This document shows positions 1 to 58,761 of a stretch of DNA of 58,761 bases, piece after piece (within the stretch, counting starts at the first letter, position 1; every line of letters starts with the position of its first letter). The notes beneath the pieces are model-generated. The model saw only the letters and a list, made by a program, of their open reading frames with translations. It was not told where the DNA came from and searched no databases. Both the position numbers and the translations under genes were made by a program. This DNA comes from Thermodesulfobacteriota bacterium (GTDB lineage: Bacteria; Desulfobacterota_D; UBA1144; Nemesobacterales; UBA2774): positions 1 to 58,761 of the forward strand of contig BQJP01000017.1 in the NCBI GenBank assembly GCA_021604765.1, read 5' to 3'.

Positions 1-49
1 AAAACAATGAATACTATCGATATATTGATTGAGATTTGGAGGAAGTACA

Positions 50-1534
50 ATGGGTGACCCTACTGGATTTATGCAGCATGACAGAGAACTCGAACCCGAC
101 CGTTCTCCTGAAGAACGTATAAATGATTGGAAAGAGTTTCATAAGCATCTTCCTGAAGATAAGTTAAAAACTCAGGGCTCAAGATGTATGGATTGTGGAA
201 TCCCATTTTGTCAGACAGGGGACATGCTTGAAGGTTTAACATCAGGTTGCCCTATATATAACCTTATACCGGAATGGAATGATCTGGTTTTTAAGGGACT
301 ATGGCGTGAAGCACTCGACCGCTTGCATAAAACAAACAATTTTCCTGAGTTTACGGGCCGGGTTTGTCCAGCTCCATGTGAAGGTTCTTGTGTTTTAGGT
401 ATAAACGAGCCGGCTGTAACAATTAAAAGTATAGAATGCACTATTATTGATAAAGGTTTTGAAGAAGGATGGGTTATCCCTGAGCCTCCAGAGGTAAGAA
501 CTGGGAAAGAAGTTGCGGTTGTTGGCTCAGGGCCAGCAGGATTGGCTTGCGCAGCACAGCTAAACAAAGCCGGGCATACTGTGACTGTTTTTGAAAGAGA
601 CGACCGTATAGGCGGACTCTTAATGTACGGCATACCAAATCCACACCTGGATAAAAATATTGTTGACCGCAGAGTGAACTTATTAAAAGATGAAGGTATT
701 AAGTTTGTAACTAGTACCGAAATAGGAAAAGACTATCCATCACAAAAATTAGTTGACGATTTTGACGCTGTAGTAATTTGCACTGGAGCGACAAGACCCC
801 GGGATCTTCCAATTGAAGGCCGAGAGCTAAAAGGAATTCACTTTGCCATGGATTTTCTCAGAGCTAATACTAAAAGTTTACTCGACAGCAATCTTGAAGA
901 CGGAAATTATATATCGGCAAAAGATCAAAATGTGATAGTTTTAGGCGGAGGTGACACGGGGACTGATTGTGTTGCCACTTCCATGCGCCACGGTTGCAAG
1001 AGTCTTCTTCAATTTGAAATTTTACCTACCCCACCTATGGAAAGAGCGCCTGACAATCCTTGGCCACAATGGCCCAAGGTTTATTCTCTTAGCTATGGCC
1101 AGGAAGAGGCTATGGCGGTATTTGGAGAGGATCCCAGAAAATATCAGGTTCTTACAACTAAATTTGTTGGCGATGAGGATGGCAATGTAAAAGAGCTTCA
1201 TACTGTTAAGATAGAATGGCAAAACGGGGATAATGGACGGCCTTCTTTTAAGGAAGTGCCAGGCTCTGAAGAAGTATGGCCTGCAGAGCGTGTCTTTTTA
1301 GCTCTTGGTTTTCTCGGGCCTGAAGATACTGTTTTAGATCAGCTAAATATTGAGCGTGATGACCGCACAAATGCTAAAGCCGAATATGGTAAATACCGGA
1401 CAAGCATCGAGGGTGTATTTGCCGCTGGCGACGCCAGACGTGGCCAGAGTCTGATAGTCTGGGCTATCAATGAAGGACGCGAAGCTGCACGTGAGTGTGA
1501 TCGCTATTTGATGGGCACCACTAACCTGCCTTAG
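50..1534 (+). CDS. gltD: Glutamate synthase small (beta) subunit
   Basis: NADPH-dependent glutamate synthase beta chain. It passes electrons from NADPH through FAD and Fe-S clusters to the large subunit, which makes glutamate from glutamine and 2-oxoglutarate in the cytoplasm. The N-terminal Fe-S region has CMDCGIPFC (about residues 46-54) and [12 protein letters not shown]. An FAD-binding [10 protein letters not shown] motif lies near residue 160, and a second nucleotide-binding GGGDTGTDC follows. The C-terminal [16 protein letters not shown] block is typical of the family. I place the start at ATG 50, six bases after GGAGGA (38-43), giving 494 aa; an upstream in-frame codon at 29 has no ribosome site. 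gltB would be expected just left of the window, which I cannot see. Confidence 0.95.
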
Positions 1535-1551
1535 GTTAAAAAACTTACTTT

Positions 1552-1744
1552 TTATACTATAAATTGATAAGCTTGATTATAAACTGAATAAACACACACA
1601 TCTTTGAATGTATCACTTGGGCTAATATCATAAAATGCATCTGGCTCGTAATACCAGTCATAAAAAGCAGCAAAACTAATGCCATCGCCGGCACAAGCCG
1701 CATTAAAATCACCTATGTATTGATTTGTATTTTTCTTCTGTCAT
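1552..1744 (-). pseudogene. Small frameshifted gene remnant, unknown family
   Basis: Inside the 414-base gap after gltD, the minus strand has GGAG nine bases before an ATG (1742-1744). That frame gives MTEEKYKSIHR and then a stop. Removing one A from the five-A run at 1730-1734 would join it to a second frame containing IGDFNAACAGDGISFAAFYD and running to a TAA at 1552, for about 63 aa in total. The aromatic and acidic composition of the second part looks protein-like. I do not recognise a family. It may be a decayed gene, a one-base sequencing or assembly error, or less likely a programmed frameshift. Confidence 0.4.
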
Positions 1745-1897
1745 AGTTGTATTCTCCGTCCTAATCAATGATTGATTCAAAAATATGCTTAGTTCGAAAT
1801 ACAATATAGTGTATATTTCAAAGCTATACCCAACTACAAATTTTAACATAAGGGAATGATCATATTGATAGTAAATCTTTATTATTAAAAGAGTACG

Positions 1898-1920
1898 TTA
1901 AAAACTGGGCCAGTTTTTAA
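1898..1920. repeat. Near-perfect 23-bp palindrome upstream of membrane protein gene
   Basis: Two 11-base arms (TTAAAAACTGG and its exact complement) flank a single central G. It ends 28 bases before the ATG of the downstream membrane protein gene. The one-base centre disfavours a transcript hairpin as the main role, so a dimeric regulator's operator is the simplest reading. That role is inferred from symmetry and position only. Confidence 0.45.
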
Positions 1921-1948
1921 AAATTATCATTCTTTTCAAAATTTTGTT

Positions 1949-3691
1949 ATGAGAAAGAAAACGATAGTCTACTATATATTGCCGTCTCTAATTATCTTTG
2001 CAGGGTATTTTTCGTATTTTTTCTATTATGATAGAGTGCTAAACTTTGATTGGGGCTTTTTTAACTCTTTCAGTCTTTTATTGAAATCAATAATATTGGA
2101 ATACCATCGTTTCCCTGTCCATGATCCCTGGGTTTGCGGGGGAGTGGATATTCTCTCTAGACCCCAAAACTGGGTTTTTTCACCTTTTATTATCTCAACC
2201 TTGCTACTTCCTCCATATGTAGCAAATCTGTTCTCTTTAATCTTATTAAGTTTTATCGGCACTTGGGCAATGTATAAGTTATTGAGGCATTATAAAGTCT
2301 CAACTACAGTAAGTATTTATTGTGCGCTGCTATTTGTAAATTCAGGTTGGTTTGGTCTTCATATTATTGTTGGTCATGTAGCATTTAGAAGCCTGTTTTT
2401 ATTGCCTATTATAGTCTACTTGCTCCTAACCTTAACAAACATAAAAAAGTTTGTCTTTCTTACTCTAACAATGTGTTTTTTCCTCGTCGACGGTGGTATT
2501 TATACCTTTATGTACTCCTTAATTCTCATCTTACTTCTTCTTATATTCAATATGGTGCCCGTTAAAACTTTTATCTCAGAAATAACTAAGAATTGGATAA
2601 TCTTTCTATTAACCACGATCGCATTCTTACTAGTTTCGTCCGCTAAAATTATCCCGGTTTTAAGCCGCACATTAGTTCCGAGCCGCCTCCCTCAATATCA
2701 TATGTCACTAAAAGAAATCGCACTTTCTCTTTTTGATCCCTGGCTAACAAATTTTGATTTAGCTAAATGGGATGAGTATATGCTCCCTTTTCATGAATTT
2801 GGTAGTTATATAGGAATTTTGAGTCTATTTATTATCTGCTGGTATTCCAGAAAAAAAGTTTTCTGGAGAAACAATTTAAAAGAAATTCTCTTGTTGTTAA
2901 TTTTCTTGTGGCTTGCTACCGGCTTTGGAGGGGATATTAATCCCGGGACATTATTAAAAAAAATACCGATGATAAAGAATGCTCATGTCGAAAGTCGCTA
3001 CTTTATCATTTTCATGATTTTTTATATTATAGTATTGGCCAGGGTAATTGATCGCAACATTACTTCAAAGTTGCTGCTCATCGTTATACTCGGTTTACTT
3101 ACTCTTGAGTTTATATATGTAAGGAACTATTCCTCTTTTGAGGTATTTAAAGTTCATTCCGAACAGGCTCAATATCCGACATATATAACAAAAAGAAACA
3201 TAACTCAAACACTTGAAGAAGTACCCAAACCCGAAGTCTATTTCCAAGAAGATATTGCATCTAAACTATGTTACGAATCAATTTTTATTCCCACTGAGGT
3301 AAAACATATAGAGGAAGAGAGGTACCGTGGAGAAGTGTATTCCACTAAAAGGGACACCAATATTGAAATTCTTGAATTTTCTCCGGGCTTTATTCATGCC
3401 GAATATGAATACAATAGATTAGGTACTACAGAATTGAGATTTAATACCAATTCTCATTACTCCTGGGTGGTTAATGAACCCCATGAGATAATTGAGAACA
3501 ATAGAAATTTATTGAGAGTCTCTGTTTATAAAGGAGAGGGTGTTGTTAAATTGCATTATAAGCCGCCGTACTTGAAGTACGTAATAATTTTTTATACTTT
3601 GGGTGTTACAATTTATTTGATAATATTAGGGAGGATGTTTTTCAAAAATGGACTCAAGTCAAAATTTAAAAATAGCAAAACAGCAAAATAA
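1949..3691 (+). CDS. Polytopic membrane protein, YfhO/GT-C-like, function unknown
   Basis: A 580-residue integral membrane protein with about 11-13 hydrophobic segments through residue 400. A soluble, probably extracytoplasmic domain follows (about 400-545), then one last membrane segment and a basic tail. An acidic-aromatic first loop (NFDWGFFNSF) and this layout resemble YfhO and other GT-C-fold proteins that handle lipid-linked sugars. That resemblance is by architecture, not by a diagnostic motif. Its 3' end overlaps the next gene by 44 bases, so the two are probably co-transcribed. No clear Shine-Dalgarno sequence precedes the ATG. Confidence 0.7.
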   Translation: MRKKTIVYYILPSLIIFAGYFSYFFYYDRVLNFDWGFFNSFSLLLKSIILEYHRFPVHDPWVCGGVDILSRPQNWVFSPFIISTLLLPPYVANLFSLILLSFIGTWAMYKLLRHYKVSTTVSIYCALLFVNSGWFGLHIIVGHVAFRSLFLLPIIVYLLLTLTNIKKFVFLTLTMCFFLVDGGIYTFMYSLILILLLLIFNMVPVKTFISEITKNWIIFLLTTIAFLLVSSAKIIPVLSRTLVPSRLPQYHMSLKEIALSLFDPWLTNFDLAKWDEYMLPFHEFGSYIGILSLFIICWYSRKKVFWRNNLKEILLLLIFLWLATGFGGDINPGTLLKKIPMIKNAHVESRYFIIFMIFYIIVLARVIDRNITSKLLLIVILGLLTLEFIYVRNYSSFEVFKVHSEQAQYPTYITKRNITQTLEEVPKPEVYFQEDIASKLCYESIFIPTEVKHIEEERYRGEVYSTKRDTNIEILEFSPGFIHAEYEYNRLGTTELRFNTNSHYSWVVNEPHEIIENNRNLLRVSVYKGEGVVKLHYKPPYLKYVIIFYTLGVTIYLIILGRMFFKNGLKSKFKNSKTAK

Positions 3692-4568
3692 AGATTCCTG
3701 CTACTTATGTCACTCAACCAATCTGAGGGTAAAATTTCCTTCGACGCAAGGGGGACAGCTTACAGATTCAAACTCATATTGCTGCACTAGCTTTGGTCAT
3801 AATAATCATAAAGACATAATAGAATGTTTGAATTGCGGCCTAATTGCACTAAAAGATATTCCTGACCGTTTTGAGCTTGAACAAATGTACAAGCAGGTGC
3901 ACGACCCATTATACGTTGAAGAGAAAAAAAACCGCTATTTTACTTTTAACAGAGTTATGAAAGATATTCGAAAGTATACAGATAGCGGGAAACTCCTCGA
4001 TGTCGGCTGTTATTGTGGCTATTTCCTAGATGTTGCCCAAGAGAAAGGTTTTGATGTCCAAGGAGTTGAACTTTCAGAGTGGGCCTCTTCTCAAGCGCGC
4101 CAACTTGGCCATGTGGTCCATAACGACACCCTTTCCAATCTCGATTTGGAAAGTCACTTTGACATTATAACTATGTGGGATGTAATAGAGCACTTTTCTA
4201 ACCCAAGTGATGAGTTAAGGGAAATAAATCGCTTGCTTAAAAGAGGGGGATATTTTTTTCTGTCTACAATCAATGCCGGTAGCTTGGTCGCCCGTTTGAT
4301 GGGGCCAAGATGGCCTTGGTTAATGGATATGCATATCTTTTACTTCAACAAAGATACGATAACTAAAATTTTAAAAGAACAAGGGTTTTCAGTAGTTCAT
4401 ATACAAAACTATACGCATTATATCAGCTCTAAGTATCTCATAAAAAAGTTAACCCATATATCAAGATTAGGCGCACTGGCTCCTAAGGCTTTGCAAGGTA
4501 TTATTGGTGAATTCAGCATTCCATTTAATTTAGGTGACAACATGATGGTAGTTGCTAAGAAGTTATAA
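3648..4568 (+). CDS. SAM-dependent methyltransferase with N-terminal zinc ribbon
   Basis: A class I methyltransferase of 306 aa. It begins with a zinc-ribbon-like pair C18-x2-C21 and C60-x2-C63. The SAM-binding glycine motif LLDVGCYCGYF lies near residue 120, and FDIITMWDVIEHF (motif II/post-I region) is typical of the Methyltransf_23 group. Relatives modify sugars, lipids or small molecules in surface-polysaccharide clusters. The 44-base overlap with the upstream membrane protein supports a shared pathway, possibly surface glycan modification, but the substrate is unknown. GGGAGG at 3629-3634 lies a rather long 13 bases before the chosen ATG. Confidence 0.85.
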   Translation: MDSSQNLKIAKQQNKDSCYLCHSTNLRVKFPSTQGGQLTDSNSYCCTSFGHNNHKDIIECLNCGLIALKDIPDRFELEQMYKQVHDPLYVEEKKNRYFTFNRVMKDIRKYTDSGKLLDVGCYCGYFLDVAQEKGFDVQGVELSEWASSQARQLGHVVHNDTLSNLDLESHFDIITMWDVIEHFSNPSDELREINRLLKRGGYFFLSTINAGSLVARLMGPRWPWLMDMHIFYFNKDTITKILKEQGFSVVHIQNYTHYISSKYLIKKLTHISRLGALAPKALQGIIGEFSIPFNLGDNMMVVAKKL

Positions 4569-6044
4569 TCATCCCTTATAAAAAGCTGGGATCTTGTCCC
4601 CTATAAATATATTTATAGTTTTAGATTCAAGGTACATATTGAGCCCGTCTTTCCCGAGTTCTTTTCCGATTCCGCTCTGTTTTAATCCGCCATATGGAGT
4701 TTCAGGAATTATTCCACCGTATGTATTTACCCACAGGTATCCGGCATTAATATTTTTAGCCACTCTGAGAGCTCTCTTAATATCCTGAGTCCAGATGCCG
4801 CCTGCGAGTCCATAAACTGTATCATTGGCTATCTTTACGGCTTCTGCCTCAGTTTTAAAGGGAATTACAGCTACTATCGGACCGAATATTTCCTCACAAG
4901 CAATGGTTGCCTTGGGATCTACATTGCCAAGCACTGTTGGCTCAAAGAAATAGCCCTTATTGAATTTTCTGGGCCGCTTTCCACCTGAGAGGACTTTTCC
5001 TCCTTCCTTTTTACCTTTGGCAAAGTAAGATTTAACACTTTCAAAATGCTCACGAGAAATTACTGAGCCAATCTCCGTATCATCTTTTAACGGATCACCC
5101 ATCTTTATCTTTTTAACCCTCTTAATAAATGTAGATAGGAACTTGTCATAAATTTTTTCGTGAAGAAGAAGTCTCGTTACAGCGGTGCAGTTCTCACCTT
5201 GATTGAAAAAACCACCCCTAAGTGTTGCCTCAATACAGTTATTAATATCAACGTCATCAAAGACTATGCAAGGGGCTTTGCCGCCGAGTTCAAGTGATAC
5301 ACGTTTAATAGTATCTGCTGCGGTTTTCATTACGATTTTTCCAACTTCAGTTGAGCCTGTGAAAGCGACTTTTGCAACTCCTGGATGCTCTACTAGAGCC
5401 TGACCTGCTACAGCTCCATCTCCGGAAATTACATTAAGAACGCCGTCTGGCAGCCCAGCTTTGGTACATAGTTTTGCAACTTCCAATATACCGCACGGTG
5501 TGTGTTCAGCCGGTTTTAGTACAATTGTGCATCCTGCAACCAACGCGGGAGCGATTTTCCAAAATGACAGCAAGAGTGGAAAATTCCAGGGAATGATATG
5601 CCCAACAACTCCTATGGGCTCTCTAATAGTTACAGTTAACTGTGCTTCTGAAACATTTATGCTTTCACCATTTAATTGATTACTAATTCCAGAATAATAC
5701 TCAAGAGTTTTAATAGAACCACCTAACTCTACAAGCTTACTCTCCCTGATTGGTTTTCCGGTCTCTAAAGTGTTAGTTAACGCAATTTTATCTCGGTTCT
5801 TTTCAAGCGTTTGAGCTATCTTGTGTATATATTTCACGCGCTCAGATACTGGCAATTTTGACCAGCTCTCAAACGCCTTACCAGCGGCTTTAACCGCTTT
5901 ATCAACATCTTGCTTTTGGGCTTCAGCAATCTCAGCAAATGGTTCTTCAGTTGCTGGATTTTCTCTAATGTACGTTTTCCCGCCTTTAGCTCCAACTTCC
6001 TTTCCGTTTATAAATAGTCCGTATTTTCTAAGTTTCTGTGCCAC
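4569..6044 (-). CDS. NAD(P)-dependent aldehyde dehydrogenase
   Basis: An aldehyde dehydrogenase superfamily enzyme (491 aa) oxidising an aldehyde to a carboxylate with NAD(P)+. Catalytic residues are visible as Glu252 in SLELGGKAP and Cys286 in NQGENCTA. The cofactor-binding FTGSTEVGK and the early IPWNFPL motif are present. Overall it resembles betaine/gamma-aminobutyraldehyde-type enzymes, but the substrate cannot be read from sequence. I chose the GTG at 6042-6044 because AGGAGG lies eight bases upstream; a longer 514-residue frame from 6113 has no family-like N-terminus. It converges with the methyltransferase gene with no spacer. Confidence 0.9.
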   Translation of the reverse strand: MAQKLRKYGLFINGKEVGAKGGKTYIRENPATEEPFAEIAEAQKQDVDKAVKAAGKAFESWSKLPVSERVKYIHKIAQTLEKNRDKIALTNTLETGKPIRESKLVELGGSIKTLEYYSGISNQLNGESINVSEAQLTVTIREPIGVVGHIIPWNFPLLLSFWKIAPALVAGCTIVLKPAEHTPCGILEVAKLCTKAGLPDGVLNVISGDGAVAGQALVEHPGVAKVAFTGSTEVGKIVMKTAADTIKRVSLELGGKAPCIVFDDVDINNCIEATLRGGFFNQGENCTAVTRLLLHEKIYDKFLSTFIKRVKKIKMGDPLKDDTEIGSVISREHFESVKSYFAKGKKEGGKVLSGGKRPRKFNKGYFFEPTVLGNVDPKATIACEEIFGPIVAVIPFKTEAEAVKIANDTVYGLAGGIWTQDIKRALRVAKNINAGYLWVNTYGGIIPETPYGGLKQSGIGKELGKDGLNMYLESKTINIFIGDKIPAFYKG

Positions 6045-6163
6045 AGTTAATACCTCCTGGTGTAACTTGCAGTAAAAGACTATACAATTTTTTAATTTTA
6101 ATCTACAAATCACTCAACCGTATGTAAGTTCTCATGCTACAGTTTGAGGGGCTCGTGAACCTC

Positions 6164-6201
6164 TATTGTTTTATTGACAATAATAGTCATTAAAGTAATC
6201 T
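6164..6201 (+). promoter_or_regulatory. Putative bioB promoter with overlapping inverted repeat
   Basis: A consensus -35 TTGACA (6174-6179) is followed after 16 bases by a weak -10 TAATCT (6196-6201). The inverted repeat TATTGT-N7-ACAATA (6164-6182) overlaps the -35 and could be an operator. It does not match the known BirA box. The call rests on motif match and position before bioB. Confidence 0.4.
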
Positions 6202-6236
6202 AAAAAGGCTTTTAAGATGCTTCAAGGAGGACTACT

Positions 6237-7223
6237 ATTTCTTTACTAGAGACTGTTTCCGATAAACTTTTAAATAAAGAAGAGCCGATTACATTTGAAG
6301 AAGCTCTAGCTCTAACAGAACTTTCTAAAACAGAGGTTCCTGATCTAATATCCCTTGCTAGAAAGGTTACTTTAAAATATAAAGGAGATGGTGTATTTCT
6401 CCGCTCTATAATTAGCGCACAAACTGGAAACTGTCCTGAAGATTGCTCATTCTGTTCTCAATCTGCTCATTTTGATACCGAAGTAACAGCTCATCCGCTT
6501 ATGGCAAAAGAGAAAATACTATTGGCGGCTAAACAGTCTGAGAAAATGGGCGCGATGGATTTCTGCATTGTTATAAGCGCCAAAGGTCCTACCCCCAGAA
6601 TTTTCAAACAGGTACTTGAAGCTGTTGATCTTCTTCGTGAAGAAACAAGTCTTAAAATTGGCTGCTCATTAGGTGATCTAAAGGAAGAACAGGCATATGA
6701 ACTTAAAGAACATGGAGTATGGCGTTACAATCACAATCTGGAAGCTTGTAAAAGCTTTTTCCCAAACGTATGCACAACCCATTCATACGAAGACAGGTAT
6801 AGAACCGCAGAGTTAGTTAAAAAAGTTGGTATGAATCTTTGCAGCGGCGGTATTTTGGGAATGGGTGAGTCTGTGAGGCAGAGACTTGAGCTAGCATTTG
6901 AATTAAGAGAACTAGGACCAAGCTGGGTTCCTATAAACTTTATTAACCCAAGACCTGGAACACCATTTGAGAAAATGGAAACAGTAACGCCTTTTGAAGC
7001 AGTAAAAACCATAGCTATATTTCGTTTAATCCTCCCTGATAAAATCCTTATGACAGCCGGAGGTAGAGAAGTTACTCTCCGCGACTTACAGGCTATGGGG
7101 ATGGTTGCAGGAGCAAACGCTATGATTCTCGGTAACTATCTAACTACACCTGGAAGAACTCCTGAAGAGGATTTACGCATGCTGGATGATCTCGAAATGC
7201 CAGTTCGTACAGATGTAAATTAA
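6237..7223 (+). CDS. bioB: Biotin synthase, apparently starting at ATT
   Basis: Radical SAM enzyme inserting sulfur into dethiobiotin, the last step of biotin synthesis. The cluster motif GNCPEDCSFCSQSAHF (C66, C70, C73) is diagnostic of BioB. Later, NFINPRPGTPFE and AGGREVTLRDLQ-type motifs fit the family. Homologous sequence begins well before the first in-frame ATG (6501), which would delete the radical-SAM cysteines. The frame opens after TAA at 6213. The only plausible initiation codon is ATT 6237, six bases after a perfect AAGGAGG (6224-6230), giving 328 aa, the normal length. An ATG at 6217 is in another frame and stops after ten codons. It heads bioB-bioA-bioF. Confidence 0.93.
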   Translation: MSLLETVSDKLLNKEEPITFEEALALTELSKTEVPDLISLARKVTLKYKGDGVFLRSIISAQTGNCPEDCSFCSQSAHFDTEVTAHPLMAKEKILLAAKQSEKMGAMDFCIVISAKGPTPRIFKQVLEAVDLLREETSLKIGCSLGDLKEEQAYELKEHGVWRYNHNLEACKSFFPNVCTTHSYEDRYRTAELVKKVGMNLCSGGILGMGESVRQRLELAFELRELGPSWVPINFINPRPGTPFEKMETVTPFEAVKTIAIFRLILPDKILMTAGGREVTLRDLQAMGMVAGANAMILGNYLTTPGRTPEEDLRMLDDLEMPVRTDVN

Positions 7224-7289
7224 CTTCCCTCGTCAAAGGTCGGATTTAGGATTAAACTTATTTTCATCTCAATTTTTCACAAATAAGCC

Positions 7290-8648
7290 ATGTCAGACCG
7301 AACTAAAAAATTAGGTGCTTATGATAAAGAATTTGTATGGCATCCCTTTACTCAAATGAAGGAGTATGAGGAAAAGTCTCCCGTTGTAATTGAAGGCGGC
7401 GAAGGGGCATACTTAATAGACTCTGAGGGCAATAAATATATAGATGGAGTGTCATCTCTTTGGGTAAATATACACGGACATAAAGTTCCGGAAATAGATA
7501 ATGCAATTAAAGATCAGGTTGATAAGCTAAGCCACAGCACACTTCTTGGAGTCACAAATCCTCCCGCTGCGGAGCTCGCAAAAGACCTAATAGAAATCTG
7601 CCCTGAGGGTTTAAAGAAAGTTTTTTATTCGGGTGACGGAGCTAGTGCTGTAGAGGTCGCGCTTAAAATGGCTTTTCAGTACTGGAAACAAAAAGACAAA
7701 CCTGAGAAAGTGAAATTTGTCTGTCTTGGAAACGGTTACCACGGCGATACACTGGGCGCTGTGTCAGTTGGCGGAATTGATCTATTTCACTCAACATTTA
7801 AACCGCTTTTGTTCGAATCCTTTCAAGCACCATCATATTATTGTTACCGGTGCCCTCTTAATAAAGAGTATCCTTCTTGCGATATAGCTTGCGCTACAGA
7901 GCTCGATAAAATACTTTCGGAACACAATGATGAAATTGCTGCAGTAATACTGGAGCCCTACGTTCAAGCCGCAGGTGGCATGATAGTTTCTCCTGAGGGT
8001 TATTTAAAAAAAGTAAGAGAATCATGTGATAAATATGATGTGCTTCTTATCCTGGACGAAGTTGCCACAGGTTTTGGCCGCACTGGGAAAATGTTTGCTT
8101 GTGAACATGAAGATGTTACTCCTGATATGCTGGTATTAGGAAAGGGGCTCACAGGTGGTTACCTACCTCTCTCAGCTACAATTACCACACAAGAAGTTTA
8201 TGACGCTTTTTTGGGTGATTACGAGGAGTTTAAAACTTTCTTCCATGGACATAGCTATGCGGGTAATCCGGTTTCCTGTGCCGCCTCAATGGGTAACTTA
8301 AAAGCTTTTGAGAATTACAACACACTTCACGAACTGCAGGATAAAGTCCAATTTCTAGAAGATGAATTGAAGGAGTTCGGTGGACTCAAGCATGTAGGGG
8401 ATGTCAGAAACAAAGGTGCTATGGTAGGTATAGAGCTTGTTCAAGATAAAGAAACTAAAGAGCCATATGCGCCAGAGCTGAAAATGGGGTGGAAGGTTGC
8501 AGATCTTGCGATGGAAGACGGAGTTTTACTTCGTCCTCTTGGGAATGTAGTTGTTCTAATGCCTCCAGTCGGAATACCTATGGAAGACTTAAAAAAATTA
8601 GTACATGTAACATACAGCTCAATTAAAAAAGCGACTGAAGGTTCTTAA
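7290..8648 (+). CDS. bioA: Adenosylmethionine-8-amino-7-oxononanoate aminotransferase
   Basis: PLP-dependent class III aminotransferase converting 7-keto-8-aminopelargonate (KAPA) to 7,8-diaminopelargonate (DAPA) in biotin synthesis. Visible features are the N-terminal HPFTQM block, VFYSGDGASAVEVALKMA, LDEVATGFGRTG (Asp256) and the PLP lysine K285 in LGKGLTGGYLPL. A Cys-containing insertion (YYCYRCPLNKEYPSC) occurs in many non-enterobacterial BioA proteins. The length of 452 aa is usual. It lies 66 bases after bioB and 22 before bioF on the same strand, so a bio operon is likely. No obvious Shine-Dalgarno precedes this ATG. The amino donor could be SAM or lysine (BioK type); sequence alone does not decide. 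Confidence 0.93.
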   Translation: MSDRTKKLGAYDKEFVWHPFTQMKEYEEKSPVVIEGGEGAYLIDSEGNKYIDGVSSLWVNIHGHKVPEIDNAIKDQVDKLSHSTLLGVTNPPAAELAKDLIEICPEGLKKVFYSGDGASAVEVALKMAFQYWKQKDKPEKVKFVCLGNGYHGDTLGAVSVGGIDLFHSTFKPLLFESFQAPSYYCYRCPLNKEYPSCDIACATELDKILSEHNDEIAAVILEPYVQAAGGMIVSPEGYLKKVRESCDKYDVLLILDEVATGFGRTGKMFACEHEDVTPDMLVLGKGLTGGYLPLSATITTQEVYDAFLGDYEEFKTFFHGHSYAGNPVSCAASMGNLKAFENYNTLHELQDKVQFLEDELKEFGGLKHVGDVRNKGAMVGIELVQDKETKEPYAPELKMGWKVADLAMEDGVLLRPLGNVVVLMPPVGIPMEDLKKLVHVTYSSIKKATEGS

Positions 8649-8670
8649 ACCAATATTTGATAATAAAACC

Positions 8671-9846
8671 ATGAACGATCCACTTGAATGGATAAAAGAA
8701 GAACTTAAACAAATCCACGATAAACAGTTGTTCCGTTTATTGACTGAACTCGAAACTGGTCAATCTCCTGAAGTAACAATCGACGGTAAAAGATTCATCC
8801 TTTTAGGATCAAATAGTTATTTGGGTTTAAGTGTTGATCCAAAAGTTATAGAGTCAGCCAGGCTTGCGTTGGAAAAGTACGGGACAGGCTCAGGCGGCTC
8901 TCGTCTTGTGAGCGGCAGTTTTGATCTGCACAGGGAGCTTGAGGAGAAAATCGCCGAGTTTAAAAATACTGAAGCAGCAATCCTATTTAGCTCAGGTTAT
9001 CTAGCAAATATTGGAACTATATCTGCCCTTGTCGGTAGTGATGACATAATCTACAGCGATGAGCTTAACCACGCCTCTATCATTGACGGCGCCAGGTTAT
9101 CTCGCTCTACAGTGAGAATATATAAGCATCTTGATCTCAATCATTTACAGGAGCTTCTTGAAGCGGATAAGGATAGGAAATGCAGAAAACTGATTGTTAC
9201 AGATACCGTGTTTAGTATGGATGGTGACCTCGTCCCGCTCCCAGAGTTAGTCGAATTATCCGAGCGTTACGGTTGTATATTGATGATAGATGAGGCACAT
9301 GCCACCGGAGTTCTTGGAAAGAGGGGCAGCGGAGCTACAGAACACTTTGGGGTTGAAGACCGGGTACCTGTTGTTATGGGAACTCTTTCAAAGGCGATTG
9401 GCTCTCTAGGCGGTTATATTGCTGGAAGTAAAGAACTCATAGATTTTATAAGAAACCGCGTCAGGAGTTATATTTTTGATACATCATTACCCCCGGCCTC
9501 AATTGCTGCCTCAATTACAGCGATTGATATAATAGGAAATGAACCTCAGCGTAGAGAACATCTCTGGAATATGGTCAAACAATTTAAAACTGGAATAGAG
9601 AACACCGGGCTTCAAATTCTCCCTTCTCATTCCGCGATCATCCCTGTTTTAATTGGGGACGCAGAACCAGCGCTTAATTTTGCCAAAATGTTAAGAGAGA
9701 ACGGAGTTTTCACACCCGCTGTAAGACCTCCCTCTGTTCCTCACGGAATGTGCAGGATCAGAGTAACAATTATGGCAAAACACACCGGAGAGCATGTAGA
9801 TACAGCGCTTAAAGTTTTTAGAACAGCTTATGAGCCCTTAAAGTAG
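8671..9846 (+). CDS. bioF: 8-amino-7-oxononanoate synthase
   Basis: PLP enzyme of the alpha-oxoamine synthase family, condensing pimeloyl-thioester with alanine to give KAPA. Family motifs include GTGSGGSRLVSG, ELNHASIIDGARLS, IDEAHATGVLG and the PLP lysine K241 in GTLSKAIGSLGGY. The length of 391 aa is normal. It directly follows bioA. KBL/GlyA-like relatives are possible, but the position in a biotin operon favours BioF. No bioD, bioC or bioH is present in the window. Confidence 0.92.
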   Translation: MNDPLEWIKEELKQIHDKQLFRLLTELETGQSPEVTIDGKRFILLGSNSYLGLSVDPKVIESARLALEKYGTGSGGSRLVSGSFDLHRELEEKIAEFKNTEAAILFSSGYLANIGTISALVGSDDIIYSDELNHASIIDGARLSRSTVRIYKHLDLNHLQELLEADKDRKCRKLIVTDTVFSMDGDLVPLPELVELSERYGCILMIDEAHATGVLGKRGSGATEHFGVEDRVPVVMGTLSKAIGSLGGYIAGSKELIDFIRNRVRSYIFDTSLPPASIAASITAIDIIGNEPQRREHLWNMVKQFKTGIENTGLQILPSHSAIIPVLIGDAEPALNFAKMLRENGVFTPAVRPPSVPHGMCRIRVTIMAKHTGEHVDTALKVFRTAYEPLK

Positions 9847-9916
9847 CTTGTTGATTGACTTTTAGCATTGGTTACTATAAATTTTGACTGAAATAATCCT
9901 AAAAATGAGAGGTGTT

Positions 9917-10738
9917 ATGACTATGGACTGGGGTATGAAAAATAGAATGTCGAGAATTATTAACCCTAAAACAGGCAGATCTGTAATGCTTGCTTTTGAC
10001 CATGGGTATTTCTTAGGTCCAACACACAGGCTTGAGGAACCACGTAAAACAATAGAGCCCTTAATGCCCTATGCTGATACTATTATGCTCACTAGAGGTG
10101 TGCTACGAACTTCAGTAGACCCTGACTCCAGCGCAAATGTTGTGCTAAGGGTTTCAGGCGGTTCAAGCATCATTGGAGCGGATTTATCAGATGAAGGTAT
10201 TACTACTTCATTCAAAGACGCTATTAAATTAAATGTAGCAGGTGTTGGTATCTCTGTTTTCGTAGGGAGTGATCATGAAAGTCAGACACTTCTTAACCTT
10301 GCAGAGCTTGTAAACCAGGGAGAAGAGTATGGGATTCCCGTGCTCGGCATTACAGCTGTGGGGAAAGAACTTGAAAAAAGAGATGCTCGTTTCCTTTCAC
10401 TTTGTTGCCGTATATGCGCAGAGCTAGGAACTCATATTGTTAAGACATATTACTGCGAAGATTTTGAAAAAGTTACAACTAGCTGTCCTGCACCGATTGT
10501 CATAGCCGGCGGACCTAAACTCGAAACTGAGATGGATGTTTTTGAGATGACCTATAATGCTCTTCAGCAAGGCGCTATAGGAGTGGACATGGGACGGAAC
10601 ATCTGGCAGAACGATAACCCTGTTGCGGTGCTTAGAGCAATAAGGTCTATAGTTCACGAAAACAATAATGCCAAACAGGCTCACGACATATTTCTTGCTC
10701 TAAAAGAAGAGGAATCTAAAAAAGCCGCAAACGCCTAG
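9917..10738 (+). CDS. LsrF/DhnA-family aldolase-thiolase
   Basis: Class I aldolase-fold protein of the DeoC/FbaB/LsrF family (273 aa). Near-signature blocks of LsrF are visible: DWGMKNRMSRIINPKTGR, VMLAFDHGYFLGPT, IVKTYYCEDFE (Schiff-base Lys) and PIVIAGGPKL, then GVDMGRNIWQ. LsrF thiolyses the AI-2 breakdown product 3-hydroxy-2,4-pentanedione-5-phosphate, but no other lsr gene is nearby, so the substrate may differ. ATG 9917 is preferred because GAGAGG lies four bases upstream; a TTG at 9884 and an ATG at 9905 are alternatives in the same frame. It sits between bioF and a zinc alcohol dehydrogenase, probably co-transcribed with one or both. Confidence 0.85.
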   Translation: MTMDWGMKNRMSRIINPKTGRSVMLAFDHGYFLGPTHRLEEPRKTIEPLMPYADTIMLTRGVLRTSVDPDSSANVVLRVSGGSSIIGADLSDEGITTSFKDAIKLNVAGVGISVFVGSDHESQTLLNLAELVNQGEEYGIPVLGITAVGKELEKRDARFLSLCCRICAELGTHIVKTYYCEDFEKVTTSCPAPIVIAGGPKLETEMDVFEMTYNALQQGAIGVDMGRNIWQNDNPVAVLRAIRSIVHENNNAKQAHDIFLALKEEESKKAANA

Positions 10739-10756
10739 GCCTCAGCGGGGCCTTTA
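10737..10756 (+). terminator. Weak hairpin after the aldolase gene
   Basis: AGGCC (10737-10741) and GGCCT (10749-10753) form a 5-bp GC-rich stem with a seven-base loop, followed by only three to four T residues. It starts inside the stop codon. It may act as a weak terminator or attenuator before the downstream dehydrogenase gene. Confidence 0.35.
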
Positions 10757-10789
10757 TCTAAGTTCTAAGAAGTTCTGGCAGAAAATAAT

Positions 10790-11815
10790 ATGAAAGTTGC
10801 AATGTACTACAAAAATGCTGATGTACGGCTCGAAGAAATGCAGGTTCCGGAAATAGGTTCCGAAGAAATCCTGATTCGAGTTTATGCTAGCGGTATTTGC
10901 GGTAGCGACTTGATGGAGTGGTACAGACTTCCAAAAGCTCCTTTAGTTTTAGGTCATGAAATCGCCGGAGAAGTTGTCGAGGTTGGTAACAATGTTTCAA
11001 AGTTTAAAACTGGGGATCGCGTAATTGCCACTCATCATGTGCCTTGCAACACTTGCTATCACTGTATGAGAGGAAACCATTCGTCTTGCCAAACACTAAG
11101 GTCAACCAGCTTTGATCCAGGCGGCTTTTCTGAATACATCCGCATACCCGAGATTAATGTCGACCGTGGGGTGCTTAGGCTTCCGGATGACGTTACTTAC
11201 GAAGAAGCATCCTTTGTTGAGCCGCTAGGTTGTGTTGTGAGAGGTCAGCGCTTAGCCGGATTCCAGATGACCGACAGTGTTTTGGTTATGGGAAGCGGAA
11301 TGACGGGGCTTCTACACATTCAGCTCGCAAAAGCTCAAGGAGCCGGACGGATCATTGCAACAGACTTAAATGACTACAAGTTAAAAGTAGCCAAGGATTT
11401 TGGTGCCGATATTACAATACACGCCGATCATGATGTAGCATCTAATATAAAAGAAGTTAACGAGGGAAGATTAGCAGATTTTGTTGTTGTATGCGTAGGC
11501 GCTAAGCCCGTTATTGAGCAAGCTTTTGATCTTGTAGAGCCCGGCGGAACTATTTTATTTTTTGCACCTTCCGGTCCTGATACAAATATCGAGATTCCCT
11601 TTAACGATCTCTGGTGGTCAGGGGTTAAAACATTAAGCTCTTATGCAGCGTCACCCTCTGACTTAGCAATAGCTCTTGAGTTAATTAGATCCAAGAGAGT
11701 AAATGTTGCCGACATGGTAACTCACCGTCTGCCGCTATCTGAGACTGGAACCGGTTTCCGTATGGTCGAAGAGGGTGGAGACTCCATCAAAATTATTGTA
11801 GAACCTCATAAATAG
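10790..11815 (+). CDS. Zinc-dependent medium-chain alcohol dehydrogenase
   Basis: MDR-family dehydrogenase of 341 aa, like sorbitol or threonine dehydrogenases. The catalytic zinc site is in GICGSD and GHEIAGEV. The structural zinc site is four cysteines spaced C-x2-C-x2-C-x7-C in PCNTCYHCMRGNHSSC. The Rossmann glycine region is VMGSGMTGLLHIQLA with an acidic residue (ATDLND), suggesting NAD preference. Its gene follows the LsrF-like aldolase by 51 bases, so the two may act on the same phosphorylated or polyol substrate. The substrate is unknown. Confidence 0.88.
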   Translation: MKVAMYYKNADVRLEEMQVPEIGSEEILIRVYASGICGSDLMEWYRLPKAPLVLGHEIAGEVVEVGNNVSKFKTGDRVIATHHVPCNTCYHCMRGNHSSCQTLRSTSFDPGGFSEYIRIPEINVDRGVLRLPDDVTYEEASFVEPLGCVVRGQRLAGFQMTDSVLVMGSGMTGLLHIQLAKAQGAGRIIATDLNDYKLKVAKDFGADITIHADHDVASNIKEVNEGRLADFVVVCVGAKPVIEQAFDLVEPGGTILFFAPSGPDTNIEIPFNDLWWSGVKTLSSYAASPSDLAIALELIRSKRVNVADMVTHRLPLSETGTGFRMVEEGGDSIKIIVEPHK

Positions 11816-11817
11816 CT

Positions 11818-12165
11818 TTATTCTCTTGCACCTACTAGACTTCTAAAAAGCATATTTACAATCGCAAGTACTATTGCACCGAAAAAAGCAGCCCAAAATC
11901 CAGAAACGCTAAATCCTGAAAGCAAAGAAGATGCGAACATCAGCATTAGTGCGTTAATAACTAAGAGAAATATTCCAAATGTTAGGATTGATAGTGGGAA
12001 TGTAATAATCTTTAAGAATAGTCCCACAGTGGCATTAATAAGCCCTATTACAACCGCTGCAATTAATGCAGACCCGAAGCTTAAAACCTCAAATCCCGGG
12101 ATTATATGTCCTACAATCAATAAGCTCACTGCGCTGATAAGCCATGCAATTAGTAATGTTCCCAT
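11818..12165 (-). CDS. Phage-holin family 4 (PF04020-type) small membrane protein
   Basis: A 115-aa protein made almost entirely of four hydrophobic segments, with family-like blocks GLINATVGLFLKIITFPLS and TFGIFLLVINALMLMFA. This matches the YvlD/superfamily IV holin-like proteins, which are common chromosomal genes of unknown role and not evidence of prophage. A GGGGAG ribosome site precedes the ATG at 12165. It converges with the alcohol dehydrogenase gene with a two-base gap and diverges from polA. Confidence 0.85.
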   Translation of the reverse strand: MGTLLIAWLISAVSLLIVGHIIPGFEVLSFGSALIAAVVIGLINATVGLFLKIITFPLSILTFGIFLLVINALMLMFASSLLSGFSVSGFWAAFFGAIVLAIVNMLFRSLVGARE

Positions 12166-12235
12166 TTTATCTCCCCATTATCATTACTTCGATTATATTT
12201 TTTTTATTCCAATGTGTCAATTAGAGATAATTACT

Positions 12236-12264
12236 TTGACACCCATTCATTAAAAACCTAAACT
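12236..12264 (+). promoter_or_regulatory. Putative polA promoter, near-leaderless
   Basis: TTGACA (12236-12241), a 17-base spacer and TAAACT (12259-12264) match the housekeeping consensus at 6/6 and 4/6 positions. The -10 ends eight bases before the polA ATG, and no Shine-Dalgarno sequence is present. A leaderless or very short-leader transcript is implied. Confidence 0.45.
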
Positions 12265-12272
12265 GTACTGTT

Positions 12273-14984
12273 ATGGATAAACCGATTTTATATCTTATTG
12301 ATGGAAGCTCGTATATATTTCGCGCCTACTATGCTATAAGACATTTAAGTAATTCCAAAGGAATACCGACTAATGCTGTTTATGGTTTTACTTCAATGCT
12401 CTTTAAATTCTTAAAAGACTATGAACCGACACATTTGGGGATCGTATTTGATTCTAAAGGAAAAACTTTTAGGGACGATATATACCCTCTTTATAAAGCT
12501 AATAGGAGTGCTCCACCCGAAGATCTTGTTCCTCAGTTTGAAAAGATATTTGAAATGGTCAACGCTTTTAATATCCCACAGGTTCAATTAGAAGGTTTTG
12601 AAGCCGATGACCTGATGGGCACAATCTCCAAAAATGTTGAGAAAGAGGATGCGAATGTTGTGTTAGTGACTGGTGATAAAGATTTTTGCCAACTAGTTTC
12701 TGACAAGGTTACCCTTTTAGATACAATGAAAAATAAGATTACAAGTATCCCTGAGGTTAAAGAGAAATACGGGGTTTCCCCAGATAGGGTAATTGATGTA
12801 TTTGCTTTAGCAGGAGATGCAGTTGATAACATTCCAGGGGTTAAAGGCATAGGAGAGAAGACTGCAGTCAGCCTTATTTCCAAATTTGGTTCACTTGATG
12901 AACTTTTTGAAAATCTGGAAGATGTAACGAAGAGACAAAAAACTTTATTAGAAGAAAAGAGAGAAGACGCAGCATTGAGCAAGGAACTCGTGACGATTAA
13001 AACTGACATAGACATTGATACTGATCTGTATAGTTTTGAATATAAAGGATTTGACAGTGACAAATTAAGAGAGATTTTTCAGGAACTGGAATTTAAAAAC
13101 TTGCTCCGGGAACTTGGAGATGCTCAAGGGCAGGAAGGTGAAAATTCTGAGATTATAAGAGATGAGAGCAGCGTATCTTATGATAACTATAAGCTTATCT
13201 TGAATGAAAAAGAGTTGGACAAAGTAATTGACAAAATTAATAAGACTAAAGAACTCTCTATCGATTTAGAAACAACATCGCAATATCCTATGTTAGCTAA
13301 AATAGTGGGAGTAGCTCTTTGTCCTGAGCCTCGTGAGTCCTACTATGTTCCTGTAGCACATAGAGCACTTACAGACTCATCTTCTAAACAACTCAATCTC
13401 AATCTAGTTCTGGATAAGCTCAAGCCAGTTCTTGAAAATGAGAATATTGCCAAAATTGGACAGAACTTGAAATACGAATTGGTTGTGCTTGATAAGTATG
13501 GATTAGATATAAATCCTGTCTCTTTTGACACCATGATAGCTGCTCATATGATTGATTCTTCTAGGAACAGTTATAGTTTGGATGAGCTATCAAAACTTTA
13601 TCTCGAGCACCAGATGATATCTTATAAGGATGTTACGGGGACGGGCAAATCAAAGATTGATTTTGATGAGGTTGAGCTTGAAGTTGCCCGTGATTATGCT
13701 TCAGAAGATGCCGATGTTGCCATGCTGCTAAGTAAAATTCTTGCTCCTGATCTAGAGGAAATTAAATTAACTAATGTATTTAGAGATATAGAACTCAAGT
13801 TTATTAGAGTGCTGGCTAAGATTGAGATAAATGGGGTCAATATTGATGCTGATAAATTAAAAGATTTGTCCCGAGAATTTGAATCCTTACTAAAAGATAT
13901 TGAGAAGGAAATTTTTTCTGAAGTGGGTTATGAATTTAATCTTAATTCACCCTTACAGCTCCGCGAAGTACTTTTCGAAACCCTTGATCTCCCTCAGAAA
14001 AAGCAAACCAAGAAAGGAGAACCCTCAACCGATGTAGAGGTTTTAACAGATCTGAGCAAGTTTCATCTTGTACCAGAAAAAGTTCTTGAGCACCGCACTC
14101 TCTCAAAACTCAAATCAACCTATGTTGATTCGCTTCCCAAACTTATTAACCCGGATACAGGCAGAATACATACCTCTTTCAATCCAGTTGGCTCATCTAC
14201 AGGCAGACTTAGTTCAAGTGATCCCAATCTTCAGAATATCCCTATAAAATCTGCCCAGGGAAGACGTATAAGGGAAGCTTTCGTACCAGAAGACGGATAT
14301 ACACTTCTATCTGCTGATTACTCTCAAATCGAGCTCAGGTTACTCGCTCATTTCTCCAAGGATGACAATCTAGTAGAAGCATTTTTAAACGACAGCGATA
14401 TCCATAACAGAACTGCAGCAGAAATATTTGGAGTAACTGAGGACCTCGTGACACCTGATATGAGAAGGTTATCTAAGAATATAAATTTTGGCATTATATA
14501 TGGTATTAGCGCATTTGGGCTCGCGAAACAGCTGGGTACTTCAGTCGCTATCTCAAAGAGCTATATAGATGAGTATTTCAAACGTTATGGAAAAGTTAAA
14601 GAATATATAGAAAAATCCATTTTAGATGCCCAAACAAATGGATATGCTGAAACTATACTAGGTCGTAGACGGCCTATCCCGGAGCTTCAGTCCAACAATA
14701 GAGGTCTAAGAGGATTTGGAGAAAGGACAGCGATGAATACCCCTATTCAAGGCTCAGCTGCAGATATCATCAACATAGCGATGCTAAGGATTAATGATAA
14801 GCTGGCAAATTATGAATCTAAGATGATACTGCAAGTCCACGACGAACTACTCTTTGAAGTTAAAGATGAAGAGCTAGAGAACCTTTCCCAGATGGTGAAA
14901 GAAGAAATGGAAAGTGCGTGGGAATTGATAGTTCCAATTAAAGTCGACATTGGAACTGGGTGTAACTGGGCAGAAGCTCACTAA
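12273..14984 (+). CDS. polA: DNA polymerase I
   Basis: Family A polymerase of 903 aa for Okazaki fragment maturation and repair. An N-terminal 5'-nuclease domain (about 1-285) starts YLIDGSSYIFRAYYAI. A 3'-5' exonuclease domain (about 310-490) has ExoI SIDLETT, ExoII NLKYE and ExoIII YASEDADVAML. The polymerase domain has motif A LLSADYSQIELRLLAHF, O-helix RRLSKNINFGIIYG and motif C ILQVHDELLFEV. ExoII has Glu where E. coli has Asp424, which might weaken proofreading, but the other exonuclease acids are kept. It is a single gene, transcribed away from the small membrane protein gene. Confidence 0.96.
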   Translation: MDKPILYLIDGSSYIFRAYYAIRHLSNSKGIPTNAVYGFTSMLFKFLKDYEPTHLGIVFDSKGKTFRDDIYPLYKANRSAPPEDLVPQFEKIFEMVNAFNIPQVQLEGFEADDLMGTISKNVEKEDANVVLVTGDKDFCQLVSDKVTLLDTMKNKITSIPEVKEKYGVSPDRVIDVFALAGDAVDNIPGVKGIGEKTAVSLISKFGSLDELFENLEDVTKRQKTLLEEKREDAALSKELVTIKTDIDIDTDLYSFEYKGFDSDKLREIFQELEFKNLLRELGDAQGQEGENSEIIRDESSVSYDNYKLILNEKELDKVIDKINKTKELSIDLETTSQYPMLAKIVGVALCPEPRESYYVPVAHRALTDSSSKQLNLNLVLDKLKPVLENENIAKIGQNLKYELVVLDKYGLDINPVSFDTMIAAHMIDSSRNSYSLDELSKLYLEHQMISYKDVTGTGKSKIDFDEVELEVARDYASEDADVAMLLSKILAPDLEEIKLTNVFRDIELKFIRVLAKIEINGVNIDADKLKDLSREFESLLKDIEKEIFSEVGYEFNLNSPLQLREVLFETLDLPQKKQTKKGEPSTDVEVLTDLSKFHLVPEKVLEHRTLSKLKSTYVDSLPKLINPDTGRIHTSFNPVGSSTGRLSSSDPNLQNIPIKSAQGRRIREAFVPEDGYTLLSADYSQIELRLLAHFSKDDNLVEAFLNDSDIHNRTAAEIFGVTEDLVTPDMRRLSKNINFGIIYGISAFGLAKQLGTSVAISKSYIDEYFKRYGKVKEYIEKSILDAQTNGYAETILGRRRPIPELQSNNRGLRGFGERTAMNTPIQGSAADIINIAMLRINDKLANYESKMILQVHDELLFEVKDEELENLSQMVKEEMESAWELIVPIKVDIGTGCNWAEAH

Positions 14985-15000
14985 TTGGATTGATTCAAAT

Positions 15001-15016
15001 GAACCGGCGGTTCTTT
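15001..15016. terminator. Short hairpin between convergent polA and lipoprotein genes
   Basis: GAACC (15001-15005) pairs with GGTTC (15009-15013) around a three-base loop, followed on the plus strand by TTTATTA. It lies in the 33-base gap between two converging genes and may stop polA transcription. The stem is short. Confidence 0.35.
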
Positions 15017-15017
15017 A

Positions 15018-15890
15018 TTAGTTGTCGCTGACTAAGGTACATGTCGTTGTGTTAACTGTTGATGTACCTGATTGTCTAACAGCGTCTTTGGCTCCCGTAA
15101 TAGTGCAATTATTCTGTGGATCTACAAAAACTACTGAAGATCCTGATGCTCTTATGCCATTTTCTCTGTTTGAGGTTACAAATATATTATTATCAAGAGG
15201 ATTTAGTGTCATAGAAAGTGTGACTGAAGAGTTGTCCTGTGACTTTATTCCATCTTTATTGGATATGATATTAATATCTTCATCTGCTCTAAGATCAACA
15301 AGAGCAAAGCTTGAGGTTGTAATTCCTTCTGAGCATTCTATAAGTGATATGCTCATAGCTGTAATTTCAACCTGACTTTCTCCTTTGGCTCTTATGCAAT
15401 CGTGACCATTTCCATCTATTCTGAAAATAGCCTCTGTAGAATTAAAAATTACCTGGTCAAAACTGGATAAACGTAAACGATCTTGTTCTACTGTCCACTC
15501 TGTGAATATAATCTCAGGAGTTATTGTATCAATTATTTCATCCAGTGTTACATCACTTCCCCTGGTAATACTTATATTTCTTGAAAGAATAAAATCGTCT
15601 CCCTCAAATTCAATTCTAGGGCTGTTGTCATCAGGTTTATATGTAATTTTGAACTCACCTGCATTGTTTGTACGATCAGATTTTCTTCTTTTGTTGCCTT
15701 CAAATATACTTACTCTAATGTCTGAGACATCTCCGCTTCCACCTATTACTTGTTCAATCGTTCCTCGTATTGTTGTTTTGTTACCACCACCACCGCCGCT
15801 ACTATCACATCCTGTAATACTTGTAGCAACAAAAGATGTAGATATTAGTAGGATTAAAAGAAATGTGTTTAGATTTAATACTTTTGCCAT
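15018..15890 (-). CDS. Predicted lipoprotein with beta-sandwich and repeat-rich C-terminus
   Basis: A 290-aa exported protein. The N-terminus is a lipoprotein signal: a hydrophobic stretch LLILLISTSFVATS, then lipobox ITGC and a Gly-rich spacer DSSGGGGG. Residues about 40-115 look like a carboxypeptidase-regulatory (transthyretin-like) domain, with a TIRGTIE start and DRTNNAGEFKITY. The rest has short repeated units ending in polar or glycine turns (IRAKGES, IRASGSS, VRQSGTS), suggesting a beta-helix. I chose ATG 15890 because CGGAGG lies eight bases upstream. It is probably anchored to a membrane facing the periplasm or outside. Function unknown. Confidence 0.75.
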   Translation of the reverse strand: MAKVLNLNTFLLILLISTSFVATSITGCDSSGGGGGNKTTIRGTIEQVIGGSGDVSDIRVSIFEGNKRRKSDRTNNAGEFKITYKPDDNSPRIEFEGDDFILSRNISITRGSDVTLDEIIDTITPEIIFTEWTVEQDRLRLSSFDQVIFNSTEAIFRIDGNGHDCIRAKGESQVEITAMSISLIECSEGITTSSFALVDLRADEDINIISNKDGIKSQDNSSVTLSMTLNPLDNNIFVTSNRENGIRASGSSVVFVDPQNNCTITGAKDAVRQSGTSTVNTTTCTLVSDN

Positions 15891-15977
15891 CGATATATCC
15901 TCCGAATAGTTGGTAACATTGAGCAAAACTCAAAACGAATTCTTTATAATAATAACTGACATTCATGGAATTATACA

Positions 15978-16017
15978 TAGAAACTGTATGCTCAATTTAA
16001 TGAACATACAGTTTCTA
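15978..16017 (-). terminator. 13-bp perfect inverted repeat after outer-membrane protein gene
   Basis: Arms 15978-15990 and 16005-16017 are exact complements of 13 bases (TAGAAACTGTATG) with a 14-base loop. It lies 11 bases beyond the stop of the minus-strand outer-membrane protein gene. The hairpin is strong, but no clear U-tract follows on the minus strand, so it may be a processing or stability element rather than a classical terminator. Confidence 0.5.
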
Positions 16018-16028
16018 GTAGGTTGTTA

Positions 16029-17108
16029 TTACTTATAAGCAGAAAAGGAATACTGCCACCCGGCTGTGAGAACAAAATCTGTTTCAAGCTGGGGGCCGTC
16101 CAGATCTTGATAGATAGGGAAACCCATTTCAATTGCCAGTCTTTGACCTTTAATGAATCTTGGCCCTTCAGGCACATAGAAGTTTAATCCAAATAACAGA
16201 TCAAGTCTGTTTCCGCCTCTCAAGTTAGGGTCGGCTGTAGGAACGACTGCGGGATTTAAAGCTGGATCGGCTCCGTCAATATTTCCCCAGAACTGCCAAT
16301 CCAATCTGGCCGAAGTGCTAATCCAGTTGTACCAATCGTATGCTCCCCATGCCGTCATATCAAGCGCATTTCCAAGGGTATAATCCCGATCATTCTCCCC
16401 TAATCTAATGGTACCGCTTACCTGCGATCCCCAGGACAGGTAGTTATGTTGACCCAAATATGTGATTCCTGGGAGTAGATCAAAGGTTCCGGAACCAAGC
16501 TGCATAGGGTAGGGCAGCTGCTGGTTTGGTCCCATCGGTGTCATATCTTTTTCATCAATGGACCCTGTCGGGAAGCTCATCCCGGCGTTAAGATGAACAC
16601 GTTGTCGGTGGGCATCATATATCTTTACCAAGCCAGTAAATTTTAAATCTCCTATTCCATCTGACTCTGTTTTAAACCTTGTCCCCATGCGAGTTAGGTG
16701 GTTCATAGACTTTTTAACATAAGGAACCATACCCATTAGAGTTATATAATCTGTAGGCGCGAACATAAGACTAAACATATGCATCTGCATAGTCATATCA
16801 GTAGGTGTTACCATAAAATCTTGAAGCACCCTTTGATTACTCACCTTGTTTGTTCCATCTCTGTTGCCGTCCATATCCATAAACATGTATCTGTATGAAA
16901 ACATGAACTCACCAGCATTGTGGGTGTGATCCCCCATTACACCTATAGGTGCATGGCCATCAGGTCTGGCGGGGTTCCATCTTCTGGCTTCAGGTGGGAC
17001 TGGAGTGTCTGCTAAAACTTCAGAGCAGAGACTGAATAGTAATAAAAATATAATTAAAAACTGTGGTAAAACTATTTTTTTCATACCAATACTACGCGTA
17101 TTATTCAC
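16029..17108 (-). CDS. Met/His-rich outer-membrane beta-barrel-type protein (MetA-pathway/transporter-like)
   Basis: A 359-aa exported protein. The signal peptide has a basic start and hydrophobic core, with likely cleavage after SEVLA. The mature part has alternating beta-strand-like stretches ending in an aromatic (WQYSFSAYK), typical of outer-membrane barrels. Motifs such as DHTHNAGEFMFSYRYMFMDM and a very Met-rich segment (TDMTMQMHMFSLMF) match proteins annotated as transporter or 'MetA-pathway of phenol degradation' (PF13557), many found with metal-handling genes. The GTG start at 17108 follows AGGAGGAG by eight bases. A metal-related role is inference. The gene upstream on the same strand encodes a small Cys/His protein. 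Confidence 0.72.
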   Translation of the reverse strand: MNNTRSIGMKKIVLPQFLIIFLLLFSLCSEVLADTPVPPEARRWNPARPDGHAPIGVMGDHTHNAGEFMFSYRYMFMDMDGNRDGTNKVSNQRVLQDFMVTPTDMTMQMHMFSLMFAPTDYITLMGMVPYVKKSMNHLTRMGTRFKTESDGIGDLKFTGLVKIYDAHRQRVHLNAGMSFPTGSIDEKDMTPMGPNQQLPYPMQLGSGTFDLLPGITYLGQHNYLSWGSQVSGTIRLGENDRDYTLGNALDMTAWGAYDWYNWISTSARLDWQFWGNIDGADPALNPAVVPTADPNLRGGNRLDLLFGLNFYVPEGPRFIKGQRLAIEMGFPIYQDLDGPQLETDFVLTAGWQYSFSAYK

Positions 17109-17161
17109 TGTTTATTCTCCTCCTACAGTATTTCTAGTAAATACCATATGTTTAAACGTAT

Positions 17162-17182
17162 TATATGCATATATTGCATATA
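17162..17182. promoter_or_regulatory. 8-bp inverted repeat upstream of the outer-membrane protein gene
   Basis: TATATGCA (17162-17169) and its exact complement (17175-17182) are separated by five bases. The repeat lies 54 bases upstream of the GTG start of the outer-membrane protein gene, in a very AT-rich 149-base gap. A dimeric regulator operator is plausible; no specific regulator is recognised. Confidence 0.4.
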
Positions 17183-17257
17183 TAATATATGTTTACAATG
17201 TTATAGCTCAGCAATTTGCTTGCATAAAAAGGGATTTCTTAATTAAGACTTAAATTG

Positions 17258-17647
17258 CTAAGCCAAGATGTTGGGGGGAGAACGAATAGGTAGGTTTTTA
17301 TATGAATCCTCAACATATCTGGATTCACTTATTGTTTCTATGCTTATTGAATACTTCTCAAGAACTAATAAAACAGTCTTTACTGTAATATCAAAAGAAA
17401 CTCTTTGATTGCAGCAATCGTAGCAATAGCAGTTTTTTGCAGAGCTATGCTCACTATCGGTTCCTAAAATAGTTTGAATAATATTAGTTTCATGACGCTC
17501 GCCTTCATGTGTGGGGCAGTTTACAATTGAATAAGATATGGATTCAGCTCTGGGAGGAGAGTAGCTCTGTGAAGAGTATAATACGAAGTTGATCGATATA
17601 GCTAATACTAATATGGCTGATAGTAGTTGTTCTAGTTTTTTAGACAT
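17258..17647 (-). CDS. Small exported Cys/His-containing protein
   Basis: A 129-aa protein with an N-terminal hydrophobic segment (about 8-27) after two lysines, so it is a signal peptide or anchor. The mature part has NCPTHEGERHE and a cysteine cluster NCYCYDCCNQ. It ends NLPIRSPPNILA, a tail seen in short periplasmic proteins (DUF2946-like) encoded beside metal transporters. Membership is not certain. It precedes the Met-rich outer-membrane protein on the same strand (149 bases apart), which suggests a shared metal-linked role. No substrate can be read. Confidence 0.6.
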   Translation of the reverse strand: MSKKLEQLLSAILVLAISINFVLYSSQSYSPPRAESISYSIVNCPTHEGERHETNIIQTILGTDSEHSSAKNCYCYDCCNQRVSFDITVKTVLLVLEKYSISIETISESRYVEDSYKNLPIRSPPNILA

Positions 17648-17747
17648 TGCCTATTTTAGCTTCCCTCTTTAATAGTACAAAAATTCTACTATATAAGACA
17701 ACTGGAGTCTATAATTGGTTACAAACTTGTAGTATATTGGAGTAACT

Positions 17748-18785
17748 ATGAAAATTAAAATCGGTATCTTAGGAGCAACAGGATATACAGGAGCGGAGCT
17801 GTTGAGGCTTCTTGTAAATCATGGCGGTGTAGAAATTAGCTGGCTTACCTCTGAGAAGTTTTCAGGTAAAACGATATCTCAGGTTTTTCCACATCTAAGC
17901 GGCTTTTTGGATATTGAGTGTAAAAGTGTTCGGAAGCTTGGTGAGCTTCAAAATGTTGATTTAGTCTTTTCATGTCTTCCACATGTAACTTCAATGCATT
18001 TTGTGAAGAAAATGCTCGATACAGGAGCTCGTGTGATTGATTTTAGTTCTGATTTTCGTTTTTCGGATATAAAAATCTATGAAAAGTGGTTTAAGTCGAA
18101 GCATAAATACAGAAACTACTTAAAAAATGCGGTTTACGGACTTGCCGAAATTAATAAAGAAGCAATAATTAATGCACAGTTAGTGGCAAATCCCGGCTGT
18201 TATGCAACAAGCGTTATTCTTGGTACGGCACCGATGGTTAAAGAAGGTCTTTTAATGCCGGATTCCATAGTAGCTGATATTAAATCAGGGCTTTCTGGTG
18301 CAGGCCGTGCTCCAGATCTTGAACATCACTTTTCAGAGGCGAATGAGAGTATTAATATAGATTCCGTTTCTGGGCACAATCAGAAGCCCGAGATGGAACA
18401 GGAGCTCTCAAAGTTGGGAAACTCCAATATTCATATCACTTTTATTCCTCACCAGGCTTCTTTTGATAGAGGAATACTAGCTACAATTTATTCCAGTCTA
18501 AACAAGCGCGTAACAGCTAACAAGATCCATGACATATATGCTAAATTTTATAGCAACAGCTGTTTTGTAAGAATCTCGGAACTTGGTAATCTGCCGGGTA
18601 CAAAAAATGTTAGGTATTCAAATATGTGTGATATAGGAATAGGGTTTCAAGACGATATTTTTGTTTCTGTAGCTGCAATTGATAATTTGGGAAAAGGAGC
18701 ATCTGGTCAGGCAATACAGAATATGAATTTAATGTTTGATTTTCCAGAGACTCAAGGCCTTACGTCCACAGCGATATATCCTTAG
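17748..18785 (+). CDS. argC: N-acetyl-gamma-glutamyl-phosphate reductase
   Basis: NADPH-dependent reductase, third step of arginine synthesis, making N-acetylglutamate semialdehyde. The cofactor motif GILGATGYTGAELLRLL is at the N-terminus and the catalytic cysteine is in VANPGCYATSVILG. SGLSGAGRAP and HQASFDRGILATIY fit the family, as does the length (345 aa). GGAG lies five bases before the ATG. It is followed after 15 bases by an unrelated adenylation enzyme on the same strand. Confidence 0.95.
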   Translation: MKIKIGILGATGYTGAELLRLLVNHGGVEISWLTSEKFSGKTISQVFPHLSGFLDIECKSVRKLGELQNVDLVFSCLPHVTSMHFVKKMLDTGARVIDFSSDFRFSDIKIYEKWFKSKHKYRNYLKNAVYGLAEINKEAIINAQLVANPGCYATSVILGTAPMVKEGLLMPDSIVADIKSGLSGAGRAPDLEHHFSEANESINIDSVSGHNQKPEMEQELSKLGNSNIHITFIPHQASFDRGILATIYSSLNKRVTANKIHDIYAKFYSNSCFVRISELGNLPGTKNVRYSNMCDIGIGFQDDIFVSVAAIDNLGKGASGQAIQNMNLMFDFPETQGLTSTAIYP

Positions 18786-18800
18786 AGAGGTTAATTCTTT

Positions 18801-20276
18801 ATGAGCACAGTGAGAGAGCTCTTTTTGTTCTCTACAAATAAATTTTCTGATAACTTTGCAGTCGTAGAGGATGATCAGAGATTTTCTTACAAGGATCTCG
18901 GCTCTATGGTAGATAGTTTTTCCTCTTTCTTAAATTCAAAGGGAATTAAGAAAGGAGATGCTGTAATCATACTTCTGCCAAATTCCATTGAGTTTGTTGT
19001 CGCTTTTTTCTCAATATCTAATTTGGGAGCAGTTTCTGTCCCGGTTAATACTTCATTTAAAAAAGATGAGATTGCATATTATGTGGATCATTCATCGGCA
19101 AAATTAGTGCTAACTCAAGCTCAGCTAAAACCGCTAGTTGATGAGGTATCTTCAGAGAGCAAGGTTCCATATTCTATTGTTGAGGGTCCGGGGTCTGAAT
19201 GGAATACTCGCTATTTTGAAGCAGAAACTATAAAGAGTATAAAAATTGATTCTAATGACGAGGCTATCTATCTCTACTCAACCGGTTCTACCGGTAGGCC
19301 CAAAAGAGTTTCCAGAACACATCACAATTTGGTAGCTCTTGCTGATAATCATACACAAACAGTAGGCTGGACAGAGAAGGATAAGATCCTATTTGCAGTT
19401 CCAATCTCTCATACATACGGGTTTGGTAATTTTATAAGCTCAATAAAAATTGGAGCTACTATTTTTGTTCTAAGTGGATTTAACCGGAACAGAGTTCTTG
19501 ACCTATTAGAAGAAGAATCCATAACTATCTTTCCGGCTGTTCCGGTTATGCTGGATGTTCTAGCAAAGACATATCTTCCTCAACCCAGAGATTTATCTAC
19601 TCTAAAGCTGGTCATATCTGCAGGAGCTCCACTACCCGCAAAGACATTCAATGGCTTCTATGAAAAATTCGGTGTTTATCCTAGGCAACTTTACGGTTCA
19701 AGCGAGACTGGTGTTATTTCGATTAATTTAGGTAATGATATTAAGAACACCTTCAACTCGGTTGGTCAGCATGTAAAGAATGTAGTTGTTAAAATTCTAG
19801 ATGATGGAGGACAAGAGCTTAGCGTAGATGAAGTAGGGGAAATTGTTGTTAAAAGTCCTTCTATGACAACTAGCGGCTATTATGGGCTACCTGAAGAAAC
19901 GAAGGAAGTTTTTAAGGATGGATATTATTTCACTGGGGATCTGGGCAGGATAGATAAAGATGGTTTTATCTATATAGTAGGGCGCAAGAAATTGTTTATA
20001 AATATTAGCGGCAATAAAGTTGATCCGGTAGAGTTGGAGAATATCTTATTGGAGCATCCCTATGTTAAAGAGGTTGCAGTTCTGGGCATCACCGACAGCG
20101 AGGGAGTGGAGAGTGTAAAAGCAGTAATTGTGCTCAGTAAAGTAATTCAAAAAAAAGATATTCTTGAGCTTTGCAGAGAGCGGATTGCGGAGTTTAAAAT
20201 TCCAAAAATTATAGAGTTCAGAGATGAGCTTCCAAGAAGCCCTACAGGTAAAGTATTAAGAGAGGAATTAAAATAA
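18801..20276 (+). CDS. AMP-binding acyl-CoA synthetase / acyl-ACP ligase
   Basis: An ANL-superfamily adenylating enzyme of 491 aa. Core motifs are A3 YSTGSTGRPKRVSRTHHN, A5 QLYGSSETG, A7 YFTGDLGRI and the catalytic A10 lysine in PRSPTGKVLREEL. It activates a carboxylic acid as acyl-AMP and loads CoA or a carrier protein. A phosphopantetheine carrier gene starts 27 bases downstream, so its product is the likely acceptor. The acid is unknown. Size and motifs fit medium-chain or aryl acid ligases better than long-chain FadD, but this is weak evidence. Confidence 0.9.
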   Translation: MSTVRELFLFSTNKFSDNFAVVEDDQRFSYKDLGSMVDSFSSFLNSKGIKKGDAVIILLPNSIEFVVAFFSISNLGAVSVPVNTSFKKDEIAYYVDHSSAKLVLTQAQLKPLVDEVSSESKVPYSIVEGPGSEWNTRYFEAETIKSIKIDSNDEAIYLYSTGSTGRPKRVSRTHHNLVALADNHTQTVGWTEKDKILFAVPISHTYGFGNFISSIKIGATIFVLSGFNRNRVLDLLEEESITIFPAVPVMLDVLAKTYLPQPRDLSTLKLVISAGAPLPAKTFNGFYEKFGVYPRQLYGSSETGVISINLGNDIKNTFNSVGQHVKNVVVKILDDGGQELSVDEVGEIVVKSPSMTTSGYYGLPEETKEVFKDGYYFTGDLGRIDKDGFIYIVGRKKLFINISGNKVDPVELENILLEHPYVKEVAVLGITDSEGVESVKAVIVLSKVIQKKDILELCRERIAEFKIPKIIEFRDELPRSPTGKVLREELK

Positions 20277-20303
20277 TTTCAAAACATTGAGTGTGATTAT
20301 GAA

Positions 20304-20549
20304 ATGAGTATTGAAGAAAGAATAAAAAAGGTTCTGCTTGAGAATGCCCTAAAGGATATCGATCCGAAGGAGATTAGAAACAGTTCTCAACTAATTGAAT
20401 TTGGTGTTGGTCTGGATTCTGTAGCTACTTTAGAATTGGTAGTAGCTTTAGAGGAAGAATTTCAAATCCGGATAGATGAAAGTGATATTTCAGCTGAAAC
20501 CTTTCAAACTATAAATAGTATGGCACTTCACATAACAGAGAAGCTCTAA
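20304..20549 (+). CDS. Stand-alone acyl/peptidyl carrier protein
   Basis: An 81-aa acidic helical carrier protein. The phosphopantetheine attachment serine is Ser39 in GVGLDSVATLELV; the usual DSL becomes DSV. It is not the fatty-acid synthesis acpP by context. It follows the adenylation gene by 27 bases, forming a ligase plus carrier pair of the kind used to hold an activated acid for specialised metabolism or cofactor synthesis. Its stop codon overlaps the convergent regulator gene by four bases. The Shine-Dalgarno is weak. Confidence 0.88.
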   Translation: MSIEERIKKVLLENALKDIDPKEIRNSSQLIEFGVGLDSVATLELVVALEEEFQIRIDESDISAETFQTINSMALHITEKL

Positions 20550-21274
20550 GGTGCTTTCTCATCAGTAAGTCCTTTGTCTTTTAGATATTGATCAAAGGAA
20601 CTTGTAAATTCTTTTCTAACCCGCTCACTTGCTTTACCTATAGGTTCAATCACCGCTTTTTCGTATAGCTCTGCAGCAGTAGCTTCAAGTTTGGTATCCC
20701 CTGTTGTTCGGGCCATTCTTAATACTGCTATTGAGTTGTAAAAAATAGCTTTAAAAAGCGCTTTCCTTGCGTCATTAACTTTGAATTCTTCAAGCGCTTT
20801 CTGAGCTTCTATTAAAGCGTAAAATCCGACTCCGCAGAAAAGGGTCAGGAGTTTCTTAGATTCGTCTGGTGACATACCCTCGATTAAATAAACCAGAGGG
20901 GCTTCTACTATCGATTCAAGCTCCTTTTCACCAGTGATTATCTGCGCAAGCTCCTGTACTTTGTCTCCATCTGCATTATCCAGGAGGTCTTTTAAAGCTC
21001 CCTGTACGTATTGAAGCGCGAAACTATCACGTATTTCATCAGTACTGAGTCCCTCAGATTTAAGAGATTTGATTTGTGCGAGCTTATCTACAGTTTTTTC
21101 AGGGAACCATAATGTTGTTATGGTTTTCTTCCCCTGTTTCGTCCTTTTTCGTTTAGGTTTTGGAATAAGACCTAATTTTGCAGAAAGCTTTATAGTCTTT
21201 TCCGGATCTTCTCCAAGACTGATCTTTCTTTTATTAGCTTCTTTAATAATGTCTTCAATCGAGATATAACCCAT
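20546..21274 (-). CDS. MerR-like helix-turn-helix protein with helical C-terminal domain
   Basis: A 242-aa cytoplasmic protein. The first 75 residues resemble a MerR-type winged helix: SAKLGLIPKPKRKR, then FPEKTVDKLAQIKSLKSEGLSTDEIR. The remaining 165 residues are predicted helical, without an effector motif I recognise. It converges with the carrier-protein gene with a four-base overlap. Any link to it, such as regulation, is inference. A DNA-binding role is likely but unproven. Confidence 0.6.
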   Translation of the reverse strand: MGYISIEDIIKEANKRKISLGEDPEKTIKLSAKLGLIPKPKRKRTKQGKKTITTLWFPEKTVDKLAQIKSLKSEGLSTDEIRDSFALQYVQGALKDLLDNADGDKVQELAQIITGEKELESIVEAPLVYLIEGMSPDESKKLLTLFCGVGFYALIEAQKALEEFKVNDARKALFKAIFYNSIAVLRMARTTGDTKLEATAAELYEKAVIEPIGKASERVRKEFTSSFDQYLKDKGLTDEKAP

Positions 21275-21385
21275 AAGTAGATATTACGCTGGTTCTGAAG
21301 CTCTTGTCAAACTTTAACAAACATTGCTGAGTAACCTAAAATGACTTTCTTGGTTAATTGACTCACAATTGATTTTAGATCGTCT

Positions 21386-22165
21386 ATGGTTTATTACTTT
21401 ATTATGGCTATAAGCAGCATTCTTATTTATGAACCAATAGATAGTTTTGGGGACAAGAGTAATTATTGGAAAGAATACGCACACTTTTATGAACAGTATT
21501 GGGGGGGACCTACTTCTCCATTGGGTATCTGGTTTGGGAATGAATACGAGGCCTTTAGAAATGCTTTGTCTTCACATTTAGGCCTGGATAAAGAAGAAGT
21601 AGAAGATTGTTATTTTATGAAAGATAAAGATGGTAAATATTACGTTGCTCCAATGTATTCCAAGTCTAATTCCTCTCATTCAGAAAATATTATTCCCCTT
21701 GATTGGTTTATTTTGTTTAATGAGGATGAAAGAAAATCGCTCTACACTCACTGGGGCTTAAACGCCATTAATTATGATACAACTATAGGAACTGCTATAG
21801 ACAGAGCAGATGAGGCAATGCAGATTTTATCTAAATGTTTTGAAAATCATGATGAGAGTCAAATAAAGTCCTTATTTGCTAACAATTTAGCTGTAATGAG
21901 CCATAGTCTAAGTGATCTTCAAACTTGGTTTTCAGGGTTTGATAAATCTGGGTTTATAGTTCTCAATTACGGAGATATTTGTTCTTTTATAAATCCTGCT
22001 ACATTAAAGAATGAACAATCTGTTAGAGAAATATGGGAATTTCTTGACCAATTGAACAATGGCCAGCTTGAAAAAGCATCTACCTCTCTTAGGATATTAT
22101 TTCAAAAATGGGAAGGAATAAGGTCTCAAGCTTCAGGTGAAATTGGAGAATCTACTCTTCAATAG
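21386..22165 (+). CDS. Hypothetical protein, unknown family
   Basis: A 259-aa soluble protein with no recognised domain. It is rich in aromatic residues: YWKEYAHFYEQYW near the start, with further Trp in WFGNEY, DWFILF and THWGLN. A helical middle and end (DRADEAMQILSKCF, LQTWFSGFDKSGF) follow. There is no signal peptide and no membrane segment beyond a short apolar N-terminus. A second possible start is ATG 21404. No Shine-Dalgarno precedes either start. It stands alone between the MerR-like gene and the sigma factor gene. Confidence 0.6.
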   Translation: MVYYFIMAISSILIYEPIDSFGDKSNYWKEYAHFYEQYWGGPTSPLGIWFGNEYEAFRNALSSHLGLDKEEVEDCYFMKDKDGKYYVAPMYSKSNSSHSENIIPLDWFILFNEDERKSLYTHWGLNAINYDTTIGTAIDRADEAMQILSKCFENHDESQIKSLFANNLAVMSHSLSDLQTWFSGFDKSGFIVLNYGDICSFINPATLKNEQSVREIWEFLDQLNNGQLEKASTSLRILFQKWEGIRSQASGEIGESTLQ

Positions 22166-22210
22166 GTGATTTTTCATACTATTTTAGTACTTTTTTAGCA
22201 TTTTCCTGTG

Positions 22211-22319
22211 ATATCTGGACTTATTTCAGATATTTCAACAAAACTAATACATTCTTAACATCCTCATATTATTGTAAATATTATATTTTGGGAAATTTAT
22301 TTAAGTTTTTTACTTAAAT
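22211..22319. promoter_or_regulatory. Two inverted repeats upstream of the sigma factor gene
   Basis: The 256-base gap before the sigma gene holds two dyads. The first, ATATCTG (22211-22217) with CAGATAT (22227-22233), has a nine-base loop. The second, ATTTAAGT (22299-22306) with ACTTAAAT (22312-22319), has a TTTTT loop. The first may end the upstream transcript. The second may be an operator. Neither matches a known site. Confidence 0.35.
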
Positions 22320-22421
22320 CTGAAACCAAATCTTAATCGTAATAGTTTATATCTATAACATCATATTTCGTAGATGCATCTATTATACGCAATATTACAT
22401 CTAATTTAGAAGGAGAGGAAA

Positions 22422-23687
22422 ATGCAGAAGAACCCAGAATTTAGTCAAGCATTTGATGGTTATGAGAATGAACAAGTAGAAACACAGGTAATTGAACCCG
22501 TTTCAGACGTACTGGTGAACCAAGGTCTGGAAGAATCTGAAGAATTCTATGATGACGATGAAACGCTGGAAGAAGAATCAAACAATCAACCAGTTGTTCT
22601 AAAAACAAAAAAACCACAGAAAGATATTGATATCAACAATCGTGATTTAAGGTTAGTAAATGCTTATTTTCAGGAAGTAAGTACTGAGCCTCTATTAACT
22701 CCTCACGAAGAGTCTCAAGTGGCTGCTAAAATAAAAGCATGCGAGACAAAAGTAAAAGAGATAAAGAAAGTTCTTGAAGACACATTAGGTAGCAAGCTCG
22801 AAGAAGATCCTGAAAGCCTAAAGTCTCAGGTAAACGCAATCCTCGAGCTTGATTCGAAATCCTCTAGAACTTCTAAGAATCGCTTAAACGCTAAAGCCAA
22901 AGCTCGTCTCCTTATGATGGTGCATGTCTATATAGCAACTAAAAATAAGGGAGTTCAACTTAGAAATAGGTTTGTTAAATCTAACCTCAGGTTGGTTGCC
23001 AGCATGGCAAAAAGATATGCCGGCAGAGGGATACCGTTTCTAGATCTTATTCAAGAAGGGAATCTCGGGCTCATAAAGGCAGTTGAAAGGTTTGATTATG
23101 CTAAAGGGTTTAGATTTTCAACATATGCTTGCTGGTGGATTAACCAGGCTATGACCAGAGGAATCTTTAATCAAACACGCACGGTTAAAATGCCTGCTTA
23201 TTTATTGGAAAAAGCTGGTAAAGTGGGGCATGTAAAACGTGTGCTTACAGAGCAGAATAAAAGAGAACCGGTTGCTGAGGAAATTGCGGAAAAGGCTCAA
23301 ATGAGTGTAGAGAACGTAAAGAGAATTCTTGAGTCAAGCGGCAATAGGGTTGTCCGTTTAGATACCCCGGTTTATGACGGCGAAAAAGCTACATATTTAG
23401 ATTACATTGAAGATTCAAGCTCACTTGTGGTGGATAGCATCATTGCCGAGGTTTCAATACCTGGAAATATTAATGATGCACTGCTCAGGCTCACAGAGCG
23501 AGAGAGAGAAGTTGTGAAGATGCGCTTTGGAATTGGCTACGAGTCGGCTTACACGCTTGATGAGATTGGTAAGAAATTTAAATTAACAAGAGAAAGAATC
23601 AGACAGATAGAAAAGAAGGCGCTTGAGAGAATCAAAAGGTCAAAATCAGCTCCAGTGTTAAAGAGCCTGATGGATGTTTATAATTAA
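22422..23687 (+). CDS. Sigma-70 family factor, primary-like (group 1/2)
   Basis: A 421-aa RNA polymerase sigma factor. The acidic N-terminus (about 1-60) is followed by region 1.2 DLRLVNAYFQEVSTEPLLTP. Region 2 KSNLRLVASMAKRYAGRG and FRFSTYACWWINQAMTRGI read the -10. Region 3 is PVAEEIAEKAQMSVENVKRI. Region 4 TLDEIGKKFKLTRERIRQIE reads the -35. It lacks the long non-conserved insert of Proteobacterial RpoD, so it could be a short RpoD or an RpoS-like factor; I do not assign a symbol. AAGGAGAGG lies just before the ATG. Confidence 0.92.
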   Translation: MQKNPEFSQAFDGYENEQVETQVIEPVSDVLVNQGLEESEEFYDDDETLEEESNNQPVVLKTKKPQKDIDINNRDLRLVNAYFQEVSTEPLLTPHEESQVAAKIKACETKVKEIKKVLEDTLGSKLEEDPESLKSQVNAILELDSKSSRTSKNRLNAKAKARLLMMVHVYIATKNKGVQLRNRFVKSNLRLVASMAKRYAGRGIPFLDLIQEGNLGLIKAVERFDYAKGFRFSTYACWWINQAMTRGIFNQTRTVKMPAYLLEKAGKVGHVKRVLTEQNKREPVAEEIAEKAQMSVENVKRILESSGNRVVRLDTPVYDGEKATYLDYIEDSSSLVVDSIIAEVSIPGNINDALLRLTEREREVVKMRFGIGYESAYTLDEIGKKFKLTRERIRQIEKKALERIKRSKSAPVLKSLMDVYN

Positions 23688-23720
23688 GAAGCATAATTTA
23701 GCAATCAGTATCTTAACTTC

Positions 23721-23752
23721 TGTGTAGGGGTTTTTGAATTAACCCCTACACA
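23721..23752. terminator. 12-bp perfect stem-loop after the sigma factor gene
   Basis: TGTGTAGGGGTT (23721-23732) pairs exactly with 23741-23752 around an eight-base loop. It lies 33 bases after the sigma gene stop. A run of T is absent on both sides, so it is either a stem-only terminator or an mRNA stability element. Confidence 0.5.
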
Positions 23753-23819
23753 CCTCCTCTCTTACAGATATTCAGGGTTTAGTAATAATTGTGTATCTTA
23801 TCAATTATACAGCTCTGAT

Positions 23820-24476
23820 ATGAAACCATCTGATATACACAAGATAGTAAAAGTTTTAGCAAGGGAAACTCCCAAATGGGATGTTCCTATTGTTACACTT
23901 GTTGCTGAATCTTCCAAAGATCCCTTTAAGGTACTAATCTCTACGGTTTTAAGCCTTCGCACTAAAGACGAAACTACTGCTCAGGCGTCCAGGCGGCTAT
24001 TTAAACTTGCGGACAATCCTTCGGATATGCTTAAGCTCAGCGAAAAAGAGATTATCAAAGCGATATATCCTGTAGGTTTCTATAAAACCAAGGCAAAGAA
24101 TATCAGGTCAATCTGCGATGATCTTATAACCCAGTATGACGGTAAAGTTCCCGATGATATTGATGAGCTTCTGAAGTTTAAAGGGGTAGGGCGTAAGACC
24201 GCCAATTTGGTAGTGACTCTTGGTTATGATAAACCCGGGATTTGTGTGGATACTCATGTGCATAGAATCTCAAACCGCTTTGGGTATATAAAAACTAAAA
24301 CCCCTGATGAGACGGAGTTTGTGCTTAGGGATAAGCTTCCTAAGAAATATTGGATTGATTATAACAATCTATTGGTTTCGTTTGGTCAGCACCTGTGCCG
24401 GCCGATTTCCCCTAAATGTTCAATTTGTCCGGTGGAGAAATACTGCGACAGGGTGGGTGTGAGTACAAGTCGTTAA
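23820..24476 (+). CDS. nth: Endonuclease III (DNA glycosylase/AP lyase)
   Basis: Base-excision repair enzyme removing oxidised pyrimidines (218 aa). The helix-hairpin-helix LLKFKGVGRKTANLV carries the catalytic lysine, and VDTHVHRISNRFG carries the catalytic aspartate. The C-terminal 4Fe-4S loop is C-x6-C-x2-C-x5-C (CRPISPKCSICPVEKYC). No Shine-Dalgarno precedes the ATG. A -10-like TATACA lies eight bases upstream of it, so a leaderless message is possible. Confidence 0.95.
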   Translation: MKPSDIHKIVKVLARETPKWDVPIVTLVAESSKDPFKVLISTVLSLRTKDETTAQASRRLFKLADNPSDMLKLSEKEIIKAIYPVGFYKTKAKNIRSICDDLITQYDGKVPDDIDELLKFKGVGRKTANLVVTLGYDKPGICVDTHVHRISNRFGYIKTKTPDETEFVLRDKLPKKYWIDYNNLLVSFGQHLCRPISPKCSICPVEKYCDRVGVSTSR

Positions 24477-24594
24477 ACTAGGCAATTCCCCTCCCTATTA
24501 CCCAATAATATCCCTAAAAGTTTGACTATCTTTTCATTCCAAATATACTTCTAGCCCTAAGTATTACTACTCTACCAGGAGGACATTAAAAAGC

Positions 24595-25104
24595 TTGGAA
24601 ACTGTAGTCTTTTATGTATTTGCAGCACTTGCTTTGGCTGGCGGTCTTATGGTGATTTCTTTTAAAAATCCCGTATCCAGCGCTCTTTCTTTAGTACTTA
24701 CACTATTCTCAACCGCGGTGCTTTTTGTCCTCTTATTAGCGCACTTTGTGGCTGTGATACAGATACTTGTATACGCAGGCGCAATTATGATCCTATTCCT
24801 ATTTACCGTTATGTTCTTAAACTTGAAATCCGAGGCTTTAAAATTTGAATCAAAACACTTAGGTTTTAAAGTGAGTGCGCTCTTGGTGATTCTTCTCTTC
24901 GTAGGCTATTTTGCAAGTTTAGGCTTTAAAAAAGGTCTTTTCTTAAGTAATACAAGTGTTTCAGAAATGGAAGGTTTTGGTACAGTGCAAGGCGTGGGGA
25001 CAACTTTATTTCTAGATTATCTGCTACCCTTTGAGCTGACTTCTATATTAATCTTAGTTGCAATTATCGGTGTTGTTGTAATCGCAAAAAAGAGGTCAAA
25101 TTAA
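24595..25104 (+). CDS. nuoJ: NADH-quinone oxidoreductase subunit J
   Basis: A 169-aa complex I membrane subunit with five hydrophobic segments. The conserved VYAGAIMILFLFTVMFLNL block carries the pi-bulge region of TM3. It starts at TTG 24595, with AGGAGGA 11 bases upstream. It heads a nuoJ-nuoK-nuoL string with one- and six-base gaps. No other nuo gene (A-I, M, N) is in the window; the flanks are nth and a hypothetical gene. Confidence 0.93.
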   Translation: METVVFYVFAALALAGGLMVISFKNPVSSALSLVLTLFSTAVLFVLLLAHFVAVIQILVYAGAIMILFLFTVMFLNLKSEALKFESKHLGFKVSALLVILLFVGYFASLGFKKGLFLSNTSVSEMEGFGTVQGVGTTLFLDYLLPFELTSILILVAIIGVVVIAKKRSN

Positions 25105-25105
25105 G

Positions 25106-25411
25106 TTGAATATTGGAATTGAACACTATCTGGTTTTAAGCGCGATTCTATTTGTTATTGGCGCATACGGCGTTTTGGTCAGAAAAAATTTAATAATAGT
25201 ACTGATGTCGCTTGAATTAATGCTTAACGCAGCAAATTTGGCTTTTATAGCTTTCTCTAGAGCAAGCGGCGATATGACAGGGCATGTATTTATGATCATG
25301 TCTATTACCGTTGCAGCAGCGGAAGTTGCCGTAGGACTTGCGCTTTTAGTATCAATATACTCACATAGAGAATCACTCGATATCGATATTCTAAAGCTTC
25401 TTAAGGGATAA
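25106..25411 (+). CDS. nuoK: NADH-quinone oxidoreductase subunit K
   Basis: A 101-aa complex I subunit with three membrane helices. Conserved features include GVLVRKNLIIVLMSLELMLN, with the buried glutamate of the proton path, and NLAFIAFSR. The start is TTG at 25106, two bases after the nuoJ stop codon, with AGAGG upstream. Translational coupling with nuoJ is likely. Confidence 0.95.
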   Translation: MNIGIEHYLVLSAILFVIGAYGVLVRKNLIIVLMSLELMLNAANLAFIAFSRASGDMTGHVFMIMSITVAAAEVAVGLALLVSIYSHRESLDIDILKLLKG

Positions 25412-25417
25412 ATTGAA

Positions 25418-27379
25418 ATGATAGTATGGATAATTTTATTTCCGATGATAGGTGCCATTTTAAACGGGCTACTGTTTGCATCGGGCTTTTGGCAAAAGAA
25501 ATGTAATGGCGATGAGCACTCAGAACATGCTATCTCAGGTTTTATAGCCTCAGGTGCTGTGCTGCTTTCTGCAATCCTATCAACATACTTTTTTGTTCAG
25601 CTTCTATCTTTAGAACCCTCACAACGGCAGATTATTCAGGAACTCTTTGTATGGATACCATCAGGTGATTTCACTGTTAGTTTTGAGTTGATGTTTGATA
25701 CACTCTCAAGCGTGATGGCGCTTGTGATTACCTGGATTGGTTTCCTCATTCATATCTATTCAACTGGTTATATGCACCACGATAAGGGGTTCTCTAAATA
25801 CTTTACTTATCTAAACATGTTTGTTTTCTTTATGTTGATACTTGTGCTAGGTAACAATTTCCCGCTTATGTTCGTAGGATGGGAGGGGGTAGGTTTAGCT
25901 TCATTTCTTTTAATAGGGTTTTGGTATCAAGATAATGAAAAAGCATATGCGGGTAGAAAAGCATTTATTGTAAACAGGATTGGGGATTTCGGTTTTATTT
26001 TAGGAATATTTTTAATCTTCTTTATCTTCGGCTCTGTTAACTACCAAGATGTTTTTGCAAAAGCTATCGATCCCAATTTCATGAGCGTAGTACCTGGAGT
26101 TACGATAACAGCAATTGGGCTCTTACTTTTTGTGGGCGCTGTAGGTAAATCCGCTCAATTCCCACTTTTTGTTTGGCTGCCTGATGCTATGGCGGGTCCA
26201 ACCCCGGTGAGCGCGCTAATACATGCTGCTACGATGGTAACCGCAGGAGCATATATGATGGCCAGATGCAATGTGTTTTATTCTCAGTCCCCAACAGCGC
26301 AGATGGTTGTAGTCTCTATCGCCGCTTTTACTGCAATATTGGCAGCGACTATCGCAATTACTCAAAACGATATCAAGAAAGTCCTTGCTTATTCCACTGT
26401 GAGCCAGCTTGGTTATATGTTTATGGCAATTGGTGTCGGAGCTTATGCCGCAGGCTTGTTTCACCTTGTAACACACGCATTTTTCAAAGCTCTCTTGTTC
26501 CTTGGCTCAGGAAGCGTAATTCATGCCATGAGCGATGAGCAGGATATCCGCAAGATGGGTGGGCTAAGGAAGAAAATTCCTATTACTGCTATTACGTTCT
26601 TGATTGGAACCTTGGCAATAGCAGGTGTGCCGTTCTTATCCGGTTTCTTTAGTAAAGACGAAATACTCGCTGCTGTATATGACAGAGGCTATACAATTCA
26701 CTGGATAATAGCACTGATAACAGTTGTTCTAACGGCGCTATATATGGTGAGGCTCTATTTATTAACCTTTGAAGGGAAATCAAGAGTACCACAAAGCATT
26801 AAACGCTACGTTCACGAATCTCCATATTCAATGACAATACCTCTTATGGTATTAGCAGTGCTTTCAATCTTAGGTGGATACATCGGAGTGCCTGATTTTA
26901 TGGGCAAGGTCGTTGGTCTCAAGGATACAAATTTATTTGAGCACTATGTTTCTCCCGCTATCTTAATAGATAACGCTAAGCTAGTAGGGCATCATTTCTT
27001 TGGTCATTGGGCGCTAGCCGGATTCTCAATCGGTGGGGCTACTCTGGGTATAATAATAGCTTTCTATCTTTATTCTATTAGGCCATCAGCACCTGACAAA
27101 ATTGCTAAGGATATAGAATCACTTTACAAAGCTTCCTATAATAAATGGTATGTAGATGAGCTATACGATTATATCTTTGTCCAGCCGTTCTCATATTTGT
27201 GTAATCTAGCAGCAAGATTTGATCAAAATGTAATTGACGGCGCGGTTAATGGAGTTGCTGCAGCTGTTAAAGATACAGCACTTACCCTACAAAGCGCACA
27301 GAGTGGAGTCATTAGAAGTTATGCGATGCTAATGGCGATTGGCGCTGCAGTTATCCTAACTATAATAGTTCTATGGTAG
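25418..27379 (+). CDS. nuoL: NADH-quinone oxidoreductase subunit L
   Basis: A proton-pumping antiporter-like subunit of complex I, 653 aa with about 15-16 membrane helices. Signature blocks are NFPLMFVGWEGVGLASFLLIGFW (Glu in TM5 shown within), FPLFVWLPDAMAGPTPVSAL with the TM7-8 lysine region, and LAYSTVSQLGYMFMA. The C-terminal stretch includes the long lateral helix and an extra helix (MLMAIGAAVILTIIVLW). nuoM and nuoN should follow in a standard operon but do not; the next gene is on the other strand. Confidence 0.95.
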   Translation: MIVWIILFPMIGAILNGLLFASGFWQKKCNGDEHSEHAISGFIASGAVLLSAILSTYFFVQLLSLEPSQRQIIQELFVWIPSGDFTVSFELMFDTLSSVMALVITWIGFLIHIYSTGYMHHDKGFSKYFTYLNMFVFFMLILVLGNNFPLMFVGWEGVGLASFLLIGFWYQDNEKAYAGRKAFIVNRIGDFGFILGIFLIFFIFGSVNYQDVFAKAIDPNFMSVVPGVTITAIGLLLFVGAVGKSAQFPLFVWLPDAMAGPTPVSALIHAATMVTAGAYMMARCNVFYSQSPTAQMVVVSIAAFTAILAATIAITQNDIKKVLAYSTVSQLGYMFMAIGVGAYAAGLFHLVTHAFFKALLFLGSGSVIHAMSDEQDIRKMGGLRKKIPITAITFLIGTLAIAGVPFLSGFFSKDEILAAVYDRGYTIHWIIALITVVLTALYMVRLYLLTFEGKSRVPQSIKRYVHESPYSMTIPLMVLAVLSILGGYIGVPDFMGKVVGLKDTNLFEHYVSPAILIDNAKLVGHHFFGHWALAGFSIGGATLGIIIAFYLYSIRPSAPDKIAKDIESLYKASYNKWYVDELYDYIFVQPFSYLCNLAARFDQNVIDGAVNGVAAAVKDTALTLQSAQSGVIRSYAMLMAIGAAVILTIIVLW

Positions 27380-27436
27380 TTATAGTGAAAATATCCCTTC
27401 TTTTAAAGAACACTCTATATTCTGTAATTCCTGAAT

Positions 27437-27808
27437 TTAGAATTTCTTAGCAAAGTATGCAAATGGTGGGATTAGAAGACCAAGAGTTTTATTGTCTTCT
27501 GTTGTAATGCTTGGCACTGCACTTAGAATGTCCTCTTTCTTTAATTTTTCAGTCTTAATTTCCAGCTCTTCTGAATTGGTATAAACAAATTCTGTTTGAT
27601 CGGTTTCAGAATGATTCTTTGCGTCAGTTGAAAAATCGTTTGATTCCATGAAGTCGTTAATTAATGTTTCTTCAGAGTTCTCAAGTGTAAGCTTCGATAT
27701 CAAGATTTGTTTATCTTCAGTCTCTTCCTCGGCAAAGCTGAAATCTATCAATAAAAGAGGCAGAATCATGATTACAAACACAAACATTATATTTTTTAAG
27801 TTTCTCAC
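27437..27808 (-). CDS. Small exported acidic protein, unknown
   Basis: A 123-aa protein. The proposed GTG start at 27808 gives a classic signal peptide: basic start (RNLKNI), hydrophobic core MFVFVIMILPLLLIDFSFA, then acidic EEETEDK. The mature part is acidic and Ser/Thr-rich, ending in an apolar LGLLIPPFAYFAKKF. An upstream ATG at 27916 lies inside the glnA terminator, so I rejected it. No Shine-Dalgarno sequence supports the GTG, so the start is uncertain. It converges with nuoL with no hairpin between them. Confidence 0.55.
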   Translation of the reverse strand: MRNLKNIMFVFVIMILPLLLIDFSFAEEETEDKQILISKLTLENSEETLINDFMESNDFSTDAKNHSETDQTEFVYTNSEELEIKTEKLKKEDILSAVPSITTEDNKTLGLLIPPFAYFAKKF

Positions 27809-27892
27809 GCTAATTATAGATGGAAAATTATGTAAAGAGGATTCAGAATATTCTCGGCGGTTTTGTCTTATGAGGATAGTATAGGAAATAAA

Positions 27893-27925
27893 AAAGGCGG
27901 TATGTAATAAATACATGCCGCCTTT
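27893..27925 (-). terminator. Intrinsic terminator of glnA (possibly bidirectional)
   Basis: Arms 27893-27906 and 27912-27925 form a 14-bp stem with one T/G wobble and a five-base loop, GC-rich in the middle (GGCGG). On the minus strand a T-rich run follows. It lies 33 bases after the glnA stop. T residues on the other side suggest it could also act on plus-strand transcripts. Confidence 0.85.
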
Positions 27926-27958
27926 CTATTTTTTTAGTCTTAAGAGTATGGCTACTAT

Positions 27959-29425
27959 TTATACATCATAGTAGAGCATAAACTCATAAGGTACTGGTCT
28001 TAGTTTCATAGGATTAACTTCATTGTCCATCTTGTAATCAATCCAAGTTTGAATTACATCTTCAGTGAAAACGTCACCTTTTAAGAGAAAATCGTGGTCT
28101 TCTTTGAGTGCCTTAAGTGCGTCCTCAAGTGAGCCTGGAACTGAAGGAATATTTGCAAGCTCCTCTGGTCCCAATGCATAAATATCTTTATCCAATGGAT
28201 CGCCAGGGTTGAGTTTTTTCTCGATTCCATCCAGTCCTGCCATAAGCAGAGCTGAGAAAGCTAGGTAACCATTACATGAAGGATCTGGGAACCTGGTCTC
28301 AAGTCTTTTTGCTTTCGGGCTAGGTGAGTACATTGGAATTCTTACCGCAGCACTTCTGTTTCGCGCTGAATAAGCTAAGTTAACGGGTGCCTCAAATCCA
28401 GGAACAAGTCTTCTATAAGAGTTGGTTGTAGGATTAGTAAATGCACAGAGCGCACCTGCATGTTTTAAAATTCCGCCGATATAGTTCATAGCCATATCAC
28501 TCATGCCCGCATAACCCTTTCCTGCAAATAGGGGTTTTCCTTTTTTCCATATAGACTGATGAACGTGCATTCCTGAACCATTGTCATCAAAAACTGGTTT
28601 AGGCATAAATGTTACGGTCTGGCCATATTTCTTGGCAACATTTCTGATTACATATTTATACCACATCATCTGATCGCCCATTTGAACTAGTGGGGCAAAT
28701 CTCATATCGATTTCAGCCTGTCCAGCAGTTGCAACTTCGTGATGCTGCGCTTCAATTGAAATGCCTAGATTCTCTAGTTCTATCACCATTTCTGAACGGA
28801 GATCCTGAAATGAATCTGTAGGCGGTGTAGGGAAATATCCTTCCTTATGGCGTGGTTTGTAGCCTAAGTTAGGTCCCTCATCAGCTCCGGAATTCCATAT
28901 TCCTTCAACTGAATCTACCATGTAGTAACCAGAATTTGCAGTTTGATCGTACCTTACGTCATCAAAAATAAAGAATTCAAGTTCAGGACCGATGAATGCG
29001 GTATCTCCGGTTCCTGTGCTCTTTAAATAAGAAACAGCTTTCTTTGCGATATTACGTGGGTCACGTGAATAAGGTTCACGAGTAATTGGATCAACAATAT
29101 CACATAATAATACTAATGTTGGGTGCTTAAAGAATGGGTCAATCCTTGCAGTGGTTGCATCCGGAATAACAAGCATATCACTTGCGTTAATAGCCTGCCA
29201 ACCTCTAATACTAGAACCGTCAAATCCTAAACCATCTTCAAACATAGAAGCGCTAAATTCATTTACTGAAATACTAAAGTGCTGCCACATACCGATAAAA
29301 TCTAAAAACCTAAAGTCTACAATAAGTACACCGTTATCTTTAACCATTTTTACAACATCTGCGGGCTTTTTTGCAAACATAGATACAGGTCCTCCTTTGC
29401 TATTTGTCTTTTTTGTTGTGGGCAT
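27959..29425 (-). CDS. glnA: Glutamine synthetase type I
   Basis: ATP-dependent glutamine synthetase (488 aa), the ammonium assimilation enzyme, working with GltD's complex. Family blocks are [46 protein letters not shown] and [18 protein letters not shown]. The likely adenylylation tyrosine is in [10 protein letters not shown]. Two starts carry ribosome sites: ATG 29425 (AAAGGAGG 12 bases upstream) and the internal ATG 29380 (AAAGGAGG ten bases upstream), which matches the normal family N-terminus MFAKKPADV. glnB lies 36 bases upstream, forming a glnB-glnA operon that ends in the terminator at 27893. Confidence 0.96.
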
Positions 29426-29461
29426 TTTTAAGAATGTCCTCCTTTAAAAATAAGCTCCGAC

Positions 29462-29854
<393 letters not shown>

Positions 29855-29916
29855 TCATTTCAATCAACAAAAATAGGGGTTTAAAGTGTAAAGCCTCAAA
29901 ATTAGTGCACATATCT

Positions 29917-29967
29917 TAAGCACCTGAGGTCAAAAATTAAACATTTTTCATTGATATATGGTGCTTA
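29917..29967. promoter_or_regulatory. Candidate activator (UAS) repeat upstream of the sigma-54 promoter
   Basis: TAAGCACC (29917-29924) has its exact complement GGTGCTTA at 29960-29967, about 100-150 bases upstream of the predicted start. A further GTGCAC lies at 29905-29910. This spacing is typical for enhancer-binding activators such as NtrC, whose sites contain GCAC/GTGC half-sites. The match is partial, and the binder is inferred. Confidence 0.5.
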
Positions 29968-30066
29968 TGGCATATTTTGTCTGAATTGAATTACTTTCAA
30001 TGCAATTTGCTGAGAAGCAGTTTGCCCTTTCTCTTTTTACATTTTTATACAAAAATAGTAAACTCT

Positions 30067-30110
30067 GAATGAGATATATAATTAGAGTGGAACAATTATA
30101 AATCTCATTC
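30067..30110 (-). terminator. 17-bp stem-loop after the anti-sigma gene
   Basis: Arms 30067-30083 and 30094-30110 pair at 16 of 17 positions around a ten-base loop. It lies 26 bases after the stop of the minus-strand anti-sigma gene, and the minus strand continues into a T-rich stretch. It is a good terminator candidate for the ECF operon and insulates it from the glnB promoter region. Confidence 0.65.
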
Positions 30111-30135
30111 TAAATTGCTGCTTCTATATATGTAA

Positions 30136-30945
30136 TTAATATAACTTTGATTGTGGTAAGGGCATTTGATTTCGATAAAGCTGCGCGAAGTGTTCTAGTT
30201 CGGTCAAGTTAAGATCAGAAATCACACAATATTCAAGACCCTGGTTAGTCCATTTAACAATATTAAATCCTCTGTTTTGGAAGGTTTTTACATCTATCAT
30301 ATCATCTTCAGTAGTTGGGAATATGAACAAATTTATTACATGGTCACGAATCTGGTATACAACAGATGCGGCACTTTGTTTGTTAATATAGTCCAGTCGC
30401 CCGCCTTTTAAATCAAAACCACTTTTACTAAGGTCTTTGGCATTAGCTGCAAAATCTACTTTGCCGGAGAACCATGGCTTAATTTGGTGTGTATCCGAAG
30501 AATTAATATGTGTAAGGTTGTCTTCGATAAGTGAGCGGACATGAGCGGATACTATCTCTTCTTCCATCATTACACTTAATTGATATTGAGGTAGAAACGC
30601 CAGAACAATCAGGACTGCTGCTACTGCAGTGGCAAATGGCGGGATAATATAATTCAGCCAACGCCATGAAAATTGACTCTTCTCCTCTAGGATAACTTCT
30701 TCGCTAGGTTCAGCAGACTCAGCAATTTTATCTTTAATATCTTCTTTTAAACCATAGGGAGATGAATATGCAAATTCATAATGAAGAGTGTTCTTCATTT
30801 GTTCTATTTCATAGCGTTCATTTGCACAATGAGCGCAGATTTCAAAGTGTTTTTCTACAGCAGCTCTATCCGTATCTGCTAATTCATCATCTACGTAGGC
30901 ACTGATATAGTTATATAGAATTCCCCTTACGGTACTACAACTCAC
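30136..30945 (-). CDS. Anti-sigma factor, zinc-binding (ZAS) domain, membrane-anchored
   Basis: A 269-aa inner-membrane regulator. The cytoplasmic part has the ZAS pattern C3-x29-H33-x3-C37-x2-C40. One membrane segment follows (about 100-120: FATAVAAVLIVLAFL), then a periplasmic domain of about 145 residues with PWFSGKVDFAA. Relatives hold an ECF sigma factor inactive until an envelope signal arrives. The gene starts at GTG 30945 and overlaps the end of the ECF sigma gene by 11 bases, so translation is coupled. The signal sensed is unknown. Confidence 0.85.
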   Translation of the reverse strand: MSCSTVRGILYNYISAYVDDELADTDRAAVEKHFEICAHCANERYEIEQMKNTLHYEFAYSSPYGLKEDIKDKIAESAEPSEEVILEEKSQFSWRWLNYIIPPFATAVAAVLIVLAFLPQYQLSVMMEEEIVSAHVRSLIEDNLTHINSSDTHQIKPWFSGKVDFAANAKDLSKSGFDLKGGRLDYINKQSAASVVYQIRDHVINLFIFPTTEDDMIDVKTFQNRGFNIVKWTNQGLEYCVISDLNLTELEHFAQLYRNQMPLPQSKLY

Positions 30946-31501
30946 CCCTAGTTCTCCTGTTCATTCTGGAAGACAAGGTTTTTTGTAAACGACGTCTTCC
31001 CCGGGAAAGCCTCGACATAACGGTGCCGACTGGAATGCCAACAATATCAGCAATTTCTTTATAGGATAAACCTTCTATCTCGTGGAGTACTACAACCTCT
31101 CTGAAAATTAGAGGCATGTCTTTAAGTGCATTACGAAGTAAATCTTTATTACCGCTGCTAGTAAGAATTTTCTCTTGTCTTAAACCCTGGTTTCGTTCGA
31201 TGATAAAACTTGGTTCATCACTAGAACTATGCACGGATTCGTCAAATTCAATTAAATGTTTATAGTCATGTTTGCTCTTGATCCAATTATAAGAAGTGTT
31301 TCTAACGATTGTTAACAACCAGCTCAAGCTATTTATATCTGTGTATTTCTCAAATCCTCTAAACGCTCTTATGTACGCTTCTTGTACTACATCTTCAGCA
31401 TCTTGATCATGCCCTGTTATCCATCTGGCAAGGTTGTAGGCTGAATCCATATGACTCAGCATCTTAGATTCGAACTGCTCGATGAGTAAATTTTTATTCA
31501 A
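30935..31501 (-). CDS. ECF-family sigma factor
   Basis: An extracytoplasmic-function sigma factor of 188 aa. Region 2 has AYNLARWITGHDQDAEDVVQEAYIRAFRGF. Region 4 has LPLIF-type helices: VVVLHEIEGLSYKEIADIVG and PVGTVMSRLSRGRRRL. I chose TTG 31501 because GGAGG lies seven bases upstream; a GTG at 31525 has only a weak site. It is co-transcribed and partnered with the overlapping anti-sigma gene. No target promoter is recognised in the window. Confidence 0.9.
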   Translation of the reverse strand: MNKNLLIEQFESKMLSHMDSAYNLARWITGHDQDAEDVVQEAYIRAFRGFEKYTDINSLSWLLTIVRNTSYNWIKSKHDYKHLIEFDESVHSSSDEPSFIIERNQGLRQEKILTSSGNKDLLRNALKDMPLIFREVVVLHEIEGLSYKEIADIVGIPVGTVMSRLSRGRRRLQKTLSSRMNRRTRGEL

Positions 31502-31636
31502 AACGAGCCCTCCACAATGTACCACCTTTAATAAACCCTATAATAAAAAATAAAACTATTCTATTAAAAGTCAACTAGCTCAGATTCATTAAACTTAAAT
31601 AACTCACACTCTCTATATTGGTTCAATGAAAATATT

Positions 31637-31650
31637 TTACAACATTGTAA
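31637..31650. promoter_or_regulatory. Palindrome between divergent ECF and kefG-like genes
   Basis: TTACAA and its exact complement TTGTAA flank CA (31637-31650). It lies in the 282-base divergent region between the ECF sigma operon and the potassium efflux pair. A shared operator is possible. The short length and AT-richness make chance likely. Confidence 0.25.
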
Positions 31651-31783
31651 TATAAACAATATTTTATTGTAAACTAAATCAGTAGCATATATCAACAATG
31701 ATGTCAGATTTCTCTGAAGGTTTAGTTATCATATCTTTAATATAAAAAATCACTCTAGAGGATATATAAGAAGTTATATAATC

Positions 31784-32416
31784 ATGGCTGCTAACTATAA
31801 AAATAAGATACTTGTCATATTTGCGCACCCAGCATTACAAAGATCCAAAATAAATATAGAGCTGCGTCAGGCAATAAAAGATACTGATGGTATAACTTTT
31901 CGTGATCTTTATGAGATTTACCCTGATTTTCTAATAGATGTAATAGAAGAACAACGCTTACTTGTAGAACATGATATTGTAGTCTTGCAACATCCTTTTT
32001 ATTGGTATAGTTGCCCTGCAATACTTAAAGAGTGGATAGACCTCGTTTTGGAATACGGATTTGCATATGGTCATGAGGGCACAGCTTTGATGGGCAAGAG
32101 CCTAATGACAGCAATTACCGCAGGAGGAAGTGAGGATTCATATAAAGAAGACGGAGTGCATTACTATCATGTGCGAGATTTTCTGAGGACATTTGAACGA
32201 ACGGCAGCTCTATGTGGTATGAATTATCTTCCCCCTTTTGTAGTGCATCACACATCGGAGCTAATGAACCCAAAAGATATTGCAGTTTATAGTGATCTTT
32301 ACAAAAGAGTTATTATGTCTCTTATGGATCTCAAAGATATAGACATTAATACTATGAATAAATTTGATTACATGAACGATTTTATATTAGATCAATTTGA
32401 ATCCTGGAGTGTCTAA
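31784..32416 (+). CDS. KefF/KefG-type NAD(P)H oxidoreductase (flavodoxin fold)
   Basis: A 210-aa flavodoxin-fold quinone reductase of the KefF/KefG group, the soluble partner that activates potassium efflux. Motifs: ILVIFAHPALQRSKIN (phosphate loop), DIVVLQHPFYWYSCPAILKEWIDLV and MTAITAGGSEDSY. It lies three bases before a KefB-like transporter gene, which supports the pairing. There is no Shine-Dalgarno before the ATG. Confidence 0.85.
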   Translation: MAANYKNKILVIFAHPALQRSKINIELRQAIKDTDGITFRDLYEIYPDFLIDVIEEQRLLVEHDIVVLQHPFYWYSCPAILKEWIDLVLEYGFAYGHEGTALMGKSLMTAITAGGSEDSYKEDGVHYYHVRDFLRTFERTAALCGMNYLPPFVVHHTSELMNPKDIAVYSDLYKRVIMSLMDLKDIDINTMNKFDYMNDFILDQFESWSV

Positions 32417-32419
32417 ATA

Positions 32420-34285
32420 ATGGACAGTTTTTTATTTCAAGCATTCATATATTTATTGGCCGCGGTAGTTTCAGTGCCTCTAGCAAAACGCCTGGGGCTT
32501 GGTTCGGTATTAGGGTATTTATTTGCCGGTATTATTATAGGACCATATGTTTTTAATTTTGTAGGCATGGGTTCGGAGGATGTATTACACTTTGCGGAGT
32601 TCGGGGTTGTAATGATGCTCTTTCTCATTGGTTTAGAGCTTAGACCTGAACTGCTCTGGAGATTGAGGGGGCCAATACTCGGATTAGGCGGGCTACAGGT
32701 TGGTGTAACCACTTTAGTAATTTTCTTAATAGGATATTTATTTGGATTCACTTGGAAAATATCTCTGGCTATAGGGCTCATTCTAGCTCTATCCTCAACT
32801 GCAATTGTCTTGCAGACACTTAACGAAAAGGGTTTAATGAAAACAGAGGCGGGTCAGTCAAGTTTTTCTGTTCTTCTCTTCCAAGACATGGCCGTAATTC
32901 CAATTCTTGCGCTACTGCCACTTCTTGCAGCTCCTATACTTGGGTTTACAGGTCACAGCACTGAAGATGATCACCCGGCCGGTTTTACTATAGAAGCGCT
33001 ACCCGGATGGCAAGAAGCTATTATAGTTGCGCTAGTAATCGCTACCATAATAATTATTGGACGGTTTTTAGTGCGTTATGTCTTTCGTTTTATTGCAGAA
33101 ACCCGACTAAGAGAAGTGTTTACAGCTTTTGCACTGTTCTTGGTTATAGGAATAGCATTAGCGATGCAAATTATCGGTTTATCAGCAGCACTAGGGACCT
33201 TTTTAGCTGGTGTAGTGCTTGCAGATAGTGAGTACCGACATGAGCTTGAAACGGATATAGAACCCTTTAAGGGACTTCTTCTCGGATTATTCTTTATTTC
33301 CGTAGGAGCGAGCATCGATTTTAATCTATTAAGAGAAGAGCCTTACCTTATTCTTGGGCTTGTAACAGCATTGATAGTTATTAAGTTAGTCATTCTTTTT
33401 ATATTAGGTGTTGTATTTAAGATGAGAAGAAGCCAGAACTATCTTTTTGCTTTTTCTCTGGCCCAGGGCGGAGAGTTTGCTTTTGTGCTGTTCTCATTTG
33501 CAACTCAGAACAGCGTGATTCCCATACCGATGGCTGATACACTAATCCTTGTAGTTGCATTATCAATGAGCTTAACCCCTATATTAATGATACTAAATGA
33601 AAAACTTCTTCAGCCCAGGTTTTCAACTTTAGATCAAAGACCTGAGTCCGACACTATAGATGAGAAAAACCCTGTCATAATTGCCGGATTTGGAAGGTTT
33701 GGGCAGATAGTAGGGCGTTTACTCCATGCTAATAATATAGGAACTACAGTATTGGATTCGAAACCGAGTCAGATAGAGATGGTCAGAAGATTTGGGTACA
33801 AGGTTTTTTATGGTGATGCATCCAGATTGGATCTCCTACACTCAGCCGGGGCAGAAGAGGCTAAGCTTTTTGTTTTAGCTGTTGATGATAAGGATAAGGC
33901 GCTAGAGATTGCGGAAACTGTAAGAAAACATTTTCCGAATCTACAAATAGTAGCAAGATCTTTTGACAGAAGACACACCCATGAGCTAATGAATTTAGGT
34001 GTAAAAGTTATACACAGAGAAACTTTTAATTCGGCTTTAGAGCTTGGAGCATCAGCTCTGAAACTATTGGGTTTCCGCAGTTATCAAGCACACCGTGCCG
34101 CACTTATCTTTAAACATCATGATGAAAAAAACTTAGTTGATTTACATGAGCATTGGGGAGATGAAGAGGCTTTCTTAATAGAAACACGGTTAAAAAACCA
34201 AGATCTTTTAGAACTCTTAAGTTCTGATGAAGAAGATAAAGAAGAAAATATGGATCATTCCTGGGAAAGACCTGGTACTTCATAA
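32420..34285 (+). CDS. KefB/KefC-type glutathione-regulated potassium efflux antiporter
   Basis: A 621-aa CPA2-family cation/proton antiporter. About 12 membrane segments span residues 5-400, with conserved GLELRPELLW and LFFISVGASIDF. An RCK/TrkA-N regulatory domain (about 412-540) begins VIIAGFGRFGQIVGRL, an NAD-binding glycine motif. In characterised systems it opens on electrophile-glutathione adducts to acidify the cytoplasm. The preceding ancillary oxidoreductase is its likely partner. Confidence 0.9.
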   Translation: MDSFLFQAFIYLLAAVVSVPLAKRLGLGSVLGYLFAGIIIGPYVFNFVGMGSEDVLHFAEFGVVMMLFLIGLELRPELLWRLRGPILGLGGLQVGVTTLVIFLIGYLFGFTWKISLAIGLILALSSTAIVLQTLNEKGLMKTEAGQSSFSVLLFQDMAVIPILALLPLLAAPILGFTGHSTEDDHPAGFTIEALPGWQEAIIVALVIATIIIIGRFLVRYVFRFIAETRLREVFTAFALFLVIGIALAMQIIGLSAALGTFLAGVVLADSEYRHELETDIEPFKGLLLGLFFISVGASIDFNLLREEPYLILGLVTALIVIKLVILFILGVVFKMRRSQNYLFAFSLAQGGEFAFVLFSFATQNSVIPIPMADTLILVVALSMSLTPILMILNEKLLQPRFSTLDQRPESDTIDEKNPVIIAGFGRFGQIVGRLLHANNIGTTVLDSKPSQIEMVRRFGYKVFYGDASRLDLLHSAGAEEAKLFVLAVDDKDKALEIAETVRKHFPNLQIVARSFDRRHTHELMNLGVKVIHRETFNSALELGASALKLLGFRSYQAHRAALIFKHHDEKNLVDLHEHWGDEEAFLIETRLKNQDLLELLSSDEEDKEENMDHSWERPGTS

Positions 34286-34374
34286 ATCCTTTTTACGAAG
34301 CCTTCATTTTACAGCATATGTGATATAGTACTTTGTATCAGAATGTTGAATCATCTAAAATTGGAGAACATATT

Positions 34375-34746
34375 ATGCCTGGTGATAAAAATGTATTTGG
34401 TCAGGAGATAGAAATCTGTTCTAATTCCCCACTGACGGGGTTTTACCGCGACGGATGCTGCCGAACAGGTCCCGACGATTTGGGTATGCATGTGGTATGT
34501 GTGGAGGTAAGCGAAGAATTTCTGGAATTTTCAAAAGCAAGAGGGAATGACCTTTCAACTCCAAACCCGGATTTTGAATTTGAGGGGTTAAAGCCTGGAG
34601 ACAGATGGTGTCTTTGTGCGTTAAGATGGAAGGAGGCAATGGAAAGCGACATGGCTCCACCGGTCATTCTAACCTCAACTCATGAGTCTGTCTTAGAAGT
34701 TGTTTCTCTGGATGATTTAAAGAAATATGCTATAGACCTTTCTTAA
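34375..34746 (+). CDS. DUF2237 family protein
   Basis: A 123-aa soluble protein of the DUF2237 family (PF09996). Diagnostic blocks are NVFGQEIEICSNSPLTGFYRDGCC, FLEFSKARGNDLSTPNP and LKPGDRWCLCALRWKEA. Conserved cysteines suggest a redox or metal-related role, but none is established. I chose ATG 34375 because GGAG lies eight bases upstream. It follows the antiporter gene on the same strand. Confidence 0.9.
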   Translation: MPGDKNVFGQEIEICSNSPLTGFYRDGCCRTGPDDLGMHVVCVEVSEEFLEFSKARGNDLSTPNPDFEFEGLKPGDRWCLCALRWKEAMESDMAPPVILTSTHESVLEVVSLDDLKKYAIDLS

Positions 34747-34760
34747 TACAAGCAAAAATT

Positions 34761-35114
34761 ATGAGGCAAGATTCTAATTGGGATATCAATGAAAGAGTTG
34801 ATGAAGTTTTCAAAAACATAGTCATGCCCGTATTTGAAGAATTAATACGGGATTACAATGGAGTTGACGGCTATGAAGTCAAGATTGTTTCAGATGGCCC
34901 AATAATAATGGGTATAGAAAATTATTCTTCTATAATGGTCAAGCATCCGGGCGGAATGGAAATGATAGTGTGCGCATATTGGATTAAAAACAGTGAGAGA
35001 CTAATCGCCGAAAATATTCTACTCATAACGCATAATGCAAGTTTTGATATTTTCACAGTTACAAGAGAAGAGCTTTCATCAAAGATAAAGTTCTTAGGCG
35101 GCATTAAAAATTGA
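34761..35114 (+). CDS. Small hypothetical protein
   Basis: A 117-aa soluble protein 14 bases after the DUF2237 gene, so likely co-transcribed. It has mixed alpha/beta content, with acidic and aliphatic stretches (VFKNIVMPVFEELIRDY, ISKIKFLGG-type end). No domain is recognised, and there is no signal peptide or membrane segment. Function unknown. Confidence 0.65.
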   Translation: MRQDSNWDINERVDEVFKNIVMPVFEELIRDYNGVDGYEVKIVSDGPIIMGIENYSSIMVKHPGGMEMIVCAYWIKNSERLIAENILLITHNASFDIFTVTREELSSKIKFLGGIKN

Positions 35115-35144
35115 GCTGTGATTATGTGTCTACAGTCTAATTCT

Positions 35145-36473
35145 CTAAGAAACCAGTAAGACTCTTAAGTCCATAACGTTTGTATTAGTTGGCCCTGTGA
35201 TCAAAAGATCGCCAAGGGGCTTAAAAAAGTTATATGAGTTATTCTCACAGAGATGCTGATAAGCATTTAGACCTAACTTCCCTGCTCGGTTGATGGTTGT
35301 TCCGTCAGCAATAGCACCCGCAGCATCAGTAGGTCCGTCATTACCGTCTGTTCCTCCGCTTAAAACAATTGTGTTATCGAGCCCCTCAATATCAATTGCT
35401 GCAGCCAATACAAATTCCTGGTTCCTGCCTCCTAATCCCTTGCCTTCTATAGTCACTGTGGTCTCACCACCTGAAATAATGCAGGCGGGTTTTTTGACCG
35501 GATTACCGGAGGATTTTATTTCTTTAACAATAGCGGTGTGTACCTTTGCAACTTCTTCAGTCTCTCCGTGAATAAAAGTTGAGAGAACAAGGGTGTTATA
35601 TCCAAGCTCAGAAGCTTTCTCTTTTGCAGCACTTACTGCAATTATATTACTTCCTACAACTATGTTCTGTGTACTTTCAAAAACAGGGCTATCTGCCTTT
35701 GGAGTGTCTTCAATCTCACCATCACATCCTTTCTCTATATAATCTATGACTCTCTTTGGTACCCGCTCATCTAATTTGTATTTTTCTATAATATTTCTGC
35801 AATCATGAAAGGTGTGAGTATCGGGGACAGTTGGTCCTGAAGCAATTACATCAAGATCATCACCTATAACGTCTGATAAAATGAGTGAGATTAACCTAGA
35901 TGGATATACAAGCGCTGCAAGCCTCCCACCTTTAACCGCTGAGATTTGTTTTCTAATTGAATTGATCTCATGAATATCAGCACCACACTCTAGTAGAGCT
36001 TTTGTAACGGCTTGTTTATCTTCGAGCGTTAAATTTCCCGCTGGCGAAGGCAACAGTGCAGACCCTCCACCCGATATTAGACAGATAACAAGATCTTTCT
36101 CGCTGGTTTTCTTAAGCAGCTCTATTATTTCCTTACTTCCCGCAATACCTGCCTCGTCAGGTACTGGATGCGCTGCTTCGTTTGTCTTGATTTTGTTGAG
36201 AGGGGCGGTGTGCCCATACTTAACATTTACAATGCCGTGGGTTAATTTGTCTCCAAGTACCTCCTCGATCGCCTTAGCCATAGAAGCTGCAGCTTTTCCC
36301 ATTCCTACCACATATATGTTTTCGTAATCCCCAAGTTCATACTCCACATCTTGCAGCCTAAGTTTATTCCCATCTCGCTTAATATGATTTTTAACAGCAT
36401 TTATGGGATCGACAGCTTTAAGACCTGCTTCAAATATTTCTCTGGCGTCACTCCTAAGTTTCTCTGAGCTCAT
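35145..36473 (-). CDS. Glycerate 2-kinase (MOFRL family)
   Basis: A 442-aa glycerate kinase of the GckA/TtuD type, making 2-phosphoglycerate from D-glycerate in the glycerate or serine routes. Visible motifs are GMGKAAASMAKAIEEVLG, ISGGGSALLPSPAG and the C-terminal MOFRL block with GGRNQEFVLAAA, SGGTDGNDGPTDAAGA. The length is normal. The adjacent glycine cleavage genes are 9 kb away, and a physiological link is only suggestive. Confidence 0.92.
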   Translation of the reverse strand: MSSEKLRSDAREIFEAGLKAVDPINAVKNHIKRDGNKLRLQDVEYELGDYENIYVVGMGKAAASMAKAIEEVLGDKLTHGIVNVKYGHTAPLNKIKTNEAAHPVPDEAGIAGSKEIIELLKKTSEKDLVICLISGGGSALLPSPAGNLTLEDKQAVTKALLECGADIHEINSIRKQISAVKGGRLAALVYPSRLISLILSDVIGDDLDVIASGPTVPDTHTFHDCRNIIEKYKLDERVPKRVIDYIEKGCDGEIEDTPKADSPVFESTQNIVVGSNIIAVSAAKEKASELGYNTLVLSTFIHGETEEVAKVHTAIVKEIKSSGNPVKKPACIISGGETTVTIEGKGLGGRNQEFVLAAAIDIEGLDNTIVLSGGTDGNDGPTDAAGAIADGTTINRAGKLGLNAYQHLCENNSYNFFKPLGDLLITGPTNTNVMDLRVLLVS

Positions 36474-36588
36474 GTGTTCAAATTATAACGAGAGCGGCGG
36501 TATGTAACAAGAATTGAATTATAAAATTTTTAGCGTAGGTTAAATCTGGTAGACAATCATGCTAAATTAAAAAACCAGGAATATAGAA

Positions 36589-37227
36589 ATGAGAAATTTT
36601 CTAGTACTAAATATTTTGTTCTTATTTTTTATGGGCTTTCTTATAGTTTCCCACACATCTAACTCAGAGGATAAAATTACTTGTCCGGAGAAATGTGTCG
36701 AAAGTAGAAAGAACTGTAATCTTTCTTGCTCTCAAATAGTTGGTGGTGGCGCAAAGAGTAAGGAAAGAAGAGAGTGTGTGAAAAATTGCGGAGGGGAACA
36801 AGAATTATGCAATGAGAGATGTATAAATCCAACTCCTATGCCAACTCTCCAACCTGAGCGTTATCACGATAGGTCGTGCCCGAATGCTTGCGAACTTAAA
36901 GCGAAAGACTGTAATACGATATGTACCAAATATACCGGTGGGGGTGCTAAGAGTGATAAGAAGTCTACCTGTCGTCAAGAGTGTGGCGAGGGTTTAGAGA
37001 ACTGTAAGAATTGGTGTGTAAACCCAACTCCTCGACCTACTACAGCGCCTGATATTTATGATGGAGTTCGATGTGGGGATGTGTGCAAGAGCAAACTAAT
37101 GAACTGTGAAAAGACCTGCACTAAGTTTATTGGCGGAGGAGCTAAAAGTGGAAAGAGAACGGCGTGTATAAATGAATGTAAAGATTACAACGATGCTTGT
37201 ATAGATGACTGTTCTGAATCCAATTAA
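36589..37227 (+). CDS. Secreted protein with three eight-cysteine repeats
   Basis: A 212-aa exported protein. A signal peptide (hydrophobic LVLNILFLFFMGFLIVS, residues 4-20) precedes three modules at about 32-80, 93-141 and 154-205. Each has eight cysteines with identical spacing C-x3-C-x6-C-x3-C-x15-C-x3-C-x6-C-x3-C, and each x15 loop contains GGGAKS. Pro/Thr linkers (NPTPMPTLQP, NPTPRPTTAP) separate the modules. The spacing places four cysteines on one face of each of two helices, suggesting a disulfide-stapled helical hairpin or a metal-binding helix pair. I do not recognise the family. The protein stands alone, convergent with the DUF1622 gene. Confidence 0.75.
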   Translation: MRNFLVLNILFLFFMGFLIVSHTSNSEDKITCPEKCVESRKNCNLSCSQIVGGGAKSKERRECVKNCGGEQELCNERCINPTPMPTLQPERYHDRSCPNACELKAKDCNTICTKYTGGGAKSDKKSTCRQECGEGLENCKNWCVNPTPRPTTAPDIYDGVRCGDVCKSKLMNCEKTCTKFIGGGAKSGKRTACINECKDYNDACIDDCSESN

Positions 37228-37289
37228 ATAAGCTCTAGCGTGTATTAAATTGTGAGGACTAATGATCAGATTTCCGGAACTGGTTAATT

Positions 37290-37640
37290 TTACAGCCCAC
37301 TTTTCATTTCTTCTATTTCCTTGTTCAGGAAATAAGATAATACCGTTCTAATAAGAACAATGCCGCCTAGAAAAATTAAGTCTTCTGTTGTTTGATTAAT
37401 AACGGTTTTTATAATATCGGCCACTATCATGATTTCCAAACCAAGTAAGAGATAAGTTCCCAAGTAACATCTAATAGATTTTATATCGGTGCTGCTTAGC
37501 GTTTTATTTTTTATTCTCAGCACAAAAAAGTCATACATTGATTTAATGAAACCCCATAAGATAAATAATATTGCTACCAGGTCTATAATATCCGTTACCG
37601 GTGTAAAAATTGTTATAAGATGTTCCTCAAGATGAAACAT
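37290..37640 (-). CDS. DUF1622 family membrane protein
   Basis: A 116-aa protein with three hydrophobic segments. Blocks LVAILFILWGFIKSMYDF, RCYLGTYLLLGLEIMIVADIIKT and LGGIVLIRTVLSYFLNKEIE match DUF1622 (PF07784). Function is unknown. AGGAG precedes the ATG. It is the last gene of a three-gene minus-strand run with the DUF5996 gene and the Rieske-TPP gene, 38 bases after the former. Confidence 0.85.
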   Translation of the reverse strand: MFHLEEHLITIFTPVTDIIDLVAILFILWGFIKSMYDFFVLRIKNKTLSSTDIKSIRCYLGTYLLLGLEIMIVADIIKTVINQTTEDLIFLGGIVLIRTVLSYFLNKEIEEMKSGL

Positions 37641-37678
37641 TTTTATCTCCTAGAATCCTATTTCATTCTTTTTGGATT

Positions 37679-38479
37679 TCATTTTGTACTTTCCATAATT
37701 TGATCATATGTATTTTGAAGATGATTTATGAGAGTCTCAGCAGGATTATCAGTCGTAATTAAGTCTTTATATTTTAATACTACTCCCTGCCATCCATCGG
37801 GGTTCCAATAAGCACCTTTTGCCAATGTGATATCAGATATCTTTTCAAGTTCAGGGTAGGCGGTTATATAAAAATAAGGCTCTTCTACTATTTCATCGCC
37901 TGTTAAATAACCAAAACCAATCTGGTCAATTTTTTTGTTTCCGTCCCCAGGATAGCAGACAAAGGCAATATCCATATGATGAGGCCATAGCTGAACTGGA
38001 CTGGTTTCTTGTTTAAGAGTTCCCTTAAAAGTTTTGAAAATCATATCAACCGCACTATAGGATCTGAAAATGTCACTGGCTGTATTCTGGTCATATACCA
38101 ATTCAGATTTATCTTGAAATTTCTCAATGTCGATATCGGGTTTAATGTTCATGTTTTCTAGTGCAGATAGGAGTTTGTTGGAGAAAGCTGAAACAGATTG
38201 ACCTAAAGGTATGCTTCGAACATTTCCAGTACTAGAGGATATATTGGCTAAGTGAGATATTAGATTAAGCGATATCTCAAAAGTATTGCCTTCCTCGTTT
38301 GGTATCGGTGTTGTTCTAAAACCTTGGGGACCCGTATGAAGACTAATATGCCAAAAGTCTTTTTGAGCCGGTGTCATTGTTGCTCTGATTGTGCCAATCA
38401 GTTTTGAGTATTGATGAATAGCATCAGTAGTTTGATGAATTTGATCGTAATCCAGTAGGGGTAATTTGATAGTAATCAT
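37679..38479 (-). CDS. DUF5996 family protein
   Basis: A 266-aa soluble protein matching the DUF5996 family (PF19459). It shows LIGTIRATMTPAQKDFWHISLH near the start and VDMIFKTFKGTLKQETSPVQLWPHHMDIAF in the middle, with a C-terminal YFYITAYPE block. The role is not known. Its ATG lies three bases after the Rieske-TPP stop, so the two are tightly coupled. That context is the only clue to function, and its link to the Rieske-TPP enzyme is inferred. Confidence 0.82.
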   Translation of the reverse strand: MITIKLPLLDYDQIHQTTDAIHQYSKLIGTIRATMTPAQKDFWHISLHTGPQGFRTTPIPNEEGNTFEISLNLISHLANISSSTGNVRSIPLGQSVSAFSNKLLSALENMNIKPDIDIEKFQDKSELVYDQNTASDIFRSYSAVDMIFKTFKGTLKQETSPVQLWPHHMDIAFVCYPGDGNKKIDQIGFGYLTGDEIVEEPYFYITAYPELEKISDITLAKGAYWNPDGWQGVVLKYKDLITTDNPAETLINHLQNTYDQIMESTK

Positions 38480-38482
38480 AAT

Positions 38483-40471
38483 CTATATTAACTCCACGTC
38501 TGCCATAATCTCGACTAATGAGAATTTCTTATGCTTCAGCGCTTTTCTAAGTGCCGGTCCTAATTCTTTCTTACTTGTAACCCTAATCCCTAGTCCCCCA
38601 CAGGAGGTTACAAAATCAGCGAAGTTTGGATTGTGAAGTGATGTCTGCCAAACTTCCCAGTTACCTGCCTTCTGTTCTTTACTAATTTTTCCAAGCTCTT
38701 TGTTGTGAAGGAGCACATGGGTGATGTTCATTCCGTACTTGACTGCTGTTGTGACATCTGCTAAATATTGACCAAATCCACCGTCTCCTGATACTGAAAC
38801 CACTTTCCGCCCCTTAAACTGAGGGTCGTCTTCCTGAGTTGCCGACCATGCCCCTAGAGCCGCCGGAAGTGAAAAACCAATAGAGCCAAGATACCCTGAC
38901 ATTAGTATGGCTTGGTTTCTGCATTCAAAGTATCTACCAAAAGAGTATGTATTGTTTCCAACATCAACAGCTATGATAGTGTCTTTAGAGACCAGCTTTG
39001 ATAGTTCTTCAAAAATATATGCAGAGTTTAATCCTAAACCCCTGTCGTCTTTTCTCCTGCTTTTCTTCTCATCTCTCCATATTGTCCAGCGTTTTGCTAT
39101 CTCTTTTCTTCTGTCTTTTGATTTTGCTTTACCCCTCACGGCTTTTGTTATGAGGTCCGCTGTAATTCCAATCTCTCCCCAAACAGGGACAGTAACCGAA
39201 TGAAACTTTGCAAGAGCCATATTGTCATAATCAACATGGATAATCGGTTTTTTAGAAGATATTCCAGTGTGATTACTAAAGCTTGCGCCAAAAACTAGAA
39301 GCAAGTCCGACTCATTCATAAACCAGCTAGCTATTGGAGTTCCGCTTCTCCCCAGAACACCACACCCAAGCGGATGATCGTCAGATATTAAACCCTTTCC
39401 TTTAAATGTAGTGAATACAGGGCATTTCAACATCTCGGCTAGCTTAATAATTGAATCCATATTAAAACGAGCGCCATGACCGACAATAATAGAAGGTCGT
39501 TCAGCATTTTTTAAAAGCTTAATGGCTTGATCAAGAGTTTCTTTCGGAGGACTGATTGTAAGTGGTGTCACTCTACCTTTCGGACTACCTGCTTTTGCTT
39601 TATCTGGCGCAGGAAGTGTTTGCACTTCATCAGGGAATACGAGATGAGATACTCCACGGTTTAAGATAGCGCTCTTTAGAGCTAAATTTATAAGTTCTGC
39701 ATGCTTACTAGAGTTAAGAACTGTTTGAGACCACTGTGCTACTTTTCCAAACGCAGCTTGCAAGTCTACCTCTTGAAAAGCTCCTGGTCCAAGCACCTGA
39801 GTATCAACCTGGCCGCTTAAGGCTAGCACAGGGCTTCTATCGACGTTTGCGTCCCAGAGGCCGGTTAATAGGTTGGTAGAACCCGGTCCTGCAATCCCGA
39901 GACACGCTGCGGGTCTGCCAGTGAGTTTCCCGTATGCGGAGCATGCGAATGCGGCGGCTCCTTCATGGCGTATACCGTAATAAGATAAATTCCCGGCTTC
40001 CTCCTGAATCCTGAGCGCATCTGCAAGACCCAAGTTGGAATGTCCTACCATTCCGAAGACTTGCCTGACTCCCCAATTGACCATGGTCTCAGCCATGATA
40101 TCAGTTACTGTGGCCTTATGTGCCCCTTCGTCTTCAAGGGCAACGTATATACCGTCGTCGCGTTCTTCAATTTCATATGTTGGCACGCCGTCATCAAATC
40201 CCCCAGGGGATTCACCGGTAATGGGGTTAAAGTCCCATCCGTGCCAGGGGCATCTTAAAAAGCCATTCTCTATTGAACCCTCACCCAAGGGGCCGCCTTG
40301 ATGAGGACACTTATTGTTCAAGGCACCGTACTCATTCTTGAAGCGGCTTAAGCATAAAGTGAGATTTCTACAAGTTCTGGTTGTAACTCTTCCTTCAGGA
40401 AGCTCTCCGTGTTCTAAGACTTTGTACCAGGATTTATGTACTTTGGATCTTTTTGAAGTTGTGGTCGCCAT
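38483..40471 (-). CDS. Rieske 2Fe-2S domain fused to a TPP-dependent enzyme
   Basis: A 662-aa fusion. Residues about 10-112 are a Rieske ferredoxin domain with C55-x-H57 (CPHQGG) and C74-x2-H77 (CPWHGWDF). Residues about 118-660 are a full pyruvate-oxidase/acetolactate-synthase-type enzyme: catalytic Glu170 in GIRHEGAAAF, a central domain, and GDGGFGQYLADVTTA for TPP-metal binding. The start ATG 40471 follows AGGAGG by eight bases. Such an enzyme decarboxylates 2-oxo acids; the Rieske cluster could carry the resulting electrons, replacing the usual FAD/quinone route. Product and acceptor are unknown. The gene leads an operon with DUF5996 and DUF1622. Confidence 0.85.
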   Translation of the reverse strand: MATTTSKRSKVHKSWYKVLEHGELPEGRVTTRTCRNLTLCLSRFKNEYGALNNKCPHQGGPLGEGSIENGFLRCPWHGWDFNPITGESPGGFDDGVPTYEIEERDDGIYVALEDEGAHKATVTDIMAETMVNWGVRQVFGMVGHSNLGLADALRIQEEAGNLSYYGIRHEGAAAFACSAYGKLTGRPAACLGIAGPGSTNLLTGLWDANVDRSPVLALSGQVDTQVLGPGAFQEVDLQAAFGKVAQWSQTVLNSSKHAELINLALKSAILNRGVSHLVFPDEVQTLPAPDKAKAGSPKGRVTPLTISPPKETLDQAIKLLKNAERPSIIVGHGARFNMDSIIKLAEMLKCPVFTTFKGKGLISDDHPLGCGVLGRSGTPIASWFMNESDLLLVFGASFSNHTGISSKKPIIHVDYDNMALAKFHSVTVPVWGEIGITADLITKAVRGKAKSKDRRKEIAKRWTIWRDEKKSRRKDDRGLGLNSAYIFEELSKLVSKDTIIAVDVGNNTYSFGRYFECRNQAILMSGYLGSIGFSLPAALGAWSATQEDDPQFKGRKVVSVSGDGGFGQYLADVTTAVKYGMNITHVLLHNKELGKISKEQKAGNWEVWQTSLHNPNFADFVTSCGGLGIRVTSKKELGPALRKALKHKKFSLVEIMADVELI

Positions 40472-40642
40472 TGAGCAATCCTCCTGACTCTCTTTATAAT
40501 ACAAATTTAGAGAAATATCAAAGACATTTCTTTGGTAATATAGGCCCGCACTTTCAGAATTAGATAGTTTTAATCACTAGAAAGTTGCTTAGTTGAAATA
40601 AATTTTGTATAAATGGGGCTAGGTCTCTGGGATTCTTGAATA

Positions 40643-41173
40643 TTAATCGGTTGTTTTTATAATCTCTAAAATTTCATTCAATATAGATTCTCTGTTATTT
40701 AAATTCATCTTAAATAATTCAACATCCTCTCTTTGCTTGATCTTTCCTTTTATACCGCCGTCGGTATGAGATATTGTTGCTATAACCAAATTGTCCGAAT
40801 CCAGTATTTCCCAAATCAATTTTACAAACTTGGTTGATAGGCATTCCATCTTGCCAATTTCGTCGATTATGATGAGGTTCTTTTTACTATTTTTCAGATT
40901 TAAAGAATCTAGAAATTTATCAAACGCTTCTATATCAACCCTGTATTTGCCCACATGGTAGCTGCTTTCAATTAGGACGTGAGCGAAAATGGTTCTATGC
41001 CCGTTGAGCCCAATTAGCTGAAACCCTTTTCTTTGACCTTCGTTTCTTATTTCCTCTGTGTAAAAGCCAATAGGATTAGTATCTTTTATCTCTTGGTATA
41101 GTTTTTTGATTAAGCTGGTTTTTCCTATTCCGGGCAGTCCTGAGATTAGAATGTTTCTTTTTTCTTTTCCCAT
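40643..41173 (-). CDS. THEP1-family nucleoside-triphosphatase
   Basis: A 176-aa P-loop NTPase of the THEP1 family (PF03266). Walker A is SGLPGIGKTSLIKKL and Walker B is LIIIDEIGKMEC. Conserved IGFYTEEIR and IATISHTDGG fit the family. The cellular role is poorly known. ATG 41173 has AAGG nine bases upstream; a TTG at 41182 is an alternative. It lies about 100 bases after the cysteine desulfurase gene on the same strand. Confidence 0.88.
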   Translation of the reverse strand: MGKEKRNILISGLPGIGKTSLIKKLYQEIKDTNPIGFYTEEIRNEGQRKGFQLIGLNGHRTIFAHVLIESSYHVGKYRVDIEAFDKFLDSLNLKNSKKNLIIIDEIGKMECLSTKFVKLIWEILDSDNLVIATISHTDGGIKGKIKQREDVELFKMNLNNRESILNEILEIIKTTD

Positions 41174-41276
41174 CTGATGCAACCTTGATGCACTTTATAT
41201 TCTGATTGCAGTATTAGTTCTGACCAGTAGGAGGGGGGAGGGCAGGTAATAACTAGCGGGAGAAGTTAGAAGAGAT

Positions 41277-42419
41277 TCAGTTCTTTAATTCATCTGTGAG
41301 TTTTCTTATTATTTCAATTACACTGTCAATTTCATCGTATGTGTTTTCTACAGAGAAGCTAAATCTAATGCTGGAGTATGCTTCTTCTTCTGTTAGCCCC
41401 ATTGCGCGCAAAACATATGAGGGTGCTATCTCAAAATTAGTACATGCGGAGCTTTGCGAGCACCTAACGCCATTTTGATCCAGCTCCTTAACTAATCTGC
41501 GCCCGTCAATTCCACTGAACATGATATTAGATGTATTACATACGCGGTTTTTTGTGTCACCATTTACTTTTGTTCCTGGAACAAAGTCGAGCAGCATAGC
41601 TTCGAATCTATCACGCAAATCTTTCATTTTCGAGATAAGTTCTGATAAGTTGTTCTTCCTAATTTCAGCAGCTTTTCCCATACCAGTAATGCCAGGGACA
41701 TTTTCAGTGCCAGGGCGAAACCCCTCTTCTTGAAAGCCGCCGAATAACATAGGGGCAAGCAAAAATTTGTCCTTACAGTATATAGCTCCCACACCTTGAG
41801 GAGAATGAAATTTGTGACCTGTGAGAGAGAGAAAATCTATTGGCATTCCCTGTATGTTCATTTCCATTTTGCCCACAGCCTGAGCCGCATCTGTATGGAG
41901 CGGTACGCTTAATTCACGGCAAATTTCACCTATTTCTGATATAGGCTGGATTACCCCTGTTTCATTATTGACCAACTGTATAGATACAAGGGATGTATTT
42001 TCATTAATTGATTCTTTTAACTCTTCTAAATTGATCAAACCTTGTGAATTAACCTGTAGTTTTTTTACTGAAACCCCGTTTAATTTCAGAAAATTAGACA
42101 TTTTCTGTATTGAGGAATGTTCAATAGTTGTTGTTAGTATTTCACATCCATTGGTCTGATCTCTTGTACAGGAATAAAAAGCCATGTTATTAGCTTCTGT
42201 ACCAGAGCCTGTGAAGATTATTTTAGAACTGTCTGAGCCAATGAGTTGTGCTAGTTGTTCTCTGGCTTGAGATATATGTTTACGGGCGCGTGCTCCGGTT
42301 AAATGGGCGCTGGATGGGTTTCCGAATTCAGGGCCCATGACTTTAAGCACCTCCTCGCGAACTTCGGGAAGAGGCTTGGTAGTAGCATTATTATCGAAAT
42401 AGATTTCTTTTTGTTTCAT
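41277..42419 (-). CDS. Cysteine desulfurase (NifS/IscS family)
   Basis: PLP enzyme taking sulfur from cysteine for Fe-S clusters and other sulfur uses (380 aa). The PLP lysine is Lys203 in LTGHKFHSPQGVGAIY. The catalytic persulfide cysteine is Cys326 in CSQSSACTNFE, where the short loop resembles the NifS/IscS group. DNNATTKPLPEV is the family N-terminus. No IscU or ferredoxin gene is adjacent, so I give no symbol. The gene lies 84 bases after the hypothetical gene upstream. Confidence 0.93.
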   Translation of the reverse strand: MKQKEIYFDNNATTKPLPEVREEVLKVMGPEFGNPSSAHLTGARARKHISQAREQLAQLIGSDSSKIIFTGSGTEANNMAFYSCTRDQTNGCEILTTTIEHSSIQKMSNFLKLNGVSVKKLQVNSQGLINLEELKESINENTSLVSIQLVNNETGVIQPISEIGEICRELSVPLHTDAAQAVGKMEMNIQGMPIDFLSLTGHKFHSPQGVGAIYCKDKFLLAPMLFGGFQEEGFRPGTENVPGITGMGKAAEIRKNNLSELISKMKDLRDRFEAMLLDFVPGTKVNGDTKNRVCNTSNIMFSGIDGRRLVKELDQNGVRCSQSSACTNFEIAPSYVLRAMGLTEEEAYSSIRFSFSVENTYDEIDSVIEIIRKLTDELKN

Positions 42420-42503
42420 AGCCCAGACCTAGGAATTATTATACATCATTTAGAAGATTTATTTGGCTATGGAATGAAGTTTCGGAAACAAGATTAAATA
42501 ATT

Positions 42504-42878
42504 TTACTGGACAGTTTCAGCCTCATATTCCTCTGGAGTCATGATAGTAATGCAGGGTCTGTTATCGTTTTCATCTAAGGGGCCTAGATAAGACATAACC
42601 TGCAGAGTTTGTTCTTCCCCGTCTTTTTTGAACTTTGCCGGGAAGTAAATGAGGTTGGATTTACTAGTTTGACGATGAACTCGCATATAATATAAGAAGC
42701 CGTTTATAAGATTAGTTGCTCTAGATTTTTCATTTTCGCCTTCTTCTTTACTCTTTTGGTCAGGTGTAATCCAGCTATCCCAAATTTCTGAAGTTACAAA
42801 TACAGGTATTAAGAGTCCGGCTTCTTTTGCAATTTCAGAAATATCTTTTTGTTTATTCCTGGGTTTATCTTTGCTCAT
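42504..42878 (-). CDS. Small hypothetical protein, DUF6573-like
   Basis: A 124-aa soluble protein. The block LLIPVFVTSEIWDSWITP and later FYYMRVHRQT are reminiscent of DUF6573-type proteins, but the match is only suggestive. AAGGAG lies five bases before the ATG. It is the last gene of a def-budA-cyclase run, 14 bases after the cyclase gene. Function unknown. Confidence 0.65.
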   Translation of the reverse strand: MSKDKPRNKQKDISEIAKEAGLLIPVFVTSEIWDSWITPDQKSKEEGENEKSRATNLINGFLYYMRVHRQTSKSNLIYFPAKFKKDGEEQTLQVMSYLGPLDENDNRPCITIMTPEEYEAETVQ

Positions 42879-42892
42879 ACTAACTCCTTAAT

Positions 42893-43711
42893 TTATTCAG
42901 CAGGCAGGTTGGCTATAATCCTAAGCGGTCCACCGCTCCCGCCTTTAATTTTCATAGGAAGCGCTATTACTAAAGCTCCTTTGGGGGGTAGTTTATCTAA
43001 ATTAGCAACATTTTCGAATGCGGGAATATTTTCTTTAAATAAAATCTGGTGACTTGCAAATAATTGAGACTGACCAAAATCTATACTTGGCGTATCAAGC
43101 CCAATAGCTTTTATGTCTCTGTTTTCAACGAGCCATTCGGCAGCAGCTGGATCTAAGCCAGGAAAATGAAGCTCCTGGACTGCGTCAGGCCCTTTCTTGT
43201 CAGTACCCATATATTTCATCCTATCAGGCCAGAATTGCGCGTAGCCCGTATTTAAAAGAACAATTGAACCGTTTGCTATTTGCCCATTTTTATCTTCCCA
43301 ATCTCTGAAGTCTTTAACACTGACCTGGTAATCCCTATTAGCTAAAGCTTTTTTTGAAACATTAATTACAACAGCAGGTCCTATTAGACTCTCAAGAGGA
43401 ATTTGATCTACAGTCTGTTTCCCCTCAGCAAAGTGAATAGGAGAGTCTATATGCGTTCCCCCGTGTTCAGCGGCTGAGTAATTGTTAGCATCATAGAAAT
43501 AACCCTTATCAGTGATGCCCTCAAAAACAGATTCCAGTTTAAACCCCTCTGCTGTCGGCCAATAGATAGCTTCTTCAGAAAAGTTGTGCGTAAGATCAAT
43601 CCATTTGCCTTGTATCAAACTCGAATTATCTTGGCCAAAGCTCTGTTGTGAAGTACCCAAAACTAAAGCCACTACTAATAAGATAAATAATCTGTTAACA
43701 GTCTTTTTCAT
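42893..43711 (-). CDS. Exported cyclase-family protein (kynurenine formamidase-like)
   Basis: A 272-aa metal-dependent hydrolase of the cyclase family (PF04199). The signal peptide is basic start then LFILLVVALVLGTS, cleaved near SFG. The metal motif EHGGTHIDSPIHF is intact, with later FPGLDPAAAEWLVE and IGLDTPSIDFGQ. Relatives open or form amide bonds in small molecules; the substrate here is not clear. TAGGAG lies five bases before the ATG. It is cotranscribed with an exported acetolactate decarboxylase eight bases upstream. Confidence 0.88.
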   Translation of the reverse strand: MKKTVNRLFILLVVALVLGTSQQSFGQDNSSLIQGKWIDLTHNFSEEAIYWPTAEGFKLESVFEGITDKGYFYDANNYSAAEHGGTHIDSPIHFAEGKQTVDQIPLESLIGPAVVINVSKKALANRDYQVSVKDFRDWEDKNGQIANGSIVLLNTGYAQFWPDRMKYMGTDKKGPDAVQELHFPGLDPAAAEWLVENRDIKAIGLDTPSIDFGQSQLFASHQILFKENIPAFENVANLDKLPPKGALVIALPMKIKGGSGGPLRIIANLPAE

Positions 43712-43719
43712 AACAACTC

Positions 43720-44496
43720 CTATTTTCCCTTTGTGGATTCTTTATTCAAATCCGCCTTGTTAAAATCTTCGTTGTCAGAAAGATCTATCTGGAAATCTCT
43801 TATATGATCTATTTCGATGACAACATCTTTAGTTTTGCATTCCAGCACGTGCCCGCCAGATTTTTTATCCTCAGAAATGAAATGAAAATGGAAACCGGAT
43901 TGGCTTACACCACCTATGTATGGAGGAAACCAGTAACCTACAATAGTCCCCTTGAGATTTCCCAGATCAAATTCAGATTGATCTTTCACTGCTTCGCTCA
44001 CAGGAGGGTAAGGTTTTTCCTGCGCATGTACACTTCTTGTCTTCATATATTTAAACTCACCGCTTACCTTAATTGCATAAAAGATATTTTTTTCACTTAT
44101 GGCATCGTCAATATATTGCTTAAGCTCCTCGCAGTTAAGTTCTCTATCCGGAACAAGGCTTTCGTTAGAATCAAAGAATGTAACAATCGCGAAGGGAGAT
44201 TTCCTGGAATCTTCAACTACAGATACTTTTCCGTCGGAACCAATACGATAGAACACGCCGTCGACTCCAACCATCTCGCCGTCTAAGCGATTAAATGTGC
44301 CTAGTCCAAAGTCGCCGTGCTTTTTAAGCTCTCCGTAAGTTAAATCCCCTTCATAGACCCCTTCCATCAGAGCTTCAAATAACGAAGCTTGGAAAATCGA
44401 GTCATTTGCCTCTTCAGGTTCAGCGCTACTATGTGAGTGATATGTGATTATCATAATTGTTAATAATACCCAGACCAGATTAAATGCAATCTTCAT
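43720..44496 (-). CDS. budA: Exported alpha-acetolactate decarboxylase
   Basis: A 258-aa enzyme converting 2-acetolactate to acetoin. The signal peptide is a hydrophobic LVWVLLTIMIITYHSH after the start. The catalytic region has LFEALMEGVYEGDLTYGEL, GDFGLGTFNRLDGEM and zinc histidines in GFHFHFISEDKKSGGHVLEC. Export is known for Bacillus brevis decarboxylase, so this is not impossible, but it is unusual in a genome of this type. ATG 44496 is preferred over a TTG at 44514. It overlaps or abuts the end of def. Confidence 0.9.
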   Translation of the reverse strand: MKIAFNLVWVLLTIMIITYHSHSSAEPEEANDSIFQASLFEALMEGVYEGDLTYGELKKHGDFGLGTFNRLDGEMVGVDGVFYRIGSDGKVSVVEDSRKSPFAIVTFFDSNESLVPDRELNCEELKQYIDDAISEKNIFYAIKVSGEFKYMKTRSVHAQEKPYPPVSEAVKDQSEFDLGNLKGTIVGYWFPPYIGGVSQSGFHFHFISEDKKSGGHVLECKTKDVVIEIDHIRDFQIDLSDNEDFNKADLNKESTKGK

Positions 44497-44497
44497 C

Positions 44498-45058
44498 TCA
44501 GCCTTCTTTTTCAAGATCTCCTTCCTCCATTTCTTTAGTTATTAATCTCTGATATTCCCTCTCTGTTACTAGTTCTTTATTATTATCGATACGGTCAAGA
44601 AACACTATGCCGTCTAAGTGATCAAGTTCGTGCTGGAAAATTCTGGCAATGAAATCGGAGAATTCATTTTCAACGTCTTCTCCGTCCCTGGTTTGATATT
44701 TCACCTTGATAGTTTTGTGCCGTGGAACAAGCCCTCGAATCCCAGGAATGCTTAAACAACCTTCCCAATCTTTCACTTTCTCGTCAGAAAAATAGGTTAT
44801 TTCAGGGTTTACTATTGCTACTGGACCCAACTCAGGGGCATTTGGATAACGTATGTTTGGTCTAGAGGAAATTATAAATATTCGATCTGATTTATACACC
44901 TGGGGCGCTGCAATTCCAACCCCATTTGAGTCGGTACATGTCTCGATTAAATCATCTATAAAATTCTGAACTTTTACATCTTGTACATTTTCAACTTCAG
45001 AAGCTCTCTTTCTTAAAATCGGATGACCTAATTCTGATATTTCTAAAATTTTTCCCAT
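44498..45058 (-). CDS. def: Peptide deformylase
   Basis: Removes the formyl group from new proteins. All three motifs are present: GVGIAAPQ, DWEGCLSIPGIRG (Cys101) and QHELDHLDG (His143, Glu144, His147). The length of 186 aa is normal. It is the first gene of a minus-strand run leading into budA, an unusual neighbour. The A/T-rich 5' region shows no clear Shine-Dalgarno. Confidence 0.95.
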   Translation of the reverse strand: MGKILEISELGHPILRKRASEVENVQDVKVQNFIDDLIETCTDSNGVGIAAPQVYKSDRIFIISSRPNIRYPNAPELGPVAIVNPEITYFSDEKVKDWEGCLSIPGIRGLVPRHKTIKVKYQTRDGEDVENEFSDFIARIFQHELDHLDGIVFLDRIDNNKELVTEREYQRLITKEMEEGDLEKEG

Positions 45059-45200
45059 GACTATATTTCGTAATATAATACTATATTGCTGCTAAGTAAT
45101 TATAGTGTACCAATTCAATATCAGAAAATCCCATATTGTTTTCAACTAATGGTAAATAAAAACTAACAAAATTTTCAGTATCTCAAATAAACATTACCCT

Positions 45201-45214
45201 TATTGTTGACAATA
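45201..45214. promoter_or_regulatory. Inverted repeat TATTGT-TG-ACAATA upstream of gcvT
   Basis: TATTGT (45201-45206) and ACAATA (45209-45214) flank two bases, 33 bases before gcvT, and include a TTGACA (45206-45211). The same half-sites, spaced seven bases apart, lie before bioB. AT-rich half-sites can recur by chance. No glycine riboswitch is evident in this 188-base gap. Confidence 0.25.
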
Positions 45215-45246
45215 TCTTGTAGAGTCGTTAAACAATTAGGAGTGCT

Positions 45247-46323
45247 ATGAAAAAAACCGCATTAAATTCTATTCATAAAGACCTTGGGGCGAAGATGGTT
45301 GAGTTTGCAGGGTGGGAAATGCCTGTTCAATATGAAGGTGTTAGGCAAGAGCATCTTGCAGTAAGAAAATCCGCCGGTTTATTTGATGTTAGTCATATGG
45401 GTGAGATTGAGGTTAAGGGTAAAGACGCAATAAAATTCTGCCAGTGGGTTACAACCAACGATGTTAAAAAAGTAGCGGACTTCCAGGCTCAGTACACACT
45501 TTTATGCAACAATGAAGGCGGCGTGGTAGATGATGTAATTATTTATAAATTCTCAGATGAGCATTTTTTATTCTGCGTTAACGCTTCTAATAGTGATAAA
45601 GACTTTGCATGGATTAAAAAAGAAGAAGATAAATTTGATGTAGAGGTGTTGGATAAAAGCTCAGAATATTCTCAGATTGCTATACAAGGTCCAGATTCAA
45701 AAACAATACTTAGTAGGGCTATAAAACAGAGCTTAGACAACATTAAGAAATTTCGTTTTGAAATGATACATTGGAATGGTTTTGATATGATTGTGGCAAG
45801 AACAGGCTATACAGGTGAGGAGGGGTTTGAGATATTTCTCCCCTGGGAGGCTGCACCATCTCTTTGGATTAAATTAATGGAGTCAGGAAAAGAACATAGT
45901 ATTAAACCTTGTGGTCTAGCAGCTCGCGACACACTTAGAATTGAAATGGGTTATTCTCTTTACGGGCATGAGATTGATGAAGATATTAACCCCCTTGAAG
46001 CGGGACTTGAGCGATATATAAAATTGGAAGGGGATGATTTTATAGGCAAAGCGGTGCTTGAAAAATCTTTGAATGAAGGGCTATCAAATAAGCTTGTAGG
46101 TTTTGAATTAATTGAACGAGGCATTCCAAGGCAGGGTTACAGCATATTTAAGAATGGCACTTTTCTTGGTAACGTTACAAGCGGAACTTTATCACCAAGT
46201 CTTGAAAAATCGATCGGCTTAGGTTATTTAAATAGTAAAGTTGATGATGATAAAATTCAGATACAAATTCGGGATACCTTCAGGGATGCAGTAATAGTTA
46301 ATATCCCTTTTTATAATAAGTAG
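45247..46323 (+). CDS. gcvT: Glycine cleavage system aminomethyltransferase (T protein)
   Basis: A 358-aa folate-dependent aminomethyltransferase, releasing ammonia and methylene-tetrahydrofolate from the lipoyl-bound aminomethyl of GcvH. Family blocks are GAKMVEFAGWEMPVQYEG, LFDVSHMGEI and ARTGYTGEEGFEIFLP. C-terminal GNVTSGTLSPSLEKSIGLGY is typical. AGGAG lies four bases before the ATG. gcvH follows after 21 bases. Confidence 0.95.
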   Translation: MKKTALNSIHKDLGAKMVEFAGWEMPVQYEGVRQEHLAVRKSAGLFDVSHMGEIEVKGKDAIKFCQWVTTNDVKKVADFQAQYTLLCNNEGGVVDDVIIYKFSDEHFLFCVNASNSDKDFAWIKKEEDKFDVEVLDKSSEYSQIAIQGPDSKTILSRAIKQSLDNIKKFRFEMIHWNGFDMIVARTGYTGEEGFEIFLPWEAAPSLWIKLMESGKEHSIKPCGLAARDTLRIEMGYSLYGHEIDEDINPLEAGLERYIKLEGDDFIGKAVLEKSLNEGLSNKLVGFELIERGIPRQGYSIFKNGTFLGNVTSGTLSPSLEKSIGLGYLNSKVDDDKIQIQIRDTFRDAVIVNIPFYNK

Positions 46324-46344
46324 ATAAAATAAGGAGATTTAATT

Positions 46345-46740
46345 ATGGCACAGGTACTTGAAGAGCTCAAATATACTAATGATCATGAATGGGCGCACGA
46401 GGAAGGCGATGTGCTCGTAATTGGTATAACGGAATATGCTCAGGATTCACTGGGAGAAATAGTTTATATTGAGCTTCCAAGTGAAGGAGATGAAATCACA
46501 AAAGGTGACCCATTTGGGGCAGTTGAGTCTACTAAAGCGGTTTCAGACCTATACGCTCCCGTTAGCGGCGATGTTGTAGAAGTGAATGAAGTGCTTTTGG
46601 ATTCACCTGAATTAATAAATGCCGATCCCTTTGGTGAAGGGTGGATGATCAAAGTGAAAGTTTATGATCATGGGGAGCTTAATGATTTAATGACTTTTGA
46701 ACAATACACTGATTTTGTCGAGAACGAAGTAGAAGAATAG
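46345..46740 (+). CDS. gcvH: Glycine cleavage system H protein
   Basis: A 131-aa lipoyl carrier shuttling aminomethyl between P and T proteins. The lipoylation lysine is Lys64 in FGAVESTKAVSDLYAPVSG, and YTNDHEWAHEE is the family N-terminus. AAGGAG is eight bases before the ATG. It lies between gcvT and gcvP on the same strand. Confidence 0.97.
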   Translation: MAQVLEELKYTNDHEWAHEEGDVLVIGITEYAQDSLGEIVYIELPSEGDEITKGDPFGAVESTKAVSDLYAPVSGDVVEVNEVLLDSPELINADPFGEGWMIKVKVYDHGELNDLMTFEQYTDFVENEVEE

Positions 46741-46854
46741 CGCTCCCATAATATTTTGCTTAATTTCTTAAAAGTGTTTTAATAGTTCGCTGCTCATATT
46801 ATCATATTTACCTCTCAGTTTTTCATTGTACTATACATAGCGTTTAAAAATCTG

Positions 46855-49782
46855 ATGATTACAGACCTGGATAAAAATAATTCATTTGCTTTAAGGCACA
46901 TAGGACCCGATGACTCTGAGCTTGAGTCCATGCTTGAGCATATAGGTGTAAGTTCACTAGATGAGCTGGTTGATTCTATAGTTCCTTCATCTATAAGGAT
47001 GAAAGACCCATTAAATCTGCCAGAGCCTTTGAGTGAAGCCGGTCTATTAAATGAATTGGCTGATACCGCAAAGCTCAACAAAGTTTTCAAATCATATATA
47101 GGAATGGGCTATTATGACTGTGTTGTCCCTGGGGTTATACAAAGAAATATTTTAGAAAACCCGGGATGGTATACCCAGTACACACCTTATCAGGCTGAGA
47201 TATCACAGGGTAGATTAGAAGCCCTTCTTAATTTTCAGACCATGGTAAGCGACCTTACCGGTATGGAAATAGCTAACGCCTCCCTTTTAGATGAAGCGAC
47301 CGCAGCGGCTGAAGCCATGACAATGCTTCACCGGGTTAAAGACAAGAAATTAAAAGGCAAAGATGCAAACAGCTTTTTTGTCTCAGAACAGTGCTATCCT
47401 CAAACAATAGACCTGCTTAGAACTAGAGCGGAACCATTGGGCATTAATCTAATAATTGGAGACCATGAGGCTTTTAATTTTGATGACGATGTGTTTGGAG
47501 TTCTCCTTCAATATCCTGGAGCTGATGGTGAGATTTACAATTATGCCAATTTTATCGAAACAGCGCATGAAACAGGAATATTAGTGGCTGTTGCCGCCGA
47601 TCTGCTTAGTTTAACTATGCTTACTCCCCCCGGGGAGCTTGGGGCTGATGTAGTTGTCGGCTCATCACAAAGGTTTGGAGTCCCTATGGGATATGGGGGA
47701 CCTCATGCTGCCTACTTTGCAACTTATGAAAATTTTGCTCGTCAGGTTCCAGGCAGGATTATTGGAGTCTCTATTGATTCTCATGGCGACCCGGCATATA
47801 GAATGGCACTGCAAACAAGAGAGCAGCATATTCGAAGAGAAAAAGCTACTTCAAATATCTGCACAGCTCAGGCGCTGCTTGCGATTATGGCGGGTATGTA
47901 CTCTGTTTACCATGGTCCGAGCGGTTTAAAAGCAATAGCTAGCAGCATACATAACAGGGCTCGGATACTAGAATCTGAACTCAGTGACCTGGGTTTTGTA
48001 CAAACTAACAACCATTATTTCGACACATTAAAAATTGATCTTCAAGACTCGTCGGGTGAAAGACTAAATAGCCTCAAATCAATTGCCGAAAGAGAAAAAA
48101 TAAACTTTAGATATATTGATGAGACACATGTTGGTATATCGCTAGATGAAAGCACTGAACTATCAGATGTAGAGAAGATAATTAGAATCTTTTCCGAACT
48201 AAATGATAAAAATTACGATAATGATCTAAGCGCTTTTGAGGCTGATAACCTGGAAACCCGCTTACCCGAAGATTTACACCGCCAGAGTGAATATCTTAAT
48301 CACGAGGTATACAACAAATACCATACTGAAACTAAGATGGTCAGATATATAAAAAGGCTTGAGAATAAAGATCTTTCTCTTACCTCGTCAATGATTCCAC
48401 TGGGTTCCTGTACTATGAAATTAAACGCTACTACCGAGATGCTACCGGTTACATGGCCTGAATTCTCAAAGCTTCACCCATTTGTACCCAAAGAACAGGC
48501 ATTAGGGTATGAGAATATATTTAATGAACTCGAATCTTTTCTTTCTGAAATTACGGGTTTGCCCGGTGTATCACTTCAACCTAACTCCGGTGCTCAGGGG
48601 GAATATGCGGGGCTCATGGTAATAAGGGCGTATCACACGGACATGGGCGAGGGGCATAGGGATGTCGCTCTTATTCCTTCATCCGCTCACGGTACAAATC
48701 CTGCTAGCGCTGCAATGGCTGGAATGAAAGTCGTTGTAGTTAAGTGTGATGATCAGGGGAATATAGATCTTGATAATCTAAGAGAAAAGGCAGAGCAGTA
48801 TAAAGACAGACTTTCATCGATTATGGTTACATATCCCTCTACTCACGGAGTTTTCGAAGAGGGAATTAAAGAGATATGCGAGATTGTTCATGAAAATGGT
48901 GGGCAGGTTTATATGGACGGCGCCAACATGAATGCACAAGTCGGTCTTACAAGCCCCTCAATCATAGGCGCTGATGTTTGCCACATAAACCTACATAAAA
49001 CATTTAGTATTCCGCACGGCGGAGGCGGTCCTGGTATGGGCCCTATTTGTGCAGCTCAGCACCTTAAGCCTTACTTGCCGGGTCACGTAGTTGTCGAGAT
49101 TGGGGATGAGAAATCTATTCCTGCCATATCTGCTACACCTTGGGGCAGCTCAAGCATTATGCTTGTGTCTTATATTTACATTAGGCTGTTAGGTTGGAAG
49201 GGTGTAACTGACGCAACTAAATACGCGATCTTAAATGCCAATTATTTAAAGTCTAAGTTAGAAAAATTTTATAGTGTTCTATATACGGGAACTGGTGGCA
49301 GAGTCGCGCATGAATTCATATTGGATTTAAGAAATTTTAAAAAGGAAGCTGGCATAGAAGTAGAGGATGTAGCAAAGAGGCTTATGGATTATGGTTTTCA
49401 TGCTCCTACTATGTCCTGGCCCGTTGCCGGGACTATGATGATAGAGCCTACAGAGAGTGAGGCTAAAGATGAGTTGGACCGTTTTTGTGAAGCTTTAAAT
49501 TATATTTATAAAGAAATGAAGGAAGTGGTTGATGGAACTGCGGACAGAGAAGATAACGTTCTCAAAAATGCTCCACATACTTCTAAAGAAATTGCGAATG
49601 ATAAATGGAATCATTCCTACTCAAGAAGAAAGGCTGTTTTCCCGCTACCGTACTTGAAAGAAAACAAATTCTGGCCTCCGGTTGGCAGGATTGATAACCC
49701 TTACGGGGACAGAAACCTTGTTTGTTCCTGTCCACCAATGGAATCTTATGAAGAATTACCTCTTTTTATTCCTGCTAAATAA
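46855..49782 (+). CDS. gcvP: Glycine dehydrogenase (decarboxylating), P protein
   Basis: A 975-aa single-chain PLP enzyme that decarboxylates glycine onto GcvH. The gene is fused, not split into two subunits. N-terminal [12 protein letters not shown] is typical. The PLP lysine is in [35 protein letters not shown] and [12 protein letters not shown] are in the C-terminal part. It follows gcvH by 114 bases, with no Shine-Dalgarno. It converges on the prohibitin-like gene with a six-base gap. Confidence 0.96.
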
Positions 49783-49788
49783 TAAAAG

Positions 49789-50676
49789 TTATTTCTTGTC
49801 TTGGAGCACACTGTCAACGTTTATAAGTGGAACACCACTGCCTCCGGTGAACCTTGGTAATGTGCCGTCCCATTTTTCTGCAAGCCTGAGCTGGATCAAC
49901 TGAGGATTGTCCTTGAGTGCTTTCGCTTCTCTTGATATCGCGTCAGCTTTTGCTTTAGAAGAGGCTTCAATTTCATACGCTTCACCGTCTGCAGCAAGTT
50001 TACGTTCCTGATAACCGGCCTCGGCCTGAGTAACCCTTCTTGTTTTCTCGTTTATAGCTTGAAGCGCTTCCTGCTCGGCTCTTACTTTAAGCTCAATCGC
50101 TTTATTAAATTCTTCTGAGAATTCAAAGTCTGTAATAGCAACGTTAGCTATTTTGAGCGCTGTAGGGACCTTCTTGTCTTTAAGCGTCACATCTATAAAG
50201 TTTTCTATTGCTTTTTGAATCTGCTGCTTAACCTCGGCTCTCCTGGTTACAAGCTGCTCAGCTGTAAACTGGGCTGCAACTGCTTTTACCGATTCCTGAA
50301 TAGCAGGCTCGATTACAGTTGCCGCTACTACATCACGTTGTCCAATTCTCTGATAGGTCTGGGGAGCCACTGGTCCTAAGATTGAATATTGAACAGTAAC
50401 CTGTGTTTCTACTGTCTGAAGGTCCTTGGATGCTGCAGCTGACTTGGATTTAGCTTTTGTAAGTCTTATGTCAATCTGCTCTACTTTATCAAGAAAAGGT
50501 TTTTTGATATGAAATCCTTCAGGCAGTGGTTCTGGCTGTACCGCACCTAGAGTTCTTACCACACCTACGTGTCCACTATCTACAATCACAAATGCGCTTG
50601 TCGCAAAGACTATGATTAAAATGATAATTATCGGATATAAAAAATTTAAATTTTCAAGCTTAGGTCTTGAAGCCAT
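49789..50676 (-). CDS. Prohibitin-type SPFH membrane protein
   Basis: A 295-aa protein with an N-terminal membrane anchor (about 13-33) and an SPFH domain: HVGVVRTLGAVQPEPLPEGFHI, VQYSILGPV, TAEQLVTRRAEVKQQI. The long helical region ends AKADAISREAKAL and a short C-terminal tail. It fits prohibitin rather than flotillin. These form ring scaffolds in membranes. It ends a minus-strand run TPR-aroQ-recJ-prohibitin. Confidence 0.9.
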   Translation of the reverse strand: MASRPKLENLNFLYPIIIILIIVFATSAFVIVDSGHVGVVRTLGAVQPEPLPEGFHIKKPFLDKVEQIDIRLTKAKSKSAAASKDLQTVETQVTVQYSILGPVAPQTYQRIGQRDVVAATVIEPAIQESVKAVAAQFTAEQLVTRRAEVKQQIQKAIENFIDVTLKDKKVPTALKIANVAITDFEFSEEFNKAIELKVRAEQEALQAINEKTRRVTQAEAGYQERKLAADGEAYEIEASSKAKADAISREAKALKDNPQLIQLRLAEKWDGTLPRFTGGSGVPLINVDSVLQDKK

Positions 50677-50770
50677 AACTATAAAACCCCCGTCTGTTTC
50701 TAGAATTTTTTAATATAAATATACTGGATTGTATATTTTATAGGTTATATCAAATTCATTTAATTACCAG

Positions 50771-52465
50771 TTACCAGCTAACGTCTCTAACTCTTAGTCT
50801 TATTTTTTTGTTTCCGTTCCATTTATTGAACTCGGGTGTAAAAACCATGTCAATCTTATCTGGTAGCGTTGTGGGTTCTTTCAGATTAAACCATATCGCA
50901 TCGTAGAATTTGCCTCCTTGCTTTACCTTAAAACCCAGATGCTTATCTTTAAAGATCTGCTGAGAGATTACTTCAATTTGTTCAGAGAGCAATACAGGCT
51001 CCGGATTCCCTATTCCATAGGGGGCAAGCAAATCCAGTTCATCTATTAAGCTATCTGTGATAAGTTCTAACTCGACAGAGCAGTCAATATTTAGTTTGTG
51101 CTCGTATTGTTCTTTGTTAGACTCAAGCGCTTTATCGAACATCGCTCTAAATTTCTCTATGTTTTCCTCTCTGATTGATAAGCCGGCAGCCAATTCATGA
51201 CCGCCGAACTGTAAAAACAAATCCCTACACTCTGAAAGTGCAGCATAGATATTAACTCCGTCTACGCTTCTTCCTGAACCTTTGCCAACCCCGTCTTCTC
51301 CTATAGCTATTAACATTGTGGGTTTTTCATACCTTTCCACAATTCTTGATGCGACTATCCCAATTATTCCAGGGTGCCAATTACGGGATGCTAATACAAT
51401 ACAGTTTGAGCCTATGATGTCTGGATTTGATTCAAGCTGTGAAACCGCTTCTTTTATTATTCCGGCCTCTGTGCCCTGTCTATTCGTATTTTCTTTATTT
51501 AGACCCTTTGCGATTTCCCTCGCATCCTCTAAATCATTAGAAATAAAAAGCTTTACCGCATTATCGGCTGTGCTCATTCTTCCAGATGCGTTTATTCTGG
51601 GACCAAACTTAAAACCTAAATCATATGATGTTACTTCACCCTTAACGCTGCTTGCCTCTTTTAATGCCTGAAGACCAATGCGCTTAGGGTTTTGCATCCT
51701 CTTAATTCCTTCTTTTACCAAGATGCGGTTTACATCGAGCAGTGGAGCGCAGTCTGCTACGGTTCCAAGCGCAACCAGATCTAGGTAATCTCCCAAATTA
51801 GGCTCGCCATTTTTGAAAAAACCCTCATCTCTAAGCGCGCGTCTAAGCGCTATGACCAAATTAAAAATTACTCCTACTCCCACAATTTCTTTTGCAGGGT
51901 ATTTGCAGTCTTTCAGTTTTGGGTTTAGCACTGAAACAGCTTGAGGGAGCTCCTCAGGGGGCTTGTGGTGATCGGTAACAATAAATTCCACCCCAAGCTC
52001 TTTGGCTTGTTCAACTTCATTAACAGCAGTAATGCCGCAATCTCCTGAAATTATGAGCGTCACTCCGTCCTCAGCGAGTTTCTTAACAGCATTAAAGTTG
52101 ATTCCATATCCTTCTTTTAGTCTATCGGGATTGTAATAGGTAACATTAGCATTAATGTCTTTTAGGAAGTTGTATAGAAGTGCTGTTGAAGTAACTCCGT
52201 CCACATCGTAATCACCGTAGATAGCCATTTTTTCATTTTCATTAAGACCTTTCTTAATTCTCTCAATGGCTATATCCATACCTTTCATAAGGTAAGGAGA
52301 GGGTAGATCGAACAGTGTGCAGTTCAAGAAGATATTTGCTTCAGTCTCGTTTTCAATGCCGCGATTTAAAAGTATCTGCGCTGTAATTGGCGATATGTTG
52401 AGACTTTTTGATAGCTTATCTCTTAGTTTTATATTCTCTTTTTCTATGATCCAATTAGTTTTCAT
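50771..52465 (-). CDS. recJ: Single-strand-specific exonuclease RecJ
   Basis: A 564-aa DHH-family 5'-3' exonuclease in recombination and mismatch repair. The DHH motif is EFIVTDHHKPPE, and YGDYDVDGVTSTALLYNFL supplies earlier metal ligands. DHHA1 has FGGHELAAGLSI. GPRINASGRM is typical. Standard length. It follows aroQ by 113 bases on the same strand. Confidence 0.95.
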   Translation of the reverse strand: MKTNWIIEKENIKLRDKLSKSLNISPITAQILLNRGIENETEANIFLNCTLFDLPSPYLMKGMDIAIERIKKGLNENEKMAIYGDYDVDGVTSTALLYNFLKDINANVTYYNPDRLKEGYGINFNAVKKLAEDGVTLIISGDCGITAVNEVEQAKELGVEFIVTDHHKPPEELPQAVSVLNPKLKDCKYPAKEIVGVGVIFNLVIALRRALRDEGFFKNGEPNLGDYLDLVALGTVADCAPLLDVNRILVKEGIKRMQNPKRIGLQALKEASSVKGEVTSYDLGFKFGPRINASGRMSTADNAVKLFISNDLEDAREIAKGLNKENTNRQGTEAGIIKEAVSQLESNPDIIGSNCIVLASRNWHPGIIGIVASRIVERYEKPTMLIAIGEDGVGKGSGRSVDGVNIYAALSECRDLFLQFGGHELAAGLSIREENIEKFRAMFDKALESNKEQYEHKLNIDCSVELELITDSLIDELDLLAPYGIGNPEPVLLSEQIEVISQQIFKDKHLGFKVKQGGKFYDAIWFNLKEPTTLPDKIDMVFTPEFNKWNGNKKIRLRVRDVSW

Positions 52466-52578
52466 TAAGTTACAACCTGATCGTTTAAAATGCCTATCTG
52501 GGAAAAAGTAATATTGTTATAGGTAATAAATTATAGACAAAAATAGAAAAATCTTAGACTACATTTAATCAATTGGTC

Positions 52579-53016
52579 TTATTGATTACTTAAGTGCTCG
52601 ACAAGTCCACTGAGCCCTAGAAAGTAGCTGTTAATTCCAAAGCCGGAGATGACCCCAAGTGCTACTCCTGAAACAAATGATTTCTGTCTAAAATCTTCAC
52701 GTTTATAGACATTTGAAATATGTACTTCCACAACTGCGAGCCCCGAGGACAAAATTGCGTCCCTTATGGCAACGCTAGTATGTGTGTAGGCTCCGGGATT
52801 GATTACAACGCCGTCAAATTTAGACATAGCGTCTTGAATGGTGCTTACAATTTCACCTTCTGAATTTGATTGGAAGAAGGTGACTTCGACCCCAAGCTCC
52901 TTGGCTTTGGTCACTAAAGCGCTATCTATTTCCTCAAGCGTAGTAGAGCCATAAATTTCAGGCTCACGTTTGCCCAACATATTAAGATTTGGTCCGTGAA
53001 TTATTAATATCTTCAT
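52579..53016 (-). CDS. aroQ: 3-dehydroquinate dehydratase, type II
   Basis: A 145-aa shikimate-pathway enzyme dehydrating 3-dehydroquinate. Motifs are [19 protein letters not shown] (catalytic tyrosine region), [17 protein letters not shown] and [15 protein letters not shown]. Standard length. Its start lies seven bases after the TPR-gene stop, indicating cotranscription. Confidence 0.97.
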
Positions 53017-53023
53017 TTTCTTT

Positions 53024-53734
53024 CTAGTCCTTAGATACGAATCCTGCAGATATATTAACTTTATTTAACTTGGTTTTTTCTAAATTTTCAATTGCAGCTA
53101 TTTTTTCGTCCTCGTTTTTGTAAATTTCCTCTATAGCTTCTCTAGCTTTATCGAACTGCCCTTGTTGTAAATAAAGATTCAACATCGTCTCTGTAAAAAC
53201 CTCACTTTGTGCTGGGGAGGGATCTAAATTGATTTGATTTAATTTTCTGGATTCTATAGGAGTTTCAAAAACACTCATGCTGGATTTATTCTCAAATATT
53301 GAAAGCTCTATTTTTATCTCTTCAATTTTTTCATTAAGATCATTGTCACTGCTATGGAATACGTATACACCTTCAAGCACATTGAGCGCTTCTGCGATTT
53401 TGTCCTCACTCTTATAAATTTGAGACAATAGTATTGCTGCTTGAAGATTATCGGGTGCAAGTTTTAAAACCTTTTCCATTTCTTTTTTAGCCTGATCTAT
53501 TAGCCACCTTTCGTAGTAAATTTTCCCTAAGAGAAAGTGTGCTGTAACATTGTCTTTATTGTATCCTAAGCCTCTTATCAGTACACCTGTAGCTTTGTCT
53601 ATCTTGCCCAGTTTGTATTGAACATCCGCTAATAGGCAGAATGTGTTTGATTCAGGCTCATTTGAAAGTATTTCTTGATACTTTTGTTCCAAATCCACAA
53701 GCTCTTTGTTTTCAATAAGTTCTTTTTCAGACAT
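53024..53734 (-). CDS. Tetratricopeptide-repeat protein
   Basis: A 236-aa soluble helical protein with TPR-like units: [52 protein letters not shown] and [21 protein letters not shown]. It is a likely scaffold. I chose ATG 53734; a longer frame to 53866 adds a non-TPR, signal-less stretch over a promoter region. It is the first gene of the aroQ-recJ-SPFH run. Confidence 0.8.
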
Positions 53735-53811
53735 CTTCTTTTGAGGATATTTATATATAAAATAAGAGTCAAGTTTTAAATCCCAATTGTATAAAAGTAC
53801 ACAATAGCGGA

Positions 53812-53927
53812 GTGTTAAATAACACTGAAAATAGCTTAAAATATTGAACGTTCGTTTCTCATGCATGTCATAACACCTTGTTAATATTGAATATTATAAG
53901 TATGAACTATTTGGCACTAGAGTTGCA
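53812..53927 (+). promoter_or_regulatory. Sigma-54 promoter of the cellulase gene, with upstream dyad
   Basis: TGGCAC (53912-53917), five bases, then TTGCA (53923-53927): a textbook -24/-12 element with GG and GC exactly ten bases apart. Predicted start is near 53938, an 85-base leader before the cellulase. About 111-126 bases further upstream is a dyad, AGTGTT-AAAT-AACACT (53812-53827), a possible activator site. The activator itself is not in the window. Confidence 0.75.
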
Positions 53928-54022
53928 CCATTTAATCCATGTTCTAAATAAATTAACCAGAGTTGATAAGACAACTATTTCACAATAGGCGGTTCAATGA
54001 TTCAACTATAGGAGAGCGTGTG

Positions 54023-56017
54023 ATGCGAAATTTCTTACTGATATTCTCAATCTGTTTTCTACTGTCAGGACCTGCGTGGAGTTACTACGTTGAAGATGGA
54101 AGAGTGCACGATGATAGTGGTCAGGAGATCAATTTATACGGAGTTAGCTGGTTTGGTTTTGAGACAAACGATCATGTAGTTCATGGTCTTTGGGCAAGAA
54201 ACTGGATTGACATGATAGATCAAATCAAAGAGGTAGGGTTTACAGCAATTAGGCTACCATTTTGCCCAGCCACAATTAATGACGTCGGAGTTACGAGTAT
54301 TAACTATGCATTAAATCCTGATTTGCAAGGCCTGACGTCGCTTGAGATAATGGACAAAGTTATTGAAGAACTGGATAGACAGGGTTTTTATATTCTTCTT
54401 GATCATCATACATCTAATTGCCAGTCAATTGAAGAGTTGTGGTATAACAACAATTACTCGGAGCAACAATGGATCTCCGATCTAGTATTTGTAGCCGATA
54501 GATACAAAGATGTTGAAAGAGTTTTTGCAATTGATATAAAAAACGAGCCTCATGGTCCTGCTACCTGGGGAACAGGCGATCCGCTTACGGACTGGAATAC
54601 GGCTGCAGAAACTGCGGCGGCTGAAATATTAGATGCTAATTCTGATTTGTTGATATTCGTTCAGGGTATTGAAAGTAACCCAACTTGCTCAGGCTCAATT
54701 AACCACTGGTGGGGCGGTAATCTTGAACCGTTTGATTGTTTTCCTCTAAATATTCCAGCTGACAAATTAGTATTGAGCCCTCATGTATATGGACCCGATG
54801 TTTTTGCTCAACCTTACTTTAATGATTCTAACTTTCCCAATAACATGCCGGACATCTGGGAGACCCATTTCGGATACCTAGTCGACAGAGGCTATTCCGT
54901 AATTATCGGAGAGTTCGGGGGCAGATATGGAAACGGGGGCGATCCTAATGACAGGGCATGGCAAGATGCAATAATTAATTATATGGACGAGAAGGGCATG
55001 ACCGATTTCTTTTATTGGTCATGGAATCCGAACAGCGGCGATACCGGAGGGATTTTGCAGGACAATTGGCAGGACGTTTGGGAGGATAAAATAACCTTAC
55101 TGGGTCAGTTGATGGATGGGTCTACAAATCCTCCCCCAACTCCTGATTGTTCTGACGGGATAGATAACGACGACGATGGCTTGATTGATTTTCCTGAAGA
55201 TCCTGGTTGTGAGAATGCAGATGATAGAAATGAATTTAACGATACTTCAGGTGGGGACGATGTTTCTGCTGATGTAAATATTAACAATGACTGGGGCACC
55301 GGATATTGCGCGGATGTTACTGTTACAAATAATTCGCCATCTTCTAGTGACTGGACTGTTACATTTTCAATAGAAGGAACTGTTCGGGAGCTATGGAGCG
55401 CTACTTACAGCCAGAATGGCAGTGAGGTTACAGCAGAAGGCGTGTCTTGGAATAATATTGTGAACCCGGGACAATCAGTTGAATTTGGTTTCTGTGCAGA
55501 AAGAGGAGCTCAGCCAACTCCGCCGCCACCAACACCCGTTCCTACACCTCAACCTACTCCTGCCCCAACTCCAGCACCCACGCCGGCTCCAACTCCTGTG
55601 CCAACCCCGCAGCCTACACCTGTTCCAACACCCGAGCCAACTCCTCCGCCTAGTTTTGCATGCTCAGACGGGCTCGATAATGACGGAGACGGGTTAACCG
55701 ACTTCCCTGATGATCCGGGATGCAATAGTGTTAACGACGATGATGAATTTAATCAGCCTACAGGAGGGGATGTGGAAACCAACGTGACAATCAATGATGA
55801 CTGGGGAGCAGGATACTGCGCTCAGGTCGATGTTGTAAACACTACTTCATCTTCAGTTGATTGGACGGTTTCATTTCCAATTGAAGGCTCAATCAGAAAT
55901 TTATGGAACGCAATATATGAGCAGGTTGGAAACACTGTGAGGGCAGAAGGAGTTTCGTGGAACAACACTGTTCAGCCAGGAGGTGCTGTTAACTTCGGAT
56001 TCTGCGCAAACAGATAG
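54023..56017 (+). CDS. Modular secreted cellulase: GH5, two calcium repeats, two CBM2
   Basis: A 664-aa extracellular beta-glucanase. The signal peptide is MRNFLLIFSICFLLSGPAWS. A GH5 catalytic domain (about 21-365) has acid/base Glu175 in IKNEPHG and nucleophile Glu297 in IIGEFGG. Then a calcium-binding repeat CSDGIDNDDDGLIDFPEDPG (374-403), a CBM2 cellulose-binding domain (about 415-493), a Pro/Thr linker (495-543), a second calcium repeat (546-577) and a second CBM2 (583-664). Module order suggests internal duplication. ATG 54023 follows GGAGAG by six bases. Confidence 0.92.
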   Translation: MRNFLLIFSICFLLSGPAWSYYVEDGRVHDDSGQEINLYGVSWFGFETNDHVVHGLWARNWIDMIDQIKEVGFTAIRLPFCPATINDVGVTSINYALNPDLQGLTSLEIMDKVIEELDRQGFYILLDHHTSNCQSIEELWYNNNYSEQQWISDLVFVADRYKDVERVFAIDIKNEPHGPATWGTGDPLTDWNTAAETAAAEILDANSDLLIFVQGIESNPTCSGSINHWWGGNLEPFDCFPLNIPADKLVLSPHVYGPDVFAQPYFNDSNFPNNMPDIWETHFGYLVDRGYSVIIGEFGGRYGNGGDPNDRAWQDAIINYMDEKGMTDFFYWSWNPNSGDTGGILQDNWQDVWEDKITLLGQLMDGSTNPPPTPDCSDGIDNDDDGLIDFPEDPGCENADDRNEFNDTSGGDDVSADVNINNDWGTGYCADVTVTNNSPSSSDWTVTFSIEGTVRELWSATYSQNGSEVTAEGVSWNNIVNPGQSVEFGFCAERGAQPTPPPPTPVPTPQPTPAPTPAPTPAPTPVPTPQPTPVPTPEPTPPPSFACSDGLDNDGDGLTDFPDDPGCNSVNDDDEFNQPTGGDVETNVTINDDWGAGYCAQVDVVNTTSSSVDWTVSFPIEGSIRNLWNAIYEQVGNTVRAEGVSWNNTVQPGGAVNFGFCANR

Positions 56018-56032
56018 ACCTATTACTCTTGA

Positions 56033-56060
56033 AGAGGGTGGATAATTCCCTCTGATTTTA
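56033..56060. terminator. Hairpin between convergent cellulase and murJ genes
   Basis: AGAGGG (56033-56038) pairs with CCCTCT (56048-56053) around nine bases, followed by GATTTTAT. It lies 16 bases after the cellulase stop and is probably its terminator. The T tract is interrupted. Confidence 0.6.
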
Positions 56061-56090
56061 TATGATCCATCTCTCTTCTTCTTTCGTTTT

Positions 56091-57650
56091 CTAGAACCGT
56101 TTTTTAATCATATCGACTAGAAAATCGGCTTCTTCAATTTTCAGAAGTTTGGCGAGCAAGAAATATACTACTACAGCTATTACAACTGAGGCCGCCAGTA
56201 CGCCAACTTTTTCAATCGCAAATGCGGACTCTGACCATAGGGCTAATTTGGATACTCTCCAAACTAATACCCCCATCACACCGGAAATAATTACTAATTT
56301 CACAAGCAGAGTTACTATGGATTTTATGTTTATGTTTCCGACTCTTCTTTCAATTAAATAAAACAACAGAAGAAAATTGATAATGGATGAGATCGAGCTT
56401 GCCAGTGCTAGTCCCGTGTGTTTATAGCCGAATGTAAATCCCAAAATATATCCTAATATGGCATTTGCTATAAACGCTATAAAAGCAATAATGACAGGGG
56501 TTTTTGTGTCCTGCATAGAATAAAACGCAGGAGCGGTAATCCTGATTCCTCCAACCGCCCATAACCCCACTGCATATCCTAAGAGTGCTTGAGATGTGAA
56601 AATAGTAGCCGCATAATCAAACTCCCCTCTTTGATAAAGCAGATTGCAAATTGGAACCCTGAGCACAATAAGGCCCACTAGAGCAGGTATTAATATAAAA
56701 AACATAAGTCTTAGAGTGAAAGAATATGTCTCTTTAAATTTATCAAACTCTTTTTTTGCTACATGGCTTGAAAGGCTTGGCAAAAGGACCGTTGCGATCG
56801 AAACTGCAATAATTCCCAGTGGAAATTCAATCAGCCTCTCAGCAAAATATAAATAAGAAATTGTTCCTTCAGTCATGAAAGAGGCGTACTGAGTGTTAAC
56901 TAGGATATTTAAATTATAAACAGCAACACCAAACAACTGTGGAATGATAAGAAGCCCGATTTTCTTTACAGCCGGATGACGGACTTGCTTGCGAAGGCTA
57001 AATAAGAATCCTCGTCCGTATAAAAATGGTAATTGAAAAACTAATTGCAGAACCCCACCAGCTAGTACACCAACCGCTGCAGCGTAGATAGGTATGTTGA
57101 AGTACTTGTAGAGAATTAAAACTGCTGCAATGATACAGATATTTAAAATTACGGGTGAAATGGCCGGAGCAAAAAAGTGTCTTAGGGAATTTAGTACCCC
57201 CATTGATAGAGCAGTAAGAGAAATAAAAAGTATGTATGGAAACATTATTCGGTTTAAAGAAACAGCTAGGTCAAATGTACTTTCATCAAACCCTGCTGCG
57301 AAGAGCTTGATAATATAAGGCGATAATAGAATTCCGCCGATTGAAATTAGAATTAGGAGAAAAACCAAAATGGTAAATACTGCATCTGCAACTTTCTTAG
57401 CCTCTTCCTTGCTCTTTGTTTCCAGATACTGGGTGAAAACAGGTATGAATGAAATAGTAAGAGAGCCTTCCGCAAAGAGTCTTCTAAGGAGATTAGGAAT
57501 TCTGAATGCAACCCAAAAAGCATCAGTTGTAGCAGTTGCACCAAAGAAATATGCTATAACTACGTCTCTTGCATAGCCTGCTATACGGCTTAGGAAAGTT
57601 AGTGAGCCTACCATACCAGCAGAACGTGTTATTTGTTCGTGTTGCTTCAT
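56091..57650 (-). CDS. murJ: Lipid II flippase MurJ
   Basis: A 519-aa MATE-like membrane protein with about 14 helices, moving lipid II across the inner membrane for peptidoglycan. Signatures are GSLTFLSRIAGYARDVVIAYFFGA near the N-terminus, FRIPNLLRRLFAEGSLTISFIPVF and YLYFAERLIEFPLGIIAVSIATVLLPSLS. It follows a DUF4911 gene by 23 bases, and is divergent from mraZ, near the division/cell-wall cluster. Confidence 0.95.
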   Translation of the reverse strand: MKQHEQITRSAGMVGSLTFLSRIAGYARDVVIAYFFGATATTDAFWVAFRIPNLLRRLFAEGSLTISFIPVFTQYLETKSKEEAKKVADAVFTILVFLLILISIGGILLSPYIIKLFAAGFDESTFDLAVSLNRIMFPYILFISLTALSMGVLNSLRHFFAPAISPVILNICIIAAVLILYKYFNIPIYAAAVGVLAGGVLQLVFQLPFLYGRGFLFSLRKQVRHPAVKKIGLLIIPQLFGVAVYNLNILVNTQYASFMTEGTISYLYFAERLIEFPLGIIAVSIATVLLPSLSSHVAKKEFDKFKETYSFTLRLMFFILIPALVGLIVLRVPICNLLYQRGEFDYAATIFTSQALLGYAVGLWAVGGIRITAPAFYSMQDTKTPVIIAFIAFIANAILGYILGFTFGYKHTGLALASSISSIINFLLLFYLIERRVGNINIKSIVTLLVKLVIISGVMGVLVWRVSKLALWSESAFAIEKVGVLAASVVIAVVVYFLLAKLLKIEEADFLVDMIKKRF

Positions 57651-57673
57651 TTGATTTCAGCTTAAATTCAAAG

Positions 57674-57889
57674 TTACAACAAGTCTACATCTTCAAACTC
57701 AATCTCTTTTTTCAAATACTCTAAAATTTCTTTTACTTGCTCCACTTGATCCTCAGTGGGTGTTATTTGCATAATTCCCTTAGCAGGGTCCTGGGTTCTA
57801 ACCCAGGCTATATGAGAGTAAGTTCCCATTATGGATTGAAAATAAACAGTTTCAGATATGTTTTTAAGCTTTATGTATATGTTCGGCAT
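57674..57889 (-). CDS. DUF4911 family small protein
   Basis: A 71-aa acidic soluble protein. IYIKLKNISETVYFQSIMGTYSHIAWVRT and the middle ITPTEDQVEQVKEILEYLK match DUF4911 (PF16256). Function unknown. It lies upstream of murJ on the same strand with 23 bases between. Confidence 0.85.
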   Translation of the reverse strand: MPNIYIKLKNISETVYFQSIMGTYSHIAWVRTQDPAKGIMQITPTEDQVEQVKEILEYLKKEIEFEDVDLL

Positions 57890-58226
57890 TTGGGTTCGGT
57901 TAGAAAAATTAAGAAGATTATATCTTAATTTGCCGTTTTTGTCCGAAAGTTCTTCTGATCTTGTTAAATATCAGGCCTTATTTAGCGCTTCCGGTTTTAT
58001 TGAAGTGGCATAAATTGGTATTTAGCATAATCTAATCTGAGTCTGAAATTGCCAGAATATTGTTTAATATCAACATAATAGAATACGTTATTAAAGTAGT
58101 GTGGAAATCACCCTATAAAACTGTCCCCTTTATTTACTGTGTATATATCATTATTTTACACACTAAAAAGTGTGCTATTTTGCCCTGTGCTATTTACCAA
58201 AAAATTGATAAATGACAAAACCTTAC
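57890..58226. other. Gene-free intergenic region between DUF4911 and mraZ
   Basis: About 340 bases before the mraZ promoter hold no convincing gene. A short hairpin, CACACT-AAAA-AGTGTG (58159-58174), with T-rich flanks lies within it, as does a weaker dyad around 57913-57934. No RNA gene is recognised. A small ORF across the later part overlaps the mraZ promoter and is not supported. Confidence 0.5.
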
Positions 58227-58255
58227 TTGACAAACTTAATACAATTTTATATAGT
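58227..58255 (+). promoter_or_regulatory. Strong sigma-70 promoter of mraZ
   Basis: TTGACA (58227-58232), a 17-base spacer and TATAGT (58250-58255) match the consensus at 6/6 and 5/6 positions. The predicted start is about 32 bases before the mraZ ATG. The -10 touches the first MraZ-box repeat, so repression by MraZ would block it directly. Confidence 0.75.
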
Positions 58256-58287
58256 GGTTCAAAGTGGCATAAAGTGGCACAAGAGGG
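58253..58287 (+). promoter_or_regulatory. MraZ-box operator (10-bp spaced direct repeats)
   Basis: AGTGG occurs at 58253, 58263 and 58273, exactly ten bases apart, followed by GAGGG at 58283. MraZ is known to bind three or four such GTGG-type repeats separated by about five bases at its own promoter. The last repeat doubles as the Shine-Dalgarno of mraZ. Repeats and spacing are seen directly; binding is inferred. Confidence 0.8.
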
Positions 58288-58293
58288 CGCAGC

Positions 58294-58740
58294 ATGTTTC
58301 GTGGAAGATACGAACACACAATGACCGACAAAGGGAGGATAAGCATACCTTCAAAATTTAGAGAGGTGTGTAGGGAGAAGTACGGCGGTGAGATCCTCAT
58401 TGTCACTAATTTTGATAAGTGTTTAGCCGCTTATCCACTTAGGGAATGGAATGAAATTGAAAGAAAAGTATCTGAACTTCCTCAGTTCAAACAGGAAGTT
58501 ATATCTTTTTTGCGATACTTGATGGGTGGGGCTGTTGATTGTCCTATGGATGGACAGGGAAGAATTCTTATCCCGCAATCTTTAAGAAATCATGCACGAA
58601 TCGACAAAGAGGTAATTTTAATAGGTATGCTGACTAAAGTTGAAATTTGGTCCAAAGAGGTTTGGGAACAGGAAGAGTCTGATAATTCTTATGAAGAATT
58701 TAAAAAAAGCAGGGAAATACTTGCAGCACAAGGACTATAA
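58294..58740 (+). CDS. mraZ: Transcriptional regulator MraZ
   Basis: A 148-aa AbrB-fold regulator controlling the division and cell-wall cluster. Two repeated swapped-hairpin units are visible: MFRGRYEHTMTDKGRISIPS and DCPMDGQGRILIPQSLRNHA. Family length is normal. GAGGG lies six bases before ATG. The operator repeats immediately upstream fit auto-regulation. Confidence 0.97.
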   Translation: MFRGRYEHTMTDKGRISIPSKFREVCREKYGGEILIVTNFDKCLAAYPLREWNEIERKVSELPQFKQEVISFLRYLMGGAVDCPMDGQGRILIPQSLRNHARIDKEVILIGMLTKVEIWSKEVWEQEESDNSYEEFKKSREILAAQGL

Positions 58741-58744
58741 GACC

Positions 58745-58761
58745 ATGGAAAATGCTATTTT
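58745..58761 (+). CDS. Start of next gene, probably rsmH (partial)
   Basis: An ATG at 58745 begins MENAI before the window ends, four bases after mraZ. In most bacteria mraZ is followed by rsmH (16S rRNA m4C1402 methyltransferase). Only the position supports this; the 17 visible bases are not diagnostic. Confidence 0.4.

Follow-up and report, generated by a model that had tools for sequence, protein, structure and literature searches.

Biotin synthase genes of one bacterial order probably start at AUU, AUC or AUA

The bioB locus

The window—a stretch of 58,761 nucleotides, contig BQJP01000017.1 of a Thermodesulfobacteriota bacterium—belongs to a 3.42 Mb draft genome of 173 contigs from a group of uncultured bacteria, its closest relatives with a name being Candidatus Dadabacteria and MAGs labeled 'Deltaproteobacteria'. 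It carries a gene for biotin synthase, bioB, which catalyzes the final step of the biotin pathway, followed by two aminotransferase genes (Table 1). The bioB frame encodes a Radical_SAM and a BATS domain, with the first codon of the CxxxCxxC cysteines at 6432. An ORF listing restricted to ATG, GTG and TTG returned a 240-aa fragment of it, beginning at an ATG at 6501 (codon 89), the earliest in-frame ATG, GTG or TTG of the gene. As this ATG lies 3′ of the Fe-S cysteines, a start at 6501 could not yield a working biotin synthase.

The first-pass annotation had placed the start at an ATT instead, pointing to a perfect AAGGAGG, six intervening bases, an upstream in-frame TAA and the lack of ATG, GTG or TTG ahead of the cysteines. 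All of these elements are where they were said to be, with the spacer between Shine-Dalgarno sequence and ATT occupying 6231–6236, and an AUU start of bioB is, as judged from sequence, well supported. The divergent aldehyde dehydrogenase gene (window 6020–6060) probably starts at a GTG near 6045 behind AGGAGG, downstream of the GTG at 6113 used in the ORF list.

Table 1 Features at and around bioB (positions in the window)
Feature	Position	Strand	Remarks
TTGACA, −35-like hexamer	6174..6179	+	Conserved upstream of the order's bioB genes
TAATCT, weak −10-like hexamer	6196..6201	+	Putative; 16 nt after the −35-like box; 3/6 match to TATAAT
TAA, in-frame stop 5′ of bioB start	6213..6215	+	
10-codon ORF (ATG..TAG)	6217..6249	+	Other frame; overlaps the bioB Shine-Dalgarno sequence and start; window's genus only
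Shine-Dalgarno AAGGAGG	6224..6230	+	Duplex −10.9 kcal/mol
bioB start codon ATT	6237..6239	+	ATT/ATA/ATC in 34/34 orthologs
bioB, biotin synthase	6237..7223	+	328 aa; radical SAM cysteines C66/C70/C73
bioA-like, class III aminotransferase	7290..8648	+	ATG start; no Shine-Dalgarno match; putative name, from family and context
bioF-like, class I/II aminotransferase	8671..9846	+	ATG start; no Shine-Dalgarno match; putative name, from family and context

Conservation of the start within and beyond the order

The phylum sample comprised 57 genomes from two orders, 43 from the order of the window and 14 from its sister. A readable bioB start was present in 33 of the 43, giving 34 genes from seven families—all those of the order; among the other ten genomes, eight yielded nothing at the cut-off, one had a paralog only, and one a 3′ fragment plus a paralog. 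Two of the 34 genes (L030, L051) are clipped at their 3′ ends by contig ends. At the position of the window's ATT, the alignment shows ATT in 18 genes, ATA in 11 and ATC in five, and ATG, GTG or TTG in none of the 34. Comparison with related genomes, proposed in the first-pass annotation along with a search for relatives bearing ATG at this position, thus found the ATT kept as AUH (AUU, AUC or AUA; ATH in DNA) order-wide.

Each of the 34 genes has an in-frame stop 4–35 codons 5′ of the ATH. Between this stop and the ATH, 31 contain no ATG, GTG or TTG; the other three (L013, L051 and the second copy in L031) contain an in-frame TTG. In eight genes (L002, L003, L004, L006, L007, L009, L010 and L026), the three ordinary codons are missing from the upstream stop all the way through codon 69. 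The third base of the start codon changed at least seven times on the tree of the 34 genes, never to G. Of 61 fourfold-degenerate columns in the same alignment whose amino acid is conserved, 2 contain no G, so the empirical chance of a third base without G is about 3% and not negligible alone. We take this as modest evidence that ATG is avoided at the bioB start, the lack of any ordinary start to use instead being the stronger point.

A Shine-Dalgarno-like stretch precedes all 34 ATH codons, mostly at a distance of 4–9 nt. Its strength is variable but mostly high (median duplex −8.85 kcal/mol), and several of the ATA genes have only GAGG, 7–9 nt away. When bioB was set against 421 compared genes, 7% of those in one genome (G019) and 40% in another (G039) had a Shine-Dalgarno sequence at least as strong. 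The latter share, together with the weakly preceded ATA genes, argues that a strong Shine-Dalgarno sequence compensates for the start codon in some lineages only.

Copies of bioB outside this ortholog group start differently. Eleven genomes of the order carry a second copy, with about 50–60% identity, and all eight examined have an in-frame ATG no more than two codons from the aligned start. In the sister order (14 genomes), all nine bioB genes examined have an ATG one codon past the aligned position. Among more distant bioB genes, an ATG or GTG adjoins the aligned start in five (L040–L043 and L046) and an ATG lies nine codons upstream of it in L044, while the alignment of L047 begins too late to place a start. 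The ATG starts of paralogs and sister order argue that the ATH start is a property of the ortholog and the order, rather than of the organisms' gene-start habits.

Expression signals, initiation machinery and rarity of AUH starts

TTGAC is present in all 34 bioB upstream regions and TTGACA in 33 of them by alignment, with a −10-like hexamer usually 16 nt further on and the start codon some 30–40 nt beyond that. A consensus promoter scan returned no promoter at bioB; it is the conservation of TTGACA that leads us to infer one. Folding of the leader was no different from that of shuffled sequences (mean z 0.2), and Rfam gave no family above threshold there (one match scored 15.4 bits, the gathering score being 97). 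A riboswitch or other leader RNA was rejected on these grounds. Control of the biotin operon by the usual BirA repressor was likewise rejected, on the strength of the two ligases scanned. Biotin ligases measure 260–266 aa in the three loci read, and a Pfam scan of two found ligase domains only, with no N-terminal DNA-binding domain; the usual BirA repressor would thus be absent there, the third protein being of similar length. Across the 38 genomes with a match, ligase open frames are mostly 260–295 aa long, with one of 135 and one of 368.

As to the initiation machinery, the window genome encodes an initiator-like tRNA (L180) with anticodon CAU and three G-C pairs in the anticodon stem, which we take to mark it as the initiator. 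Genome G019, read whole, has 47 tRNAs, among them three with CAU, one isoleucine tRNA with GAU and none with UAU. No special initiator tRNA was seen in G019 or among the 30 of 41 tRNA matches examined in the window genome. An IF3 gene was found in 40 of the 43 genomes of the order.

To gauge how common AUH starts are, we set the whole of G019 (1.16 Mb) against the initial 1.2 Mb of G039, to which the bioB and infC loci of the latter were added. Removal of overlapping shadows left 615 ortholog pairs. An AUH gene that happens to have an ordinary start codon close by can escape this comparison. Thirteen pairs shared at least five identical residues ahead of the first ATG, GTG or TTG of both members, and bioB and infC were, as judged by eye, the only clear shared AUH cases. 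The other 11 were set aside by eye, two of them after a detailed look, as shadow ORFs (rRNA or antisense), alignments extended too far or unclear cases. A pair beginning in a poly-A run was not counted as a clear AUH case either. This orthologous ORF (G019 C1 near 936551, G039 C1 near 722886; joined loci L099–L157 and L200–L259) opens with a run of A immediately behind a stop and lacks an in-frame ATG at that point; slippage, an overlap or a non-standard start are all possible.

The gene infC is the classical AUH gene, and the first-pass annotation had invoked it as a precedent. The parallel is apt, for in this order infC has retained AUA as its start: of the 30 loci read (40 genomes had a match), 29 show ATA preceded by a Shine-Dalgarno-like stretch, and in 13 the interval from the upstream stop to the IF3 core is free of ordinary start codons. 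Whereas the third base drifts between T, C and A in bioB, infC of this order has ATA wherever its start could be placed.

A possible translational throttle on BioB

The best explanation, to which we assign a probability of roughly 0.78, is that translation of bioB begins at a weak AUH codon, which restricts BioB output, responds to IF3 and has been kept order-wide. The start codon is read from sequence; the further steps would run as follows. A strong Shine-Dalgarno sequence would recruit the ribosome and place the ordinary initiator tRNA (CAU) on the AUU at 6237, where two Watson-Crick pairs and a third-position mismatch would form; with this tRNA, BioB should begin with fMet. As initiation at AUH would be inefficient and checked by IF3, the codon may throttle BioB at a fixed setting; by analogy with known AUH genes, BioB output should rise with a drop in IF3 or in initiation fidelity. 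AUH may have been kept because AUG would yield too much of an enzyme that consumes its own Fe-S cluster. According to PMC2964542, BioB works by a suicide mechanism in which the sulfur comes from its own [2Fe-2S] cluster, and an E. coli cell needs only about 250 molecules of biotin. With such a mechanism and so small a need, little BioB may suffice and an excess may waste clusters. The conserved start suggests that cells hold BioB production low via a weak start signal. The link of biotin synthesis to translation initiation control raised in the first-pass annotation is plausible as a hypothesis.

Several other readings deserve weighing. An error of sequencing or assembly might be suspected in a draft as fragmented as the window genome, and the first-pass annotation had named it as a way in which the ATT could prove spurious. 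The same ATH plus Shine-Dalgarno arrangement recurs, however, in 33 separately assembled genomes and with three different third bases, which speaks against chance as well as artifact; we consider an error practically negligible as an explanation. The codon might instead be an ordinary internal isoleucine, for which a third base of T, C or A without G is the expected pattern, with the true start lying farther upstream or downstream. Upstream, the close in-frame stops leave no ordinary start codon in 31 of the 34 genes. Downstream, eight of the 34 have none within their first 69 codons either, and a downstream start in the window would drop the Fe-S cysteines, making this reading highly improbable. 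Nor do we find it at all likely that translation begins at the ATG at 6217 in the other frame and then passes into bioB, whether by a frameshift or by reinitiation after terminating at the overlapping stop. The ATG is real, and all four members of the genus read keep an ATG or GTG 20–23 nt upstream, in the same frame and closed by TAG or TAA just inside bioB. Yet any ATG within the 45 nt upstream occurs in just 9 of the 34 orthologs, and in two different frames, whereas ATH and a Shine-Dalgarno-like stretch are found in all. We therefore rejected frameshifting or coupling from this ATG, which is not conserved outside the genus; of what the first-pass annotation had suggested here, the ATG stands and its joining to bioB does not. 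Within the genus of the window, the 10-codon ORF could still occlude bioB initiation or couple to it.

A far closer contender accepts the AUH start and takes it to be a fixed, unregulated low-expression device of the pcnB type, for which changes in IF3 have no physiological relevance. This version parts from the best explanation at the regulatory step only, and nothing found speaks against it. Both the leader, with its lack of a structure signal and of any Rfam family above threshold, and the thought that infC is autoregulated and so should keep IF3 steady (compare PMC5472188) are in line with it. We put it at even odds. At the other end, bioB and infC may form a small IF3-sensitive regulon, with biotin synthesis governed at initiation rather than by BirA. 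This extension strikes us as rather doubtful; were it true, a loss of initiation fidelity—through slow growth, an antibiotic or stress—would raise BioB while AUG genes fall, and a biosynthetic enzyme would be under start-codon control throughout an order.

To our knowledge, AUU, AUC and AUA starts are few among bacterial genes, and deeply conserved ones are fewer still. The nearest likeness is to infC (AUU, AUC or AUA; autoregulated by IF3), where, as in bioB, an AUH codon behind a Shine-Dalgarno sequence is kept over a wide group. However, infC encodes IF3 itself and its codon closes a feedback loop, whereas bioB is a metabolic gene on which any effect of IF3 would be one-way. In E. coli, expression of pcnB is reportedly held down by its AUU start (Binns and Masters 2002), so that a gene other than an initiation factor is throttled, as proposed for bioB; the gene and the phylum differ, and conservation in bioB spans seven families.

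In S. aureus, ccpN (AUA), cvfC1 (AUU) and citZ (AUA) combine AUH with a strong Shine-Dalgarno sequence, and reporters with AUU or AUA reach about 10% of AUG, ccpN up to 30% in rich medium (PMC13009471). The same paper describes ccpN and cvfC1 as conserved in their groups, as bioB is here. These cases, a regulator, a small protein and a lineage-specific enzyme, were established by experiment, whereas that of bioB is drawn from sequence. Streptomyces sigR resembles bioB in having a conserved non-canonical start that sets protein amount, but the codon is GTC rather than AUH and its repression by IF3 is experimental; a canonical start overproduces SigR (PMC5472188). In the open-licence literature, covered mainly by titles and abstract openings, we found no report of a non-ATG bioB start in bacteria. 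AUH starts as such are already known (infC, pcnB, ccpN, cvfC1), and the conserved AUH bioB would be a new, order-wide case.

An order-wide weak start in a biosynthetic enzyme, accompanied in some of the same cells by an ATG paralog, offers a natural experiment on weak starts. It also has a practical side: gene finders limited to ATG, GTG and TTG would trim BioB to codon 89, without its Fe-S cysteines, and the trimmed protein could make Dadabacteria look unable to synthesize biotin. Two genomes (G003, G006) have only 3′ fragments of bioB and one (G005) has none. In a MAG of the same group (L048, 2426–2563), only the last 46 bioB codons remain between the divergent aldehyde dehydrogenase gene and bioA; bioB appears to have been lost there while bioA and bioF remain. 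G016 carries a tandem bioB pair (L031) with the ATH starts ATC and ATT, both behind TTGACA.

What the first reader, a model, noticed from the sequence alone, without database searches (positions are those of the whole stretch)
36589..37227. Secreted triple module with 24 perfectly spaced cysteines
Seen: three repeats, each C-x3-C-x6-C-x3-C-x15-C-x3-C-x6-C-x3-C with GGGAKS in the x15 loop. Helical spacing (i, i+4, i+11, i+15) would put cysteines on one face of two helices, so four disulfides could staple a hairpin. The pattern differs from DUF326-type copper proteins (C-x2-C spacing). Proposed roles: extracellular metal binding, toxin-like or structural.
Basis: partly seen in the sequence, partly recalled or inferred. 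Interest (0 to 1): 0.75.

Follow-up and report, generated by a model that had tools for sequence, protein, structure and literature searches.

The report
Exported protein of disulfide-stapled helical hairpins
A bacterial gene encodes a small exported protein made of three look-alike modules whose evenly placed cysteines probably lock pairs of helices together like rungs of a ladder; it fits no named protein family that we searched, and its job is unknown.

Summary
ORF 36589-37227 (+, 212 aa) has an export-type N-terminus and three modules C-x3-C-x6-C-x3-C-x15-C-x3-C-x6-C-x3-C, with no other cysteine. It is single-copy, with orthologs in 11 of 57 genomes of its class, all in one family (Candidatus Dadabacteria by record titles). 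All 24 Cys are invariant in the 10 intact orthologs (nine are 41-61% identical to the window protein) while Cys codons drift. Four family genomes lack it at an intact locus. Pfam, NCBIfam and PDB give nothing significant. AlphaFold2 (modest confidence) predicts helix pairs. In an ideal-helix model the observed spacing is the best of 91 equal-span spacings for four in-register disulfides (C1-C8, C2-C7, C3-C6, C4-C5). The genome encodes a VKOR-thioredoxin fusion. Conclusion: exported, three disulfide-stapled hairpins on Pro/Thr linkers, probably an envelope or extracellular scaffold; the role is inference. It works like alpha-hairpinins, small Tims and worm neurotoxin B-IV, but membership is shown for none. 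Seven small exported proteins in six other genomes carry single modules of the same spacing without detectable sequence relationship, and aphid BCR3 peptides share its outer six cysteines.

The parts
36589..37227 (+). ORF, 212 aa: export signal plus three 8-Cys modules
   Evidence: orthologs
36577..36580 (+). AGGA, Shine-Dalgarno-like, 8 nt before the ATG
   Evidence: sequence
36589..36666 (+). N-terminal hydrophobic export signal (residues 1-26, end approximate); no lipobox, no twin arginine
   Evidence: sequence by eye; hydropathy maximum 3.11; same in orthologs. No signal-peptide predictor was run
36682..36822 (+). module 1 (residues 32-78)
36823..36876 (+). linker 1, Pro/Thr-rich, conserved PTP.PT..P..Y.D
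36877..37017 (+). module 2 (residues 97-143)
37018..37071 (+). linker 2, Pro/Thr-rich, less conserved
37072..37212 (+). module 3 (residues 162-208)
36474..36588 (.). 115-bp intergenic region shared with the divergent glycerate kinase-like gene; promoter scan at chance level
35145..36473 (-). constant neighbour (DUF4147 + MOFRL, glycerate kinase-like); not thought to be a functional partner, as it stays where the Cys gene is missing

Best explanation
The protein is exported through Sec, loses its signal peptide, and is oxidised outside the cytoplasm by the cell's VKOR-thioredoxin fusion. Each 47-residue module folds as two antiparallel alpha-helices joined by a glycine-rich loop (GGGAKS), locked by four disulfides in ladder order C1-C8, C2-C7, C3-C6, C4-C5. 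The three hairpins sit like rigid beads on Pro/Thr-rich linkers. The most likely role is a protease- and stress-resistant structural or binding scaffold in the cell envelope or outside the cell, with the exposed loops and linker 1 as likely contact sites. Shown: sequence pattern, its conservation, an export-type N-terminus, presence of a VKOR-Trx gene. Computed: helix pairs, geometric fit of the ladder. Inferred: that the disulfides form, their pairing, and the role (role alone about 0.35; fold and disulfides about 0.8).
For: All 24 Cys invariant in 10 of 10 intact orthologs with an even number per module and no spare Cys in the mature part. The palindromic spacing makes all four pair sums equal (C1+C8 = C2+C7 = C3+C6 = C4+C5), the register of an antiparallel hairpin. 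In an ideal two-helix model the observed spacing gives residual 0.00 A with axes about 8-9 A apart and ranks 1 of 91 spacings of span 15 (medians 2.3-4.2 A); the best of the other pairings among all 24 permutations gives 1.70 A or more; it holds for five parameter sets, and over 161 spacings of spans 8-19 it ties with one other at 0.00. AlphaFold2: six helices holding 24 of 24 Cys (single sequence) or 23 of 24 (7 sequences). Mature part has only 13-17% large hydrophobics, so a hydrophobic core alone is unlikely. VKOR in 13 of 16 family genomes including the own; own copy aligns over residues 8-283 to the solved VKOR/thioredoxin fusion 3kp9, E 1.9e-44. Independent small exported proteins use the same spacing.
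Against: Model confidence is modest (mean pLDDT 65.7 and 65.5, pTM 0.27), and no coordinates were available to measure Cys distances. The geometric fit has 6 free parameters for 4 distances and several other spacings come within 0.1-0.2 A, so it shows fit, not proof. No partner gene, no expression data, no functional assay. Four same-family genomes lack the gene with the locus intact, so the role is not essential. VKOR is found in carriers and non-carriers alike, so it does not co-vary.
Confidence: 0.62

Rival explanations
1. Thiolate metal binder or store: the 24 thiols stay reduced and bind Cu(I) or Zn(II) between the helices, as in Csp copper-storage proteins or reduced small Tims.
For: Cys on one face of paired helices is also what a Cys-lined bundle needs (passages of PMC12510493); reduced small Tims with twin CX3C bind Zn (passages of PMC3759932).
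Against: No match to a metal-binding family; neighbours are not metal genes; the N-terminus looks Sec-type whereas the exported Csp proteins described carry Tat signals; the mature part has few His or Met (0-3 His, 0-4 Met); a VKOR-Trx oxidase is present; the exact palindromic register is not needed for thiolate clusters.
Confidence: 0.15
2. Precursor of secreted defence or inhibitor peptides: the three modules are released at the linkers and act as antimicrobial or protease-inhibiting hairpins, as plant alpha-hairpinin cassettes do.
For: Same precursor layout (signal, several hairpin modules, linkers) and the same inner CX3C-Xn-CX3C motif as alpha-hairpinins; in buckwheat trypsin inhibitors the reactive Arg lies between the two CXXXC motifs (passages of PMC7191063); GGGAKS offers a Lys there.
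Against: The loop Lys is lost in all modules of genus g2; net charge ranges from -16 to +7, not the cationic pattern; no immunity-like gene keeps company; modules differ from one another (0.11-0.14 identity between positions against 0.27-0.44 within), unlike a cassette of equivalent peptides.
Confidence: 0.12
3. Small-Tim-like periplasmic chaperone: hairpins assemble into a ring that shields exported proteins.
For: The module profile's best PDB match is a Tim10/DDP protein (7w5z_T1, E 0.16, profile positions 10-40).
Against: E-value not significant; low hydrophobic content; three tethered modules; no client or translocase gene nearby.
Confidence: 0.05
4. Decaying or meaningless ORF.
For: One of 11 copies is disrupted (G014 = L018) and at least four family genomes lack the gene.
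Against: Ten intact copies keep every Cys while codons and other residues drift; position is kept across genera.
Confidence: 0.02

Closest known systems
Neurotoxin B-IV of the ribbon worm Cerebratulus lacteus (PDB 1vib)
   Same: Helical hairpin cross-linked by four disulfides (passages of PMC6410017). In the stretch that one search prints, its second arm has the identical CX3CX6CX3C and its first arm shows C-x3-C-x6-C at chain residues 12, 16, 23; pair sums 12+52, 16+48, 23+41 are equal, as in our module (its actual pairing was not read).
   Different: Animal toxin of 55 residues, single hairpin; sequence match E 9.6, not significant; loop without GGG.
Plant alpha-hairpinins
   Same: CX3C-Xn-CX3C helix-loop-helix with nested disulfides (EcAMP1: Cys7-Cys29, Cys11-Cys25), multi-module secreted precursors; a three-rung 6C form exists.
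   Different: Two or three rungs, CX3CX3C in the 6C form; plant; cleaved to single peptides; only one ortholog gave a Pfam Antimicrobial21 hit, E 4.6.
Mitochondrial small Tim proteins (twin CX3C)
   Same: Helix-loop-helix held by disulfides between CX3C motifs; best but non-significant PDB match of the module profile.
   Different: Two rungs, intermembrane space, imported without export signal, hexameric chaperones.
Aphid bacteriocyte peptides BCR3
   Same: Motif CX3CX6CX21-25CX6CX3C (Table 3 of PMC9604261, passage); our module without its inner pair reads CX3CX6CX23CX6CX3C.
   Different: Six Cys, insect peptides; bonding listed there as unknown; no sequence comparison made.
Csp copper-storage proteins (DUF326)
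   Same: Helices with Cys on one face.
   Different: Four-helix bundle, Tat export, Cu(I) thiolates; no Pfam hit here.
Single-module exported proteins of other bacteria found here (L239-L245)
   Same: Identical eight-Cys spacing with Cys-free spacers and an export-type N-terminus.
   Different: One module each, mostly lipoprotein-like; no sequence similarity above Cys-preserving shuffles; no Pfam or NCBIfam match over cut-off in the six tested.

Membership tests
alpha-hairpinins | core motif CX3C-X4-20-CX3C (PMC11591084) | tested here: met
   inner four Cys of each module: CX3C-X15-CX3C
alpha-hairpinins | 4C or 6C core without three or more further cysteines (exclusion criterion 3 in the passage, read in part) | tested here: not met
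   each module has four further Cys at x6 spacing
alpha-hairpinins | antimicrobial or inhibitory peptide | not testable with these tools
   needs an assay
small Tim (Tim10/DDP) | family profile match | tested here: not met
   no Pfam match; PDB-sequence match only at E 0.16
nemertean B-neurotoxins | four-disulfide helical hairpin | tested here: inconclusive
   spacing agrees where visible and geometry fits, but no structure or disulfide map
nemertean B-neurotoxins | sequence homology | tested here: not met
   E 9.6
Csp / DUF326 | DUF326 profile match | tested here: not met
   only an unrelated E 0.97 hit in Pfam
Csp / DUF326 | Tat signal in exported members | tested here: not met
   no twin arginine in the N-termini listed (by eye)
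Csp / DUF326 | Cu(I) binding | not testable with these tools
   needs metal analysis
CHCH (twin CX9C) | CX9C motifs (recalled) | tested here: not met
   spacing is CX3C and CX6C; no Pfam match
aphid BCR3 | CX3CX6CX21-25CX6CX3C | tested here: met
   outer six Cys of each 47-residue module; two additional Cys inside; homology not tested

The most novel reading that the evidence does not exclude
There is an unrecognised, sequence-independent class of bacterial exported modules, four-rung disulfide-ladder hairpins written in a simple cysteine code (C3C6C3C-loop-C3C6C3C), reached repeatedly by bacteria, worms and insects because this spacing is close to the geometric ideal for stapling two antiparallel helices. 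The Dadabacterial protein is its tandem form; usual homology searches miss the class because only the cysteines are shared.
Probability: 0.4. Interest if true: 0.75.

Novelty: new variant of a known kind. Interest (0 to 1): 0.58.

Why it matters
If the fold is right, bacteria make and export a four-disulfide version of a scaffold discussed so far in plant defence peptides, mitochondrial Tims and worm venom, in tandem form and in single-module lipoprotein-like form in other lineages. A spacing-only rule would let such proteins be found across genomes where sequence search fails. It also yields a direct prediction for aphid BCR3 peptides, whose bonding pattern is listed as unknown: 1-6, 2-5, 3-4. 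The modules could be hyperstable scaffolds for engineering.

Tried and rejected
Homology routes that gave nothing: Pfam (one E 0.97 hit; three sub-threshold names over 10 orthologs, HOXB-AS3, Bcl-2_BAD E 0.022, Antimicrobial21 E 4.6), NCBIfam, PDB sequences with the protein and with the full-length profile A1, phages and plasmids by tblastn at E up to 1, viral contigs by A1 (11 candidate stretches, no relative), genome contigs with the single protein (none; with A1, 7 loci). Fold searches: Foldseek on PDB best E 1.7 and on BFVD best E 0.88; VIA-align best Z 5.7 over 55 residues, below what that tool calls informative for helical models. These absences do not show a new fold.

Profile search of the phylum of G058: 1 of 101 genomes, E 0.01 with three stops inside; rejected. 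Phylum of G057 held 1 genome, empty. Module profile in 386 relatives: 12 of 386, of which 11 are the orthologs and one (G319, E 0.005, partial, stop inside) was rejected as noise.

Pattern search in the 386 relatives: 43 genomes, 11 being the orthologs. Of the other 32, I fetched or held at least one listed place for all but G343 (a TGT repeat by its listed DNA); further places of some genomes were not fetched and the list was truncated by the tool. Strict modules (no Cys in any spacer) were found in 6 genomes, 7 proteins; the rest were simple repeats or other Cys-rich proteins.

Considered and dropped: Walker-A reading of GGGAKS (wrong spacing by eye); link with DsbB (5 of 16 family genomes, three of them non-carriers); habitat link with marine streamlining (passages of PMC8115339, do not mention such proteins; the relatives are unnamed). 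Sigma-70-like sites and terminators near the gene are at chance level.

Full report
Observation. The ORF at 36589-37227 (+) encodes 212 aa with an ATG, an AGGA eight bases upstream, a hydrophobic N-terminus and three 47-residue modules with exactly the stated spacing. The 24 module cysteines are the only ones in the protein. An 8-Cys DNA pattern hits the own genome five times, all in this gene, reversed control 0.

Distribution. One copy in the own genome. Orthologs in 11 of 60 relatives and 11 of 57 genomes of the class, all within one family of 16 genomes. Of the seven named records that hold it, five are titled Candidatus Dadabacteria, one Deltaproteobacteria, one Thermodesulfobacteriales; the placement in Dadabacteria is inferred from these titles. 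No relatives in phages, plasmids or viral contigs.

Conservation. In 10 intact orthologs (nine of them 41-61% identical to the window protein) all 24 Cys columns are invariant; of 180 other gapless columns 26 are. 23 of 24 Cys codon columns hold both TGT and TGC, with 11.2 synonymous differences per pair of sequences on average. One ortholog (L008) has an extra Cys in its signal region. The x15 loop is 12 residues in module 3 of L010. GGG in the loop is 29-30 of 30 modules, but the Lys of GGGAKS is lost in all nine modules of the three intact genus-g2 copies. Outside Cys, module arms are 0.44, 0.33 and 0.27 identical within positions 1, 2 and 3, but 0.11-0.14 between positions: the three modules are old and distinct. 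The eleventh copy (G014 = L018) has an in-frame TGA and a lost Cys.

Locus. The gene is divergent from a glycerate kinase-like gene (DUF4147 + MOFRL) in every copy checked with enough flank; the other side varies (DUF1622, DUF5996, Rieske-TPP enzyme, or directly an NTPase_1 gene). In G001, G005, G006 and G008 the kinase and the other neighbours are present and contiguous but the Cys gene is missing; G012 (59% complete) was not resolved. The gene is thus dispensable and has no constant partner except a metabolic neighbour.

Export and oxidation. N-termini are Sec-like by eye, with no lipobox and no twin arginine; no predictor was run. VKOR is found in 13 of 16 family genomes and the own copy is a full VKOR-thioredoxin fusion (3kp9, E 1.9e-44, residues 8-283; CPHC motif). 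Carriers and non-carriers both have it, so this shows capability, not linkage.

Fold. AlphaFold2 gives a signal helix and six helices; mean pLDDT 65.7 (single sequence) and 65.5 (seven sequences), pTM 0.27; 24 of 24 and 23 of 24 module Cys lie in helices. Relative order of the hairpins is not determined. Fold searches gave nothing significant.

Geometry. Arm positions 0, 4, 11, 15 lie within 60 degrees of one helix face, and the palindrome makes all four nested pairs in register. In a rigid ideal-helix model with target CB-CB 3.8 A, the observed pairing fits at 0.00 A, other pairings at 1.70 A or more, and the spacing ranks first of 91 with equal span for minimum axis distances 7, 8, 8.5 and 9 A. 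Over 161 spacings of spans 8-19 it ties with 0-7-11-18 at 0.00, with others at 0.05-0.2 A. This is a fit with free parameters, so it shows that the ladder is possible and near-ideal, not that it forms.

Recurrence. A spacing-only search in 386 relatives hit 43 genomes: the 11 orthologs and 32 others. After requiring an open frame with Cys-free spacers, seven proteins in six of those 32 genomes remain: L239 (G028, same order), L240 (G336), L241 (G191), L242 and L243 (both G184), L244 (G402), L245 (G472). All seven have a hydrophobic N-terminus; L240, L243, L244 and L245 match a lipobox expression, L239 and L241 have Cys after a hydrophobic stretch, L242 looks like a cleaved signal (and by eye). 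Loops are 8-16 residues. Their scores against the module profile do not exceed Cys-preserving shuffles (24 to 140 of 300 shuffles reach them, against 0 of 300 for the window module), so common origin is neither shown nor excluded. Six of them were scanned in Pfam and NCBIfam without a match over a cut-off. Whether this spacing is commoner than others was not tested.

Comparison with the known. The module profile's best PDB matches are a Tim10/DDP protein (E 0.16) and, at E 9.6, worm neurotoxin B-IV, whose printed stretch shows the same second arm and three of the first-arm Cys in the same register; B-IV is a helical hairpin with four disulfides (passages of PMC6410017). Alpha-hairpinins share the inner motif, nested pairing and multi-module precursors (passages of PMC11591084 and PMC7191063). 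Aphid BCR3 has CX3CX6CX21-25CX6CX3C with bonding unknown (one passage of PMC9604261). Csp proteins use Cys-lined four-helix bundles and Tat export (passages of PMC12510493). Searches of the paper library for the motif string and for Dadabacteria with cysteine-rich and secreted (0 papers) found no description of this protein; one search found 3 papers, of which I read one passage each of two, and none relevant in its listing. The library holds open-licence papers only.

Verdict. A real, conserved, exported three-hairpin protein whose cysteines most likely form four-rung disulfide ladders. What it binds or supports is unknown; a structural or binding scaffold is my best guess. It works like several known disulfide hairpins but is shown to be a member of none.

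Noticed in passing
   Followed up: partly
PMC9604261, Table 3: Aphid BCR3 peptides have CX3CX6CX21-25CX6CX3C with unknown bonding; the hairpin model predicts 1-6, 2-5, 3-4.
   Followed up: no
window 38483-40504 (-): Thiamine-diphosphate enzyme with an N-terminal Rieske [2Fe-2S] domain in one 673-aa protein, conserved in the genus at 90% identity or more.
   Followed up: no
L018 / G014:C87:8206-8832: Disrupted ortholog: in-frame TGA and a Cys-to-Tyr change; could be decay or an assembly error.
   Followed up: no
L189, L190, L191, L193 (G001, G005, G006, G008): Neighbour genes contiguous but the Cys-rich gene missing; three of these genomes are from the own genus and are smaller (1.7-2.1 Mb) than the carriers of that genus (2.2-3.4 Mb).
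   Followed up: partly
BFVD A0A1V0SKZ5 (Klosneuvirus): A giant-virus protein aligns over 54 columns at rmsd 2.9 and 24% identity, E 5.3; might be another Cys hairpin, not examined.
   Followed up: no
G283, G419 (L251-L257): Very Cys-rich proteins (up to 103 Cys in the fetched open frame) with C-x3-C-x6-C-x3-C units but extra Cys in the spacers; a different kind of repeat.
   Followed up: no

Follow-up and report, generated by a model that had tools for sequence, protein, structure and literature searches.

The RieTPP Gene and Its Conserved Residues

The window, by which is meant the whole stretch of 58,761 nucleotides that was analysed, carries a gene (RieTPP) in which a Rieske domain is followed in the same frame by an enzyme dependent on thiamine pyrophosphate (TPP) (Table 1). 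Its ATG has a good ribosome site 8 nt upstream, and all 662 codons are open. Behind the Rieske domain Pfam finds TPP_enzyme_N (residues 121–239; 6.8e-31), TPP_enzyme_M (residues 313–438; 8.5e-32), which in pyruvate oxidases is the flavin-binding domain, and TPP_enzyme_C (residues 503–655; 2.6e-30). The PYR, central and PP domains, the catalytic Glu and the GDG...N motif (GDG at D563) place the protein in the superfamily of POX/AHAS-type TPP enzymes. The structure predicted by AlphaFold2 is confident over almost the whole chain (mean pLDDT 91.6; pTM 0.88).

Table 1. Features of the RieTPP operon in the window (58,761 nt) and, in the last line, genes for a membrane protein found at other RieTPP loci (L numbers).
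Feature	Position	Strand	Basis
RieTPP: Rieske [2Fe-2S] domain + POX-like TPP enzyme, 662 aa	38483..40471	-	single frame, Pfam
Rieske domain, residues 14–87	40211..40432	-	PF00355, 4.5e-15
First Rieske ligand pair, C55-P-H57	40301..40309	-	conserved 89/89
Second Rieske ligand pair, C74-P-W-H77	40241..40252	-	C and H conserved 89/89
TPP N (PYR) domain, RHE170 and invariant H144-S-N	39755..40111	-	PF02776
TPP M domain, SFSNHTG in place of the oxidases' FP[YF]	39158..39535	-	PF00205, motif alignment
TPP C (PP) domain, GDG and invariant LGKI[ST]KEQ	38507..38965	-	PF02775
Leader TTTGTATTATAAAGAGAGTCAGGAG, 25 letters before RieTPP	40481..40505	-	same letters upstream of DUF5996 in L125
DUF5996 protein, 3 nt after RieTPP	37679..38479	-	PF19459, 2.3e-45
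DUF1622 membrane protein, third operon gene	37290..37640	-	PF07784, 1.7e-25
MsrQ-like membrane protein + Rieske	L106:4745-5785, L112:4802-5824, L053:9773-10822, L063:3553-4617, L084:11380-12483, L108:3451-5262

An earlier note on this DNA had described the gene as an intact Rieske domain joined to a complete TPP enzyme. The Pfam domains bear this out, and so does the alignment of 89 full-length RieTPP proteins, which all agree in the residues pointed out there: C55, H57, C74, H77, E170, and the GDG (D563). The spacing between H77 and E170 is 92–95 residues in 86 of them, the remaining three having failed the pattern. Equally invariant are H144-S145-N146 and K595 (in LGKI[ST]KEQ), of which H144 takes the position of the Asp in PoxB's GDS and K595 that of the Phe in PoxB's LGF. 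It is our guess that H144 and K595 would suit an anionic substrate.

Distribution and Origin of the Fusion

RieTPP is present in four of six congeners with 91–94% identity. It is also found with approximately 62% identity on closed haloarchaeal plasmids (Halorubrum, Halorarius, and Haloferax) and on the record of a linear Salinirubellus plasmid, and with 52% identity on a plasmid of Mycobacteroides abscessus (L031:5190-7780), where a cation:proton antiporter gene and a flavodoxin-family gene lie nearby. A scan of species genomes returned 559 stretches encoding RieTPP, the best 80 of which were examined as loci. All 80 are essentially full length and, going by the record titles, come from about 17 phyla: Acidobacteriota, Nitrospirota, Nitrospinota, Myxococcota, Gammaproteobacteria, Alphaproteobacteria, Gemmatimonadota, Planctomycetota, Cyanobacteria, Bacteroidota/Rhodothermales, Calditrichota, Ignavibacteria, KSB1, Omnitrophota, Verrucomicrobiota, Thermoleophilia, Halobacteria, and others. 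The fusion is widespread and conserved. Since the hosts include isolates (Halomicrobium katesii, Agaribacillus aureus, Xenococcus PCC 7305, and Leptothoe), a binning artefact is excluded, and the recurrence of the same fusion in congeners, on haloarchaeal and Mycobacteroides plasmids, in isolates, and in metagenomes excludes chance or an error of assembly.

Within phyla the distribution is patchy: RieTPP was found in 18 of 347 Acidobacteriota and in 1 of 244 Cyanobacteria, this one being the search centre. Such a sporadic occurrence suggests that RieTPP spreads by horizontal transfer. In a maximum-likelihood tree the sampled TPP parts form a single clade (100/100; internal branch 1.49), and no member of the clade without the Rieske domain was found among the best 80 of the 559 loci or among the 18 Acidobacteriota matches (18/18 with the domain). 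As the TPP parts are monophyletic, the simplest reading of the tree is that the fusion would have arisen once and then spread.

Relationship to Known TPP Enzymes

The relation to pyruvate oxidases that had been pointed out before holds for the TPP part, whether judged by family models, by sequence, or by phylogeny. In the maximum-likelihood tree the RieTPP clade stands on a long branch beside POX/PoxB, whereas AHAS and glyoxylate carboligase lie elsewhere. The closest solved relatives by sequence are PoxB from Escherichia coli and PQO from Corynebacterium glutamicum, and in the comparison of folds plant AHAS ranks first, followed by PQO, POX, and PoxB (TM 0.8–0.9 on the target). The best NCBIfam model, PRK08611, gives 377.8 bits versus a curated cut-off of 742, i.e., about half, and PRK09124 gives 297 versus 792; no NCBIfam model names RieTPP. 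RieTPP thus scores below the equivalog cut-offs for pyruvate oxidase and PoxB, and its clade (100/100) is separate from POX/PoxB. A Rieske oxygenase was rejected, as Pfam finds nothing but TPP domains behind the Rieske domain and no mononuclear iron catalytic domain. Assignment to the 2-oxoacid:ferredoxin oxidoreductases (OFORs) was likewise rejected, no OFOR domain being found by Pfam, as was a defence system at the locus, for which there was no PADLOC match.

PoxB from E. coli, POX from Lactobacillus plantarum, and PQO from C. glutamicum share with RieTPP the three-domain TPP fold and the RHE and GDG motifs, and they make up the nearest clade. RieTPP differs from them in its N-terminal Rieske domain, in the replacement of FP[YF], and in lacking a membrane peptide of the PoxB type. 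Acetohydroxyacid synthase/acetolactate synthase has the same superfamily fold, but is non-oxidative, lies on its own branch of the tree, and has no Rieske domain. The OFORs, such as pyruvate:ferredoxin oxidoreductase (PFOR), resemble the proposed function of RieTPP in that electrons pass from hydroxyacyl-TPP to an iron-sulfur cluster; they are characterized as TPP/[4Fe-4S] enzymes in PMC5020499. They differ, however, in belonging to another TPP family, in having a low-potential [4Fe-4S] cluster, and in using CoA as acceptor.

No paper on a Rieske-TPP fusion, on a Rieske-glutamate synthase fusion (see below), or on DUF5996 was found in a search that covered mainly the open literature. Nor was a characterized homologue found. 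RieTPP therefore looks like an unstudied route for electrons out of an organic acid, and we rate it as a variant among the oxidative TPP enzymes, with an unusual set of partners.

Genes Associated with RieTPP

Neighbouring genes at the 89 RieTPP loci were clustered and then rescanned with HMMs. The most frequent partner (44 of 89 loci, e.g., L052:4559-6193, L046, L069, and 41 further ones) is RieGlt, a fusion of a Rieske domain with the FMN/3Fe-4S domain of glutamate synthase (Glu_synthase). Its gene lies mainly upstream of RieTPP on the same strand, the gaps being often less than 100 nt. RieGlt retains the Rieske ligands C50, H52, C69, and H72, has a C-x5-C-x4-C motif resembling the 3Fe-4S site of glutamate synthase, and contains no glutaminase domain. 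It was also matched in 35 of 50 genomes with RieTPP, most of the 50 having been picked because RieGlt was not adjacent.

The two proteins also occur together when presence in the genome is scored. Among the 347 Acidobacteriota there were 18 with RieTPP, 12 with RieGlt (matched from the N-terminus), and 9 with both (Fisher 5e-11; 8e-10 minus the search centre and 1e-7 minus the pre-chosen genomes), although it should be noted that these p-values overstate independence because the genomes come from related organisms. Cyanobacteria are a poor subject for such a test, the enzyme being too rare among them. Seven other Acidobacteriota genomes encode the glutamate synthase FMN domain but give no match to the Rieske portion, and two CDGSH motifs were present in all five of these proteins that were read. 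None of the seven has RieTPP; what tracks RieTPP is thus the Rieske tag and not the FMN domain. No other indirect evidence speaks as strongly for the Rieske domains mattering in the communication between RieTPP and RieGlt.

The five Rieske-less proteins that were read have the architecture of the type 5 CDGSH proteins, in which a CDGSH domain is joined to the glutamate synthase FMN domain (PMC3174974, whose text does not mention Rieske). In type 5 proteins and in RieGlt alike, the FMN/3Fe-4S domain stands behind a 2Fe-2S domain, but of different kind, RieGlt having Rieske in place of CDGSH, and of the two forms it is the Rieske one alone that accompanies RieTPP. The Rieske-glutamate synthase fusion is apparently undescribed, and parallels the known fusion of CDGSH with glutamate synthase (type 5 CISD). 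The CDGSH form is present in one congener of the window's organism (G001), where it is split over two overlapping frames (L124:6348-7879), either by a frameshift or by an error of assembly.

A second Rieske-tagged partner, a Ferric_reduct/MsrQ-like membrane heme protein with a C-terminal Rieske domain, is encoded in about 10 of the 89 loci (Table 1). Its gene is adjoined by an unannotated gene for about 260 amino acids, and a gene for about 90 amino acids lies nearby. The window's own genome contains neither RieGlt nor the MsrQ-like protein, but two free Rieske ferredoxins. The earlier suggestion that RieTPP might be a self-contained redox module is probably wrong, because in most of its relatives other Rieske-tagged proteins are encoded beside RieTPP or elsewhere in the genome.

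An NhaP/CvrA-like cation/proton antiporter is encoded in 12 of the 89 loci, and carbonic anhydrase, malic enzyme, and a flavodoxin-like FMN reductase are rare. Beyond the families named here, no further recurrent Pfam family was found among 95 same-strand neighbours. The earlier note had also suggested that the DUF5996 and DUF1622 proteins might belong to the same system. DUF5996 proved to be a true partner, with linkage in 32 of the 89 loci, upstream and downstream of RieTPP about equally, so that the adjacency probably arose more than once. DUF1622, whose gene in the window begins 38 nt after that for DUF5996, was rejected as a general partner, being confined to the window's genus and two distant loci (L044 and L111).

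The DUF5996 protein of the window, which scores 155.4 bits against a Pfam cut-off of 25 (PF19459), belongs to a divergent sub-group; at least one other linked copy (L059) gave no Pfam match. A canonical DUF5996 paralogue is encoded in the window's own genome (C21:28252-29121). The predicted structure is very confident (pLDDT 93.5), but nothing in the PDB matches it convincingly, the best hit (E 0.006) reaching only TM ~0.2, which allows no functional inference from the fold, and no credible sequence relative was found there either. To judge from their invariance, H167, D170, G190, D195, Y202, and Y204 look like a candidate active site. In a congener without RieTPP (G005; L125:3749-5658) the order NTPase, DUF5996, DUF1622 is kept and the leader stands before DUF5996, which shows that RieTPP, as the first gene of this DUF5996 operon, is removable. 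A further member of the taxonomic family that lacks RieTPP (G013; L126:149-2962) has the order NTPase, DUF5996, NhaP-type antiporter, which again ties this group of DUF5996 proteins to an antiporter. In congeners and in G013 the DUF5996 locus is adjoined, as in the window (36589-37227), by a gene for a probably secreted, cysteine-rich protein of 212 amino acids with three CPxxC...GGGAKS...C repeats and no Pfam match.

Proposed Function and Alternatives

Known first electron acceptors of oxidative TPP enzymes are FAD, [4Fe-4S] clusters, and lipoamide. Our preferred reading, in which we have about as much confidence as doubt, makes RieTPP a member of the POX branch that oxidizes a 2-oxo acid, with its own Rieske cluster as first acceptor, from which electrons pass on to Rieske-tagged partners or free Rieske ferredoxins. 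TPP, activated by E170, would attack the 2-oxo acid, which may be pyruvate, a related compound, or possibly a more anionic acid. After CO2 has left, the remaining carbanion would be oxidized by the Rieske cluster in two one-electron steps, the cluster rather than a flavin-quinone pair thus being the immediate acceptor. The reduced cluster would then be reoxidized by RieGlt or, in some lineages, by the MsrQ-like membrane heme protein with its Rieske tag; free Rieske ferredoxins would take their place in the window's own genome. The substrate, the direction of the electrons, the lack of a working flavin, and the relay to partners are what we infer; indeed, co-occurrence with Rieske-tagged proteins does not by itself give a direction. 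Against this reading it can be said that RieGlt and the MsrQ-like protein are missing from the window's own genome, that DUF5996 and the antiporters are not obviously proteins of electron transfer, and that DUF5996 persists in the congener lacking RieTPP.

If the proposal is true, the Rieske cluster carried by the enzyme itself would add another type of acceptor, with a potential above that of ferredoxin-type clusters. Since RieTPP is linked to two more proteins with a Rieske tag, a redox pathway is indicated that extends over about 17 phyla, with cultured haloarchaea, cyanobacteria, and Bacteroidota among its hosts. Current annotation masks it behind labels like "thiamine pyrophosphate-binding protein" and "glutamate synthase-related protein." A wider version of this proposal, which we put forward tentatively and doubt more than we believe, sees a widespread, horizontally moving module wired by Rieske domains, in which a flavin-free TPP oxidase and RieGlt, with or without the MsrQ-like protein, exchange electrons, and DUF5996 is an accessory of new fold.

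Six oxidase-type proteins of the sister group have FP[YF] in their central domain, where all 89 RieTPP proteins have FS[ND]HTG, and the GL(I/L)G segment of the oxidases is changed to GRSG. RieTPP also lacks the membrane peptide found at the C-terminus of PoxB: the alignment stops at residue 526 of the 572 in PoxB, 6 residues before the end of RieTPP. These changes are suggestive of RieTPP having given up the flavin-quinone route, and they suggest this only, because the flavin domain is still there. Indeed, the completeness of TPP_enzyme_M and a fold close to those of the FAD enzymes PQO, POX, and PoxB are what speaks for FAD still being the first acceptor, as in PoxB, with the Rieske cluster replacing quinone by relaying electrons from FAD to protein partners. 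Given the change of both motifs, we consider this rather unlikely.

It is also unlikely, in our opinion, that the Rieske domain is a sensor of redox state or oxygen that turns a TPP enzyme of non-oxidative kind (decarboxylase, lyase, or ligase) on and off. The letters at the active site (H144, K595), which are unlike those of any family compared, would agree with such an enzyme, and antiporters, carbonic anhydrase, and malic enzyme as neighbours suggest stress physiology. However, the specific co-occurrence with Rieske-tagged redox proteins, together with the absence of the CDGSH-type glutamate synthase protein from RieTPP genomes of Acidobacteriota, fits an exchange of electrons better.

An inward flow, in which the Rieske partners feed RieTPP with electrons for reductive carboxylation or reductive acylation, appears very improbable. 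TPP/iron-sulfur oxidoreductases such as PFOR are reversible, and carbonic anhydrase adjoins RieTPP in three Nitrospirales loci. Against this, the nearest relatives of RieTPP are oxidases, and the potentials of Rieske ferredoxins, near −150 mV, are far too high for driving a carboxylation. Finally, the idea of an idle fusion without function, gained by neutral accretion of domains, has nothing direct in its favour apart from the sporadic occurrence of RieTPP (as in Cyanobacteria), and deserves hardly any credence, since loss of the domain was never seen and the cluster ligands are invariant over about 17 phyla.
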